A stretch of DNA of 49,560 nt from Bacillota bacterium (GTDB lineage: Bacteria > Bacillota > Sulfobacillia > Sulfobacillales > Sulfobacillaceae), in assembly GCA_021797675.1 (NCBI GenBank), contig JAJZZH010000115.1:1-49560 (forward strand), written 5' to 3'. Positions within the stretch are counted from its first letter, which is position 1. Every line of letters starts with the position of its first letter. The translations under genes were made by a program, and so were the position numbers. Positions 1 to 49,560 of this stretch are shown here, piece after piece. Under the pieces are notes generated by a model. It was given only the letters and a program-made list of their open reading frames with translations. It was not told the DNA's origin and ran no database searches.

Positions 1-2
1 CG

Positions 3-130
3 CTGAACGCGCACCGCAGCCAGTTTCCGTTTCCCCTGCGCGGTCTCGATTCCGACAATGGCAGCGAGTTCATCAACCATCATCTGCTCGCCTGGTGCGA
101 AACGCACCACATAGAAATCGAGAATTTTGC
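3..130 (+). pseudogene. Transposase fragment, rve (DDE integrase core) domain
   Basis: An open frame entering from the left edge carries the motif LDSDNGSEFINHHLLAWCE, which is the second catalytic Asp region (DSDNGSEF) of DDE integrase-type transposases. Similarity appears to stop near base 130, where a different, oppositely oriented transposase remnant begins; the frame then runs to a stop near 215 without family-like sequence. The upstream part lies outside the window. It is a truncated remnant; whether the left part is intact cannot be seen. Confidence 0.6.
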
Positions 131-780
131 TCACGGTGTTGCCGGCAAATGGAAGTACTCGGCACCCTGCTCCCAGATCCAATGGACCCCATCGCTCAGG
201 ACCACCACGCGCTGAAGGAGGAATCTGCCAGGGCCGCGGCTCCCCTGAGCCTGCTCTTGATCCTCGGCCTGGGCACCGATGCACTTTGCGACCCGTCGGA
301 TGCATTTCGCGTCGATGGTCAGTCCGAGGGTCTCCGCTACGATCTCGGCGACTTGCTCAAAGGGACCTCGATGGTCCGCCGACTGAGAATCCAGCTGCGT
401 AACAACGAGGCTTGATCGGGACCTAAGCCGAGTTGCTCGTCGACGGGCACATCGCCCCTGGGGACAGAGGCCATAGGCCTCGTGCCGTGAATAATCGCCA
501 AAAATCCCGGGCGCCACCCGTACCCGATCGGCCACAACGGTGCGCAGTGCCGTACCGCATTGCTGGCTTATCCCCACGCGCGGAGGCGCACGGTCATCCA
601 TAGCTTTTCCATGAGCTGTTGGCCCGGACTGTAGCAAGCACCGTGCTCATCCCGCGCTCCAGGTCCTCCAAAGATCCCCACACCAGCCGGACGGCAGCGG
701 CAATTGGTCGAGGATGGCCTGCACAATCGTACTCTCGTGCTCCCGCACGTGTCGGACTCCATTATTCGGCGCGAGCTTGC
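131..780 (-). pseudogene. ISKra4-like transposase, N-terminal half, frameshifted
   Basis: Three minus-strand frames together read like one transposase. One frame near 530-400 has VPVDEQLGLGPDQAS, and the next frame near 400-131 has FEQVAEIVAETLGLTIDAK followed by VVVLSDGVHWIWEQ, an arrangement recalled from ISKra4-family transposases (Zn-ribbon, 'PLDE.LGL', 'DGA.WIW'). Weaker pieces such as ESTIVQAILDQLPLP extend to about 780. The protein is cut at base 131, just where the catalytic domain should continue, and the frame changes at least twice. The family assignment is from memory of motifs. Confidence 0.5.
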
Positions 781-1143
781 CTTTTTCCCACAGTTCCATT
801 ACTACATCATGACACAACGCCTCCTCATCGGTCCGGGAAGACCGCCTTGACGAGGAATTCTTCGCATTTTTCTATCGAACATCACCAATTATTTCCATTT
901 GTGTAACCATCATTAGGTGGACCCATCAACAACTTCGCCCGCGCCATGATTGATAGGGCTAGATGCCCAGCCGATCGCCACTTCACCGCGGTCTGCCTGA
1001 CTCCGCGCCGTCTCTATGCCGTCGCAACGGTCGCAAGCGCACCGTGATCCGCGTTGCAGAATATGTTACACTTAACCTACTTAGAACGCTAGTCGAACAC
1101 TAGGCTGATGCGAATTTTGGGTCGGCAAGGAGGCAAACACACC
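781..1143. other. Intergenic, no gene seen
   Basis: No convincing gene is visible. The left part may be the outer edge of the degraded transposase. The right part (about 1060-1143) is more AT-rich (ATATGTTACACTTAACCTAC) and probably holds the promoter of the small gene at 1144. Confidence 0.4.
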
Positions 1144-1371
1144 ATGGAACGCAAGGCCAAGGTCTATGGATGGGAAGTTCAGTTGCAGCGCGACGCGCAA
1201 GGGTTCACGTTTAAGGTCAGTTCGGACCCCGAGCGTCAGCAACTGCGCAAGGACGTTTTTGGTCTGATGGACCAGGTAAGCCAAAACGCACGGGAAGCCG
1301 GAGTCAGTTTGGCAGAACTTTTCCTGCATTCTGCACGGACCAAAGTTAACCGTCTTACCGGCCGCCGTTAG
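1144..1371 (+). CDS. Small hypothetical protein (75 aa)
   Basis: The start at 1144 is chosen because AAGGAGG lies at 1127-1133, about 10 bases upstream, whereas an upstream in-frame ATG at 1108 has no such site. The product is basic and soluble, with no membrane segment; it begins MERKAKVYGWEVQLQRD and has a helical centre. No family is recognised. It sits 54 bases before the Spo0E-like gene on the same strand, so the two may be co-transcribed. Confidence 0.65.
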   Translation: MERKAKVYGWEVQLQRDAQGFTFKVSSDPERQQLRKDVFGLMDQVSQNAREAGVSLAELFLHSARTKVNRLTGRR

Positions 1372-1425
1372 AGTATCGGCTCCCCTGGTTGTTCGAGCGA
1401 GGACTCGGAAAAGAGGGGCGTTGAG

Positions 1426-1629
1426 ATGAACAGCTCGCTATCACCCAGTGATTACGCCAGTACCGTGGACGTAATCCACTTGCTGAAAGGGGATTTGTTA
1501 CGGCTGGCTGCGCAAAAAGGAAACCTTGATCCCGAGGTTATTGCGTTGAGTCAGACTATTGACCGGTATATCGTCGCCGTGCAAAAGTACTGGAAAAGTG
1601 AAGGTGGCGTCCAAAGCACTCTCGCTTGA
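1426..1629 (+). CDS. Spo0E-like aspartyl-phosphate phosphatase
   Basis: This 67-residue protein matches the Spo0E-like family (about 50-85 aa), small two-helix phosphatases that remove phosphate from Spo0A~P and so delay sporulation. The family core is visible from residue 20 on: LLKGDLLRLAAQKGNLDPEV, then the signature I-A-L-S-Q-T-I-D, corresponding to the usual S-Q-E-L-D, followed by Tyr and Lys residues typical of the second helix. A G-rich stretch (AAGAGGGG) precedes the ATG. The family is largely confined to spore-forming Firmicutes, so this is good evidence for the type of organism. Direct targets cannot be read from the sequence. Confidence 0.8.
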   Translation: MNSSLSPSDYASTVDVIHLLKGDLLRLAAQKGNLDPEVIALSQTIDRYIVAVQKYWKSEGGVQSTLA

Positions 1630-1737
1630 CCCATGAGCACGACGATCGGTTACAGCCTGTGGTCTGACGGTTTTGCACCCGCGCCCCCCGCTTAACCTTG
1701 CCGGGAAGGGTCCGGTAGGGGCGTGCGTTGAGCCGTT

Positions 1738-2373
1738 TTATGGCATTTTCCCCGAACTGCTCCTGCGCCTGTTTTCGGCTGCGCGTAAATGCTCTTTGAC
1801 AAAGCGCTCCAGGGTTGACCGATCTTCGTAGGCCATGCCTACAAAACGCACCGCGGTTTCCCACCCTAAACGACCTCGAAAATCACGAGGTCGTTTGTCG
1901 ACTCGAATAACCGTTGCCTTAACATTCAACAACTCATTCCCCAGGCGTAGCCCTAGCGTCAAACTCAAATCCGGCCAGAGCGGAATCGCGCTCGGAAATC
2001 GAAGTCCGGCGATCGACAGGTCCAACGTGGTGGTCAGATATCGCTCGCGACGGGGAATCCCATATTCAACCGGCACCGTCACCCGAACCCGGGGAACTGC
2101 CCGCTGTTCCATAGGAAATGGCTTACCTTCCAAGTTTACCCGCATGATCGGCAAAGTTTCCAAGACGTTGACCATCCGCGCAAACTGTCCCCAGCGCATA
2201 TCGTCAGCAGACCAGACAATTTGAAACGTCTGCCCCGGCATCGGCGTAAGCTCCGATTCAATATCGGCTAGCGCCTCCAAATAGACGTCCTGGCCCAGAC
2301 AACGAAGAACCCGGGTCCGCACCGAGCGCCGCCCTAAGACCAATTCGATAATCATGTTCGGCAAAAGACTCAC
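1738..2373 (-). CDS. PilZ-domain c-di-GMP receptor, YcgR-like
   Basis: The product has an N-terminal YcgR-like beta domain (about residues 1-90, beginning LLPNMIIELVLG) and a C-terminal PilZ domain. Both c-di-GMP contact motifs are present: R-A-V-P-R (RxxxR) and D-L-S-I-A-G (D/NxSxxG). Such proteins act as flagellar brakes or control secretion and adhesion when c-di-GMP is high. The GTG at 2373 is preferred because GAGGTGAT lies seven bases before it; ATG at 2382 would overlap that site, and a longer frame to 2487 runs back into the upstream gene. It follows the unknown gene at 2478-3050 on the same strand. Confidence 0.8.
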   Translation of the reverse strand: MSLLPNMIIELVLGRRSVRTRVLRCLGQDVYLEALADIESELTPMPGQTFQIVWSADDMRWGQFARMVNVLETLPIMRVNLEGKPFPMEQRAVPRVRVTVPVEYGIPRRERYLTTTLDLSIAGLRFPSAIPLWPDLSLTLGLRLGNELLNVKATVIRVDKRPRDFRGRLGWETAVRFVGMAYEDRSTLERFVKEHLRAAENRRRSSSGKMP

Positions 2374-2477
2374 TACCGCCATCACCTCGGGGGTGGCGGT
2401 TTTCCCGCCGTAATTTAGCGCATGTCCAGATGTTCCGGCGGGCGACCGCGTGCCAATCCACCAGTCACGGTGACGGC

Positions 2478-3050
2478 TTACATCCAAATTCCGCGCGTGG
2501 CTCTGGTAATGGCTTGATACCGCATCGTCCGGTTCTGGCTGGCATAGCAGTCAAATTCCTCGGCAGTTACGAACTCATGCTTAATCATCGCGCGCCGCAA
2601 TTCCTTGAACGTCATCTCAAAACCATTAAACCGACTCACCCCGATGTAATTGCCGGGCGACAGCATAATTTGAGGAACCCATGCCTCGTCGTCGGGCAGC
2701 CACACCGCTCGCACGTCAAACATCCGTCGGTTGCCGGTCACTTCCCATACGCCAGTCCACTGATGCGCTCCCATCACTACATGATACATGCTCTGCCGAT
2801 TGCGTTCACGGTTACACTTAATGAGGTGCTTGCAAAAAATCGGCCCCTCGACCGTTTCGTCGATCTGATACAAGACGTTTTGCAGGATGTACGCGATGAG
2901 AGTGGCACGCGTGGGAATCGGATCCCCGTTGGGAAAGCGTAGTTCCGAGTGCGTTTGGCGGCCTCGCTTGGGTTTGGGCATGACGAATATCGGACTCGGC
3001 AATTCTACAGTTTGTCCGCGGTCGAAAATAGCCAAAGATTTTGTTAGCAT
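2478..3050 (-). CDS. Hypothetical protein (190 aa)
   Basis: A good ribosome binding site (CAGGAGGG, about 7 bases before the ATG) and normal codon use support a real gene. The protein is soluble, without signal or membrane segment, and is rich in aromatic and charged residues. It has a basic stretch KPKRGRQT near residue 27 and a Trp-rich centre (HQWTGVWEV, then DDEAWVPQ). No family is recognised. It may be co-transcribed with the downstream PilZ gene, about 105 bases away. Confidence 0.6.
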   Translation of the reverse strand: MLTKSLAIFDRGQTVELPSPIFVMPKPKRGRQTHSELRFPNGDPIPTRATLIAYILQNVLYQIDETVEGPIFCKHLIKCNRERNRQSMYHVVMGAHQWTGVWEVTGNRRMFDVRAVWLPDDEAWVPQIMLSPGNYIGVSRFNGFEMTFKELRRAMIKHEFVTAEEFDCYASQNRTMRYQAITRATRGIWM

Positions 3051-3262
3051 ATGATTCCCTCCTGGTTACCCATTGCGATTCCTTCGCATCTTCGACAAGA
3101 TATTATCAGCTCCTTTTTTTCCCTTCGGTTTTTTCTTTCGGCTTTTCTTTCCTTCTCCCGGTCCCCCGCCATCAAGGTGTCGGAGACTCGTAGCTTTTGT
3201 GCTTCGCCCCCCGGTTCGAATCCATCCATCCATCCTGCCATCCTGCCCGCTGCAAAATGGAT

Positions 3263-3285
3263 CGTGTCGGAGACGCCGCGACACG
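3263..3285. repeat. Hairpin containing the second GTGTCGGAGAC copy
   Basis: CGTGTCG at 3263-3269 pairs with CGACACG at 3279-3285 (7 bp, 9-base loop). The left arm is also part of an 11-base direct repeat whose other copy is at 3177-3187 without the right arm. There is no T-run on either side, so it is not an obvious terminator. Confidence 0.4.
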
Positions 3286-3644
3286 AAATAGAGAGGCTTT
3301 TGCAGGTCTGGGCGCAATCTAGGAACCCTTGCATCGGTTGCATCGGCTGTAGCGGTCGTCCGCGCGTTACCCGCCATGTCCCAAACTCGATGCCGGAATC
3401 GTGCCGGCCCGGTGAGAGGATGGTTAGGCTTCTTGTTCCCGAGACCTTGGCGCAATCCCTCTCACACAAAAATTGCATCCACGAATTTCATCTTTGGCAA
3501 CTCTCACCTGGGGACTACATATCCGAAGCGGCAACTGGTTCCCGTGGGCGTTCGGGTCAGACTGGCGTACCGGGTCAATGGCGTTTCAGAGCATGGCGAC
3601 CTCGAAACCATGAACGCGTGATCAGGATAGCAGAGTTTTTCATG

Positions 3645-3682
3645 CACCCGTGATGCCGCCATCACGGCATGGCGAACGGGTG
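3645..3682. repeat. Nested hairpin
   Basis: The outer stem is CACCCGT (3645-3651) with ACGGGTG (3676-3682), and the inner stem is ATGCCG (3653-3658) with CGGCAT (3665-3670), loop CCATCA. An alternative pairing of GTGAT with ATCAC overlaps the inner stem. A T-run at 3636-3640 lies on the wrong side for a simple terminator on either strand. Confidence 0.4.
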
Positions 3683-3825
3683 AGGAAACGCGGTGAACCA
3701 CCTGCTCAAAGCATCGGCCTCACCCGGCTCACCTTGTAGCGCAGCGATTCCCAGCGTGCCCCCCGACCAACCCCGTGCCACCCGTCCGCTCAGCGTTGCT
3801 TGGTGTCACGAGACGCGTGGCCAGG

Positions 3826-4206
3826 CTAAAGCAAGAAACGGTCCATGAACGCAGTTGATGCCCAACCGAACACCCAACGGGCAACCACCGTTCGCACGTT
3901 CGGAATCAAAAATGCCAATCCAACCAAACCGGTGAGGGGCCCCGGGGTAATCAAAAATGCCATCGATACCAACAACACAGCGCCTTCTCCGATCCGGTGC
4001 ATGGGAAACCCCTGGTCCTGCCATTCGGAACGCACCGTCCCCCACCACTGTCGAATGGAAAACCGCGCCAAGATAAAACCGGTAACCGAGGACAGGGCAC
4101 TCAGGCCGAGGGCAAACCCCCAGCCCAGAAAGTGTGCCAAGATCAGCAGCGCTGCCACCTCGGCGAGCGGCACCAACAAAAAAATCAGTAGCAATTTCCT
4201 GAACAT
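3826..4206 (-). CDS. fxsA: FxsA family membrane protein
   Basis: The 126-residue protein fits the FxsA family: an N-terminal segment RKLLLIFLLVPLAEVAALLI, a second hydrophobic segment, the family region GFILARFSIRQWW, and a last pair of helices around ITPGPLTGLVGLAFLIP. FxsA is a cytoplasmic membrane protein; in E. coli, overproduction relieves exclusion of phage T7 by the F plasmid, but its normal role is unknown. It lies downstream of the MFS gene on the same strand, 80 bases away. Confidence 0.8.
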   Translation of the reverse strand: MFRKLLLIFLLVPLAEVAALLILAHFLGWGFALGLSALSSVTGFILARFSIRQWWGTVRSEWQDQGFPMHRIGEGAVLLVSMAFLITPGPLTGLVGLAFLIPNVRTVVARWVFGWASTAFMDRFLL

Positions 4207-4286
4207 CTCATCGCCCTTACCCGGTTCGTCTTGTCCCTAGCTTACCACACTGGGCGCCAACCGATGGAGACTCCAGCCGGCCGCAC

Positions 4287-5441
4287 TCAAAGCGGACGTT
4301 TGGGCGGTGGAATGCCCTGCACCAGCCACCAAGCAACCATAGCGGTCATCAAGGCGGTAAGGACGATGGGCACGTAGCGGGCGCGACTGTACAGGTACCC
4401 CCCAGGCAGGGGTGCCAGCGCCCCCGCCATTTCGGTGACCAAGTTGTAAAATCCGTACGCCGTTCCCGCCTCGCCGCGCCGAACCGTCCTCCCGATGGCG
4501 ACCCCAGGTAGGCCCTTGACTCCTTCCCCGAAACCGCGCAACACGCCCGAGGACAATGCCCATCCGAACGACGCGGGGTTCCATAACAGGGCCACCCACC
4601 CCGCGGCGACGATAGCCAAGCCGTAGCCAAGGCTGTGCGGAAGTCCCACCCGGTCACCGAGCTTTCCCCAAAAAGGGGCGGTGACCGTGGCAAACAGTAC
4701 GCCCACAGAGCTCAAGACACCAATCGTGTCGAGGGAAAGGTGGCCAGCTTCTCTCAAATACGGCACGACAAATGGCCAAGTAATGCCTTGGGTTACGGCG
4801 ATGATGCCGGAAAGCACCACCCACTGAAAATAGCGTGGACGGGTGCGGGGATGCCAGCGCACCCGGGCCGGCGACGACGGCAAAGGCGGGTGCTGTCCCA
4901 TCGGCAACAGGCAGAGGGTAGACAAACCATAGAGTCCTCCACTGACCACAAATACCAGTCGGAAGCTCCAATGCGTCGTCATGAATCCCCCCACAGCGGG
5001 GCCAATCACCATGCCCATGCCAAATACGTTCATCACCACATTGTAGGCAGTCGACAGATTCTGCAGCGACGCTTCGTCAAGCACCACCGCCTGCACCGCT
5101 GGGGTAGAAAACGCCGAGCCGAAGTAGAGCACGACACCCGGCAGCAGCCAATGCCAATTTGGTGCCCAGGCAAACATAAAAGGCACCGGGATTGCCACCA
5201 CCCAGCCCCACAGCAAAATGATCCGGCGTTCGACCCGGTCGGCAAGGTAACCGCCTGGAAACACGACGAGCGCGGTGGCAATTCCGGCCACGGTGGACAA
5301 CAACCCCACCGCAATCGCCCCGCCCCCCAGGTGTTCCACGTACAGGGGCCACAAAAATCCGTACAGACCGTAACCCAGCCCCCAAAGGCCCATCGACAAG
5401 GTTAGCCACGTCAAGTCTGGAGTCAGCCCCAAACGGCGCAT
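4287..5441 (-). CDS. MFS transporter
   Basis: This 384-residue protein has about 12 hydrophobic segments, as expected for the major facilitator superfamily. The loop between segments 2 and 3 reads GGYLADRVERR, matching the MFS motif A (G-x-x-x-D-R-x-G-R-R), and a related motif GKLGDRVG occurs at the start of the second half. AAGGAGG stands upstream of the ATG. It is divergent from panD. The substrate cannot be read from the sequence; drug or metabolite export and sugar import are both possible. Confidence 0.85.
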   Translation of the reverse strand: MRRLGLTPDLTWLTLSMGLWGLGYGLYGFLWPLYVEHLGGGAIAVGLLSTVAGIATALVVFPGGYLADRVERRIILLWGWVVAIPVPFMFAWAPNWHWLLPGVVLYFGSAFSTPAVQAVVLDEASLQNLSTAYNVVMNVFGMGMVIGPAVGGFMTTHWSFRLVFVVSGGLYGLSTLCLLPMGQHPPLPSSPARVRWHPRTRPRYFQWVVLSGIIAVTQGITWPFVVPYLREAGHLSLDTIGVLSSVGVLFATVTAPFWGKLGDRVGLPHSLGYGLAIVAAGWVALLWNPASFGWALSSGVLRGFGEGVKGLPGVAIGRTVRRGEAGTAYGFYNLVTEMAGALAPLPGGYLYSRARYVPIVLTALMTAMVAWWLVQGIPPPKRPL

Positions 5442-5597
5442 CGTTCCAGCCTCCTTTTTGGCCCTACCCCATACTTGTACGCGATCGGTCGCAATTCATG
5501 ACCGCCTTGCTCGGGTTTCCCCCGCGGGAAAGGTCACCCTCTGCTCGCGACGGCATAAGGTATTGATGGAATTTACCAAGCTCAGAGGAGGAACCCC

Positions 5598-5993
5598 GTG
5601 GAGCGCCAATTATTGAAGTCAAAAATCCATCGCGCGGTCGTTACTCAATCGAAGTTGGATTATACGGGTAGCTTGACCTTAGGCGCGAAGCTCGCCCAGG
5701 CGGCCGATATCTGGCCCCACGAATTCGTGCATATCACCAATCTCAACAACGGCACCCACTGGGTCACATACGTCATCGTCGACCCCGATGCGGCAAACAC
5801 CGTCTGTCTCAACGGGACGGCAGCCCGGCACTTTCAGGTCGGTGACCCCGTCATCATCATGGCCTACGGCTACTATCTGGATGAGGAGGCGCACCTCGCC
5901 CGACCCCGCCTGGTGTACGTTGACGAGAGTAATCGGATTACGAGGGTGCTGGTGGCGGAACCGCCGTTCGAATCGTGGCGCGGCGAATCCTGA
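5598..5993 (+). CDS. panD: Aspartate 1-decarboxylase
   Basis: PanD decarboxylates L-aspartate to beta-alanine for pantothenate and CoA synthesis. The 131-residue pro-protein has the typical length. It contains KIHRAVVTQSKLDYTGSLT with the Gly-Ser bond at which the chain self-cleaves to make the pyruvoyl group, and CLNGTAARHFQVGDPVIIM, corresponding to the usual CLNGAAAR...GD.vIIM. AGAGGAGGAA precedes the start. It is transcribed away from the MFS gene, so the 5442-5597 gap should hold both promoters. No panB or panC is adjacent. Confidence 0.95.
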   Translation: MERQLLKSKIHRAVVTQSKLDYTGSLTLGAKLAQAADIWPHEFVHITNLNNGTHWVTYVIVDPDAANTVCLNGTAARHFQVGDPVIIMAYGYYLDEEAHLARPRLVYVDESNRITRVLVAEPPFESWRGES

Positions 5994-5999
5994 CGATGG

Positions 6000-7118
6000 C
6001 TAGACCTCGACGGGGTGGCCTGGCGCCGCCCGATACTCGCACGCCAAAAACCAGGCGACGCTGCCCCAGAGCAGGACCAGGTTTCGCACCAGATCAACCC
6101 ATAGCGAAAAAAAGAGCCATCCGGAGCCAAAATGCTCCGCCAAGATGAACCCCACCGGATATCCCAGCGTCGTCAGGGCAGCCGCGGTGACCCATTGCCA
6201 TCGCAGCGGATACTTGGCCCATAAGGGAATGAGCCAGATTAGATATTGGGCGGAAAAGACCTTGGATCCCAGCACCATGATGGTCAAAGACGCCAAGACC
6301 GTGGTGCCGAGGTCGATTCGTCCTTCGAGCGCCAGTTTCCATACCACCAGCAAGGCGAGCACGGCCGCTATGGTGATCGCCAAGTTCATCGTGCCTGCGG
6401 GCGGCCCGGCCACATTAATCGAGCCGAAGCTGGTCGTCAGACGAACATGCCCGGCCCGGACGAGCGCGGCCAGCCCGCCCGGCAGCGAAGCAAATTGCAG
6501 CGGCCGGTGAAACAGATAGCGATAGGACGAAAACGCCGCGCGTTCGGAAAACACGGCTTGCAGGGCAATCGATGCCACGCCGGATAACACCGCCACAATC
6601 CCCCGATCCCACCGACAACGGCCGGTTGCCCGCCATTCGGCGATGATGAGACCCGGCCATAGCACGGCGGGAAACAACTTCAACAAAAAGCCCAAAATGC
6701 TCCACACCCAAGCCGCCCGGTAACGGCCGGCACGGCCGGCCTCGACCGCCAAGTATAACAGCATCGCCGGTACCGCGTCGTAACGTCCCGCAAAGAGCCC
6801 CACCGTACCGACGGCCAGGTAGGTCACGAGGCGACGTTGCCATGCGGGATCCCGTCGCCCCGTCGCCCACAGCACCCACAGCGCCACTCCCGTCAATACC
6901 GCGAACGCCCACCGGTATGAAAACGGCAACGTCCGCGGCAGGAGAAACAGCGTCAGCGAAAGCATGGGGTACTCTCGAGGCCAGACATGTAGCAGGGGCG
7001 ACCTCAGCGCCGCCGCCGCGTACATTTGGTATTCATGAACGTCACTGGGGCGGATCCAAAGACACAGTGCGGTGCTTGCGAGCCAAAACGCAACCACCGG
7101 CCAAAAGCGCCTATTCAT
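6000..7118 (-). CDS. Multi-pass membrane glycosyltransferase, GT-C/GT87-like
   Basis: The 372-residue protein has about nine to eleven hydrophobic helices. Features of GT-C mannosyltransferases that use polyprenyl-phosphate sugar donors are visible: an early acidic loop after the first helix (SDVHEYQMYA), a basic/acidic loop FAGRYDAVPAM, FLLKLFPAVLWPGL, and late in the chain KVFSAQYLIWLIPL, which resembles the GT87 consensus. It would act at the cytoplasmic membrane on cell-envelope glycans. Its ATG overlaps the end of the dCTP deaminase gene by eight bases, so it is probably translationally coupled to it. Confidence 0.65.
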   Translation of the reverse strand: MNRRFWPVVAFWLASTALCLWIRPSDVHEYQMYAAAALRSPLLHVWPREYPMLSLTLFLLPRTLPFSYRWAFAVLTGVALWVLWATGRRDPAWQRRLVTYLAVGTVGLFAGRYDAVPAMLLYLAVEAGRAGRYRAAWVWSILGFLLKLFPAVLWPGLIIAEWRATGRCRWDRGIVAVLSGVASIALQAVFSERAAFSSYRYLFHRPLQFASLPGGLAALVRAGHVRLTTSFGSINVAGPPAGTMNLAITIAAVLALLVVWKLALEGRIDLGTTVLASLTIMVLGSKVFSAQYLIWLIPLWAKYPLRWQWVTAAALTTLGYPVGFILAEHFGSGWLFFSLWVDLVRNLVLLWGSVAWFLACEYRAAPGHPVEV

Positions 7119-7722
7119 CGTCCGTCGGCAGGGCCAGCCCCTGAATATTTTTCCAGTCCGGATCCTGAGCCAGCTTGGAGAATTCCGGTCCTACGGGCCC
7201 ACTATACTTGCCTTGCTGCGCATACCCCGCCGTCAGCGAAGACACGGTATGGAAAACCAATTGGGCAATGCGGGTACCAGGATACAGATAGATGGGGGTA
7301 TCGCCCAGGTTAGCCAGTTCCAGGGTCAAGCTGCCACGGTATCCCGGCTGCACCATGATCGCGGTCGCCACGATCAGTCCCAGCCGTCCCCATGAAGATC
7401 GCCCTATCACATACGCCATCAAGTCGGCAGGGATCTGGAGAAATTCCAGGGTGGCGCCCAAGACGAGCTGGTTGGGATGCAATACCATGCGCTGACCCAC
7501 GTCGAGCACTACCCGTTCCTGGTAGTCCGCGGCGCCCTCGCTCATCGTCATCGGATTGATCGGGCCGCGTGCCGAGCGTTTCAGTACGATGAATTCCGTT
7601 CCCAGCCGCACGTCGACCGATCCCCCGCTGACCTGCTTAGCACTCAACAGCGGCGTCACGACCAGCCGATCTTCTAATCGCCGGTCCATGCGCTCCCATA
7701 ATTCCTGCTCGCCAAGCACCAC
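7111..7722 (-). CDS. dcd: dCTP deaminase
   Basis: Dcd deaminates dCTP to dUTP for thymidylate synthesis. The family core is clear: GRSSWGRLGLIVATAIMVQ, then PGYRGSLTLELANLG, where the Glu of LTLEL is the expected catalytic residue, and YPGTRIAQLVF. The length of 203 aa is slightly above the usual 175-195. GTG at 7722 is chosen because GGAGGAGGGG stands upstream with proper spacing; an open frame extends further into the previous gene but lacks family sequence. A bifunctional dCTP deaminase/dUTPase cannot be excluded. It is the second gene of a three-gene minus-strand operon. Confidence 0.88.
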   Translation of the reverse strand: MVLGEQELWERMDRRLEDRLVVTPLLSAKQVSGGSVDVRLGTEFIVLKRSARGPINPMTMSEGAADYQERVVLDVGQRMVLHPNQLVLGATLEFLQIPADLMAYVIGRSSWGRLGLIVATAIMVQPGYRGSLTLELANLGDTPIYLYPGTRIAQLVFHTVSSLTAGYAQQGKYSGPVGPEFSKLAQDPDWKNIQGLALPTDDE

Positions 7723-7726
7723 GAGC

Positions 7727-8491
7727 CTACCCCTCCTCCGCCTCCGTGGCGTTCCATCTTTGCGTGACGACCCAGCCCAGCACAGCCTTTTGAGCCAACA
7801 GGGCCGCCGCTTTGCGCTCAGCCCCGGCGCCAATTCCCGCCAAGGCTAACAGCAAAGCACTCACGTCGCGGATACTGGAGCCCCGGGAGCCGTGGGGAAC
7901 CACGCCGAACTCCAGCTGGCTTCGATACCGCTCTGCCGCCTCCGGCCACGGCGGCCAGGCCCACTCCCCGGCGCTCAACACGCCAAAGGCTTCCGCCCAT
8001 TCGACGACGATTTCCAAGCCCGAGCGGGCAGCCTGGCGGCCAAAGTGCCGCAACCAGCCTCCCACCACCGGCTCCAGTCCCTGTCGAATCCCTCCATAAT
8101 AGACAACCGGACCCAGCGCGGGCCCGAGTCTGGCTACGGCGGGTGACCACCCCGCTCCCGTTTGCATCGCCGCAAAGGGCAAAATCGCCGCCATGGCCAC
8201 GGGGTCCCAGGACAACGGCCCTGGATAGGCCAGGAGAACCAGGGATGAGGTCTTAACCCACTTCCAGTCTAAACCGCTCGCACCCCGCCAGCGGAAAGGA
8301 AACGGGGTGAGACACCATCCGGCCATGAGATTAGCCGCCGGCTCTCCGGGTCGCTCAAGCGCGGTGACCCACTCGGCGGCCTCCGCCGCGGGCAATTCGG
8401 CCAACGCAGCCCGCACTGACGGAGCCAGGAGCTGTGAACGCTCCTCGATCCAAGCCCGATATGCTTCCTCTCGCCACCGCCCGTAATCCAC
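7727..8491 (-). CDS. Hypothetical protein (254 aa) upstream of dcd
   Basis: GTG at 8491 is chosen because AAGGAG lies eight bases before it; a TTG at 8518 would place that site inside the gene. The protein is Ala/Trp/Leu-rich and mostly helical, with moderately hydrophobic stretches (around SLVLLAYPG and AMAAILPFAAM) but no clear signal peptide or membrane anchor. I recognise no family. Its stop is four bases before the dcd start, so it belongs to the same operon. Confidence 0.65.
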   Translation of the reverse strand: MDYGRWREEAYRAWIEERSQLLAPSVRAALAELPAAEAAEWVTALERPGEPAANLMAGWCLTPFPFRWRGASGLDWKWVKTSSLVLLAYPGPLSWDPVAMAAILPFAAMQTGAGWSPAVARLGPALGPVVYYGGIRQGLEPVVGGWLRHFGRQAARSGLEIVVEWAEAFGVLSAGEWAWPPWPEAAERYRSQLEFGVVPHGSRGSSIRDVSALLLALAGIGAGAERKAAALLAQKAVLGWVVTQRWNATEAEEG

Positions 8492-8731
8492 CGTTCGCCG
8501 CTCCTTGATCGTGATCAAGATATTTCGCTCAGTGCCTGCTGACTATGCTTTTTTACTTTACCATACTGCACCGCGCCGCTCACCGTGGCCCAACGGTGTG
8601 GCATCCGGGTCCCGCCAGATCGCTTCCGATCGTTCGACAAATTTGGGTTGGCCAACGCACCCGTCTTGGGTATCATGGAACATGAAAAAGGATAAGGCGT
8701 CAGCCTAAAGTCACAGCTAGGAGGATCGGCC

Positions 8732-9385
8732 ATGGTGCAATTCCCCGGATTTAGTCCGGATGACTTTGAGATTTTCTTGATTCCTGATTTTCATGAGCGG
8801 ATGTTTCACATCCGGAGTCGCCTACGCCCGAAGTTGGCCCAACTTGGCGATGACGTCGCGCCAGCACTTCAGTTTAGTGATCATCCGCTCTATCCGCATA
8901 CGGCATCACACGCCCGTCGGCGGATTAATCCTCCTGATGACACGTGGGTCGCCTTTTCCCGTTCCCCCCGCGGCTACAAACGCTTCGCGCACTTCGAGAT
9001 CGGCATCGACCGGCACCAAGTCTTCGTGCGATTTGTGGTCAAACCCGAAGGCACCGACGACAAACCCCACCTTCTCGCCTATCTCCGCCAGGCTGGCGCC
9101 GGGGCCTTTCAGCTTAGGGATCCCGAGCCGATCTATTGGTACCGAGACGACCATGGGCAGTCTTTCGAAGCTATTGCCCACCTCGACGATCGGAGTGTGG
9201 CCGCCATCGCTGACACCGTCGCCAAGAAATCCCGAGGATTTGTCGTCGGCATGGTGCTCGCCCGCGACAATCCCGTCGTCGCCTCAGCCCAATTGGTGCC
9301 GAAGAGCATCAACATGATTACCCATTTGGCACCCCTATATGTCCATACGGTAGCCTCCGGACCCGTGGCCGCAACGCATGGATAA
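8732..9385 (+). CDS. DUF1054 / UPF0637 protein, YktB-like
   Basis: The 217-residue protein follows the YktB pattern of Bacillus: FPGFSPDDFEIFLIPDFHER near the start (family: GF..eDFe.F.i.gl..RM), then HARRRINPPDDTWVAFS, then a middle region on size and cell similarity (HFEIGIDRHQVFV). The function of the family is not established. AGGAGG precedes the ATG by 11 bases. It overlaps the following thioesterase gene by eight bases. Confidence 0.85.
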   Translation: MVQFPGFSPDDFEIFLIPDFHERMFHIRSRLRPKLAQLGDDVAPALQFSDHPLYPHTASHARRRINPPDDTWVAFSRSPRGYKRFAHFEIGIDRHQVFVRFVVKPEGTDDKPHLLAYLRQAGAGAFQLRDPEPIYWYRDDHGQSFEAIAHLDDRSVAAIADTVAKKSRGFVVGMVLARDNPVVASAQLVPKSINMITHLAPLYVHTVASGPVAATHG

Positions 9386-9833
9386 TCGGCTGCCCACGAT
9401 CCCGAGCGGCCTCGAGGCCACCATCGTACGCAACGCCACCGCTGAAACGCTCGCGGACCGGCTGGGCAACCCCACGCCAGCCAACGTCCTGGCGACGCCC
9501 GTCTTGGTCGCCTGGTTCGAGGCGGCGGTCTCCCAGGCGCTGCTCCCCTACCTGCCGCCGGATGTCTTAATCTTAGGCGTGCATATCGAAATCGATCACC
9601 TGCGGCCCACGCCCCCGGGACATGACGTGACGATTACGGCCACCTTGGAAAAGCAGGAAGGCAATCGCACGCAGTGGCGAGTCCTGGCGCAAGATGAATC
9701 TGAAATCATCGCCCAAGGCAAGGTCCGCTCCGCACTGGTCAATCAACAACATTTTCGTCAACGTCTCAGCGCCAAAGCAAAACCCTCGCCCACCGTCACC
9801 GGTCGTCGGCCTTCTGGGCCGCCGCTAAGCTAG
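9378..9833 (+). CDS. FlK-like hotdog thioesterase
   Basis: The protein (151 aa) has the single hotdog fold pattern of fluoroacetyl-CoA-thioesterase-like proteins. The three residues known for FlK catalysis have counterparts: Thr in VLATPVLVAWFEAA, Glu in the same segment (FEAA), and His in IDHLRPTPPGHDV. A substrate of fluoroacetyl-CoA is unlikely in general for this family; a housekeeping acyl-CoA clearing role is more probable. The start overlaps the YktB gene, suggesting coupling, and the 3' end overlaps mgsA tail-to-tail by 38 bases. A paralogue with the same triad is at 40072. Confidence 0.75.
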   Translation: MDNRLPTIPSGLEATIVRNATAETLADRLGNPTPANVLATPVLVAWFEAAVSQALLPYLPPDVLILGVHIEIDHLRPTPPGHDVTITATLEKQEGNRTQWRVLAQDESEIIAQGKVRSALVNQQHFRQRLSAKAKPSPTVTGRRPSGPPLS

Positions 9834-10182
9834 GGATCAGCGCTTCCGCCGTCGCCAAGTTGGTGGCCACCGGGATGCTGCGCACGTCGGAGATACGCAA
9901 CAGGGCGGTGACATCGGGTTCATGCGGGTGGGCAAAGAGCGGGTCGCGCAAAAAGAACAACCAATCCATCTCACCTTGGGCAATTTGGCTGCCCATTTGT
10001 TGATCGCCGCCTTCGGGTCCGGCCATGAAACAATGGACCGCGAGTCCGAGTCGGGCCTCCAACAGGCTGCCGGTATGGCCCGTAGCATACAGCAGATGGC
10101 GACGAAACACGGCCTGATGCCGCCCCACGAAGGCGACGAGCTCCTCTTTCTTTCGATCATGGGCGATCAATCCAATTCGCAT
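9796..10182 (-). CDS. mgsA: Methylglyoxal synthase
   Basis: MgsA converts dihydroxyacetone phosphate to methylglyoxal and phosphate, a bypass of lower glycolysis used when sugar phosphates accumulate. The 128-residue length and motifs agree: MRIGLIAHDRKKEELVAFV at the start, ATGHTGSLLEA for phosphate binding, GPEGGDQQMGSQIAQGE with the catalytic Asp, and FRDPLFAHPHEPDVTALLR with the active-site His. ATG at 10182 follows AAGGGGGA. This ATG shares two bases with the stop of the LysR gene upstream (TAATG), so translation is coupled to the regulator. Confidence 0.93.
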   Translation of the reverse strand: MRIGLIAHDRKKEELVAFVGRHQAVFRRHLLYATGHTGSLLEARLGLAVHCFMAGPEGGDQQMGSQIAQGEMDWLFFLRDPLFAHPHEPDVTALLRISDVRSIPVATNLATAEALIPSLAAAQKADDR

Positions 10183-11147
10183 TACAATTCCCCCTTCGGT
10201 TTGATATCCGCAGTGTCCAGGTTCCGCGTCCGATACCATTCGGGAAACGCGTCGGCGCTGACCCGGTAATGTTCAAAAAACGTTCGCATCAACGCAACCA
10301 GCGGGTGGGTCCGGTGGGGGGTCTTGGCGACCACCAGCGATGTCGTTCGCTCAATCGTAGGGAGTTCGCGGACGGCCAGCGCAACCAGTTCGCCCGCGGC
10401 GATATCGTCCCGCACGACAGAATCCGGCACCATCGCCACCCCTAAGCCGATTTTGACCATGCTCTTGACGACCTCATGACTGTTAAACTCCATCCGGACC
10501 TTAGGAATCACGCCGTGCTGCTCCAAAACTCCGTCGACAAAGGAGCGAAAACGCGATGGGTATTGATAAGAAATAAAGTCCAGATTGGCGAGGTCGGCTA
10601 AGCCCAACGGCAACGAAAGACTCTTCATCCGAGCGGGCGCAACGACTAGCCGTACCGGATCGGAAAACAGCGGAACGGAATCGATTTGCGGGTGCACCAC
10701 GGGCACCGTCACCACCGCCACGGCCAATTCTCCGCGAATCACACCTTCCAACGTCTGTTGGATTTCCCCGATCCGGACGTGCACCCGCACGCCAGGAAAC
10801 TGCGCGGTAAAGGTCGACAGGACCTGAGGGAGGGTGAACACCGCAACCGTCGACACCGCCCCCACATGAATTTCGCCTTGACCCGGCCGGCCCACTTCGG
10901 CCACCGCCTCGTGGGCCTGATCGATCAGTTGTTGAATCCGCTTGGCATAGTGATACAGGACCTCCCCGGCCGGTGTCGGGACGATGCGGCGTCCATTGCG
11001 CACGACCAATTCGGCCCCCATCGTCGCCTCCAACGCGCGCAATTGTTTGCTAACCGCGGGCTGCGTCAACGATACTTGCTCGGCAGCGCGGGTGATTCCT
11101 CCTGTATCAATAATCCGCACGAACGTTCTGAGTTGGGCTAAAATCAT
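10182..11147 (-). CDS. LysR-family transcriptional regulator
   Basis: The product (321 aa) has a LysR winged helix-turn-helix at about residues 3-60 (LRTFVRIIDTGGITRAAEQ, then LTQPAVSKQLRALE) and a periplasmic-binding-type effector domain from about residue 90. The second methionine at 11147 is chosen because GGGGAGA precedes it by six bases and the family normally begins 2-4 residues before the first helix. It is in an operon with mgsA (TAATG overlap). LysR genes are more often divergent from their targets, so it may regulate mgsA and itself together, perhaps in response to a glycolytic or carbon signal; that is inference. Confidence 0.88.
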   Translation of the reverse strand: MILAQLRTFVRIIDTGGITRAAEQVSLTQPAVSKQLRALEATMGAELVVRNGRRIVPTPAGEVLYHYAKRIQQLIDQAHEAVAEVGRPGQGEIHVGAVSTVAVFTLPQVLSTFTAQFPGVRVHVRIGEIQQTLEGVIRGELAVAVVTVPVVHPQIDSVPLFSDPVRLVVAPARMKSLSLPLGLADLANLDFISYQYPSRFRSFVDGVLEQHGVIPKVRMEFNSHEVVKSMVKIGLGVAMVPDSVVRDDIAAGELVALAVRELPTIERTTSLVVAKTPHRTHPLVALMRTFFEHYRVSADAFPEWYRTRNLDTADIKPKGEL

Positions 11148-11820
11148 CCGAATCTCCCCAGCGTCAATACGCACCGTCCTTTGGCCAACCCGCCTTATTT
11201 TACCACGGACGATTGACCGTCATCGGCCCCATGACCCTTCGATTCCAATCGACGACAACAACCTGAATCCGTCACCCGAGCGCACTAATCGCTACCACCG
11301 TGGCGCCCTTGTTTCACCTTGGTGGTCCGCACCCATTTGGGTGCGGACCCGGTGGTTGGCAGTACGTCCTGTGTGTCCTGAACGGTTGCGGAGCGATCCG
11401 GCGGATTAGGACCGAATCCACATTCAGCGGGCCGGAAAGGGTGGGGATCGCGTTCGGTGGTGCGGCGTTTGTCCAACCATCCGACGCTGGTGCTCTGGTC
11501 CGCGGGGCAGTGAGGTCAATGAGGTACCAGGGTATCATCGCCCCCGCCGAGCATCGGATACGGCGGGGGATAGCCAACGTCATGGAGGCGCATGATCCGC
11601 GACGCTCCTATTTGCTCAGTTCCCCGTGGATCCATCAGCCCCTTGGTTTGAGCTAAATGTGGCGTCGGTGAACGAGACCGGGTTCATGGGCCTTTCCCAC
11701 GTACGGAGCCTGCAGCGATTTTTGAGCGAAGAGGCATTATGCCCCTTCCTCAGTGGCTGGTCCACCCCATATGGAGTCTGGTCGACGGGTGGCCCCAAGT
11801 CTCGGGCCCCGGATGGCCGG
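11148..11820. other. Intergenic region, possible decayed mobile DNA
   Basis: No supported gene. Short frames on both strands have irregular composition. A strong hairpin lies at 11324-11349. The part near 11184-11215 should contain the promoter for the LysR-mgsA pair (an AT-rich stretch, TATTTTACCACG). I could not identify the rest. Confidence 0.4.
11324..11349. repeat. Perfect 11-bp stem hairpin
   Basis: GGTCCGCACCC (11324-11334) pairs perfectly with GGGTGCGGACC (11339-11349) around a four-base ATTT loop. No T-run follows on either strand. It may be a stable RNA hairpin or a relic of a mobile element end. Confidence 0.5.
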
Positions 11821-12840
11821 TTACGTATGGTTACCCAGCTCGTCTTTTTCTTGACGGCCCAGACGTGACGATTCGCGGATAACCAAAATTGGAGCGATAC
11901 GAATTGTCTCCGAAGGACGGTCAGGCTGATCTAACCGATTAGCTAAGACTTCCACCGCCCGCGATGCATAATATTCCACATCAACGTGGACGGTCGTGAT
12001 GGCGGGTGCTGTTGCTTGAGCCGGTTCCAGGTCATCAAATCCCACAATGGCTACATCGTTCGGTACCCTAAGCCCACGCTCTTGCGCGAGATGCAACAGG
12101 TCCAGCGCGAGCAGATCGTTGACACAAAACCACGCAGATGGATAATCGGACAGTCCGTCCCAAAATAGGGCTATCAGGTCGGGATTGGCTTCGGTCCACT
12201 GCCATGACGGATGAAGCCCACAGGACTCCAGCGCCAGGCGATAGCCCTCCCACCGCTCCGCATAACTCGGCGAGTGCTGGAGGTCGCCCATGAATCCAAT
12301 CGTCGTGTGGCCCGCGTCGATCAAATGCCTAACTCCAAGGAACGCTCCATGGCGGTTTTCCGTGACGACTTTGTCACATGCGACCGTAGCATCATAATGG
12401 TCCATCCAGACGACCGGCGCTCGCGCCTTCAGCGCACGGACAAATTCGGGGGAAAATCGCGACAGGACTAAAATCACCTCAATGTTTCCGGGGGGCCATG
12501 CGGGAAGTCGCATTGCACGTTCATCCGCATCGCTGACCCCAAACACGGTGAGGATACACTCGCGGCGCGCTAATTCTTTTTGCAAGTTTTGGATTACGGG
12601 GCCAAAGAAAATTGTGGCGGGGGGCTGAAGCAACGATTCGTTAAAAACCAGGGCCACGCCTCGCAGGCTTCGCTGCCGTCTTGGCTTCCGCCGATACCCG
12701 AGTTGGCGCGCCATTTGATGCACTGCGGCACGGGTTTGCTCGCTTACTCCCGGACTACCGGCGAGGGCGAGCGATACCGCATTCTTCGAAATGCCTAGGG
12801 CATGGGCAATGTCAGCCATGCTCGGTTTGCGCGCCGACAT
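11821..12840 (-). CDS. LacI-family transcriptional regulator
   Basis: The 339-residue protein has a LacI helix-turn-helix at the start (SMADIAHALGISKNAVSLAL, residues 7-26), the hinge region (QLGYRRKPRRQRSL), and a periplasmic-binding-like sensor domain with VWMDHYDA, DAGHTTIGFMGD and VAIVGFDDLEPAQATAPAIT. It is divergent from the ABC transporter and beta-mannosidase operon and probably represses it until an oligosaccharide is bound. A near-palindrome overlapping its own promoter (12985-13006) suggests autoregulation. Confidence 0.92.
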   Translation of the reverse strand: MSARKPSMADIAHALGISKNAVSLALAGSPGVSEQTRAAVHQMARQLGYRRKPRRQRSLRGVALVFNESLLQPPATIFFGPVIQNLQKELARRECILTVFGVSDADERAMRLPAWPPGNIEVILVLSRFSPEFVRALKARAPVVWMDHYDATVACDKVVTENRHGAFLGVRHLIDAGHTTIGFMGDLQHSPSYAERWEGYRLALESCGLHPSWQWTEANPDLIALFWDGLSDYPSAWFCVNDLLALDLLHLAQERGLRVPNDVAIVGFDDLEPAQATAPAITTVHVDVEYYASRAVEVLANRLDQPDRPSETIRIAPILVIRESSRLGRQEKDELGNHT

Positions 12841-12959
12841 TTACGCTCCCCTTTCATGAACGCGATAGGTTTTGCATACCCGACACCGTAGGCACCCGAG
12901 ACGGGAACGACGCCGTGCTGGCCGTGATGGCTTCGAGTCTCGCCAAGTTTGTCACCCAA

Positions 12960-12989
12960 ATTGTAGCAGCGGAACCGCAATTCTGTCAA
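12960..12989 (-). promoter_or_regulatory. Promoter of the LacI regulator gene
   Basis: Read on the minus strand, TTGACA (12989-12984) and TACAAT (12965-12960) are separated by 18 bases. Transcription would start near 12953, leaving a leader of about 110 bases before the regulator ATG at 12840. Confidence 0.65.
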
Positions 12990-13006
12990 GGTTACAGTAA
13001 CTTGAC
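12985..13006. promoter_or_regulatory. Candidate LacI-type operator
   Basis: Within GTCAAGGTTACAGTAACTTG (12985-13004) plus two more bases, the arms GTTAC and GTAAC flank a central A, and GTCAA/TTGAC form the outer arms with one unpaired base. It overlaps the -35 box of the regulator's own promoter, a position suited to repression. Confidence 0.45.
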
Positions 13007-13284
13007 TAATCTCTACCGTAAATGTGGCGGTTAGGTCGGTCATTTCCGATGTGGCAGGAGCAACACCGCTGTTACCAGGGCGCTGGCGATGGCATTTTTT
13101 TCGGATTCCACCCCAATCAGCCAGGGCCGCGGAAAGGTCGCGCGGCAGGCCATAGCCATGTCGTCGTAGGTCATGTCAGCCATCCCGCCGCGACTGACCG
13201 GATGGTCGGTCAACAACCGCCCGGTCGACGGTTTTGGGATTGCGTCAACGCAGAATTCAAGTTCCTAGAATGATGGTTGAAACC

Positions 13285-13325
13285 ATAACCGGTAATTGAC
13301 ATCGCGCATTCGTAAATATTACTAT
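13285..13325 (+). promoter_or_regulatory. Promoter and candidate operator of the mannoside operon
   Basis: TTGACA at 13296-13301 and TACTAT at 13320-13325 have an 18-base spacer, a strong match to a sigma-A promoter. A near-palindrome ATAACCGGTAAT (13285-13296, 10 of 12 positions symmetric, CCGG centre) abuts the -35 box. Its right flank GTAATTGAC resembles GTAACTTGAC in the site at 12985-13006, so both may bind the divergent LacI regulator. Confidence 0.55.
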
Positions 13326-13757
13326 GGGAATGTGCCGCGATTAAGGAAAATTCTATGGATAGCGGAGTGTTGAGATGATTAGAGCACTGCTGGCGTACCG
13401 TCGCTTACGAATTAGCGCTCACCGGGATTCAGCACAGGGTCGGTGGCTTAAATCCTGGATCATAGAGTCATTGGCTTCGCGTCACGTTGGGTGGTGCAGC
13501 GGCACATGCTCACTTGGACGCGAAGGGAACGCCGCCGCATGGGCCCGGATAACGGGGAACGGTCAGTCTCCACGCAGGCAGTAACTACGAAAAGGGGGAG
13601 GTAACCGAGCAAGGCCTCGACGGCGGTTAACGCCAGCTGGCAACCAAAACGTCGACGATGCATCTGGGAAGCGCGCTGGCCTTAAGAACCGTTCGAGCAC
13701 TTGAGCCATCGTCAACCTCGAAGGATAGTGACTGAGCATACCTGAGGAGGAAATTTT

Positions 13758-15071
13758 ATGCGATACGTTTTCCACGCCAGAGCCATCGCGCTGGCCACGG
13801 CTACGGTGCTTTCGGGGATGCTGGCGGGAGTGGGCACCGAAGCGGGTATGGCCCAGGCGGCCACCACGTCGGGAAAAGCCCGGATTACCTGGTGGATCCC
13901 GTCGCCCAGCCCGATTCCCGGCACGTTGCATGCGGCCGCTCGGCGCTTTACGCAAAAAACCGGGATCAAAGTCAACGTGCAAAGTATTCCCTGGTCTACG
14001 TACTTGACCAAGATTACCACGGCGATCACCAGCGGCGTGGGACCTGACCTGATGGAGATCGGCAACACCTGGGCGCCGACCTTCGCCGTCTCCGGCGGCT
14101 TCGTGCCCTGGACCCCCAAGATGTTTCATGCGATTGGGGGCAAGAACCGGTTTTTGGCCACCAGCATGAAGGTCACCACGGCACCCGGCAAGCCCATCAT
14201 TTCTGTGCCGTTCTTGGGCCAAACGTGGCTATTGGAGTACAACAAGATCATGTTTAGGAAGGCCGGCATTGCATCGCCGCCGACCACCTGGGCGGCGTTT
14301 GTAGCCGACGCGAAGAAGCTGAGCCACCCCTCTAAAGGGATTTATGGCGCGGCAGCACCGATTGGCGCCAATTCTGCCCTCCAAACCTGGGACTGGATTT
14401 TGTTCCGCCAAGAGGGCGGCCACTACTATCGCCACGGCAAGCCGAGCATTACGTCGGCCGCCGACGTGAACACCTTGACCAACTTCGTCAGGTGGGTCTA
14501 TCCAGACCGAATTGTTAATCCAGCGTTGGTGGCTGACAGTACCGGCACCCTCTGCACGACCGAATTCGAACGGGGGCGGGCGGCCATGCTGCTCACCCAA
14601 AACCCGCAACAGGCCGTCACCGATCCCTCGAAGTACGGCATTGGATACGTGCCCCTGCCGGTCAAGATTCCGGTAGGCGGCGCCAAAATCATGTCGCACA
14701 TTGCCGGCGAAAACTTGGCCATCTTCAAGAACAGCAAGCACTTGAGCGAAGACTTAGCCTTCATCAAGTTCTTGACCAGCCCGGCGCAGCAGGAACAGAT
14801 CAACAAGAACATGTACGAACTACCGGTCACCCATGCTGGATTAAATACGCCGTACTTCCGGAAACCGGCGGAGAGTCGGTTCGGGCACATTTTAGCGAAG
14901 TATGCGGCCCCGATGCCCACCGAGCCTTCCAGCGCTACATTATTCAACGATGTGGGGGCAGCGACCATTTCGCTTCTGCGCGACGACGTGAGCGCGCACC
15001 ATATCACGCCGGCCCAGGTACGGTCGGCGCTGAATTCCGCCGAACAGACCGTGCTGGCTTCAGGCGGTTAG
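13758..15071 (+). CDS. ABC transporter sugar-binding protein
   Basis: The 437-residue protein belongs to the extracellular solute-binding family 1 (maltose/sn-glycerol-3-phosphate type). After the signal peptide (about residues 1-35, ending MAQAA) come ARITWWIPSPSPIPGTLHAA, FTQKTGIKVNVQSIPW, and GPDLMEIGNTWAPTF, typical of the first lobe, and later FERGRAAMLLTQNPQQAV and an EDLAFIKFLTSP segment. GAGGAGG precedes the ATG. There is no lipobox cysteine near the cleavage site. It is the first gene of the operon with two permeases and a beta-mannosidase, so the ligand is probably a mannoside or manno-oligosaccharide; that is inference. Confidence 0.88.
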   Translation: MRYVFHARAIALATATVLSGMLAGVGTEAGMAQAATTSGKARITWWIPSPSPIPGTLHAAARRFTQKTGIKVNVQSIPWSTYLTKITTAITSGVGPDLMEIGNTWAPTFAVSGGFVPWTPKMFHAIGGKNRFLATSMKVTTAPGKPIISVPFLGQTWLLEYNKIMFRKAGIASPPTTWAAFVADAKKLSHPSKGIYGAAAPIGANSALQTWDWILFRQEGGHYYRHGKPSITSAADVNTLTNFVRWVYPDRIVNPALVADSTGTLCTTEFERGRAAMLLTQNPQQAVTDPSKYGIGYVPLPVKIPVGGAKIMSHIAGENLAIFKNSKHLSEDLAFIKFLTSPAQQEQINKNMYELPVTHAGLNTPYFRKPAESRFGHILAKYAAPMPTEPSSATLFNDVGAATISLLRDDVSAHHITPAQVRSALNSAEQTVLASGG

Positions 15072-15367
15072 CCCTGGGCGGCTCCCAGGATATGGAGACG
15101 GCGGTTGGGACTGACGGGCGGTTTTGAACCGGTCGCAGCACCCCTTCGGCGCATCGCGCGAACAGGCCCGTCCCGCAGGACACGGGGCGGGCCACATGAT
15201 CGACGTGCCTGCTGACCGTGATGTGGCGCATCCTGCCGGTGAACTTCTTCCGACGGGTCCGGCTTCGCCGAGATCGCCCGTTGCGAGAACGTTCACCGTG
15301 GTGAGCAAGTCCGATCCGCCCGACATCACAACGAACAAACACGGTACTGAAGAAGGAGATCGGTATC
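15072..15367. other. Gap inside the mannoside operon
   Basis: About 300 bases separate the binding-protein gene from the first permease, longer than usual within an operon. Open frames cross it but lack family features. No T-tailed hairpin or clear promoter was found. GAAGGAGAT at 15352-15360 is the ribosome binding site of the permease. Confidence 0.4.
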
Positions 15368-16348
15368 ATGGCGCAAGGAGAAGCAAAACTGGCGAACACG
15401 GGCTCCGGTCCCGATCCTGCCAAGACTCCGGCCGCGCGTCGGAGTCGGCGGCACGTTCAACCGTATTTGGCGATTTTGCCGGCGGCCATTGCCATTACCC
15501 TGGTCCAGGTTGGGCCCATGCTGGTCGGGGTCGTGATAGGGTTCTTTCGCCTGACCCAGTTCACGATTGGCGACTGGATTCACGCTCCTTTCGCAGGCTT
15601 ACAAAATTTTGCCTTGGCGGTGAATGCCGGCGAGCCGATTGGGCGGGGGCTATGGATTTCGCTCGGGCTCACCAGTGTATATACCGTGCTGGTGGTCGCG
15701 ATTTCCTGGGTCATGGGGATCGCCGGAGCGGTGTTCTTAAGCGATCAGTTCCGCGGGCGCGGGGTGCTGCGGGGGTTGTTTCTATTGCCATACGCCATTC
15801 CTGCGTACGTAGGGGTGATGATTTGGACGTTTATGTTTCAGCCGAGCGGCGCCGTCAATACGTTACTCGGCAGCGATCTCCATCTGGTGGCTGCCAACAC
15901 GTTTTGGCTGGCCGGATCCAAGGCATTTCTGGCCATCGTGGTGACCGCCGTCTGGCGCACGTGGCCGTTTTCCTTTCTGATGCTGCTCGCCGGGCTACAG
16001 GGTGTGGCACCCGAGCTGTATGAAGCTGCCCGCGTGGATGGAGCCACGCGGTGGAAGGAGTTTCGGCACATCACCTTGCCCGCCATCCGAAGCGTGAGTC
16101 AGCTGCTGGTTTTGATCACCGGACTTTGGACATTTAACGATTTCACCACCCCCTTCGTCATGTTCAATACAGCGCCGCCCGCGGCGGCCAATCTCATTTC
16201 TCTGCAAATTTATGTTAATTCTTTTGTGGATTTGAACTTTGGTCTGGGGTCGGCAATGTCCGTGGTGATGATTGCCGTGCTGGTCGTGGCTGCCTTTTTG
16301 TACATCCGTCTCTTGCACATGCACGTCGGGGAGGTGCCCAATGTCTGA
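15368..16348 (+). CDS. ABC sugar permease, MalF/UgpA type
   Basis: The protein (326 aa) has six main hydrophobic segments and the binding-protein-dependent permease signature YEAARVDGATRWKEFRHITL (EAA loop, contacting the ATPase). The N-terminal 30 residues are charged and cytoplasmic. GAAGGAGAT precedes the ATG. It pairs with the next gene as the two halves of the membrane channel; their reading frames overlap by eight bases. Confidence 0.9.
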   Translation: MAQGEAKLANTGSGPDPAKTPAARRSRRHVQPYLAILPAAIAITLVQVGPMLVGVVIGFFRLTQFTIGDWIHAPFAGLQNFALAVNAGEPIGRGLWISLGLTSVYTVLVVAISWVMGIAGAVFLSDQFRGRGVLRGLFLLPYAIPAYVGVMIWTFMFQPSGAVNTLLGSDLHLVAANTFWLAGSKAFLAIVVTAVWRTWPFSFLMLLAGLQGVAPELYEAARVDGATRWKEFRHITLPAIRSVSQLLVLITGLWTFNDFTTPFVMFNTAPPAAANLISLQIYVNSFVDLNFGLGSAMSVVMIAVLVVAAFLYIRLLHMHVGEVPNV

Positions 16349-17186
16349 ATCCGTATCGTATCGCGTCGTCCGGGCGGCCGTACTTTTGTTCTTGGCCTTG
16401 TTCACCCTCTATCCGCTGTGGACGCTGCTGACGATTTCCTTGTCGACCGCGTCGGAAGCCGGTGCAACCTTCCGCTGGATTCCCCAAGTGCTCAGTTGGC
16501 ATGCCTATGTGGCGATGTGGAAAACCGCACCACTGCTGCACTATCTCCGAAACAGCGCCGTGGTCTCCAGCATCTCGGCCGTAGTCTCTTTGCCCATCGC
16601 CATTTTAGCGGCCTATGCCCTAACCCGCCATCACGTGAAGGGCGGTGCCGTGTTTTTAAGGGTGGTGCTGGCGACCCAGGCTTTTCCGGGCGTGTTGTTT
16701 TTGCTGCCTTTGTTCGTGATTTATGTCACCTTGCAAAATGCCCTCGGCATTCCGATGGACGGCACCTACTTAGGTTTAATTATCACGTATTTGACCTTTG
16801 CCTTGCCGTTTTCCATTTGGATGCTGACCGGCTACTTGGCTAGCATTCCGCAGGACGTTGAAGAGGCGGCGATGGTAGACGGCGCCGGCAAACTGCGCGC
16901 GTTTATCGTCACCACGCTGCGGGTAGCCATGCCGAGCGTGATGGCGGTGGGCGTGTTTACGTTCATGACCGCCTGGGGCGAGGTGCTCTTCGCCTCGGTA
17001 TTGACGGACAGTGCCACGCGCACCCTGCCCATCGGGTTGGAACTGTATGAAAGCGCCAAGGGGCTGGTTATCTATTGGAATCAGCTGATGGCCGCGTCGC
17101 TCACCGTGAGTGTCCCGGTCGTGGTGGGATTCTTGCTGCTTCAACGCTATTTTGTGCGAGGTTTAAGCGCAGGGGCGATCAAGTAG
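16341..17186 (+). CDS. ABC sugar permease, MalG/UgpE type
   Basis: Second permease subunit (281 aa) with six hydrophobic segments, the early family motif FTLYPLWTLLTISLS, and the EAA loop EEAAMVDGAGKLRAFI. ATG at 16341 overlaps the end of the previous gene by eight bases and follows GGGGAGGTG, so translation is coupled; a longer upstream frame lacks membrane features. It ends in the common permease tail YFVRGLSAGAIK. Confidence 0.9.
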   Translation: MSESVSYRVVRAAVLLFLALFTLYPLWTLLTISLSTASEAGATFRWIPQVLSWHAYVAMWKTAPLLHYLRNSAVVSSISAVVSLPIAILAAYALTRHHVKGGAVFLRVVLATQAFPGVLFLLPLFVIYVTLQNALGIPMDGTYLGLIITYLTFALPFSIWMLTGYLASIPQDVEEAAMVDGAGKLRAFIVTTLRVAMPSVMAVGVFTFMTAWGEVLFASVLTDSATRTLPIGLELYESAKGLVIYWNQLMAASLTVSVPVVVGFLLLQRYFVRGLSAGAIK

Positions 17187-17249
17187 ACGCAGCCCGGCGC
17201 GACGGAGCACCGCACGTCAAACAACCTGGGCAACGAGGGGGACGGCAAA

Positions 17250-19730
17250 TTGTATGGTTCGATGAGTTTAGACGGGGATTGGTTTCTCCGTTGGGCCGAC
17301 GGACAGCGCGGCGGGCTTCGATTTCACCCGCTTGCCGAGACGGACGCCCGCAAATGGATTCCCGCGCGCGTGCCGGGCGAAGTGCATTGGGATCTGGTGC
17401 GCGCAGGGCTGTTGGCAGAGCCGACCGAGGGCATGAACGTCCTCGCCGCCCGATGGGTGGAAGAGGCGTTTTGGACCTATCGGCGCACCGTGACCCCACC
17501 CCCAGCGGCGCTTTCCGGAAGAGCTTGGCTCCGCTTTCGCGAACTGGACCTCATCGCGCGGATTTTTCTCAACGGAAAATGCGTCGGCACGCATGCCAAT
17601 GCGTTCTATCCGTGCGAGGTCGAGATCACGGGAATGCTACGGCCTGGCGAGAATGTCGTGGCGGTAGAACTGGAAAGCGGCCTTTATACGGTGGCAGAAA
17701 AGTCCGCCGCGGGGTACTACCGCGGTTCAGAAGACGGACGTTTGTATAAACGCATGTGGCTCCGAAAACCCCAATTCTCGTTTAGCTGGGACTGGGCACC
17801 GCGCCTGCTTAATGTCGGGATTAGTCAAAGCGTCGAGCTCGTATGGGGGGATAGGGTGAAGCCGGGTTCCTTGGCGATTCGCTCCGAACTTTCCCCCGGC
17901 GGGGAGGAAGGACGGGTGCTGGTGCATTGGGAGGTCGAGGGGCTCGCCGGTGAGGACGTGGCCGGCCAGCTAGTGTTGGCCATGGAAGAAACGGGAGCAC
18001 AAACCGTGCGCGAGGTCGTCATCCGTCCCGGCACCAACCAGCTGCAGGGTGAGATGACGATCGCCAAACCCGAGCGCTGGTGGCCGGCGGACATGGGTCC
18101 GCAGACCTTGTATACGGTGATCGCCCAGTTGGAGATTGCCGAAGAACCCCCGATCGCGGTATCCCGGAAGGTCGGATTTCGCCACGTGGTGGTGGAAAAG
18201 ACGGTGCGGGATGACGGGGGACAGGATTTTGTCTTTGTGGTCAATGGAGAGCGCGTGTTCGCCAAAGGGGCTAACTGGGTGCCGGCGGACATCATCCCGG
18301 CGCGGGTGGACCATGACCGCTACCGTACGCTGATTGAACGGGCGCGGGAGCTCAATATGAATTTCCTTCGGGTTTGGGGTGGCGGTCTTTATGAACGCGA
18401 TGCCTTTTACGAGCTGTGCGACGCGAACGGTCTTCTGGTGTGGCAGGAGTTTGCCTTCGCCTGCGCGGCGTACCCGGCCCATGACGCCCAGTTTCTTGAG
18501 GACATTCAGGCCGAGGCGCGTTACCAGATTCGCCGGCTGGCGCATCATCCAAGCTTGGTCGCTTGGTGCGGCAACAATGAAATTGCGTGGTTGACCTGGG
18601 AGCAAACCGAAGGCATCATCCATCCCGATCACGCGTGGTTTCATCAAATATTGCCCCGCTTGTTGCAGGAAGAAGACGCCACCCGCTATTATCAGCCGTC
18701 GAGTCCGTACTCCACCGATACCGTGCATCCTAACGCAGACCGCATCGGGGATCAGCATCCGTGGAGCATCGGCTTTGAAAACATCGATTTTTATCAATAC
18801 CGTGAGATGGCACCAACCTTTCCCAACGAAGGTGGCATCCTCGGCCCGCCTTCGTTGCCAACCCTGATGGCGTGCCTTCCCGAAGGCCACCGGTACCCGC
18901 ACAGCTTTGCCTGGCAAATTCATGACAATAGCGTCGAGGATTGGTTTGCAACCTCAGCCATCGACCGATTAGTCCAGGAATGGGTGGGCAAGGATCCCGG
19001 CCGGCTCAGCCTGGCCGAATATGTGTATTGGGGCGGTCTGGTCCAAGGTGAGGGGCTTCGCGAGTACATTCACAATTTTCGCCGGAGAAAGTTTGCCACC
19101 AGTTCGGCCATTTTTTGGATGTACAACGACTGCTGGCCGGTCACCCGCAGCTGGACGGTGGTCGATTACGGCCTAAGGCGCACCCCTTCTTTTTATCCCG
19201 TCAGACGGGCCTTTTCCCCGATCACGGTGGTGGTTGCTCAGGAGCGGGGCGCCGTGTGCGCCTTTGGAATTAACGATGGCCGTACGCCCTGGCATGGAGA
19301 ACTCGAATTTGGCCTCCTCAGCCTGGACGGAACGGTGATTGCGTCCACCCGGCAAGCGGCGGCGATAGCCGCCAACGCTTGTGCAGAACTGGCCGCTTTG
19401 CCGTTAGCGGACTGGGAGACGGCCGGCTTTGCCGAGACGGTGGCTTATGCCGTGCTGTGGCAGGGACACCAAGTAGTCGCCCAAAATCGCCTGTTTCAGG
19501 CGCGCTTTCGCGAGATGCACTGGCGGCCAGCCGAAGTGGAAGTGAAGCGCGACGGCGAGATGCTGGTGTTTTGCAGTTCCGCGTATGCTTGGAATGTGGC
19601 CATCGATCTCGACGGAAATGCCGTGGGTGACAACTTTTTCGATGTCTGGCCCCATCTTCCCGTACGGCTTCCCTGGCCGGCGGACCGGAATCTTCCGTCA
19701 ACCCTCTTCGTTGGCAACTTATTGGAATAA
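17250..19730 (+). CDS. GH2-family beta-mannosidase
   Basis: This 826-residue enzyme has the GH2 beta-mannosidase layout: a jelly-roll domain (WFLRWADGQRG, VPGEVHWDLVRAGLL), a beta-sandwich, a TIM barrel and a C-terminal beta domain. The acid/base Glu is E444 in WCGNNEI; the nucleophile is likely E527 in FPNEGGI, where the family usually has SEFG. The barrel motif FLRVWGGGLYERDAFYELCD is strong. It probably hydrolyses beta-mannosides imported by the upstream transporter, in the cytoplasm (no signal peptide). TTG at 17250 follows GAGGGGG by eight bases; ATG at 17262 is an alternative. An exo-beta-glucosaminidase is less likely. Confidence 0.88.
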   Translation: MYGSMSLDGDWFLRWADGQRGGLRFHPLAETDARKWIPARVPGEVHWDLVRAGLLAEPTEGMNVLAARWVEEAFWTYRRTVTPPPAALSGRAWLRFRELDLIARIFLNGKCVGTHANAFYPCEVEITGMLRPGENVVAVELESGLYTVAEKSAAGYYRGSEDGRLYKRMWLRKPQFSFSWDWAPRLLNVGISQSVELVWGDRVKPGSLAIRSELSPGGEEGRVLVHWEVEGLAGEDVAGQLVLAMEETGAQTVREVVIRPGTNQLQGEMTIAKPERWWPADMGPQTLYTVIAQLEIAEEPPIAVSRKVGFRHVVVEKTVRDDGGQDFVFVVNGERVFAKGANWVPADIIPARVDHDRYRTLIERARELNMNFLRVWGGGLYERDAFYELCDANGLLVWQEFAFACAAYPAHDAQFLEDIQAEARYQIRRLAHHPSLVAWCGNNEIAWLTWEQTEGIIHPDHAWFHQILPRLLQEEDATRYYQPSSPYSTDTVHPNADRIGDQHPWSIGFENIDFYQYREMAPTFPNEGGILGPPSLPTLMACLPEGHRYPHSFAWQIHDNSVEDWFATSAIDRLVQEWVGKDPGRLSLAEYVYWGGLVQGEGLREYIHNFRRRKFATSSAIFWMYNDCWPVTRSWTVVDYGLRRTPSFYPVRRAFSPITVVVAQERGAVCAFGINDGRTPWHGELEFGLLSLDGTVIASTRQAAAIAANACAELAALPLADWETAGFAETVAYAVLWQGHQVVAQNRLFQARFREMHWRPAEVEVKRDGEMLVFCSSAYAWNVAIDLDGNAVGDNFFDVWPHLPVRLPWPADRNLPSTLFVGNLLE

Positions 19731-20370
19731 CTGGGTTGCAGGAGCCTCCCTGCTGTCGCCGTCGGAACCCACCGGTAACCCAACGAGCTTCCGCCAACCC
19801 CAGGCCATCACCGCCAGAAGGGGTCGTTCCGACGCCTTCTGGAGGCCAGGGTGGTTTTCACCCTACCATCGCGGAGAGCCCATTAAACTTCACTGGTTAC
19901 CACAAGCTCTGTAGCACAACCTCTCAATGCGCGATATCGGGGAACGCTGTTCAAAGCTTCCTGACCCGCGGATCCGCAGAGCGGGCATTTTGTTGAAATA
20001 TTCCCGTTTCGTCCGTCCCCGTCGCCCAATGCTCAGGAACTCGGCCGTTCGCAGGAGGTACCTCGGACTGCGATTCACGGCCCTGCCCAAGCAGCGCTTG
20101 GTCGAGGCGTGAGAGAGCGCCTGATCGGGCGGGGCGCCATTCCCTCTGCGCCGATGCGACGAACCTCGCAGGGTTCGCACGCGCTGCGGTCGAAGGATCA
20201 GCCGACGAGATGGTCACTCATCTTACGCTTGGGGGCGAGATCATGCCGTTGGTCGTCCCTGCTTGACGTGTTTGCGAATTACCAACAGGATAAACCGTTC
20301 CGTCTGACTACGGAAGAGCGTCCTCTGGTACCAGCCATGCAACTTCCACCTCCCATCCCTCTCAATCGGT
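19731..20370. other. Intergenic region, no supported gene
   Basis: Several short frames exist on both strands (for example at 19927-20112 plus and 19951-20217 minus), with irregular composition suggesting decayed mobile or coding DNA, but no motif is firm enough to name. It separates the end of the mannoside operon from the end of the chimeric regulator gene on the opposite strand; I found no T-tailed terminator hairpin. Confidence 0.35.
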
Positions 20371-21171
20371 TTACTCCACCAACTGTTCTTCGGCGACCCG
20401 ATCTACCTCGACGAGCTCAACCCCATGGTCTAGCAAGGTTCGAAAATGGTCTGGAACGAAGTCCGTGATGACCGTGCGGATGTCTCGGATCGCCAGGTAC
20501 CCCTTTAGCTGCGCGTCCGTAAACTTTGTATGGTCCACAACCATAATGACCTCGTCCGCTGCCTCCACAATGGCTCGTCGAATATGATCCATGCTTTCGT
20601 TTAAGTTGCAGGGTCCCGCCAGCACATCGAATTTGTGACAGGATAAGATCGCGCGGGGTACTCGGAGCTTACGAAAAAAGGTCTCCGTGAAATCTCCCAC
20701 ATTGCATGCATCCATCGGATTGTAGCGCCCTGGAGCACAAAACACGGTAACATCTTGCTGACCCAATATTTCTAACAACGGAATAGAATACGTGTACACG
20801 ATGGGCGACGTTTTCAGCGCGAGGGCAACTTCTCGCACGGTGGTTCCACTATCCAAGACCACGACATCCCCATCTCGCACCCAGTGCTCTGCGACATAGC
20901 GCCCAATCCGGGCTTTGCTTTCAAATTCGGCTCGCTGACGGGTACGATAATCGGGCCCGAGTTGCAGGTCCGTCCTATGCGCGCGCAATGCTTGCGCCTT
21001 CGTGTTAGGCAAATAATGTAGCGTTTCGGCCGCCGCCAACACCCGCAGGCGGACATCCTCCCGCACATGTGGATGCCCAGCCAGGGCTCGGGACGCAGTG
21101 GTCGCCGATGTTTTGGCCAAGAGGGCGACATCTTTTATCGTCGCCTGGTCGGTTGTCCGTCTTCTAGGCAT
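20371..21171 (-). CDS. Chimeric regulator: LacI-type HTH fused to DeoR-type sensor domain
   Basis: Residues 11-62 are a clear LacI DNA-binding head: TIKDVALLAKTSATTASRAL, then VREDVRLRVLAAAETLHYLP and an ALRA hinge. From about residue 80 to 255 the protein follows the C-terminal domain of DeoR regulators instead of a periplasmic-binding fold: VVVLDSGTTVREVALAL, YTYSIPLLEIL, a middle NESMDHIRRAIVEAADEVIM, DHTKF, and TVITD. DeoR proteins sense sugar phosphates. The length (266 aa) also equals a DeoR protein. It follows a decayed FGGY kinase on the same strand and is divergent from the second ABC operon, which it probably controls. Confidence 0.88.
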   Translation of the reverse strand: MPRRRTTDQATIKDVALLAKTSATTASRALAGHPHVREDVRLRVLAAAETLHYLPNTKAQALRAHRTDLQLGPDYRTRQRAEFESKARIGRYVAEHWVRDGDVVVLDSGTTVREVALALKTSPIVYTYSIPLLEILGQQDVTVFCAPGRYNPMDACNVGDFTETFFRKLRVPRAILSCHKFDVLAGPCNLNESMDHIRRAIVEAADEVIMVVDHTKFTDAQLKGYLAIRDIRTVITDFVPDHFRTLLDHGVELVEVDRVAEEQLVE

Positions 21172-21215
21172 AATCCTCTCCTGTATCTAGGTTTTGTGCC
21201 TGCGCGGCATCGACC

Positions 21216-22340
21216 TCAGGCAACTGTCTCACCCCGAATAAAGCGGTCCGCGGCTGGAATGCGTCGTTGAATCCATTGATCCAGTGCACCTGGCGAGTTG
21301 AGGCAACCCCCTCCGACAAACCCCGCCAGCGCCCGTCGTCCGGATCGTGCGCGACCCCGTACGCCCCCTCCAGACAGCTGCGTGGATCTCGGCCACGCCT
21401 TCCAAAAGCGCCTGAAGCAAGTGTTCCCGGCGGTGCGTTCGCGGCGCCCCGAACTAGGCTCCCCGGACTCCCGAACGATGCGCGTTCCCCCAATACATGG
21501 CGAAGAAACAAGACGCCGTTTGCCCCTGGGGGAAATGGATTGCCCCGGTCGGGCCATCCTCCTCCGCGGGAACATCGTCGGGTATCCCAGGCTCTTCCCG
21601 GCCCCATTCCAGAGCTCCGTCAGGGCTCGACGCGCCCCGCTAAAGCCGTGGCCGTCCGGGGAGAAACGGAGATGGGACGAGGCGCAGCGACCGCTGAAGT
21701 CGCCCGACAACCCTCGGATGGTCGTCTTAGACTCGCGCCAAGATCACCGAGCCGAGGTAGATGAGCCGTTCTGGCACCAGGGACCCCTCGCGCAAACAGA
21801 CGGGACCCCGCCAACTAGACGGTTCGGAGAATATGGTGCCGATGAGTCGTCGCACCCCATAGTCTTTGACCTGCAGAATCCAGCGGGTTCGCTTCCACAC
21901 CATCGGCTCGGGGCGCGCATCCATCAGCGTAGGCGCGGCAGCGGTCAATTCGGTTTGAGAAACGGCAACGCCTAAAGGAGTCTTTCGCCGATCTGCAGGG
22001 AAATTCCTGTCGACTTCAGGAATTGCTGCAGCCCCACGCACGCCTGATCATATCGGGACTCGATCCAGCAATTATGTCCCATGGGCGTCCACGGGTGTAA
22101 TCGGGCCAAGCCGCCCGGAAAGACCGACGACTTTCGCTGACCCTTAACGCACCGGGTCTACCATCCCGCGGATGGCCCGCATCGTGGACGTCCCACTACT
22201 CCGCCGGATCTTGTTGCATTGCCCTACCCTCGTTGGCACGGCATCTGGCCCTCGCCTTGGACGCGATGTGCCTTCGGCGCGATATCCTACCGCTTGGCAC
22301 CCGGAAGTTCCGAACTCCGGTTCCATTCCCAGGAATTCAC
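21216..22340 (-). pseudogene. FGGY-family carbohydrate kinase, decayed
   Basis: Pieces of an FGGY sugar kinase occur in order but in different minus-strand frames. Near 22310: FGTSGCQAVGYRAEG (family ATP site, G-T-T-x-x-K-A). Near 22120: VVGLSGRLGPITPVDAHG. Near 22065: CWIESRYDQA. Near 21890: ILQVKDYGVRRLIG, matching the conserved K-D-Y. Near 21540: FPPGANGVLFLRHVLGERA. Near 21400: LLQALLEGVAEIH. The end near 21230 has DRFIRGETVA. Several frameshifts, stops and an internal deletion (about 1.1 kb instead of 1.5 kb) mean it is not functional. Xylulo-, glucono- or a related kinase are possible originals. Confidence 0.75.
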
Positions 22341-22666
22341 TCCCAAAGCCTCACCTCCTCGCCAAGATGGTTGCCAGGGTGTGAGTTCCGATCAGGGCAC
22401 GATGCCCGTCCAACCGTTGCCAAAGCCCCCCAATGACTCAACACGCGTCGGATTGGCCAAGCCCCGCGTAGACGCACGAACCATTATGTCAATCCGACTT
22501 ATAGCACCAGCCCCCCCTGGTGCTCACGCGCGCGGCATCTACGGGATCCATTCCAACCGATGTTCTCGCTATGCTTGCAAGCACCGACACCTGTCCCCTC
22601 GGCAACGGCAGTCGATGCTACGAACATGATCGGAATTCCGGAACTACACAATGACCTATTGCTGAA

Positions 22667-22698
22667 ACGTTGTCAAGAATACGTTGTCAAGATCAACG
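22667..22698. promoter_or_regulatory. Candidate operator: two ACGTTGTCAAGA repeats
   Basis: ACGTTGTCAAGA occurs at 22667-22678 and again at 22681-22692, offset by 14 bases. The second copy runs into an inverted arm: CGTTG (22682-22686) and CAACG (22694-22698) flank TCAAGAT. The site is about 50 bases upstream of the promoter -35 box at 22744, and is a candidate target for the chimeric regulator. Confidence 0.5.
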
Positions 22699-22743
22699 AT
22701 GCAGGTATGCATCTTGCATTTCAGAAACGCAGTCACTCCCGTA

Positions 22744-22773
22744 TTGACACACGATTCGCCATCATGCAATAAT
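22744..22773 (+). promoter_or_regulatory. Promoter of the second ABC operon
   Basis: TTGACA at 22744-22749 and AATAAT at 22768-22773 with an 18-base spacer form a good sigma-A type promoter. The start point would be near 22780, giving a leader of about 200 bases. Confidence 0.6.
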
Positions 22774-22977
22774 CGGTATGGTTGCGTAACATTTCCACGA
22801 TTCAGACGGTCGCATTCAATGAGCGAATAATTGGGTGGCAGGAGAACGTCTTTTTCCGCGCACGCAATAAGCCGAGGGGATGGCGATGATGCTCTCGTCG
22901 GTTTGGCGTGGGGATTGGGCATCGATTCCAAATAGGTAATTCAGAACCACCGTCAAGACGAGAAGGAGTGAACGAGC

Positions 22978-24495
22978 ATGCGAAGGGTGGGGCAATTTGG
23001 ACACCGTGGTCAGTGGCTTGGAGCAGGCCTCGTGGTGATGTTCAGTGCGACGATGTTGACGGGGGCTGCAAGCGCAACGGGAACCTCTCTTCACCGGCCG
23101 ACGGCGACGTCGGCGATTCCAAAGCTTAGATGGAAAGGGACCATCACCATGTGGGCCCAGACCTATACCCCTGATGTGCCGGGAGTCAAGTTGGCACCAG
23201 GGTCTCCAAAATTGCATGCCTTGGCTAATTTGGCCAAACAATTCGAGGCGATGTATCCTGGCATTCACATTCAGTTTATCAGCCAATCCGCGTGGAATGG
23301 GTCCAACGAGACGCTGCTGGCCAAAGCCGCAACCGGTTCTATGTATGATATCTACTTTGATCAGTTTTCCAACTGGAACGCACAATTGCCCAAAGGGATC
23401 GTTTATAACCTGATGCCCTACTTTAAGCAGCCGGACCCATACATTCGCGGAAACAAGAAATGGATGGGTATCATGAACCCCTACGTGGTATCGGAAACCG
23501 AACTCAATCTAGCCACGGATTACGAGGTAAACGGGGATTGGGTATCCTTTGCCTTCTACTATAATAAGAAGTTATTCCGGAAAGCGAGGATCACCCATAC
23601 ACCGAAGACGTGGGCCCAGTTCATCAATGACTGCAAGATCTTGCAAGCCCACGGAATTCAGCCAGGAGCAGATCTGTCGCGAATTGATTGGTATTCCCCG
23701 ATCGCACTGGGCAACTATCTAGGCCTAAAGACGCTGAAGAAGATATCAAGCTTCAGCTCAGCCAAGGGCATCACCAATTACGACGAAGCTATCGCGTACA
23801 AAAAAGGCATCTTGAATCCGCTGAAGAACCCTCGGGTGATGGCGTGGTGGCCGTTGTTCAAAACACTTTACACGAAATATTGGAATAAGGCCGTAGCCGC
23901 TGTCCCCATCAACGCCATTCCACCCAACGTGGTCAATGGCCAGAGTCTATTTGAGGCCGGTAAGGTTGCAATGATCTTCAACGGGAGTTGGGTTCCGCCC
24001 GAAGTGCCTAAGGGATTTCAGTTGGGATCATTCCCGTTTCCGAGCCTTTACGGTACGAGCCGCTACAGCACCAAATACAATGCAGCCGGAGCAGTTAACA
24101 ATCCAGGCGCCGCGTTTCAGTACGGAATTTCGACTCCCAAGGCCGACCACTCCATGAGCCAACCCGGAAAATTCCAAGCGGTATTGGATTGGCTACGGTT
24201 CATTGCAACTCCCCAGCACAACCAAGAGGTGGTAAATGAACTGGGATCGTTCATTCCGACCTTTAAGGGGACCGTGCCGATTAAGCCGTTTCGGAGTCAA
24301 GTTGCATTGATTAGCCGACCCTTGTACAAAACGGTGGGCGGAGAGTACTTAACGACCACGGCAGACACCGATCTGCGCTCGCTTTTCCAAGAATACGTTA
24401 CCGGCCACATCTCGTTCGCGGCGGCCAAACAGCAATATGGTTCAATTTTGGCGACGGCCGTCCGACAATTCCTGACGGCTAACCCGAAGCCTTGA
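22978..24495 (+). CDS. ABC transporter sugar-binding protein, second locus
   Basis: This 505-residue family 1 solute-binding protein is on the long side. A signal peptide covers about residues 1-37 with cleavage near ASA-TG; no lipobox cysteine is present. Domain landmarks are GTITMWAQTYTP, a segment FEAMYPGIHIQFISQSAW, TGSMYDIYFDQFSNWNAQL, FEAGKVAMIFNGSWVPPEV, and a C-terminal IATPQHN region. GAAGGAGTG precedes the ATG. It heads a cluster with two permeases, a dehydrogenase and a sulfatase, so a sulfated or otherwise modified sugar is a reasonable ligand, by inference only. Confidence 0.87.
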   Translation: MRRVGQFGHRGQWLGAGLVVMFSATMLTGAASATGTSLHRPTATSAIPKLRWKGTITMWAQTYTPDVPGVKLAPGSPKLHALANLAKQFEAMYPGIHIQFISQSAWNGSNETLLAKAATGSMYDIYFDQFSNWNAQLPKGIVYNLMPYFKQPDPYIRGNKKWMGIMNPYVVSETELNLATDYEVNGDWVSFAFYYNKKLFRKARITHTPKTWAQFINDCKILQAHGIQPGADLSRIDWYSPIALGNYLGLKTLKKISSFSSAKGITNYDEAIAYKKGILNPLKNPRVMAWWPLFKTLYTKYWNKAVAAVPINAIPPNVVNGQSLFEAGKVAMIFNGSWVPPEVPKGFQLGSFPFPSLYGTSRYSTKYNAAGAVNNPGAAFQYGISTPKADHSMSQPGKFQAVLDWLRFIATPQHNQEVVNELGSFIPTFKGTVPIKPFRSQVALISRPLYKTVGGEYLTTTADTDLRSLFQEYVTGHISFAAAKQQYGSILATAVRQFLTANPKP

Positions 24496-24521
24496 ATGAC
24501 GCGTCGAAAGGGCGGTGGGCA

Positions 24522-25421
24522 ATGACCAAGTCAGATTCGGGTTCAAGGTTGCGTGTTTCCGGAAGGTCCGATGACCGTATCGCGGCGCTCTTCATTGCCC
24601 CCGGACTGTTCATGATCTTGGTGTTTAGCTATTATCCTGTGGTTCGTTCGCTAATCGGAGCGTTTACGAGTTGGGACGGATTTAATACCCCGGTGTTTAA
24701 CGGACTGGCAAATTTCTGGGGGTTGGCGCACGACACCGTGTTTCTGCATGCATTGTGGCACGTTGGACTGTGGGTGATAATCGCCGTTCCCTTGGCGATT
24801 ATCCCTTCGTTTTGCGTGGCCGAGCTCGTGTTTAACCTTAAGAACCAAGGTGCCCAGCGAGCCTACCGGGTTGCGTTCGTTCTGCCCATGGTGCTGCCAG
24901 CAGTGGTGCCGATTCTTATTTGGGAGTTTGGCATCTACGATCCGGGGGGAATCTTGGACCGGATTTTGGGTGTGTCGACGACGTGGTTACTGAGCACGCA
25001 CACAGCCCTGTGGGCCATGATCCTGATGGGATTTCCTTGGGTGAGCCCGTTCAACTTTCTGATCTTCCTTGCCGGACTGCAAAACGTGGATCCGTCGTTG
25101 TTCGACGCCGCGCAAATCGATGGGGCGGCATTGTGGCAACGAGTGGTTCACGTCGATGTTCGCTTGGTTATGGGACAGGTGAAGTTGCTCATTGTGCTTG
25201 CGGTCTTGGGCAGCGCGCAGAATTTACTCGTTCCTTTGCTGCTCACCGGCGGAGGGCCGTTGAACGCGACGATGACCCCGGTGCTGGACATGTATCAATC
25301 CGCCTTTGTGGGCGATCAATACGGATACGCTATGGCCATCTCCTTGGTTATGTTCGTCTTTATCATGGTGCTGACCTTGGCCAATATGCGGTTTTTCAAC
25401 CCCCCCGGCACCGAAGGATAG
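24522..25421 (+). CDS. ABC sugar permease (MalF type), second locus
   Basis: Six hydrophobic segments and the permease pattern are clear: FIAPGLFMILVFSYYPVVRS near the start and the EAA-type loop FDAAQIDGAALWQRVVHVDV, where the usual Leu-Pro at its end is replaced by Arg-Leu. ATG at 24522 is preferred over a TTG at 24492 that overlaps the previous gene, because a G-rich sequence (AAAGGGCGGTGGG) precedes it and the TTG lacks one; the TTG remains possible. It pairs with the next permease. Confidence 0.85.
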   Translation: MTKSDSGSRLRVSGRSDDRIAALFIAPGLFMILVFSYYPVVRSLIGAFTSWDGFNTPVFNGLANFWGLAHDTVFLHALWHVGLWVIIAVPLAIIPSFCVAELVFNLKNQGAQRAYRVAFVLPMVLPAVVPILIWEFGIYDPGGILDRILGVSTTWLLSTHTALWAMILMGFPWVSPFNFLIFLAGLQNVDPSLFDAAQIDGAALWQRVVHVDVRLVMGQVKLLIVLAVLGSAQNLLVPLLLTGGGPLNATMTPVLDMYQSAFVGDQYGYAMAISLVMFVFIMVLTLANMRFFNPPGTEG

Positions 25422-25493
25422 CCAAGGGGCGCGGGTTCGTGGGTACGCATGGGCAATGATCGGATAGATATTCTCATTGAGGTGATCTCATCG

Positions 25494-26330
25494 ATGCGGA
25501 TACGGATTCGTGACGTGCGGTCTCATATCGTTTTGTTAGTTATTGCCGCCTTGGTACTTTATCCGATGTGCTATATGCTCATCAACGCCCTAAATTCAGG
25601 TGTTACGACGGCCACGAATCCTTGGTGGTTCGGGTCCGTCATGCATTGGCAGAACTATCGCGATGCTTTTGCGGTCGTCGCGCCAGCCTTTCTGCGAACC
25701 GTGACGATTGTGGTGCTGAGCGTAGCAGGAACGTTGGTTTGTGCGTCACCCGCAGCCTATGCGTTTTCCCGATACCGATTTCGATGGCGTAATGTCCTGT
25801 TTATGGTGTTCTTTGCCTTATTGCTGATTCCGGGATTTGTGACCCTGATTCCGTTGGTGTTGGAGATTCGGGGACTCGGACTGACGAATACCATGTGGGG
25901 TCTCGTTTTCCCGTACATCGCAGGTGGGCAAGCTTTCGGAGTCTTCATTTTGCGGACGTTTTACCAGCAGATGTCTCAGGACCTCATCGATGCCGCTCGC
26001 ATAGATGGCGCAACCGACACGCAGATCTTTGTTGCGGTGGCGGTACCCTTGGCGGTTCCGGTGATGATTACGGTTGCCATTTTGCAGTTTGTGGGGCTCT
26101 GGTCCGATTACGTGTTGCCGTCGCTCATTCTCAGCAGTTCCAATCCCACCGTGGCCATGGCCATCACGAATTTTTCTCCGCCGATGATCGCCGGGGACGC
26201 CGCCAACTTGAGCGGCTTGAACATGCAATTTGCTTCGTTTGTATTAGCCTCTATTCCCATTGGTGTTTTGTTTGCGTTTTTAATGCGGTATTTCGTCCAA
26301 GGGATTACGAGTGGGGCAGTCAAGCTGTAA
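25494..26330 (+). CDS. ABC sugar permease (MalG type), second locus
   Basis: The 278-residue permease has six hydrophobic segments, ALVLYPMCYMLINALNSG at the start, the EAA loop IDAARIDGATDTQIFVAVAV, and the tail RYFVQGITSGAVKL. ATG at 25494 follows GAGGTGAT by seven bases; an upstream in-frame ATG at 25449 has no comparable site. No ATPase gene follows, so the complex must borrow one encoded elsewhere. Confidence 0.87.
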   Translation: MRIRIRDVRSHIVLLVIAALVLYPMCYMLINALNSGVTTATNPWWFGSVMHWQNYRDAFAVVAPAFLRTVTIVVLSVAGTLVCASPAAYAFSRYRFRWRNVLFMVFFALLLIPGFVTLIPLVLEIRGLGLTNTMWGLVFPYIAGGQAFGVFILRTFYQQMSQDLIDAARIDGATDTQIFVAVAVPLAVPVMITVAILQFVGLWSDYVLPSLILSSSNPTVAMAITNFSPPMIAGDAANLSGLNMQFASFVLASIPIGVLFAFLMRYFVQGITSGAVKL

Positions 26331-26404
26331 CCCAACCGTGGATGATATCCTGGATCGGGTCGACGGACAGGCGCGGATCGCCAATGTGAGGAAAGGACTA
26401 ATCG

Positions 26405-27499
26405 GTGACGACCCCTGTAACCCCTGTAGATAATCCGTCCCTTCCACATCGCACGTGGTGCCTTGATGGGCCGAATCAGCCTCGTTTGATCGAATTGGGC
26501 ACTTGGTCGCAAGCGGACGGCGGCGACCGTATTCTGGTGGCGAGCGCATACGCGGGATTATGTGACACGGACGCAAAAATCTGGCGTGGAACGGCGGCCA
26601 ACCCGTTAGTCCGGTATCCGATTATCCTTGGTCACGAGTGGATCGGACGGGTCGTAAAGGACGCGCAACGCCGTTTCCCACCGGGCGAATGGGTGGTAGT
26701 CGAAGGCTTCACCCCGTGTCGACACTGTCGCGAATGTAATCGTGGCCACAGCAATTGGTGCCTGAGTCCTGCGCATAGCGGAATCACCTATGATGGAGGC
26801 TTTGCTCCATGGTCCTGGGTACCGGCGTCAGCGCTACACGCGGTGAGCCCGCACCATTCGCCACAAGCCTATATATTCGTCGAGCCGGCATCCAGCGTGA
26901 TTCGAGCCGTGGACCATCTTGTGGATCGGCGGTCGCGCAGCGTGCTGGTATTGGGGATGGGTTCCGTGGGTCGATTGGCTGTCCTGTTGCTTCGTGATCG
27001 GCTCCCTCAAGTCACGATAATGACCTACGACCCTGTGGCGACGCGCAGCCAGTGGGCCGGTCGTTACGGGGCTATTGCGGTCGAATCGGTTGAGTCGGAA
27101 ATCGCGGATGCGGTTATCGAATGTTCGGGCACCATTGACGGGTTTACGGCGGCATTGCGGGCGGCGCAGGCTCAAGGTGTAATCGCGCTGGAAGGTGTAC
27201 CGGAGCGCGGGGAGACAGCCGTCGTGGCACCGGCGATGATGCATTTTAAGGAACTCACGCTCTTTGGCATTTATTCGTCGACGATGCAGTCTTTCCAAGA
27301 AAGTCTGGACTGGGTAAGCCGGCGGGAAGCGGAGCTGGCGAGCATGCTGGAGGGGCCTTATGGTGCCGCTGACCTGCCGAAATTGATGGAAAGGTTGGCG
27401 AGCCCGGATCGTCGCGGCAAGCTCTACATATCCTGGCCATCGGATATCAACGCTGAGAAAGTGAGGCAGTCCCTTGAGGATTCTGTATTTGGATATTGA
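26405..27499 (+). CDS. Zinc-dependent MDR alcohol/polyol dehydrogenase
   Basis: The 364-residue enzyme is a medium-chain dehydrogenase. The catalytic zinc ligands are indicated by GLCDTD and GHEW; the structural zinc lobe has four cysteines in CRHCRECNRGHSNWC. The nucleotide-binding fold begins VLVLGMGSVGRLAVLLLRDR (G-x-G-x-x-G). This pattern fits sugar or polyol dehydrogenases such as glucose, sorbitol or threonine dehydrogenases. GAGGAAAGG precedes the GTG start. It overlaps the sulfatase gene by 26 bases, so the two are coupled. It probably oxidises the imported sugar before or after desulfation. Confidence 0.85.
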   Translation: MTTPVTPVDNPSLPHRTWCLDGPNQPRLIELGTWSQADGGDRILVASAYAGLCDTDAKIWRGTAANPLVRYPIILGHEWIGRVVKDAQRRFPPGEWVVVEGFTPCRHCRECNRGHSNWCLSPAHSGITYDGGFAPWSWVPASALHAVSPHHSPQAYIFVEPASSVIRAVDHLVDRRSRSVLVLGMGSVGRLAVLLLRDRLPQVTIMTYDPVATRSQWAGRYGAIAVESVESEIADAVIECSGTIDGFTAALRAAQAQGVIALEGVPERGETAVVAPAMMHFKELTLFGIYSSTMQSFQESLDWVSRREAELASMLEGPYGAADLPKLMERLASPDRRGKLYISWPSDINAEKVRQSLEDSVFGY

Positions 27500-28940
27500 T
27501 ACGCTTCGCCCCGATCATTTGCCTGCGTACGGCTATGACAGGCCCACGGCACCCGCGATCACCCAACTCGCCCAGGAAGGCGTGACGTTTTCCGAGTGCT
27601 ATGTCAGCGATTCACCGTGTGTCCCCTCCCGGGCGGCGCTGGTCAGCGGTCGATTCGGCATTCATAACGGCGTGGTCACCCACTGGGGTGCGGGTGCGGT
27701 CTTTCGGATGCCCGTGTATGACGGCGACTGGGATCAGGTCTATGCGGAACAGGCTCCCCTCTTTCCACGGTATTTACGGGCCCAAGGCTTTCATACGGCG
27801 ACGATTTCATCGTTTGCCGACAAGCACCAAGCCCCGTGGTACTTATTGGGATGGGCGGAGGTGCAGAATTTTACGTTAAAGCGCGGCAACGAAGACGCCG
27901 AGGAAGTTGCTGAACGGGCCATCGCATGGCTGAGGGAGCACGGAACGAAAGAAGACTGGTTTTTACACGTCCATTTTTGGGATCCTCACAAGAACTACAC
28001 CATGGACCCTGCGTGGGCGCAAATCTTCCGGTCGTATACCGCGCCGGGATGGCCGGATGCGCAGACCATCGCCATGCAGCAAGATCCTGCATCGGGTCCG
28101 GGCAGTGCGGCAGATCTTTGGGGCTGGGGCGACCGCAGGACCAGTCCTGTCCCAACGATGCCGCACGCGATTCGTGGTGTCGAAGACTTGAAACACCTGG
28201 TGGACGGGTATGATGGAGCCATTCGTTATTTAGACAGTCAGATTGAACGACTACTGGATTGTTTGAACACCTTGGGAATACGGTCGGAGACCGCCGTCAT
28301 CGTGACCTCGGACCACGGAGAATCGTTCGGAGAGCATGGCTTATACGCTCAGCATGCCGATGCGGGGACGGCCGTCCATCACGTTCCCCTGATTATCCAA
28401 TGGCCAGGGCTGGTTGCTGGCGTTTCTTGTTCGCGATTGGTGTATCTGCAAGATATCGTCCCAACGATGATGGAGCTTTTGGGCCGACCGCTTCCTGAGG
28501 GATGGGATTTTCATAGCTTCGCCCAGGTGCTTGATCCCGCGCGGCACGCGAACGGGACGTGGGACCATCTTGTCTGGGGTCACGGATTATACGTGTGCCA
28601 GCGTGCGGTCTTCCAACCGCCTTGGTTTTACATTCGAACGTATCACCCAGGGGTATTTCGTTGGGATGACGAATGTTTGTACCATGTTGACCTAGACCCC
28701 CACGAAACCCGCAATCAAATGGTGCAAGAACCAGGCATCCTGAGCCAACTGCGCGCCCATCTGGCCGCTTGGATCCGGGACAAGCTCGGTGAAGGGCAGA
28801 TGGATCCCATGGAAGAGGTGGTGCGCACCGGGGGACCGTACCGTTACGTGAAACCCGAACCGTGGATGCGTCATTTGCAGGCGATTGGGGAACCCATGGC
28901 TGCCGAGCGTATCCGACATCAGGAACGAAACCCATGGTGA
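27474..28940 (+). CDS. Sulfatase, formylglycine type, no signal peptide
   Basis: The 488-residue protein belongs to the alkaline phosphatase/sulfatase superfamily. The first metal loop is LYLDIDTLRPDHL; the formylglycine site is C49-V-P-S-R53 in SPCVPSRAALVSGRFG; the second metal site is VIVTSDHGESFGEHG. It would hydrolyse a sulfate ester (or a phosphodiester or phosphonate monoester, as some relatives do). There is no signal peptide, so it acts in the cytoplasm. The start is TTG at 27474, inside the end of the dehydrogenase gene. Activity needs Cys49 conversion by a formylglycine-generating enzyme or anaerobic maturase, not seen here. Confidence 0.87.
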   Translation: MRILYLDIDTLRPDHLPAYGYDRPTAPAITQLAQEGVTFSECYVSDSPCVPSRAALVSGRFGIHNGVVTHWGAGAVFRMPVYDGDWDQVYAEQAPLFPRYLRAQGFHTATISSFADKHQAPWYLLGWAEVQNFTLKRGNEDAEEVAERAIAWLREHGTKEDWFLHVHFWDPHKNYTMDPAWAQIFRSYTAPGWPDAQTIAMQQDPASGPGSAADLWGWGDRRTSPVPTMPHAIRGVEDLKHLVDGYDGAIRYLDSQIERLLDCLNTLGIRSETAVIVTSDHGESFGEHGLYAQHADAGTAVHHVPLIIQWPGLVAGVSCSRLVYLQDIVPTMMELLGRPLPEGWDFHSFAQVLDPARHANGTWDHLVWGHGLYVCQRAVFQPPWFYIRTYHPGVFRWDDECLYHVDLDPHETRNQMVQEPGILSQLRAHLAAWIRDKLGEGQMDPMEEVVRTGGPYRYVKPEPWMRHLQAIGEPMAAERIRHQERNPW

Positions 28941-29051
28941 ATAAAACCGTCACGGATGCGGGGACCAAAACCTGCCTCTCTCCCACCTCGTGCCGAGTTC
29001 AGCAAAATACGATACAATGCATCTAAACATGAACTCGGAGGGATAGTAACC

Positions 29052-30785
29052 TTGACCCGCCTACCGCTGGTCGTTCAGAGCGACCTCACGCTACTTCTGG
29101 AAGTCGACAACCCTCTGTTTGAGGAAGCCCGCGACGCATTGGTGGGCTTCGCCGAGTTGGTCAAGAGCCCGGAACATATCCATACGTATCGTTTGTCCAA
29201 TCTTTCCATTTGGAACGCGGTGGCCTCGGGGCTTACGCCCGACGCCATGTTGCAACGGCTGAAACAGTATTCCCAATATCCGGTGCCGCCCGAAGTGGAG
29301 ACCTTTATCGCTGACCAAGGGCTCCGCTATGGTCGGCTGGTACTGCGCGTGGCCCCGGACGGCGATGGTCTGTGGCTCACCGGTGCCGACCCCACCCTAC
29401 TCACGTTGATTGCCAGCCACAAAACGGTCGTTCCCTACCTCGGCCCCTCCCTGGCGCCGGGCTTTCGCATTGCGCCCGAAATGCGCGGCCTGCTGAAACA
29501 AGCGCTGACCAAGATCGGTTGGCCGGTTGCCGACCAGGCAGGTTTCCGGTCCGGCGCCCCCCTCACGTTGGCTTTGCGCACCATGACACGGACCGGACAT
29601 CCCCTATCCCTGCGGGATTACCAGCTCCAGGCAGCACGCGCTTTCTGGGGCGATGGACAGTCAATGCATGGGCACGGCATTGTCGTGCTGCCCTGCGGTG
29701 CCGGCAAGACGCTGGTGGGACTGGGAGTGATGCACCGGGCCCAGACCCACACGCTCATCTTGACCACCTCTTTGGCGGCGCTGCACCAGTGGCGCGATGA
29801 AATATTGGACAAGACCAGTCTCACCGAGGATGACATCGCCGAATATTCGGCCCAAAAGAAGGAAATCGGGCCGGTCACCCTCACGACTTACCAGTTGCTG
29901 AGTCACCGCACTCAGGGTCGGTTTGTCCATTTTTCCGCCCTAGACGCGCATGATTGGGGATTAATCATCTATGACGAAGTCCATCTGCTGCCCGCCCCCG
30001 TATTTCGCCTCACGGCCAGTCTGCAGGCACGGCGGCGCCTCGGGCTTACCGCGACCCTGATTCGCGAAGACGGTCGGGCCGATGAAGTATTCGCCTTGAT
30101 CGGCCCCAAGCGGTTTGATATGGCCTGGAAACAGCTCGAAGCGCAGGGGTGGATCGCCTCCGCCGCCTGCCACGAAATTCGCGTGAAACTGGCGCAGGTC
30201 CACCGCGAGCGCTACGCCTCAGCCGAGGATTCCGAGCGCATCCGCATCGCAGCCGAAAACCCCGCCAAATTCCCCGTCGTGGAAGCGTTGGTAGCTGAGC
30301 ACGCCACCGATCACGTGCTGGTCATTGGACAATACCTGGGACAGTTGGAGGAACTGAGTAAACGCCTGCAGGCACCGCTGATCACCGGCAAGACTCCCCC
30401 GAAGGAGCGTGAGCGCCTCTATGCGGCGTTTCGCGAGGGTGCCATCCGGGTGTTGGTGGTTTCCAAAGTGGCGAACTTTGCCATCGACCTCCCGGATGCC
30501 AACGTCGCCATTCAAGTCAGCGGTAGCTTTGGCTCCCGCCAGGAGGAAGCCCAGCGACTGGGCCGGATCTTGCGCCCGAAGTCCCATGGTCAGAGTGCCA
30601 CCTTTTACACGATCGTCAGCGTGGAAACGCGTGAGCAAGATTTCTCGCAAAAGCGCCAACTGTTCCTGTGTGAGCAAGGATATCGCTACGACGTGGCCCA
30701 CGCCGATGCCGACGGGCAGCCGTTGGAACGACCCCTGCCGCCGATCATTCCGTTTCCGCAAGTCGTGCCGGAGGGCCACGCCTAA
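29052..30785 (+). CDS. XPB/Ssl2-like DNA helicase
   Basis: This 577-residue protein is a superfamily 2 helicase of the XPB type. The N-terminal 200 residues include an XPB damage-recognition-like region (LRLVLRV-type strands, SLRDYQLQAARAFWGDGQ as the Q-motif area). Helicase motifs: Walker A LPCGAGKTLVG (about residues 213-223), DEVH at 308-311 (DExH box), GLTATLIREDG (motif III), and EEAQRLGRILRPK (motif VI). TTG at 29052 follows GGAGGG by nine bases; an upstream frame to 28956 lacks family sequence. Bacterial XPBs unwind DNA in repair. TAA of this gene overlaps the ATG of the partner gene. Confidence 0.88.
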   Translation: MTRLPLVVQSDLTLLLEVDNPLFEEARDALVGFAELVKSPEHIHTYRLSNLSIWNAVASGLTPDAMLQRLKQYSQYPVPPEVETFIADQGLRYGRLVLRVAPDGDGLWLTGADPTLLTLIASHKTVVPYLGPSLAPGFRIAPEMRGLLKQALTKIGWPVADQAGFRSGAPLTLALRTMTRTGHPLSLRDYQLQAARAFWGDGQSMHGHGIVVLPCGAGKTLVGLGVMHRAQTHTLILTTSLAALHQWRDEILDKTSLTEDDIAEYSAQKKEIGPVTLTTYQLLSHRTQGRFVHFSALDAHDWGLIIYDEVHLLPAPVFRLTASLQARRRLGLTATLIREDGRADEVFALIGPKRFDMAWKQLEAQGWIASAACHEIRVKLAQVHRERYASAEDSERIRIAAENPAKFPVVEALVAEHATDHVLVIGQYLGQLEELSKRLQAPLITGKTPPKERERLYAAFREGAIRVLVVSKVANFAIDLPDANVAIQVSGSFGSRQEEAQRLGRILRPKSHGQSATFYTIVSVETREQDFSQKRQLFLCEQGYRYDVAHADADGQPLERPLPPIIPFPQVVPEGHA

Positions 30786-32596
30786 TGTTATCCATCGGGC
30801 CGAGTCTAGCGCAGGTGATCGCCCGCCTGCCGGAGGACGAGTTTGCGCGCCTGTTGAAGAATTTGGGCTTGCCGCCCGGCCCGGCCGACCGCTCATCGGC
30901 ATCCGAGCGGATCACCGACATCTCGCGGATTGACGCACAGTTGGACCGGCTCAACGCCGAGAGCCGCCAATTCTTGAGCGACCTGCTGTTAAGCGGAGGG
31001 TATCTCTCGTGGAGCGCGGCCGGTAAACGACCAACCACCCGGGAGGCGCTCGCCGAGTTGGACGCCACCGCATTGGTCTATCACGTCGAGGACCAATACT
31101 TTGGGCATCAGATCGCCTTGCCGCAAGAGTTCGCGGATGTGCTGTGGAAACGGCTCTTGGCTGGCGAAAGCCAAAGCCTGGTTGCGGCGACAACCACTCC
31201 CCGCCGCGAGCAGGTGGTCTATGATGCCTCGCCGTTCTTCCAGGACCTCTATCAACTGCTCAGCTACGCGCGCCAGGAGCCGCTTCCGCTCACCCTGCAA
31301 GGCAATGTCTTTAAACGGGTTGAGACCAAGATGGTTCAAAAGTTCTGGCCTGGGGCAGACCGTGGCCTGGAACGGATCCAGCATCTGGAGCACTTCGCCC
31401 AGCTGCACTCTCTCTTGGAATATGCCCAGGACCAGCGCTGCTTGCTCGTAGCCGAAGATCAGGCACATCAGTTTTTCTCCCGAACGCCTGGCGAGCGCCA
31501 TCAGGCCTGGTTCGACTATGGATTTCATTCGCTCTCCTCTTCGAACTTGCCGCAACTCCTAGCCGCGTTTGCGGCGTGCCTCGCCCCCGAACAATGGCTC
31601 GATATGGAAAAGATCCCGGTTTGGCTTACCGAGCACGGCGTCGTCCCCCCGGGCGCACACGTCAACCTTAGCCTGCATGCCACACGGCTCCAGGACGTTG
31701 GCATCTGGGAAGGGGACCGCCGGCGCGCACGATTGACCGATGCCGCCTATTTCGCCGCCAATGCGGGCTTGGCCCATCCCGTGCGGGGTCAGGCCTTGGT
31801 GCAGCCGACGGGTGAAGTCATGGTGCCGCCCGAGTCCCCGTGGGAGGAGCGATGGGCGTGGGATGCCATCGCCTCGTTGGTCCGCTGCGACCGGATGACG
31901 GTCTACCGGATCACCAAAGAAGGCCTGGAACGCGCCTTGGACCTCGGTCGGCAATTCCCCGACGTGCTGAGGCTCATGAGCGACATGAGCAAATCGCCCC
32001 TCCCCGCTAACGTGCGAAGTAATCTTGAGGATTGGCATCTGCAGCTGACGCGCCACCGTATTCTGGAAGTCACCCTGGTGCACAGTCAGTCGGCGGCGGA
32101 TTCGAACGAAATCGAAAGTGCGCTGGGGCCGTCCGTGCTCTTTCGGCTCTCGAGCACGGACCTGGTGATTCCGCCTGCGTCCGGACCCGCCGTAATCCGC
32201 ACGCTGAACCGGGCCGGGATCGCCATGCGTAACCGTATTGAACGCCCCGGCCGTCCCCGAGCGGATGCACAAGCCGAAGGCTCATGGTTCAGCTATGCTA
32301 GCCCGGGGCTGAGGATGAGCGACGGGCACCAGATCGTCGCGGCCCACCTGATTGCGACGCTGCCCGAACTGCCCGACTATCAACAAATCGAAGCCGTGGT
32401 CACCAGCGCGATTCACCATCGGCGCGCGATCGCCGTCCGCCATTGGCCTCCCGGCCATGGCGCAGTGGTGGAGCAAGAGCTGGTGCCATATCAGATGCAA
32501 AGCGGCTGGCTGCAGGGAACGCTGGTGGGTACGCCCCGACTGGTCAACATTTTTTTCCAGAGCATCCTGGCCGCTAAGGAAGTCCACTCACCGTGA
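30785..32596 (+). CDS. Helicase-associated protein, XPB partner (Helicase_C_3-like)
   Basis: The 603-residue protein lacks helicase motifs itself. It resembles the 'helicase XPB/Ssl2 N-terminal domain' proteins found next to XPB in Actinobacteria: an N-terminal helical region, then a C-terminal part with RMTVYRITKEGLERALDLG, HRILEVTLVHSQSAADSNEI and TDLVIPPASGPAVIRTLNRA. The start (ATG) overlaps the stop of the helicase gene by one base (TAATG), which indicates tight coupling and a physical partnership. Family naming is from memory of the pattern. It probably loads or regulates the helicase on DNA. Confidence 0.7.
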   Translation: MLSIGPSLAQVIARLPEDEFARLLKNLGLPPGPADRSSASERITDISRIDAQLDRLNAESRQFLSDLLLSGGYLSWSAAGKRPTTREALAELDATALVYHVEDQYFGHQIALPQEFADVLWKRLLAGESQSLVAATTTPRREQVVYDASPFFQDLYQLLSYARQEPLPLTLQGNVFKRVETKMVQKFWPGADRGLERIQHLEHFAQLHSLLEYAQDQRCLLVAEDQAHQFFSRTPGERHQAWFDYGFHSLSSSNLPQLLAAFAACLAPEQWLDMEKIPVWLTEHGVVPPGAHVNLSLHATRLQDVGIWEGDRRRARLTDAAYFAANAGLAHPVRGQALVQPTGEVMVPPESPWEERWAWDAIASLVRCDRMTVYRITKEGLERALDLGRQFPDVLRLMSDMSKSPLPANVRSNLEDWHLQLTRHRILEVTLVHSQSAADSNEIESALGPSVLFRLSSTDLVIPPASGPAVIRTLNRAGIAMRNRIERPGRPRADAQAEGSWFSYASPGLRMSDGHQIVAAHLIATLPELPDYQQIEAVVTSAIHHRRAIAVRHWPPGHGAVVEQELVPYQMQSGWLQGTLVGTPRLVNIFFQSILAAKEVHSP

Positions 32597-33672
32597 GCCG
32601 CCATCTTCGCGTGCGCCCGCGCTTTTATCTCTTCCTCGGAATCATCCTGGCCGGTCTGACCTATGCCAGTTGGATGGCGGTCTCCTCCCCTCCCCGCCTT
32701 CAACGTCGCCATCCTCTGTCTCGGCGGGGGTCGGGTCCGGCGGTTCCGCCCCGGGCCCAATTTACCCGGGTTGGTGGAACCTTTCGTCCCGCACCGAGCC
32801 AACTACCGCTTCCTCTTACGGACTTTTCCGTCGTCGCGGGGCCAGGGGCGGAAACGATCATCGGAGGGTACACCCAGGGCGGGCGGATTAACCCACTCAT
32901 CTATGACGTCACCGAACACGGCGTCGTCGCCGAGGCCTGGCTGTCCCGTCCGTACGCCAATGGGGGAGCGGTTGGGCTCGGCTCCGAGATCCTCTACGTG
33001 GGCGGCAGCTATCGCCCCGGCCGTCTTTCCGCGCGGATTCAACCCATCCAGTGGACCGCGGTCCATCGCCCGCTACCGATCCAGCGACCGTCGCGGCGAC
33101 TTTCCCGGCCCCTCGGGGCCATGGCCACCGCCGTCAGCGGGGACTCCGCGTTTGCGGTGGGTGGCCGTCTGCCCCACGGCGCCAGCAATGTGATCTATCG
33201 TTGGCAAGTTGCCGGTCATCCTCAGCCGTGGGCTCACCTTCCCCGCGCAGTGATTCATCCTGTGGCCGCCGTCTTCGACGGGGCTCTCTGGGTAATCGGA
33301 GGATTTACCCCCCAGATGGGTTACGCTGACGCGATCTACACAGTGAATCTGCGATCCGGGCAAGCAACCCGCGTGGGCACACTGCCCGTGCCCACGGCTG
33401 ACGCGGCCGTGGCTGTATTCAACGGACAACTGTGGATGCTGGGAGGGCAGACCCCGGCGGGGCCGACTCGGCACACTTGGGTGATTCGGGGCCCGCACGC
33501 CATCGCCCAGGGGCCAAGCTTGTCGATGGCCGTCAAGGGAGCCAATGCCTTCGTCCTTGACCACCGTCTTTGGGTGGGGGGAGGCCAGGGCGCAAGCGGC
33601 CAGCTGTTCCGGCGCCTGTGGTGGTATGTGCCACCGGCGCGTCGGGCGCCGTCTCCGCATCACTCGTCCTGA
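32593..33672 (+). CDS. Membrane-anchored kelch-like beta-propeller protein
   Basis: After a short cytoplasmic N-terminus, residues 11-29 (FYLFLGIILAGLTYASWMA) form one membrane anchor or uncleaved signal. The remainder has repeated kelch-like blades with the diglycine: IIGGYTQGG, LYVGGSYRPG, FAVGGRLPHG, LWVIGGFTPQ, LWMLGGQTPAG, LWVGGGQGASG. It would be exposed outside the membrane, perhaps as a binding scaffold. GTG overlaps the stop of the partner gene (GTGA), so it is the third gene of the XPB operon, an odd location for an extracellular protein. It overlaps gmk tail-to-tail by 13 bases. Confidence 0.75.
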   Translation: MSRHLRVRPRFYLFLGIILAGLTYASWMAVSSPPRLQRRHPLSRRGSGPAVPPRAQFTRVGGTFRPAPSQLPLPLTDFSVVAGPGAETIIGGYTQGGRINPLIYDVTEHGVVAEAWLSRPYANGGAVGLGSEILYVGGSYRPGRLSARIQPIQWTAVHRPLPIQRPSRRLSRPLGAMATAVSGDSAFAVGGRLPHGASNVIYRWQVAGHPQPWAHLPRAVIHPVAAVFDGALWVIGGFTPQMGYADAIYTVNLRSGQATRVGTLPVPTADAAVAVFNGQLWMLGGQTPAGPTRHTWVIRGPHAIAQGPSLSMAVKGANAFVLDHRLWVGGGQGASGQLFRRLWWYVPPARRAPSPHHSS

Positions 33673-34286
33673 GCTTGTTCCGGGCTCAGAACGACGTCGG
33701 CGATTTCGCGTTCGATCTCGGCCAAGTCGGCCGTTCCCCGGCGCCGCAGCCGCTCGGCCTCCACGATCTGCTGAACCCGGGCCACACAGGTTTCAAAGTC
33801 CACGTTCTTGACGATATAGTCGTAAGTATGGGCGCGCCGAATCTGTTCGACAGCATTGGCTAAGCGTGCCTCGAGATTAGAAACCTCCGATCGGGACACG
33901 ATCCGGCGCCGGAGTTCCTCGAGATTGGGCGGGAGCAAGAATACCGAGACGACGGGACGATGCCGAAGTTGGTATTTCATTCGGCCCTTGTAGTCGAGTT
34001 CGATGATCCCATCTTTGCCGTCTACGAACAGTTCGCACGGTGAGCCGTAATAGTAATCTTGGTACACTTTTTCATGCTCGTACACGGTACCGTCCGCAAC
34101 GAGGTGTTGAAAGGTTGGGGTGCTGACGAAATGGTAATCGAAGCCTTCCACCTCTCCCTCGCGAGGGGGCCGCGTAGTATAGGTCACGACTTTACTCAGG
34201 CGAGGGTCCCGTTCCAACAGTGCCCGCATCAGCGATCCCTTGCCGACCCCTGAGGGTCCGGTGAAAATAAAAAGTATCGGTTGCAC
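33660..34286 (-). CDS. gmk: Guanylate kinase
   Basis: Gmk phosphorylates GMP/dGMP to the diphosphate. The P-loop TGPSGVGKGSLM at residues 9-20, the GMP-binding segment VVTYTTRPPREGEVEGFDYH, and ELDYKGRMKY, with RRRIVSRS later, are all typical. The 208-residue length is normal. It is convergent with the kelch gene, with a 13-base overlap of the 3' ends, and stands alone rather than with rpoZ or dfp. Confidence 0.95.
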   Translation of the reverse strand: MQPILFIFTGPSGVGKGSLMRALLERDPRLSKVVTYTTRPPREGEVEGFDYHFVSTPTFQHLVADGTVYEHEKVYQDYYYGSPCELFVDGKDGIIELDYKGRMKYQLRHRPVVSVFLLPPNLEELRRRIVSRSEVSNLEARLANAVEQIRRAHTYDYIVKNVDFETCVARVQQIVEAERLRRRGTADLAEIEREIADVVLSPEQAQDE

Positions 34287-34395
34287 GATCTGTCCCCGCC
34301 TCTATGTGCAATTTGCTGGGTTACTTTAAGTCAGCCACCTTCAGCCACCTATCATGGCCGCGGCACGGCCTTCTGCTGACGGCCAGCCGCCTATC

Positions 34396-34806
34396 CTATC
34401 GCCCCTCTGCCGACCCTAGACCCAGTGCCCGCCACACGCGGGCTTGCATGGCCTGAAGGTCCTCATCGGTTGCCGGTCTGGCGCGGGCGAACGTCAAATC
34501 GGCCTCGCTGGCAATCGGGATGAGATGCAAGTGGGCATGGGGCACCTCAAATCCCGCAACCAGCATGCCAATGCGCTGCCCTGTCGCCTCACGCAAGGCT
34601 CTGGCAATGGGTTGCGCAAAAGGCAGGATTTCCGTCAGCCACTCGGCCGGAAGATCAAACACTTCGTCGATCTCGATTTTAGGCACCACCAGCGTATGAC
34701 CAGGGTTAATGGGGCGGATATCCAGGAATGCATAAAAGCGATCATTTTCGGCCACTTTGAAGCTGGGAATTTCCTTGCGAATAATCCGGCTGAAGATCGT
34801 AGGCAC
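34396..34806 (-). CDS. HIT-family nucleotide hydrolase
   Basis: The 136-residue protein has the histidine triad signature VPHAHLHLIP (H-x-H-x-H) near residues 91-100, and upstream FSRIIRKEIPSFKVAE and FLDIRPINPGHTLVVPK, standard for HIT/HinT proteins. These hydrolyse nucleoside phosphoramidates or Ap4A-like substrates. AGGAGGGA precedes the ATG. It is followed downstream by about 110 bases containing a short CAGCCACCT repeat before the gmk start. Confidence 0.9.
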   Translation of the reverse strand: MPTIFSRIIRKEIPSFKVAENDRFYAFLDIRPINPGHTLVVPKIEIDEVFDLPAEWLTEILPFAQPIARALREATGQRIGMLVAGFEVPHAHLHLIPIASEADLTFARARPATDEDLQAMQARVWRALGLGSAEGR

Positions 34807-34966
34807 CGTATCCCTCCTAGCAAGAAACTGTTTCGGCCGTGCGCCCTCTGACCGACCTTACCAACAGTATAGAAAGCCTGGGTCAGGCTGACAAGCTCAT
34901 CGGCCCCCGCGATACGATGAAAGAATTGCTCAAGGGTCGGAAAAGCTAGGGGGGGGGATGAGCACG

Positions 34967-35215
34967 ATGGCCAGGACGGTTGCCATTGCAGGCGAGTTAA
35001 GTTCATATCGCGACGCGCTGAAAGCGCGCGGGTTTCGAGTGATTCCACTGACCGAGGCCGCGCTCGACGAGGCAGACGCGATCGTGGTGGACGGCATGGA
35101 AGACGACCTGTTAGGCATGCAGGACGCGGCGACCCTGGCCCCCGTCATCGACGCCGACGGAATGACGCCGGAGGAAGTCGCCGACGCGGTTGAGCAACAG
35201 GCGCTAAATCTTTAA
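34967..35215 (+). CDS. UPF0180 (YkuS-like) protein
   Basis: The small acidic protein (82 aa) follows the YkuS pattern: RTVAIAGELSSYRDALKARG, then IVVDGMEDDLLGMQDAATL, and APVIDADGMTPEEVADAVEQ (family: T.A.VIdA.GmT.eEV). Function is unknown. ATG at 34967 is chosen because a run of eight Gs (AGGGGGGGG) stands nine bases upstream; the ATG at 34958 immediately abuts that run. It is followed by a strong hairpin. Confidence 0.85.
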   Translation: MARTVAIAGELSSYRDALKARGFRVIPLTEAALDEADAIVVDGMEDDLLGMQDAATLAPVIDADGMTPEEVADAVEQQALNL

Positions 35216-35222
35216 GGGCAGC

Positions 35223-35245
35223 GGCGGGCAGGCATCCTGCCCGCC
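35223..35245 (+). terminator. Probable terminator after the UPF0180 gene
   Basis: GGCGGGCAGG (35223-35232) pairs perfectly with CCTGCCCGCC (35236-35245) around a CAT loop, eight bases after the stop codon. The T-run is weak (CTTAG), so termination may be partial; the hairpin also faces the end of the LigB gene on the other strand. Confidence 0.5.
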
Positions 35246-35297
35246 CTTAGCCGGACTGCGGTATCCCGTCAATCGCAAGCGCTCCGGTGGTAGCGCG

Positions 35298-36089
35298 CTA
35301 AGCGACGCCATCGCCACCAAATTGATACACGCTGTTCGTCATCACGTTCCACAGCAGATCGCCGTACAATCGGTGCGCCCGCCGGTCGTCATCACTGGCC
35401 CCCATCGCATAGAAGAGGGGAACCAAATGCTCGCGGCGGTGAGGCGGCACCGCCATGGTTGCATTGGGGGCCCTGCGCTCATAGTCCTCCAAGGCGCGCA
35501 GGTCCCACCTCTCCAGATGCTCCGTAAGCCAGCTTTCAAAATCGAGCACCCGCTGCGTAACATCCGGGTCGTTGGGGGTCGCGAGCAGATCGAAGTTGTG
35601 TACGGTGACGCCGCTGCCCACAATCAAAACGGACTCCCGCAAGGTCGACAAGGCCCTGCCCACCGCGTATTGCTGGCTGGGAGCGAGGCTCGGATTCACC
35701 GAAAGCGCGACCACCGGCACGTCCGCGTCGGGATACAGTCGATGGAGAATCGTCCATACGCCATGGTCCAGCTTGCGGTCGTAATCCAAGCTGGCCTCCA
35801 CACCCGCGGAGGCGAGACGTCCGACGATATCCTCGGCCAGTGCCGGATCACCGGCGGGTGCATAGCGCACCTGGTAAAGGATTGCCGGAAATCCCGCAAA
35901 ATCGTGCATGGCCTGATGTTGGCCGGCGGCCGACACCCATTGCTCGGCCGCGGTCCAGTGCGCTGAAAACACAGCGATGGCCCGCGGGCGCGGCAAGGCG
36001 CGCCCGAGATGGTCTAAGAACTGGGCGTAGGCGGTGTCTTCAATCGCAACCATCGGCGAGCCGTGGGCGATGAACAGCGACGGTAGCAT
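35298..36089 (-). CDS. LigB-type extradiol dioxygenase (DODA family, YgiD-like)
   Basis: The 263-residue protein matches the DODA/YgiD class III extradiol dioxygenases: MLPSLFIAHGSPMVAIED at the start (metal His in AHGSP), AIAVFSAHWTAAE with the second His, LDHGVWTILHRLYPDADVPVV, GSGVTVHNFDLL, and the C-terminal REHLVPLFYAMGASDDD. These cleave catechols using Fe(II) or Zn. The ATG at 36089 follows AAGGAGAG; an upstream frame reaches 36164 without family sequence. The natural substrate is unknown. It is in the same direction as, and about 140 bases downstream of, the E2 gene. Confidence 0.88.
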   Translation of the reverse strand: MLPSLFIAHGSPMVAIEDTAYAQFLDHLGRALPRPRAIAVFSAHWTAAEQWVSAAGQHQAMHDFAGFPAILYQVRYAPAGDPALAEDIVGRLASAGVEASLDYDRKLDHGVWTILHRLYPDADVPVVALSVNPSLAPSQQYAVGRALSTLRESVLIVGSGVTVHNFDLLATPNDPDVTQRVLDFESWLTEHLERWDLRALEDYERRAPNATMAVPPHRREHLVPLFYAMGASDDDRRAHRLYGDLLWNVMTNSVYQFGGDGVA

Positions 36090-36230
36090 GGATTCTCTCC
36101 TTGGTCTGCGGTAGCAGTGTCCCTGCGGCCTCGTCGATTCCCGGCCGAATCTCGGGGGGCCCACGCCACGCGCTGATGACCTCGACCATGCGCTCTGAGC
36201 TTAGCCGCCTCGCCGATCTGCCGGGGTTGG

Positions 36231-37376
36231 TCATCGAAGCCTGAGCAGCAGGCGTCCAGGCCGGGAGAGCGATTCTCCCAAAGCATTGAGAAAACGCGCA
36301 GCCTGGACCCCGTCCGCTACCCGATGGTCAAAGGTCAAACTGAGATAGCCCACCTGGCCTGCCTGGACCGCACCGTTTCGAATCACCGGCTCCGCTTGAA
36401 TCCGGTACATGCCGACGATGGCCACCTCAGGCGCATGGATAATTGGCGTGGCGAACAGTCCGCCAAGCCTGCCGCCCGTGGTCACGGTAATCGTCGATCC
36501 GCCGATTTCCTCCGGCCGAAGGCTCCCCTGGCGAATGCCGTCGGCCAGCCGGGCCACCTCCCGAGCGACCTCTAAGACGCTCTTTTCCCCGGCCCGCCGG
36601 ATCACGGGCGCGGCCAGGCCCGCTTCCGTGTCGGTCGCGAATCCGATGTGAATGTCGGGGTATCGGACCAAGCGATCGCCCTGCCACCTAGCATTAAATT
36701 CGGGGTACTCTGGCAAGGTAAGAGCCAGCACTTTTATGAGGAAGGCAACATACGTCACCCTGACGCCGGCACCGTCAGCATCCGGCTTCAACTGATGCTT
36801 GAGCTGAACCAGCTCCGACAGCTCGTACTTTTCCACCACCGTCACGTGGGGAATCTCCCGCCACGCCCGGCTCATCTGCTCGGCTACGCGCCGCCGGGCC
36901 GGGCTCAGACCGCGGTCGGTGGGCGCGTTGGCTTGCTCTTCAGCGCGTTGAGCGCGGACGGCGATGCGCGCGTCGAGCTCGCGGCGAATGTCGTCGGGCA
37001 CAATTCGGCCGTTGGGCCCGGTCCCCCGCACCTGGCCCAAATCGATGCCAGACTCCGCCGCCAGGCGCCGGGTGTAAGGCGCCGCCATCGGCGCTGCCGA
37101 AGGGCTGCGATTGGCTTTCGGCAGCTCTTCGGCCGTCGCCTCGCCGTCGGCGGCGATTACCACCAGGGTCGACCCCACGGCAACCGTCTCTCCCGGGTCC
37201 CCATGCAGGCTAACGATCGTCCCCGCGGCGGGCGCCGGTAATTCGACCACCGCCTTATCCGTCTCCACTTCCACCAAGGGCTGGTCCAGTTCCACCCGCT
37301 GGCCAACCTCCACCAGCCACCGGACAATTTCCCCCTCCGTGGTCCCTTCCCCGACATCCGGCAATTGAAATTCCAT
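36231..37376 (-). CDS. 2-oxoacid dehydrogenase E2 (dihydrolipoyl acyltransferase)
   Basis: The E2 core subunit has 381 residues. It has one lipoyl domain with the modified Lys at about residue 41 (VEVETDKAVVELPAP), a peripheral subunit-binding domain (APYTRRLAAESGIDLGQVRG, TGPNGRIVPDDI), and a catalytic domain ending in LTFDHRVADGVQAARFL with the H-x-x-x-D-G active site. ATG at 37376 follows AGAGAGGA. It is the last gene of E1alpha-E1beta-E2. Without E3 next to it, the complex must use another dihydrolipoyl dehydrogenase. Pyruvate, branched-chain or acetoin substrates are all possible. Confidence 0.92.
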   Translation of the reverse strand: MEFQLPDVGEGTTEGEIVRWLVEVGQRVELDQPLVEVETDKAVVELPAPAAGTIVSLHGDPGETVAVGSTLVVIAADGEATAEELPKANRSPSAAPMAAPYTRRLAAESGIDLGQVRGTGPNGRIVPDDIRRELDARIAVRAQRAEEQANAPTDRGLSPARRRVAEQMSRAWREIPHVTVVEKYELSELVQLKHQLKPDADGAGVRVTYVAFLIKVLALTLPEYPEFNARWQGDRLVRYPDIHIGFATDTEAGLAAPVIRRAGEKSVLEVAREVARLADGIRQGSLRPEEIGGSTITVTTGGRLGGLFATPIIHAPEVAIVGMYRIQAEPVIRNGAVQAGQVGYLSLTFDHRVADGVQAARFLNALGESLSRPGRLLLRLR

Positions 37377-37390
37377 CGATTTCGTCCTCT

Positions 37391-38368
37391 CTAATCCTGC
37401 AGCACTTGGCGGATTGCCCGCATCACCCGCGATGGAGTCGGCAGGTACACGTCTTCCCAAGCATATGGGGGATAGGGTACGTCGTACGCAGCGACCCTGC
37501 GGATCGGCGCCTTCAGCCACCAAAAGGCGTGCTCCTGAATAACGCTCACCACCTCACCGCCGAGACCAGCGGTGCGCGGTGCCTCGTGCACCACCACGGC
37601 GCGTCCGGTCTTGCGCACGGATTCGGCGATCATTGCCTCGTCCATCGGCTTGAGGCTACGCAGGTCGACCACTTCCACCGACACTCCGTCCCCGGCCATC
37701 GCCTCGGCCGTCTGCAGTGCGAGATGCGTCATGGCTCCCCAACTGATTAGGCTGACATCGCTGCCCGTGCGCGCCAGACGCGCGGGTCCAATGCGGACGC
37801 GATAGAGATCCGCCGGCACCTCGGCCCTCCCCAGGCGGTACAGGCGGATGGGTTCCAGGAAGATAACCGGATCCGGGTCCTCGATGGCGGCTACCAAGAG
37901 CCCCTTGGCGTCATAGGGAGTGCTGGGCACGACCACCTTAATCCCCGCCGTATGAACCAGGGGCGCCTCGGCGGAATCGGCGTGCTGCTCCGGCGCTCGG
38001 ATTCCGCCCCCATAGGGAATGCGCACGACTAGGGGTACCCGGAACTTGCCGCGGCTACGCTGGCCCAAGCGCCCGAGGTGGGAGAAGATTTGGTTGAGGG
38101 CGGGATATAAAAATCCCATAAATTGGATCTCGGCCACCGGTCGGAGACCACCGATGGCCATCCCGATGGCTGAGCCAACGATGGCCGATTCGGCAAGGGG
38201 GGTGTCCATCACCCGCTCAGCGCCATACGTTTCCCAAAGCCCGGCGGTCACGCGAAACACGCCCCCGTTCTGGCCGACATCTTCACCCAGGATAACCAGC
38301 CTGGGTTCGGTGTTCATCATCTGCCCCAGGGCCTGATTGAGTGCCGTCGCCATGTTAATTGCGGGCAT
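37391..38368 (-). CDS. 2-oxoacid dehydrogenase E1 beta subunit
   Basis: The 325-residue protein shows the E1-beta pattern: ALNQALGQMMNTEPRLVILG, GEDVGQNGGVFRVTAGL, DTPLAESAIVGSAIGMA, IPYGGGIRAPEQHADS, and the C-terminal VVHEAPRTAGLGGEVVSVI. It forms the heterotetramer with E1 alpha. ATG at 38368 follows GAGGAGG. Its start lies inside the end of the E1-alpha gene (14-base overlap), indicating coupled expression. Confidence 0.93.
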   Translation of the reverse strand: MPAINMATALNQALGQMMNTEPRLVILGEDVGQNGGVFRVTAGLWETYGAERVMDTPLAESAIVGSAIGMAIGGLRPVAEIQFMGFLYPALNQIFSHLGRLGQRSRGKFRVPLVVRIPYGGGIRAPEQHADSAEAPLVHTAGIKVVVPSTPYDAKGLLVAAIEDPDPVIFLEPIRLYRLGRAEVPADLYRVRIGPARLARTGSDVSLISWGAMTHLALQTAEAMAGDGVSVEVVDLRSLKPMDEAMIAESVRKTGRAVVVHEAPRTAGLGGEVVSVIQEHAFWWLKAPIRRVAAYDVPYPPYAWEDVYLPTPSRVMRAIRQVLQD

Positions 38369-39407
38369 CTGGGGCCTCCTCTTCAGCCAAATCTTCCATC
38401 TGGGCGGCGAGCGCATCCGGTACTTCGGCATAGACCGAATCGAACATGGCCTCCTTGCGCACCGGCGGGGAATTCAGGGCTTCCTCGACCGCCCGATTGA
38501 CCCGCTGCCGAGCCTCGGCCCAGATGGCCGGGGGTTCCTCCACGGTCATGACCCCGCGTTGGACCAAGTACTGGGCCAGGCGCACCAGCGGATCGTTGTC
38601 GCCCGTCCACGGAGCCAGGCTTTCCGGGGGGCGGTAGCGCGTGGGATCATCTGCTGTCGTGTGCGGTCCGATGCGATACGTCAGCGCTTCGATCATCGTG
38701 GGCCCGCCGTCCCCCAGCGCCCGTTCCCTGGCCTCTGCAACGACTTGGTAACAGGCCAGGGCATCGTTCCCATCTACCCGCACACCGTGCACCCCGTAGG
38801 CCTGCGATTTCTGGACCAAGGTCGGGGTAGCCGTTTGTCGGGACACCGGTACCGAAATCGCCCATCCGTTGTTTTGGCAGAAAAAAATAACCGGGGCCTT
38901 AAAAACTCCGGCAAAATTTAACGCTTCGTGAAAATCTCCCTCGGAGGTGCCGCCGTCACCAAAGTAGGCAATGGCCACCCGCTCTTCCCCCAACCGACGG
39001 CAAGCCATCGCCAACCCGACCGCATGCGGCAAGTGCGAGCTAATCGGAATCGAACTCGGCAGCACAAACGCCTCGCCATCGATGCTGCTGCCCTTGCCCA
39101 TGGCAAATAACACAACGTGGTGAAAGGGCACGCCGTGCATGAACAGAGCGCCGTGATCGCGATACGAGGGCGCCATCCAGTCGTCCTTGGACAACGCTGC
39201 CGCCGACCCGATCTCGGCCGCCTCCTGACCGATGGAAGGGGGAAAGGTACCTACCCGTCCCTGCCGCTGAAGGGTAATCGTCTTTTCGTCGAACGTCCGC
39301 AGAAGCACCATTTGGGCGTAGATGCGTTTGGCCACCTCGGCCTCAACCCGGTCGGGATGATTGGCGCCGTCGCCGATTACCCGGTATAAGGGCCACTCTT
39401 CCGCCAC
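38355..39407 (-). CDS. 2-oxoacid dehydrogenase E1 alpha subunit
   Basis: The 350-residue protein has the thiamine diphosphate motif in YFGDGGTSEGDFHEALNFAG followed by FFCQNN (G-D-G...N-N), and IGQEAAEIGSAAAL, DWMAPSYRDHGALF, YRIGPHTTADDPTRYR, the phosphorylation-loop-like segment of E1 alpha. It decarboxylates a 2-oxoacid. The start is GTG at 39407 after AGAAGGAGGG. It is the first gene of the E1alpha-E1beta-E2 operon. Sequence does not by itself separate pyruvate from branched-chain or acetoin dehydrogenase. Confidence 0.93.
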   Translation of the reverse strand: MAEEWPLYRVIGDGANHPDRVEAEVAKRIYAQMVLLRTFDEKTITLQRQGRVGTFPPSIGQEAAEIGSAAALSKDDWMAPSYRDHGALFMHGVPFHHVVLFAMGKGSSIDGEAFVLPSSIPISSHLPHAVGLAMACRRLGEERVAIAYFGDGGTSEGDFHEALNFAGVFKAPVIFFCQNNGWAISVPVSRQTATPTLVQKSQAYGVHGVRVDGNDALACYQVVAEARERALGDGGPTMIEALTYRIGPHTTADDPTRYRPPESLAPWTGDNDPLVRLAQYLVQRGVMTVEEPPAIWAEARQRVNRAVEEALNSPPVRKEAMFDSVYAEVPDALAAQMEDLAEEEAPDARN

Positions 39408-40071
39408 CCTTGACCCTCCTTCTCTACGGCTGTCGCCGTTGCGGCTTTCCTAGTATCCATTGCCAGTTCCCACAATATCCTGTCGAGCCACGCTCCGTCA
39501 ATTATGCCTACGTCCTCCAACCGGCACGATGCTTCCCGGGCCCCGGGCGCCAGCACCTGAATCAGGGCAGGCCAGGGCGTCGCCCAGTATGGGACCCTGT
39601 CCTTGTCGTGTACAATAGAGAGGGCACCGCGCCCTTGGTTGCGTCTGCCATCATCCCTGGGCTGGCCACCGAGACGGCCGACCCGGACGGTGTGCCCCCC
39701 ATGGACACGACGGTCCTGGGCTCGCCCGACATCGGCGGAAGATTGCGCCCGTAAAACGCCCGACGCTAGGACATGCAACGGTAGGAGCGGCATCCCAAAT
39801 GGGTAGTCCAAACCCACCCCAAAAACACGGGGCGGCGGGGTACCTCGGAGCATGGTTGGATATCCTCGGAACGCCCCCAGAACGCGGGGACGGCCGACAG
39901 CAGGAGGAAATCCTGGGTTCGGGACACGAAAAGGTCGGGGCACACCTCGTGCGGCAGCTCAGTCGTGCAACGCGACCCGTTCCTCTAGTCTTGCACGGAG
40001 GCAGCAGACCATTCACGGAAGGGGGAAGCCCTAGGTCGGTAGGAATTGGCGGGACCGCCGGGCGAAATCTG
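39408..40071. other. Intergenic region between the E1-alpha gene and the second FlK-like gene
   Basis: No supported gene. A minus-strand frame near 39600-39430 reads somewhat like protein (VPYWATPWPALIQVLAPG, then ILWELAMDTRKAATATA) but has no start signal and runs upstream into unrelated sequence; it may be a remnant. A TACAAT at 39611-39616 could be the -10 box of a plus-strand promoter, although no good -35 is visible. Confidence 0.35.
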
Positions 40072-40461
40072 GTGAAAAGCGGTTTAGTCCGCGGCATGGC
40101 GGCAACCGTCCAAACTCGCGTTGCCGACGACATGGTGGCCCGTTTAGGCGGGCAGCGCGTGCATCCCGTATTGGGCACCGCACAGTTGATAGAATGGATG
40201 GAGTGGGCAGGGCGGAAATTGATCTTGCCCTATCTGGAAGCCGACGAAGATGCCATTGGCTACCGAATTGAGGTGGTGCATCTGAAACCGTGCCGAGTCG
40301 GGGACTCCTTCACCGCAACCGCCGAATTTCGCGCCGTCGAGGGGAATCGGGTGATCGCCGAGGTCTATGCCGATGGCCCGCGCGGACGGCTCGGCCAGGG
40401 CCAATTCGTTCAAGTGGTCTTGCCGCGTTCAACGCTGGAAGCCCAATGGAACCCGTCGTAG
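40072..40461 (+). CDS. FlK-like hotdog thioesterase, second copy
   Basis: The 129-residue protein is similar in layout to the product at 9378: start VKSGLVRGMAATVQTRVADD, LGTAQLIEWMEWAG, EVVHLKPCRVGDSF, and a final strand GRLGQGQFVQVVL. Thr, Glu and His at the FlK catalytic positions are kept. GTG at 40072 is chosen because the M/V-K-x-G-L start is typical of the family, though no strong ribosome site precedes it. The substrate is unknown; a role for acyl-CoA linked to the neighbouring E1-E2 operon is possible. Confidence 0.75.
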   Translation: MKSGLVRGMAATVQTRVADDMVARLGGQRVHPVLGTAQLIEWMEWAGRKLILPYLEADEDAIGYRIEVVHLKPCRVGDSFTATAEFRAVEGNRVIAEVYADGPRGRLGQGQFVQVVLPRSTLEAQWNPS

Positions 40462-40669
40462 CGCGGCTCCAGCCACCTCGGAAAAAGCTGTGTCCGTCGA
40501 TGCCCACCCGCATACCGAGGCATTCCGGGAGAATGCGGACCCAGTGGCCGTCTCTCCTAGGCGATCGTTATCCCCACTGAGATCAACCAACAAGGAGGAT
40601 TGGCAGCGCCATCCCGAGCGGGCAAGGTTGCGGATTTGGCCCGAAGGGAATTGGCGTTGCGATGATTCG

Positions 40670-41869
40670 ATGCACAAATCACCCAAGCCTTCCCGGTGGC
40701 AGCTGAGCACCCAATTGGTCCATGCCGGCGAGCGGCTCCCGGCGGTTCCCGGCCTGCCCACCGTTCACCCCATCTCTATGAGCAACACCTACGTGGCGCC
40801 TCCCGAGGTGATGGACGCAATATTGGGCGGGGCTCCTGGGTATACCTATGGTCGTCACCACAATCCCACCGTTGACGCCCTCACGCACGCCATGGCCGCG
40901 CTGGAAGAAGGGGAGGCAGCCCTGGCCTACGCCTCCGGCATGGCGGCCATTCACGCCGCGTTGACGGGGATGGATCTGCGGCCCGGTGACGCCCTGTTGC
41001 TCAGCCGCGATCTCTATGGAGCCAGCCTCAATCTAGTCGATCAGCTGTTTCGCCCGCTTGGCATCCAGGCGGCTACCGCCGATCTGACCGATTTGGCGGC
41101 CGCCGAAACAGCCCTCTCGGAGCTTCATCCGCGAGCCCTGTTGTTCGAACTGATTTCCAACCCACTCTTGCGCATCCTCAATGGTCCGGCGCTAACCGAA
41201 TTAGCCCACCGCTACGGTGCCCGGGTCATCGTCGACAATACCTTCACCACGCCGTTATTGGCGCAGCCGTTAACCTATGGTGCAGACATGGTGGTCCACA
41301 GCGCGACCAAATATCTAGGCGGCCACGGCGACGCCATCGGCGGAATCTTGGTCACCCGCGCGGAATTCTATGAGCCGTTGCATGGTCAACAAAAACTGCT
41401 GGGCACGATTTTGGGCCCGTTTGAAGCTTGGCTGATTCACCGTGGCCTCAAGACCCTGGACTTGCGCTTTCGCCGCCAGTGCCACAATGCAGGGAAACTC
41501 GCCGCCCACCTGGCCGATTCGGGCCGTTTCCTGGCCGTCCATTATCCGGCACTGCCTTCCCATCCCGAATCCAGCCGACTGCGCACCTGCTTCCCGACCG
41601 GTGAGGCCGGCGCCGTGGTCACGGTGGAGCTTGACGGCGGGAAAGAGCGTGTGTTTCGCTTTCTTAAGGCCCTCGAACTCGTGGTTCCGGCAACAACCAT
41701 CGGCGACGTCTACACGCTCGCCCTGTATCCGGCGATGGCTTCGCATCGTTCGCAGAGCCCTGCCGAACGCCAGGCGATGGGGATTACCGATGGTATGGTC
41801 CGCATCGCGGTTGGTATTGAGGCCTGGGAGGACATTGCGCAAGATATTTTACACGCCGCGTCGACGTGA
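40670..41869 (+). CDS. Cys/Met-metabolism PLP enzyme (cystathionine gamma-synthase/lyase family)
   Basis: This 399-residue fold-type I PLP enzyme has TQLVHAGERL at the start, SNTYVAPPEVMD, YGRHHNPTVDALTHAMAALE, the cofactor Lys K214 in HSATKYLGGHGDA, and VDNTFTTPLLAQPL. The end is MVRIAVGIEAWEDIAQDI. It could make cystathionine from O-acetyl/succinyl-homoserine (MetB), cleave cystathionine (MetC/CGL) or cleave methionine (MGL). ATG at 40670 is used; no ideal ribosome site stands before it, and AAGGAGG at 40590-40596 is too far upstream to serve it. Confidence 0.87.
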   Translation: MHKSPKPSRWQLSTQLVHAGERLPAVPGLPTVHPISMSNTYVAPPEVMDAILGGAPGYTYGRHHNPTVDALTHAMAALEEGEAALAYASGMAAIHAALTGMDLRPGDALLLSRDLYGASLNLVDQLFRPLGIQAATADLTDLAAAETALSELHPRALLFELISNPLLRILNGPALTELAHRYGARVIVDNTFTTPLLAQPLTYGADMVVHSATKYLGGHGDAIGGILVTRAEFYEPLHGQQKLLGTILGPFEAWLIHRGLKTLDLRFRRQCHNAGKLAAHLADSGRFLAVHYPALPSHPESSRLRTCFPTGEAGAVVTVELDGGKERVFRFLKALELVVPATTIGDVYTLALYPAMASHRSQSPAERQAMGITDGMVRIAVGIEAWEDIAQDILHAAST

Positions 41870-42359
41870 CCATGACAGCACCGACGATGAGGCATCGACG
41901 CCAAAGGCGGCCGGGCTGCCGCGCTGAAGGGGTTCACAGCGCGACCCGTTGGCTGGTCACACGGTGGGCGGCGCCACGGTGCATGCCGGCGGTGTCGGAA
42001 ACGTCGCGCCTCCGCCGATTCCGTGAGCCAAGCCGTCAGCCCCCGAAACACACTGGGAATGGCCAGCACGCCCGCGGCAGGACCCAAGGCGAGGGAAATC
42101 GCCATCTCCACCGGAGGCCTCTGGCCGCCGGGCCGTCGCCCGGGGCGGCCTCCGGATAGCCGAGGCAGGATATTCCCGGTCGAGCTGCTCCCCCTGGCGC
42201 ACCAGGGCGCGGACGGCCCGCCGCCCCGCCCTCGGAAGCCGAGAGGCTCGGATGGCCTGGAGTCCCGTCGTTTCGGTACCACCGGGCACGCCCTGGTCGG
42301 GGCATGGTATGGTGAAAGGAAGCAATCCGTCGCGACGCCTTGGGCGAGGAGGAGAAGAT
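41870..42359. other. Intergenic region, no supported gene
   Basis: Long high-GC frames occur on both strands but look like composition artefacts. Two minus-strand frames are weakly protein-like (ALVRQGEQLDREYP, then VEMAISLALGPAAGVLAIP) and might be a decayed gene. GAGGAGGAGAAG near 42345 is the ribosome binding site for the next gene. Confidence 0.35.
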
Positions 42360-42704
42360 ATGGGATTTGGGCCACGCTTGCCCGACCGTGACGCGGCGGT
42401 GCAGGCCATTATGGACATTGTTTCCTTGTTATATCCGGAACGGGCAACCCCCTCCGCGCTAGCCGTCTTGTCCACGATTGCGCGGGCGCTCTTGACGGCC
42501 GGCGAACCCTTGGCATTCCAAGCAATAGCCCGCTTTTTGAACGATCCCGACTGGCGGCAGACCGTCTTAAAGCGCGTCCCGGATCAAGCTTCGATCTGGT
42601 CCGCCCACGCCGGACAAGCCATCGATCCCGCTGACCTCGACATCGATTTCGCATGGCTCTTGCGGGACCGCTTAAGCGCTCAAGTCGACCGCGGGTCCGC
42701 CTAA
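42360..42704 (+). CDS. Hypothetical protein (114 aa)
   Basis: A strong ribosome binding site (GAGGAGGAGAAG) precedes ATG at 42360. The protein is small, acidic and helical (AAVQAIMDIVSLLYPERA, then ALLTAGEPLAFQAIARFL), without membrane or zinc-binding motifs. It may be a small adaptor or regulator; no family is recognised. A longer upstream frame to 42252 lacks such features. Confidence 0.6.
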   Translation: MGFGPRLPDRDAAVQAIMDIVSLLYPERATPSALAVLSTIARALLTAGEPLAFQAIARFLNDPDWRQTVLKRVPDQASIWSAHAGQAIDPADLDIDFAWLLRDRLSAQVDRGSA

Positions 42705-42872
42705 GCCTTAAAAAACCATGCAATCGCCTCGTTGGTCGGCGGTGGGCCATGTAGCAGGATATTTTCCCCTCCGTGTCGAAGGAACGGCTATCCCAAAGAG
42801 GGAGGGCGGCCCCGCCGGCGGCGGTATCGCAGGTCGCTATGCGCTACGCCTCGGCGGAAAGGAGATACGCCG

Positions 42873-43664
42873 TTGAATCAAGGATTTAACCTGACTCACG
42901 TGATCGTCGATCATCGGATGCGGGGGATTGCCCTGCCGCCTATACCGGGCCCGGCGATCCCCGCCGATCTGACCGCAGCCTATGCGATGCAGCGCGACGT
43001 GCGCGATCAGTTGATGCAAAACCAGTGGGGCCGGCCCTTAGGCTACAAGATTGGATGCACCACGCCTGTCATGCAACAGGTGGTGGGAGTGCCCCATCCC
43101 TGTTACGGCACCATTTTCGACACCACCGTCCACCCCAGCGGGGCGACGCTTTCCTTGGCCCGTTATCACCGGTTGGGGATTGAATGTGAAATTGCCGTGC
43201 GGGTGGGGGAAGACCTTCCCCAGCGCGACCTCCCTTATGACGAAACCTCGGTGGCGTCGGCCGCGGACACGTATTTGCCTGCCATGGAACTTGTCGACGA
43301 CCGCTACCCTGCCCTGCCCTCCCCCGACCCCCGAATCTTTGTCGCCGACGACTTCTATGGGGCGGGCGCGGTTTTGGGCGAGCCTGCCCCGCTGGCAGCC
43401 GATACGTTGGCGGAGGTTGAGGCTCATCTGATGGTGGACGGCCAGGAAGTGGGCAGCGGAAAGGGTGCCCTGGTGATGGGACATCCGCTGCGGGCATTGG
43501 CCTGGCTGGCCAATACCCTCAACCAGCAGGGAGCCCAGCTCCGGCAGGGCGACTTGGTTCTGCTGGGCAGCCTCGTGGCTACCTATTGGATCGCACCCGG
43601 TCAGCACACGGTGGAGGCGATTCATCGCCCGCTCGGCCGCGTAGCCGCCCGTCTCGTCCCGTAA
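42873..43664 (+). CDS. 2-keto-4-pentenoate hydratase-like protein
   Basis: The 263-residue protein matches the MhpD/BphH family of vinylpyruvate hydratases and oxalocrotonate decarboxylases: GYKIGCTTPVMQQVVGVPHP, then a metal-site-like ECEIAVRVGEDLP, AMELVDDRYP, and DFYGAGAVLG, and the later strand NQQGAQLRQGDLVLLGS. The family acts in meta-cleavage of catechols. TTG at 42873 follows AAAGGAG by eight bases. The LigB dioxygenase at 35298 is a possible but distant partner. Confidence 0.85.
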   Translation: MNQGFNLTHVIVDHRMRGIALPPIPGPAIPADLTAAYAMQRDVRDQLMQNQWGRPLGYKIGCTTPVMQQVVGVPHPCYGTIFDTTVHPSGATLSLARYHRLGIECEIAVRVGEDLPQRDLPYDETSVASAADTYLPAMELVDDRYPALPSPDPRIFVADDFYGAGAVLGEPAPLAADTLAEVEAHLMVDGQEVGSGKGALVMGHPLRALAWLANTLNQQGAQLRQGDLVLLGSLVATYWIAPGQHTVEAIHRPLGRVAARLVP

Positions 43665-43729
43665 GGGTTGGCTGCCCCCGCTTGACGGGCTAGCGACGGT
43701 CGGCCAAGATATGGCGAGGGAGATGAGAC

Positions 43730-44563
43730 ATGCGCATCGGATGCCACGTTAGCGTCGCCAAAGGTTATGCCTCGGCGGTTCGCGATGCCCACGCGCTGGG
43801 GGCGGAGGGGTTGCAATACTTCACCAAGAATCCGCGAGGATTTCGCGGCCAAAAGGCGTTGGATCACGCCGACGCTGAGCGCGGGCGCGCGTTGATGCGA
43901 GAATGGGACATGGTTTCGGTAGGGCATGCTCCCTATCTCATCAACCTCGCCAGTCCGGACGATGATCTCTTTCGCTTGTCCGTGGATGCTTTCACGCAAG
44001 ACTTGATCATCGGCCAAGCTCGCGGCAGCTTCGGCGTCGTAGTCCATTGCGGCAAGCCTAAGGCCCAGGGACTGGAGTATGGCATCCAGAGAATGCAGGA
44101 GGGGATTCGGCAGGTGTTGGCGAACGGGGTGCCCGAAGACATTTGGATCTTGTTGGAGAACACCGCCGGCCAAGGTTCCGAAATTGGTTATACGATTGAT
44201 CAGTTGCTGGCGATCGCAGAACCTTTTGCCGCCCAGCAGGTGGGATTTTGCCTTGACACCCAACATGCGTTTGCTGCTGGCATGTACCATCCCAAGGATC
44301 CCGCGGAGCCTTCCAGGATCAGCGATCCAAGCTTCCGAGACCGCCTGCGCGCGATTCATTTCAACGACAGCAAGGTGGCCGCCGGGGCCAGAAAGGACCG
44401 GCACGAACTGATTGGCCGGGGGACGCTGGGGGAGACGATGTTGAAGGCCATATTAACCGACCCCAAGTTGGCCGACCTTCCCTTTTTCCTGGAAACCCCG
44501 GTCGCCAAGCAGTCGCAATATGCCGATGAAATTCGGCGCTGTCGGCAGTTCATGTCATCCTGA
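43730..44563 (+). CDS. nfo: Endonuclease IV (AP endonuclease)
   Basis: Nfo nicks DNA 5' of abasic sites, using a trinuclear zinc centre. The 277-residue length and motifs agree: RIGCHVSVAKGYASAVRDA, QYFTKNPRGFRG, VVVHCGKPKAQG, LLENTAGQGSEIGYTI (metal Glu), GFCLDTQHAFAAGM, AIHFNDSKVAAGARKDRH and a further HELIGRGTLG. The start ATG is preceded by GGCGAGGGAGATGAGAC. It is a DNA-repair gene not far from the XPB operon, but not in the same transcript. Confidence 0.95.
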   Translation: MRIGCHVSVAKGYASAVRDAHALGAEGLQYFTKNPRGFRGQKALDHADAERGRALMREWDMVSVGHAPYLINLASPDDDLFRLSVDAFTQDLIIGQARGSFGVVVHCGKPKAQGLEYGIQRMQEGIRQVLANGVPEDIWILLENTAGQGSEIGYTIDQLLAIAEPFAAQQVGFCLDTQHAFAAGMYHPKDPAEPSRISDPSFRDRLRAIHFNDSKVAAGARKDRHELIGRGTLGETMLKAILTDPKLADLPFFLETPVAKQSQYADEIRRCRQFMSS

Positions 44564-44621
44564 TCGGCCGATCTACCCTTTGATGCCTTTTGATCAACGA
44601 CGGAGAGGACTTCCTGAACGT

Positions 44622-45518
44622 ATGCAAACTTGGCTCATCTATAACCCCACCGCTGGCAACGGCAAGGCTATGCGACTGTACCGGGCATTGGAGCCCAGAC
44701 TCCGGGAGGCCGGCGTCGAAATCCTAACCACCGAATACGCCGGCCACGCTACCCACCTGGCCCGGTCCTGTGGTAGCGAAGCATGCACGGTGATTTCCTT
44801 GGGCGGCGACGGGACCCACCATGAGGTCTTGAATGGCCTGTTGCCGGAGGCCAACGCCGTGTTCGCCGTCTTGCCAGCCGGTACCGGCAATGATTTCGTC
44901 CGCGTGCTGGGGTATCCCACACAACCCGAAGCCATGCTCGAGGCCGCCCTCCATGGCCCCATCCAACCCGTCGATGTCGGCCGCGCGGGGGACCATTACT
45001 TCTTAACCGTCGCTGGCGTCGGCTTTGACGCCGAGGTGGCGGGTTGGGTCAACCAACGAAAAAAGGTGGGCAGCGGCCGTTCGGTGTTTGTGCGGGGCAT
45101 TTTGCACAACTTGCTTCACTACCGGCCCCAACCGATCACGGCGGAACTGGAGACTCCCACCGGGAAGCTGACCCGCTCGAGCGACACGTTCATGGTGGCT
45201 GCCGCCAATACGCCGTTTTATGCCGGAGGCATGCAGATTGCACCCCACGCCGATCCCCATAATGGTTTCTTGTCCGTCATTTGGATTGACCACCTCAATC
45301 ACTGGCAAGTGCTGCCCATGCTAGCCCGCGTGCTGCGGGGAACCCACCTCGCCCACCCGCGGGTGAAAACCTTTTCGATTTCCCGAATGACGGTGGAGGG
45401 GTCCCCCGACTTATGGGTACACGCAGACGGAGAAATTCTCGGGCATCTCCCCATCCAGATTGAGGTGATCCCCGGCGCCATCCGCGTGCGCACGGGCATC
45501 GCTAGCGCTGGGGATTGA
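44622..45518 (+). CDS. Diacylglycerol kinase family lipid kinase
   Basis: The 298-residue protein resembles YegS/DgkB kinases: NPTAGNGKAMRLYRALEPRL at the start, VISLGGDGTHHEVLNGL (GGDGT), VLPAGTGNDFVRVLG, and LTVAGVGFDAEVAG, with C-terminal VHADGEILGHLPIQIEV. It would phosphorylate a lipid with a free hydroxyl, feeding phospholipid turnover. ATG at 44622 fits the family; GGAGAGGA is about 12 bases before it. It ends overlapping the spermidine synthase gene tail-to-tail by 17 bases. Confidence 0.88.
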   Translation: MQTWLIYNPTAGNGKAMRLYRALEPRLREAGVEILTTEYAGHATHLARSCGSEACTVISLGGDGTHHEVLNGLLPEANAVFAVLPAGTGNDFVRVLGYPTQPEAMLEAALHGPIQPVDVGRAGDHYFLTVAGVGFDAEVAGWVNQRKKVGSGRSVFVRGILHNLLHYRPQPITAELETPTGKLTRSSDTFMVAAANTPFYAGGMQIAPHADPHNGFLSVIWIDHLNHWQVLPMLARVLRGTHLAHPRVKTFSISRMTVEGSPDLWVHADGEILGHLPIQIEVIPGAIRVRTGIASAGD

Positions 45519-46389
45519 CGCGTGCTCGACCGCCATTGGCCAGTCCGGCGGGCAGAGTTCTCGACAAGTATGGGGGCAAACTGAAGGCCAGCCGATGGAT
45601 GGCCCCGGTGTACCATGCCGTCGGCCAGTTCGCTTCCCGCCGGGGAGCGTCGACCGCCGGGCCCAGTGACCCGACGGCAAAGGTGAAAAATCCCCCCGGG
45701 TAGCTGGGGACCACAGACCAGTAGACTCCCGCCCAAGCGAAGCGTTCACCCACACTTTGACCCACCCGCTGCACCACTTCGGGATTGAAAAACGGGGTTC
45801 CGGTCTGTTGGGCAAAGATCCCGCCCGGGTTCAGGGCGTCGCGCACATGGCGATGAAATTCCGGGGTATATAGCCAGTTACCGGGACCCGTCCCCTCCGG
45901 ATCGGTCGAGTCCACCAGGATCACATCAAAGCGTTCATTCGAGGGCAAGTCTCGCAAAAAGGCGGCACCGTCCGCATAATGGATGACAAGCCGACAGTCG
46001 CTCAGCGCAGCCGTATGCGCCGGCAGAAACTTCTTGGCCACCTCAACTACCATGCGGTCAATTTCGACCATGACCACGTGCCGAACCTCGTGGTGACGGA
46101 GCACCTCTCGCGCCAGCCCCCCGTCCCCGCCGCCAATAATGCAGACACGGCGTGGCGTCGGATGCGCCAGCAAGGGAACGTGAGCGAGCATCTCATGATA
46201 AATAAATTCGTCGTCGGTCGTCGTCTGCATAATCCCATCCAACACCAATGCTCGGCCGAAAGACTCCAACTCCAGCACGTCGATGGTCTGGAAATCCGAC
46301 CGGCCGGAAAACAACGATCGGCGAACCCGCCATTCCACCGCGTGGCCTGGCGCGGCTTCTTCTCGAAACCAGACTGCCAGCAAAACCAC
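45502..46389 (-). CDS. speE: Spermidine synthase (aminopropyltransferase)
   Basis: The 295-residue protein has the spermidine synthase pattern: LESFGRALVLDGIMQTTTDD, EFIYHEMLAHVPLLAHPTPR, VCIIGGGDGGLAREVLRHHE for decarboxylated SAM, and VDSTDPEGTGPGNWLYTP. The last segment replaces the usual DSTDPxGPAxxLF with two extra residues, so the polyamine acceptor loop may differ. Decarboxylated SAM is transferred to putrescine or another amine. The start is taken as GTG at 46389; the exact start is uncertain because no clear ribosome site is visible. Confidence 0.88.
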   Translation of the reverse strand: MVLLAVWFREEAAPGHAVEWRVRRSLFSGRSDFQTIDVLELESFGRALVLDGIMQTTTDDEFIYHEMLAHVPLLAHPTPRRVCIIGGGDGGLAREVLRHHEVRHVVMVEIDRMVVEVAKKFLPAHTAALSDCRLVIHYADGAAFLRDLPSNERFDVILVDSTDPEGTGPGNWLYTPEFHRHVRDALNPGGIFAQQTGTPFFNPEVVQRVGQSVGERFAWAGVYWSVVPSYPGGFFTFAVGSLGPAVDAPRREANWPTAWYTGAIHRLAFSLPPYLSRTLPAGLANGGRARVNPQR

Positions 46390-46691
46390 CCCCCAGCATA
46401 GAATAAAGACCAGAGACGTTATGTCTGCTATCCGTTCAGTGATCTTGGATGATCACCACATTCTTCCTGCCCCGAAGCCGCTGGTCGGCCAGCGGGTCTC
46501 ACCGCGCACCCAGCCACGTTTTGGCACTTTCACGCGGCGTCCGGCCTTCGCCAAATCGGCGAACGGTTGGGGATGGGCAGGCAACCAGGCCCATGGCTGA
46601 TCCTGCGGAGCGTTAAAGTGGCTTGTTCAGGGCCCCGGCCCGGGGTTTTGGTCCCGCCTCGTATTGTCGGTTCCATTCGGTGGCCGCTGGT
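46390..46691. other. Gap between speE and an IS607 recombinase gene
   Basis: No gene is supported. A short GC hairpin (CCCC-GGCCC-GGGG followed by TTTT, about 46632-46651) could be a weak plus-strand terminator. The region where an IS607 tnpB would lie, downstream of tnpA, contains no recognisable RuvC or zinc-finger sequence; short protein-like minus-strand pieces might be its remnant. Confidence 0.35.
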
Positions 46692-47351
46692 TTAAAGCAC
46701 CAGATCGGGTCCTTCGTCGGATCGCGCCGGATCTTGCGCGCCCAGGTCGGCATGGATGGCCTCCTGAAGTTTTTGTCGGTAGTTGCGCAATCCGTCTAGC
46801 CGCGATGAAAACACGCGGGTAATGGCCAGCAAATCTTGAACCAGTTCTTCTTCAGGGGATAACTGTTCTTGATTTAACACGAGAATTTCGCACGCATGTT
46901 GCTGACAGAACCGCTCGAACCACTCATAGCCGAACCGGGTCAAGCGATCTTTATGGGCCACCATCAAGGTGCCGACGGCACCGGATTCCACCGCGTCCAT
47001 CAGAGCGAGAAATTTCTTGCGACCAAAATTCATCCCCCCTCCGATTTCTTCAACAAACTCCACATTGGCTAGCCCGCGGGCGACACAGAAATCTTCTAGG
47101 ACTGTCCGTTGGTGTTTAAGATCGGTGCGCTGGCTTTGACTACTCACCCGACAATAGGCCACCTGCCGACGGGGACCCCGATGCACCGTCTCTTGCCGAA
47201 AGCGGGCAATTTGTTCCTCCGTGTAATATCGACGGTTAGTGGCAGTGCGTCCGGAGGGCACCAGACGCCCCTCGCGATCCCACCGTTGCACCGTCTTCAC
47301 CGTCACTCCTAACAGCTTAGCCACTTGAGCGCTAGTTAATGTGGTCTTCAT
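46692..47351 (-). CDS. IS607-type serine recombinase (TnpA)
   Basis: The 219-residue protein has a MerR-like helix-turn-helix (SAQVAKLLGVTVKTVQRWDR, then EGRLVPSGRT) and the small serine recombinase core VAYCRVSSQSQRTDLKHQ, with the nucleophilic Ser in RVSS, VEEIGGGMNFGRKKFLALM, and LMVAHKDRLTRFGYEWFERF. This is the transposase of IS607 family elements. No TnpB follows it. A TATAAT box (47364-47359 on the minus strand) lies only seven bases before the ATG, so the mRNA would be nearly leaderless. Confidence 0.9.
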   Translation of the reverse strand: MKTTLTSAQVAKLLGVTVKTVQRWDREGRLVPSGRTATNRRYYTEEQIARFRQETVHRGPRRQVAYCRVSSQSQRTDLKHQRTVLEDFCVARGLANVEFVEEIGGGMNFGRKKFLALMDAVESGAVGTLMVAHKDRLTRFGYEWFERFCQQHACEILVLNQEQLSPEEELVQDLLAITRVFSSRLDGLRNYRQKLQEAIHADLGAQDPARSDEGPDLVL

Positions 47352-47358
47352 AGAGGCT

Positions 47359-47364
47359 ATTATA
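47359..47364 (-). promoter_or_regulatory. -10 box of the IS607 recombinase gene
   Basis: TATAAT on the minus strand ends seven bases before the ATG at 47351, within GTGTATAATAGCCTCTATGA. A transcript starting the usual distance downstream would begin at or next to the start codon. Confidence 0.5.
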
Positions 47365-47591
47365 CACTATAGACCACGCATTCAAAACGTGAGTTGTTTC
47401 ACCTGTCTCCGGGGATTGGGCGGCGGAACCCGGAGACGACCGCTAAGAGCCTGGGCGTAACGCACCATGCGGATGGAATCGTCGACGTGCCGTGGCGCGC
47501 CTGGGGACGCCCCGATCGCAAAGTATCTCGGTTGCAATGCCTGGGGGTTAGAATAGTTTCCTAAAACTTTACTTATAGTTATCTATCGGTG

Positions 47592-47597
47592 TATAAT
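47592..47597 (+). promoter_or_regulatory. -10 box of the second IS607 recombinase gene
   Basis: TATAAT ends six bases before the ATG at 47604, in GTGTATAATGAACCTATGA, closely similar to the promoter of the first copy. TTACTT at 47569-47574 is a weak -35 with a 17-base spacer. Confidence 0.5.
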
Positions 47598-47603
47598 GAA
47601 CCT

Positions 47604-48177
47604 ATGAATCGAAAACTTGTGGGCATTCGTGAGGCAGCGGAATTCTTAGGGGTGTTCCCATCGACGTTACGTCGGTTATGACTTGGCGCGGTTACGATCC
47701 GAATCGTTTCATCGTCGAAACAACCCTCGCCAAACCGTCGCCTATGCCCGCGTATCGAGCCACGATCAGCAAGACGATTTGGAACGACAAAAACAAGTGC
47801 TCGAATTGTATTGTGCCCGTCAAGGGTGGACCTTTGAGGTCGTGGCCGATCTCGGATCCGGGATGAATTATCACAAAACAGGTCTCAAGCGCCTCATAAA
47901 TGACATGGTGGCTGACCGTATCGGTCGGCTCGTCATCACGCACCAAGATCGACTCTTGCGCTTTGGTGCGGAGCCGGTTTTCGCTATTGGTGAGGCCAAA
48001 CCGGTGGAAGTCGTCATTCTCAATCACGGCGAAGACACAACGTTTGAGGAAGACCTGGCTCAGGATATCTTGGAAATCATCACGGTCTTTTCCGCTCGGC
48101 TCTATGGTAGCCGGTCACGGAAAAACCACAAACTGTTGGACGGCGTAACGCACGCCGTCGAGGAGAGGTCGTCATGA
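47604..48177 (+). pseudogene. IS607-type serine recombinase, frameshifted
   Basis: ATG at 47604 opens a helix-turn-helix start (MNRKLVGIREAAEFLGVFPS) that stops after 25 codons at TGA (47679-47681). The rest of the recombinase continues in the +1 frame from about 47683 to 48177: TVAYARVSSHDQQDDLERQ with the active Ser, VVADLGSGMNYHKTGLKRL, and LVITHQDRLLRFGAE. Part of the HTH wing is missing or altered at the junction. It is either a decayed gene or, less likely, needs +1 frameshifting at TTA-TGA-C. No tnpB follows. Confidence 0.8.
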
Positions 48178-48240
48178 TCCATGCTCTCGGTCCCAACATG
48201 ATCGCTTCTCCCGCACGGCGGCATTCAGCGTTCAAATGGC

Positions 48241-49224
48241 TCAGGATCCACGCCGCAGGCCAACCGCAAAAATCCGCTCAGGATCCAAAAACCAGGGTCC
48301 GTCACGGCGAAGGGTCACCTGCACGCGCTCCCGAGGTGCGAGGACGATCGTCCGCTCTCCGTCAAGGGCTAGCGTCCCGCCCTGCTCAGGGGCCCAGGCC
48401 ACGCTCTCGCCAAACTGCACCCGGCCGGACGACTTGACCTGAAAAAAACCCATCAAGCCAGGGGCCAGCACCGACGCCACGGCCAGCGCGCTTTCGTCGC
48501 CAGGCTCAACGGTAAGCACTAGCCCAAAATCATCCATGGACGATACCGGATCCATCATGCCACCCAGGTTAGACAATCCCGGTCGGACGGGGTCGGCAAC
48601 CGCCAGGACCAGAGCGACCACGTCACGGGCCTCCCACACCGCCAGGGCTCCGGTTACGCGCTGGCGGACCAGGGCGACATCAATGAGCGCCACGTGTTCG
48701 GATTCCCGTTGAGGATGAACATGCAGAAGCTTGGCTTGGGTGGCGGTGGCGGCCAAGGGTAGCCGACAGGCTGCCCACCAGGCGGCGGCATAGCCCGCTA
48801 CCGTTTCCTCCCCTAGCCAACACGCCACGTTATTGGTCCCCCCCGCCACGGCCAGCAACGGCACCTTGGGGTCAGCCTCCGCCGCGTTGCGTTGGGTCCC
48901 GTCACCACCCACCACTAAAATTGCCCGGGCCCCCGCATGCTCCAGACTTCGCACCCATCCCGTCGTACGCTGGCCAGGACCCGGTGGCGTTTTTTCGTGC
49001 GCGACCAATTCCACCAGCTCCGGGTGCTCCTCGCCCAGGCCCCGGCCAATCCCTTCCCAATCGTCTACCATCAACACCCCAACCCCGGGCACAGCCGTCA
49101 CCCCGGAGAGAATGCGGCGGGCGGCCAGAAGCTTGTCGGTCGCGGAGGTCAACGAAGCGTGCGCTACCAAGCGCCGGATGTCGCGTCCGGCCATCAAATT
49201 GATGATGAGTCCAATGCGGATCAC
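48241..49224 (-). CDS. ATP-NAD kinase family protein, AcoX-like
   Basis: The 327-residue protein begins IRIGLIINLMAGRDIRRLVA and has the kinase motif VVGGDGTQRNAAEAD with VPLLAVAGGTNNVACWLGEE, typical of the NAD-kinase/AcoX superfamily. AcoX is found in acetoin dehydrogenase clusters; its activity is not established. GTG at 49224 follows AGGGAG by seven bases. An E1alpha-E1beta-E2 operon occurs 9 kb away, so a functional link is possible but not shown. It is not in an operon with other genes in the window. Confidence 0.8.
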   Translation of the reverse strand: MIRIGLIINLMAGRDIRRLVAHASLTSATDKLLAARRILSGVTAVPGVGVLMVDDWEGIGRGLGEEHPELVELVAHEKTPPGPGQRTTGWVRSLEHAGARAILVVGGDGTQRNAAEADPKVPLLAVAGGTNNVACWLGEETVAGYAAAWWAACRLPLAATATQAKLLHVHPQRESEHVALIDVALVRQRVTGALAVWEARDVVALVLAVADPVRPGLSNLGGMMDPVSSMDDFGLVLTVEPGDESALAVASVLAPGLMGFFQVKSSGRVQFGESVAWAPEQGGTLALDGERTIVLAPRERVQVTLRRDGPWFLDPERIFAVGLRRGS

Positions 49225-49457
49225 ACGATTACTCCCTGGCCTACCTGTCAAGCCGGCGCTGTCCTATTGCCCAGTCGTCCGCTTGTCGAGTAGTTTCTTC
49301 CGGCGGGGACATCGGCCCAATTTTGAGTATAGCAGACCGTGCTGCCACCGGTTGGTCGATCAACTGCCATGCGAAACGTGCTCAAATTTCCCCATGAGGG
49401 CATAGCCCGTTTCGCTGGGATCCTTCGCTCTTCCCCAAGCTGCGCATTTCGGTCCAA
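49225..49457. other. Region upstream of the AcoX-like gene
   Basis: Upstream of the AcoX-like gene; TATACTCAAAATTGGG on the minus strand (near 49330-49315) is a possible promoter. No gene is supported. Confidence 0.3.
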
Positions 49458-49526
49458 CTTACCACGCAAACCGGAAAGTCCTTACCACGCAAACCGGAAA
49501 GTCTTTACCACTCGAAACGGAAATCT
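49458..49526. repeat. Tandem 23-bp repeats at the window edge, possible mobile element end
   Basis: CTTACCACGCAAACCGGAAA plus GTC occurs at 49458-49480 and again identically at 49481-49503; a diverged third copy follows at 49504-49526, and the start of a fourth (CTTACCGC) comes next. Head-to-tail short repeats of this kind resemble multiple transposase-binding sites at the ends of IS21-like or Tn7/Mu-like elements. The element itself would lie beyond the window. Confidence 0.5.
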
Positions 49527-49560
49527 CTTACCGCACTCAGTCGTTGTTTCTGTTGTACCG

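Follow-up and report, generated by a model that had tools for sequence, protein, structure and literature searches.

The gene at positions 20371-21171 of a 49,560-nucleotide stretch of Bacillota DNA (hereafter the window) raises the question of whether one regulator can carry the DNA-binding head of one repressor family on the sensor body of another, and what such a protein would bind at either end. The gene lies on the minus strand, the plus strand across the same interval containing stops, and encodes 266 residues from an ATG start (P0001). A sequence-only reading had assigned residues 11-62 to a LacI helix-turn-helix and hinge and residues 80-255 to the C-terminal domain of DeoR, and had explained the combination by a domain swap. 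Our profile searches agreed with it on these points. In Pfam, the entire LacI profile PF00356 matched residues 11-56 (21004-21141, minus strand, coordinates derived from the residue numbers) with 50 bits against a cut-off of 27, and the DeoRC profile PF00455 matched residues 84-237 (20461-20922, minus strand) with 102.6 bits against 31.8, both matches being well above the curated cut-offs and far beyond chance. Pfam reported no periplasmic-binding-type effector domain (PF00532, PF13377, or PF13407) in the window protein, which has DeoRC instead, and no winged helix-turn-helix of the DeoR kind (PF08220 or PF08279 type) at E values up to 1. The NCBIfam models split the protein in the same manner: those of the LacI-type repressors GntR, UriR, GalR, and CytR matched approximately residues 5-68, and those of the DeoR-type repressors GlpR, AgaR, and SrlR matched from approximately residue 73 onward. 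Considering that both domains are also present in all 12 aligned fusion members, we have confirmed a domain-swapped regulator with a LacI head and a DeoR sensor body. The window also holds an ordinary LacI regulator (11821-12840; PF00356 and PF13377), a canonical contrast to the fusion, which is divergent from a solute-binding-protein and permease row, regulator and row together spanning 11821-17186; the row continues into a GH2 beta-mannosidase-like gene (17250-19730).

The predicted structure agrees with this division. The AlphaFold2 model, built from a 12-sequence alignment, had a mean pLDDT of 82.8; confidence was low for residues 1-6 and for residues 58-78, the latter being the hinge and linker. 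In the Foldseek search, the best matches were four chains of E. coli DeoR (7l6l; TMt 0.83-0.86), followed by eIF2B subunits and ribose-5-phosphate isomerases, and VIA-align to 7l6l gave a Z of 23.3 over 177 residues, the next best being 14.8. The predicted C-terminal part has the sugar-phosphate-isomerase-like fold in the form seen in DeoR. Searches of PDB sequences with the window protein alone matched LacI-family heads; the family profile ranked the E. coli DeoR sensor (7l6l) first, with mostly LacI-family heads behind it. Between the two domains, a hinge helix is placed at residues 57-64 (20980-21003, minus strand) by the alignment and by a low-confidence helix of the model at the same residues. 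In LacI and PurR, the hinge leucine inserts at the CpG of the operator. The window protein retains this leucine at L62, a position that we take to be that of L56 in LacI numbering, and nearly all relatives retain it as well.

The gene neighborhoods of the relatives point to the kind of ligand. In most of the Alicyclobacillaceae loci examined, and in the genome G056, the fusion leads an operon whose further genes encode a DUF1537 kinase, PdxA2, and a KdgT-type permease. DUF1537 is the four-carbon acid sugar kinase family, and the operon kinase was nearest to D-threonate kinase in NCBIfam, although below the cut-off of that model; the operon dehydrogenase passed the PdxA model and also matched D-threonate 4-phosphate dehydrogenase. 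In the sister genome (L039), the fusion is instead preceded by an FGGY kinase and a mannitol-1-phosphate-dehydrogenase-like (MtlD-like) protein. Since a kinase and a dehydrogenase possibly acting on its phosphorylated product accompany the sensor in both settings, the ligand is likely to be a phosphorylated sugar derivative made by the operon kinase. The DeoR-family regulator VdtR controls erythronate and threonate genes in Brucella, and its DNA binding in vitro was unaffected by the free acids (PMC10580937). The intracellular sugar-phosphate signal that had been read from the sequence is plausible in terms of both fold and gene neighborhood. A short open reading frame after the sister fusion (L039 3950-4201, plus strand) resembles the beginning of a sulfatase (LNVVMILSDQHSVRALGCYGNP), and a sulfatase gene also lies near the window regulator (27474-28940).

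In the window itself, the regulator stands beside debris. Immediately upstream of it lies a decayed FGGY carbohydrate kinase pseudogene (21391-22332, minus strand) with several stops and with its pieces in different frames, and a C-terminal shard of an MtlD-like gene (21222-21302, minus strand; 27 residues, 56% identity, E 0.001) occupies the same position relative to the regulator as its counterpart in the sister. Judged from these sequences, the debris at 21222-22332 is what remains of the operon that is intact in the sister, that is, of the lost partners of the regulator. An intact kinase and dehydrogenase pair, 76-77% identical to that of the sister, is found on another contig of the window genome, with no fusion adjoining it and with no family box above 6.7 bits around the cluster (G000:C43). 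These losses, together with the lack of a significant operator in the window by either the box scan or the family dyad search, would fit a gene that is itself a relic, without a target at present and turning into a pseudogene. On the other hand, the open reading frame of the regulator is intact and retains all conserved sensor residues, and its differences from the sister (0.32, 0.22, and 0.64 at the three codon positions) lie mostly at third positions, while the neighboring genes have many stops. This pattern indicates purifying selection, although the signal integrates the entire period since the split from the sister and is not specific to the period following operon decay. We consider a relic unlikely, although it is the strongest of the alternatives. 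Because the kinase and the dehydrogenase have decayed while the regulator is intact, the reading that we prefer is that the regulator probably controls something else now.

A candidate operator lies at 22663-22689 (no strand), where two CpG-centered boxes, TGAAACGTTGTCA and AGAATACGTTGTCA, form a 14-bp direct repeat. Of all boxes in the 49.6-kb window, the one most like those of the family (22676-22689) is located in the gap between the kinase pseudogene and a divergent transporter operon, and the second similar box adjoins it. The score of the box alone was not significant in the scan of the window, and the 27-bp family dyad was absent from the window at up to 3 mismatches; the operator therefore stays a candidate, and so does the present target. 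In pattern scans, the core of the candidate had one mismatch-free match in the window's own genome and only 1-mismatch matches in the sister genome, at about the control level. As the pattern of the shuffle test was read off the site itself, that test shows that the 14-bp direct repeat is non-random and not that the site is an operator. A promoter-like TTGACA-18-AATAAT (22744-22773, plus strand; one found against 0.7 expected in shuffles) precedes the divergent operon, and the cluster (22978-28940, plus strand) encodes a solute-binding protein, two open reading frames read as ABC permeases, an alcohol dehydrogenase, and a sulfatase. This transporter and sulfatase cluster is perhaps the present target of the window regulator. 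Elsewhere in the window, an open reading frame at 46692-47351 (minus strand) reads by eye like an IS607-type serine recombinase, with a MerR-like start and a CRVSSQSQR motif.

Across the family, the operator is far clearer. A double CpG-centered box with a CG-to-CG spacing of 13 bp was found in 11 fusion loci, placed just after a -10-like element of the fusion operon, as in TGAATACGTTTTCAGAAAACGTATTCA of A. dauci and AGAATCCGATTTCAGAAATCGATTTCA of A. fastidiosus. LacI-family factors typically recognize even palindromes centered on CG (PMC4052901). In a leave-one-out model, the promoter site was the best site in all 10 loci tested (27.6-42.8 bits), and the next match in the scan, with 11.8 bits, was a shifted overlap. 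When four whole genomes were scanned, the double-box pattern occurred at every fusion promoter and at one other place (1 mismatch), and the reversed-pattern control gave zero matches in the same genomes. The double operator was absent next to the fusion gene in L043 and L044, where the fusion stands further back in a longer gene row. It might be argued that a global regulator of the LacI family, such as CcpA, is what binds the boxes, considering that single boxes resemble cre sites and that the PDB search with the family profile placed CcpA heads among the closest relatives of known structure for the fusion head. However, the sites of a global regulator should recur, whereas the double box with its fixed 13-bp spacing is nearly unique in each of the four genomes, a count that covers double boxes and not single cre sites, and it is the only strong match in every fusion locus that has the operator. 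We thus disfavored cre sites as the source of the boxes and regard this alternative as quite improbable.

The near-unique double operator at the fusion promoter and the kept hinge leucine together make it very probable that the LacI head of the family functions as such. The LacI-style operator recognition claimed from the sequence is well supported across the family, while for the window protein it has a candidate site only. Since the operator sits over the likely transcription start, repression is suggested, and the fusion is most likely a repressor. In the sister fusion (L039 2887-3723, plus strand), the hinge asparagine and leucine, which are kept in other members, have been lost (YRVVRPSRSV). 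With neither the hinge leucine nor the P-N motif in its aligned sequence, the sister protein may read its operator without leucine insertion, and the window branch may read DNA differently.

The distribution of the fusion suggests how often the swap has occurred. Full-length fusions were found in 3 of the 154 genomes of the class, namely G056 and the two genomes that represent the window's genus, with 363-385 bits against at most 121 bits for DeoRC-only matches. They were also found in 17 of 41 Alicyclobacillaceae genomes. In a survey of 398 genomes of the phylum, the window's own genome gave 433 bits and all others at most 115 bits, and among 72,556 plasmid records the sole fusion recognized was that of A. 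dauci. About 20 genomes in all carry the LacI-DeoRC architecture, in counts that independent fusions with both halves strongly diverged from the family would escape. An artifact of assembly or frameshift joining two neighboring genes, which the 242 contigs of the window genome might suggest, is ruled out for practical purposes by the same continuous architecture in the Alicyclobacillaceae, including the chromosome of A. fastidiosus and the plasmid of A. dauci, which come from independent, finished genomes. When 79 DeoRC domains were placed in a tree, the 14 fusions formed one clade (support 100/99), which splits into the window pair on one side and the Alicyclobacillaceae, G056, and two Bacillota bins on the other. 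On this tree, the simplest reading would be that the swap arose once. With 1.0 changes per column, the fusions sit on a long branch, which means either that the swap is old or that fast change came after it. Two equally scoring copies were observed in G544 (C1:3704386-3705141 and C2:34301-35056), the second matching in coordinates the copy on the A. dauci plasmid (L038) and the other being on the larger contig.

We propose that a single swap set a LacI-type helix-turn-helix and hinge helix onto a DeoR-type sensor. The LacI heads would bind the double CpG-centered operator immediately behind the -10 element and shut off the operon to which the regulator belongs, and the DeoRC domain would bind a phosphorylated sugar derivative from the operon's kinase, after which the protein would leave the DNA. 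The ligand may be of the threonate or erythronate 4-phosphate type in the Alicyclobacillaceae and, in the window's genus, a phosphate that an FGGY kinase makes. The partners have decayed in the window genome, leaving the regulator to control probably another target, perhaps the divergent transporter and sulfatase cluster. Taken as a whole, this explanation of a single-swap regulator, most likely a repressor, with a double LacI-type operator, release by a phosphorylated sugar, and a new target in the window, appears to us probable.

Nothing relevant to a LacI-DeoR fusion was found in the open-access literature, although the architecture may be listed somewhere; it is not unique to the window, given its presence in about 20 genomes. 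RefSeq names the A. dauci plasmid member (WP_268043573.1) a LacI family DNA-binding transcriptional regulator, a label that on its own would suggest the wrong ligand class, and this annotation is corrected here. The periplasmic-binding-protein core of LacI proteins controls the folding of the hinge helix on DNA. A natural protein having a LacI head, a hinge leucine, and a CpG operator but a DeoR core allows the requirements of LacI allostery to be tested directly, and the fusion could serve as a template for biosensors joining LacI operators to DeoR-type sensing. With somewhat less assurance than for the explanation above, we favor the view that these regulators are a small, undescribed Bacillota family of single origin, in which LacI hinge-helix and CpG operator recognition would be driven by a DeoR (sugar-phosphate-isomerase-like) sensor, with LacI-type hinge allostery working without a periplasmic-binding-protein core.

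Compared with known systems, the fusion shares its DeoRC sensor and fold with the DeoR family (E. coli DeoR, GlpR, AgaR, and Brucella VdtR), and the Alicyclobacillaceae fusions share with VdtR the kind of pathway, that of four-carbon sugar acids, but a LacI helix-turn-helix and hinge stand in place of the N-terminal DeoR winged helix-turn-helix. With the LacI/GalR family (CcpA, CytR, and PurR), the fusion family has in common the helix-turn-helix, the hinge helix leucine, and, as predicted, a CpG-centered operator near the promoter of an autoregulated local operon, whereas its operator is double, 13 bp apart, and its DeoRC sensor replaces the periplasmic-binding-protein core. The definition of LacI/GalR includes a C-terminal effector domain of the periplasmic-binding type (PMC4052901). 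Within the family, WP_268043573.1 has the architecture and clade of the window protein, to which it is about 36% identical, but it has an intact threonate-type operon and the family operator, both missing in the window. Among natural chimeras, the nearest precedent is that of Bacillus subtilis AraR, which combines two sugar-regulator families (PMC4218819); AraR carries a GntR winged helix-turn-helix on a LacI/GalR-type sensor, whereas the fusion carries a LacI head on a DeoR body. Natural chimeric sugar regulators are known, and it is the combination of a LacI head with a DeoR body that appears to be new. By its anatomy, the fusion falls short of each parent family by one defining domain, yet it would work like both, with LacI-style operator binding and DeoR-style induction.
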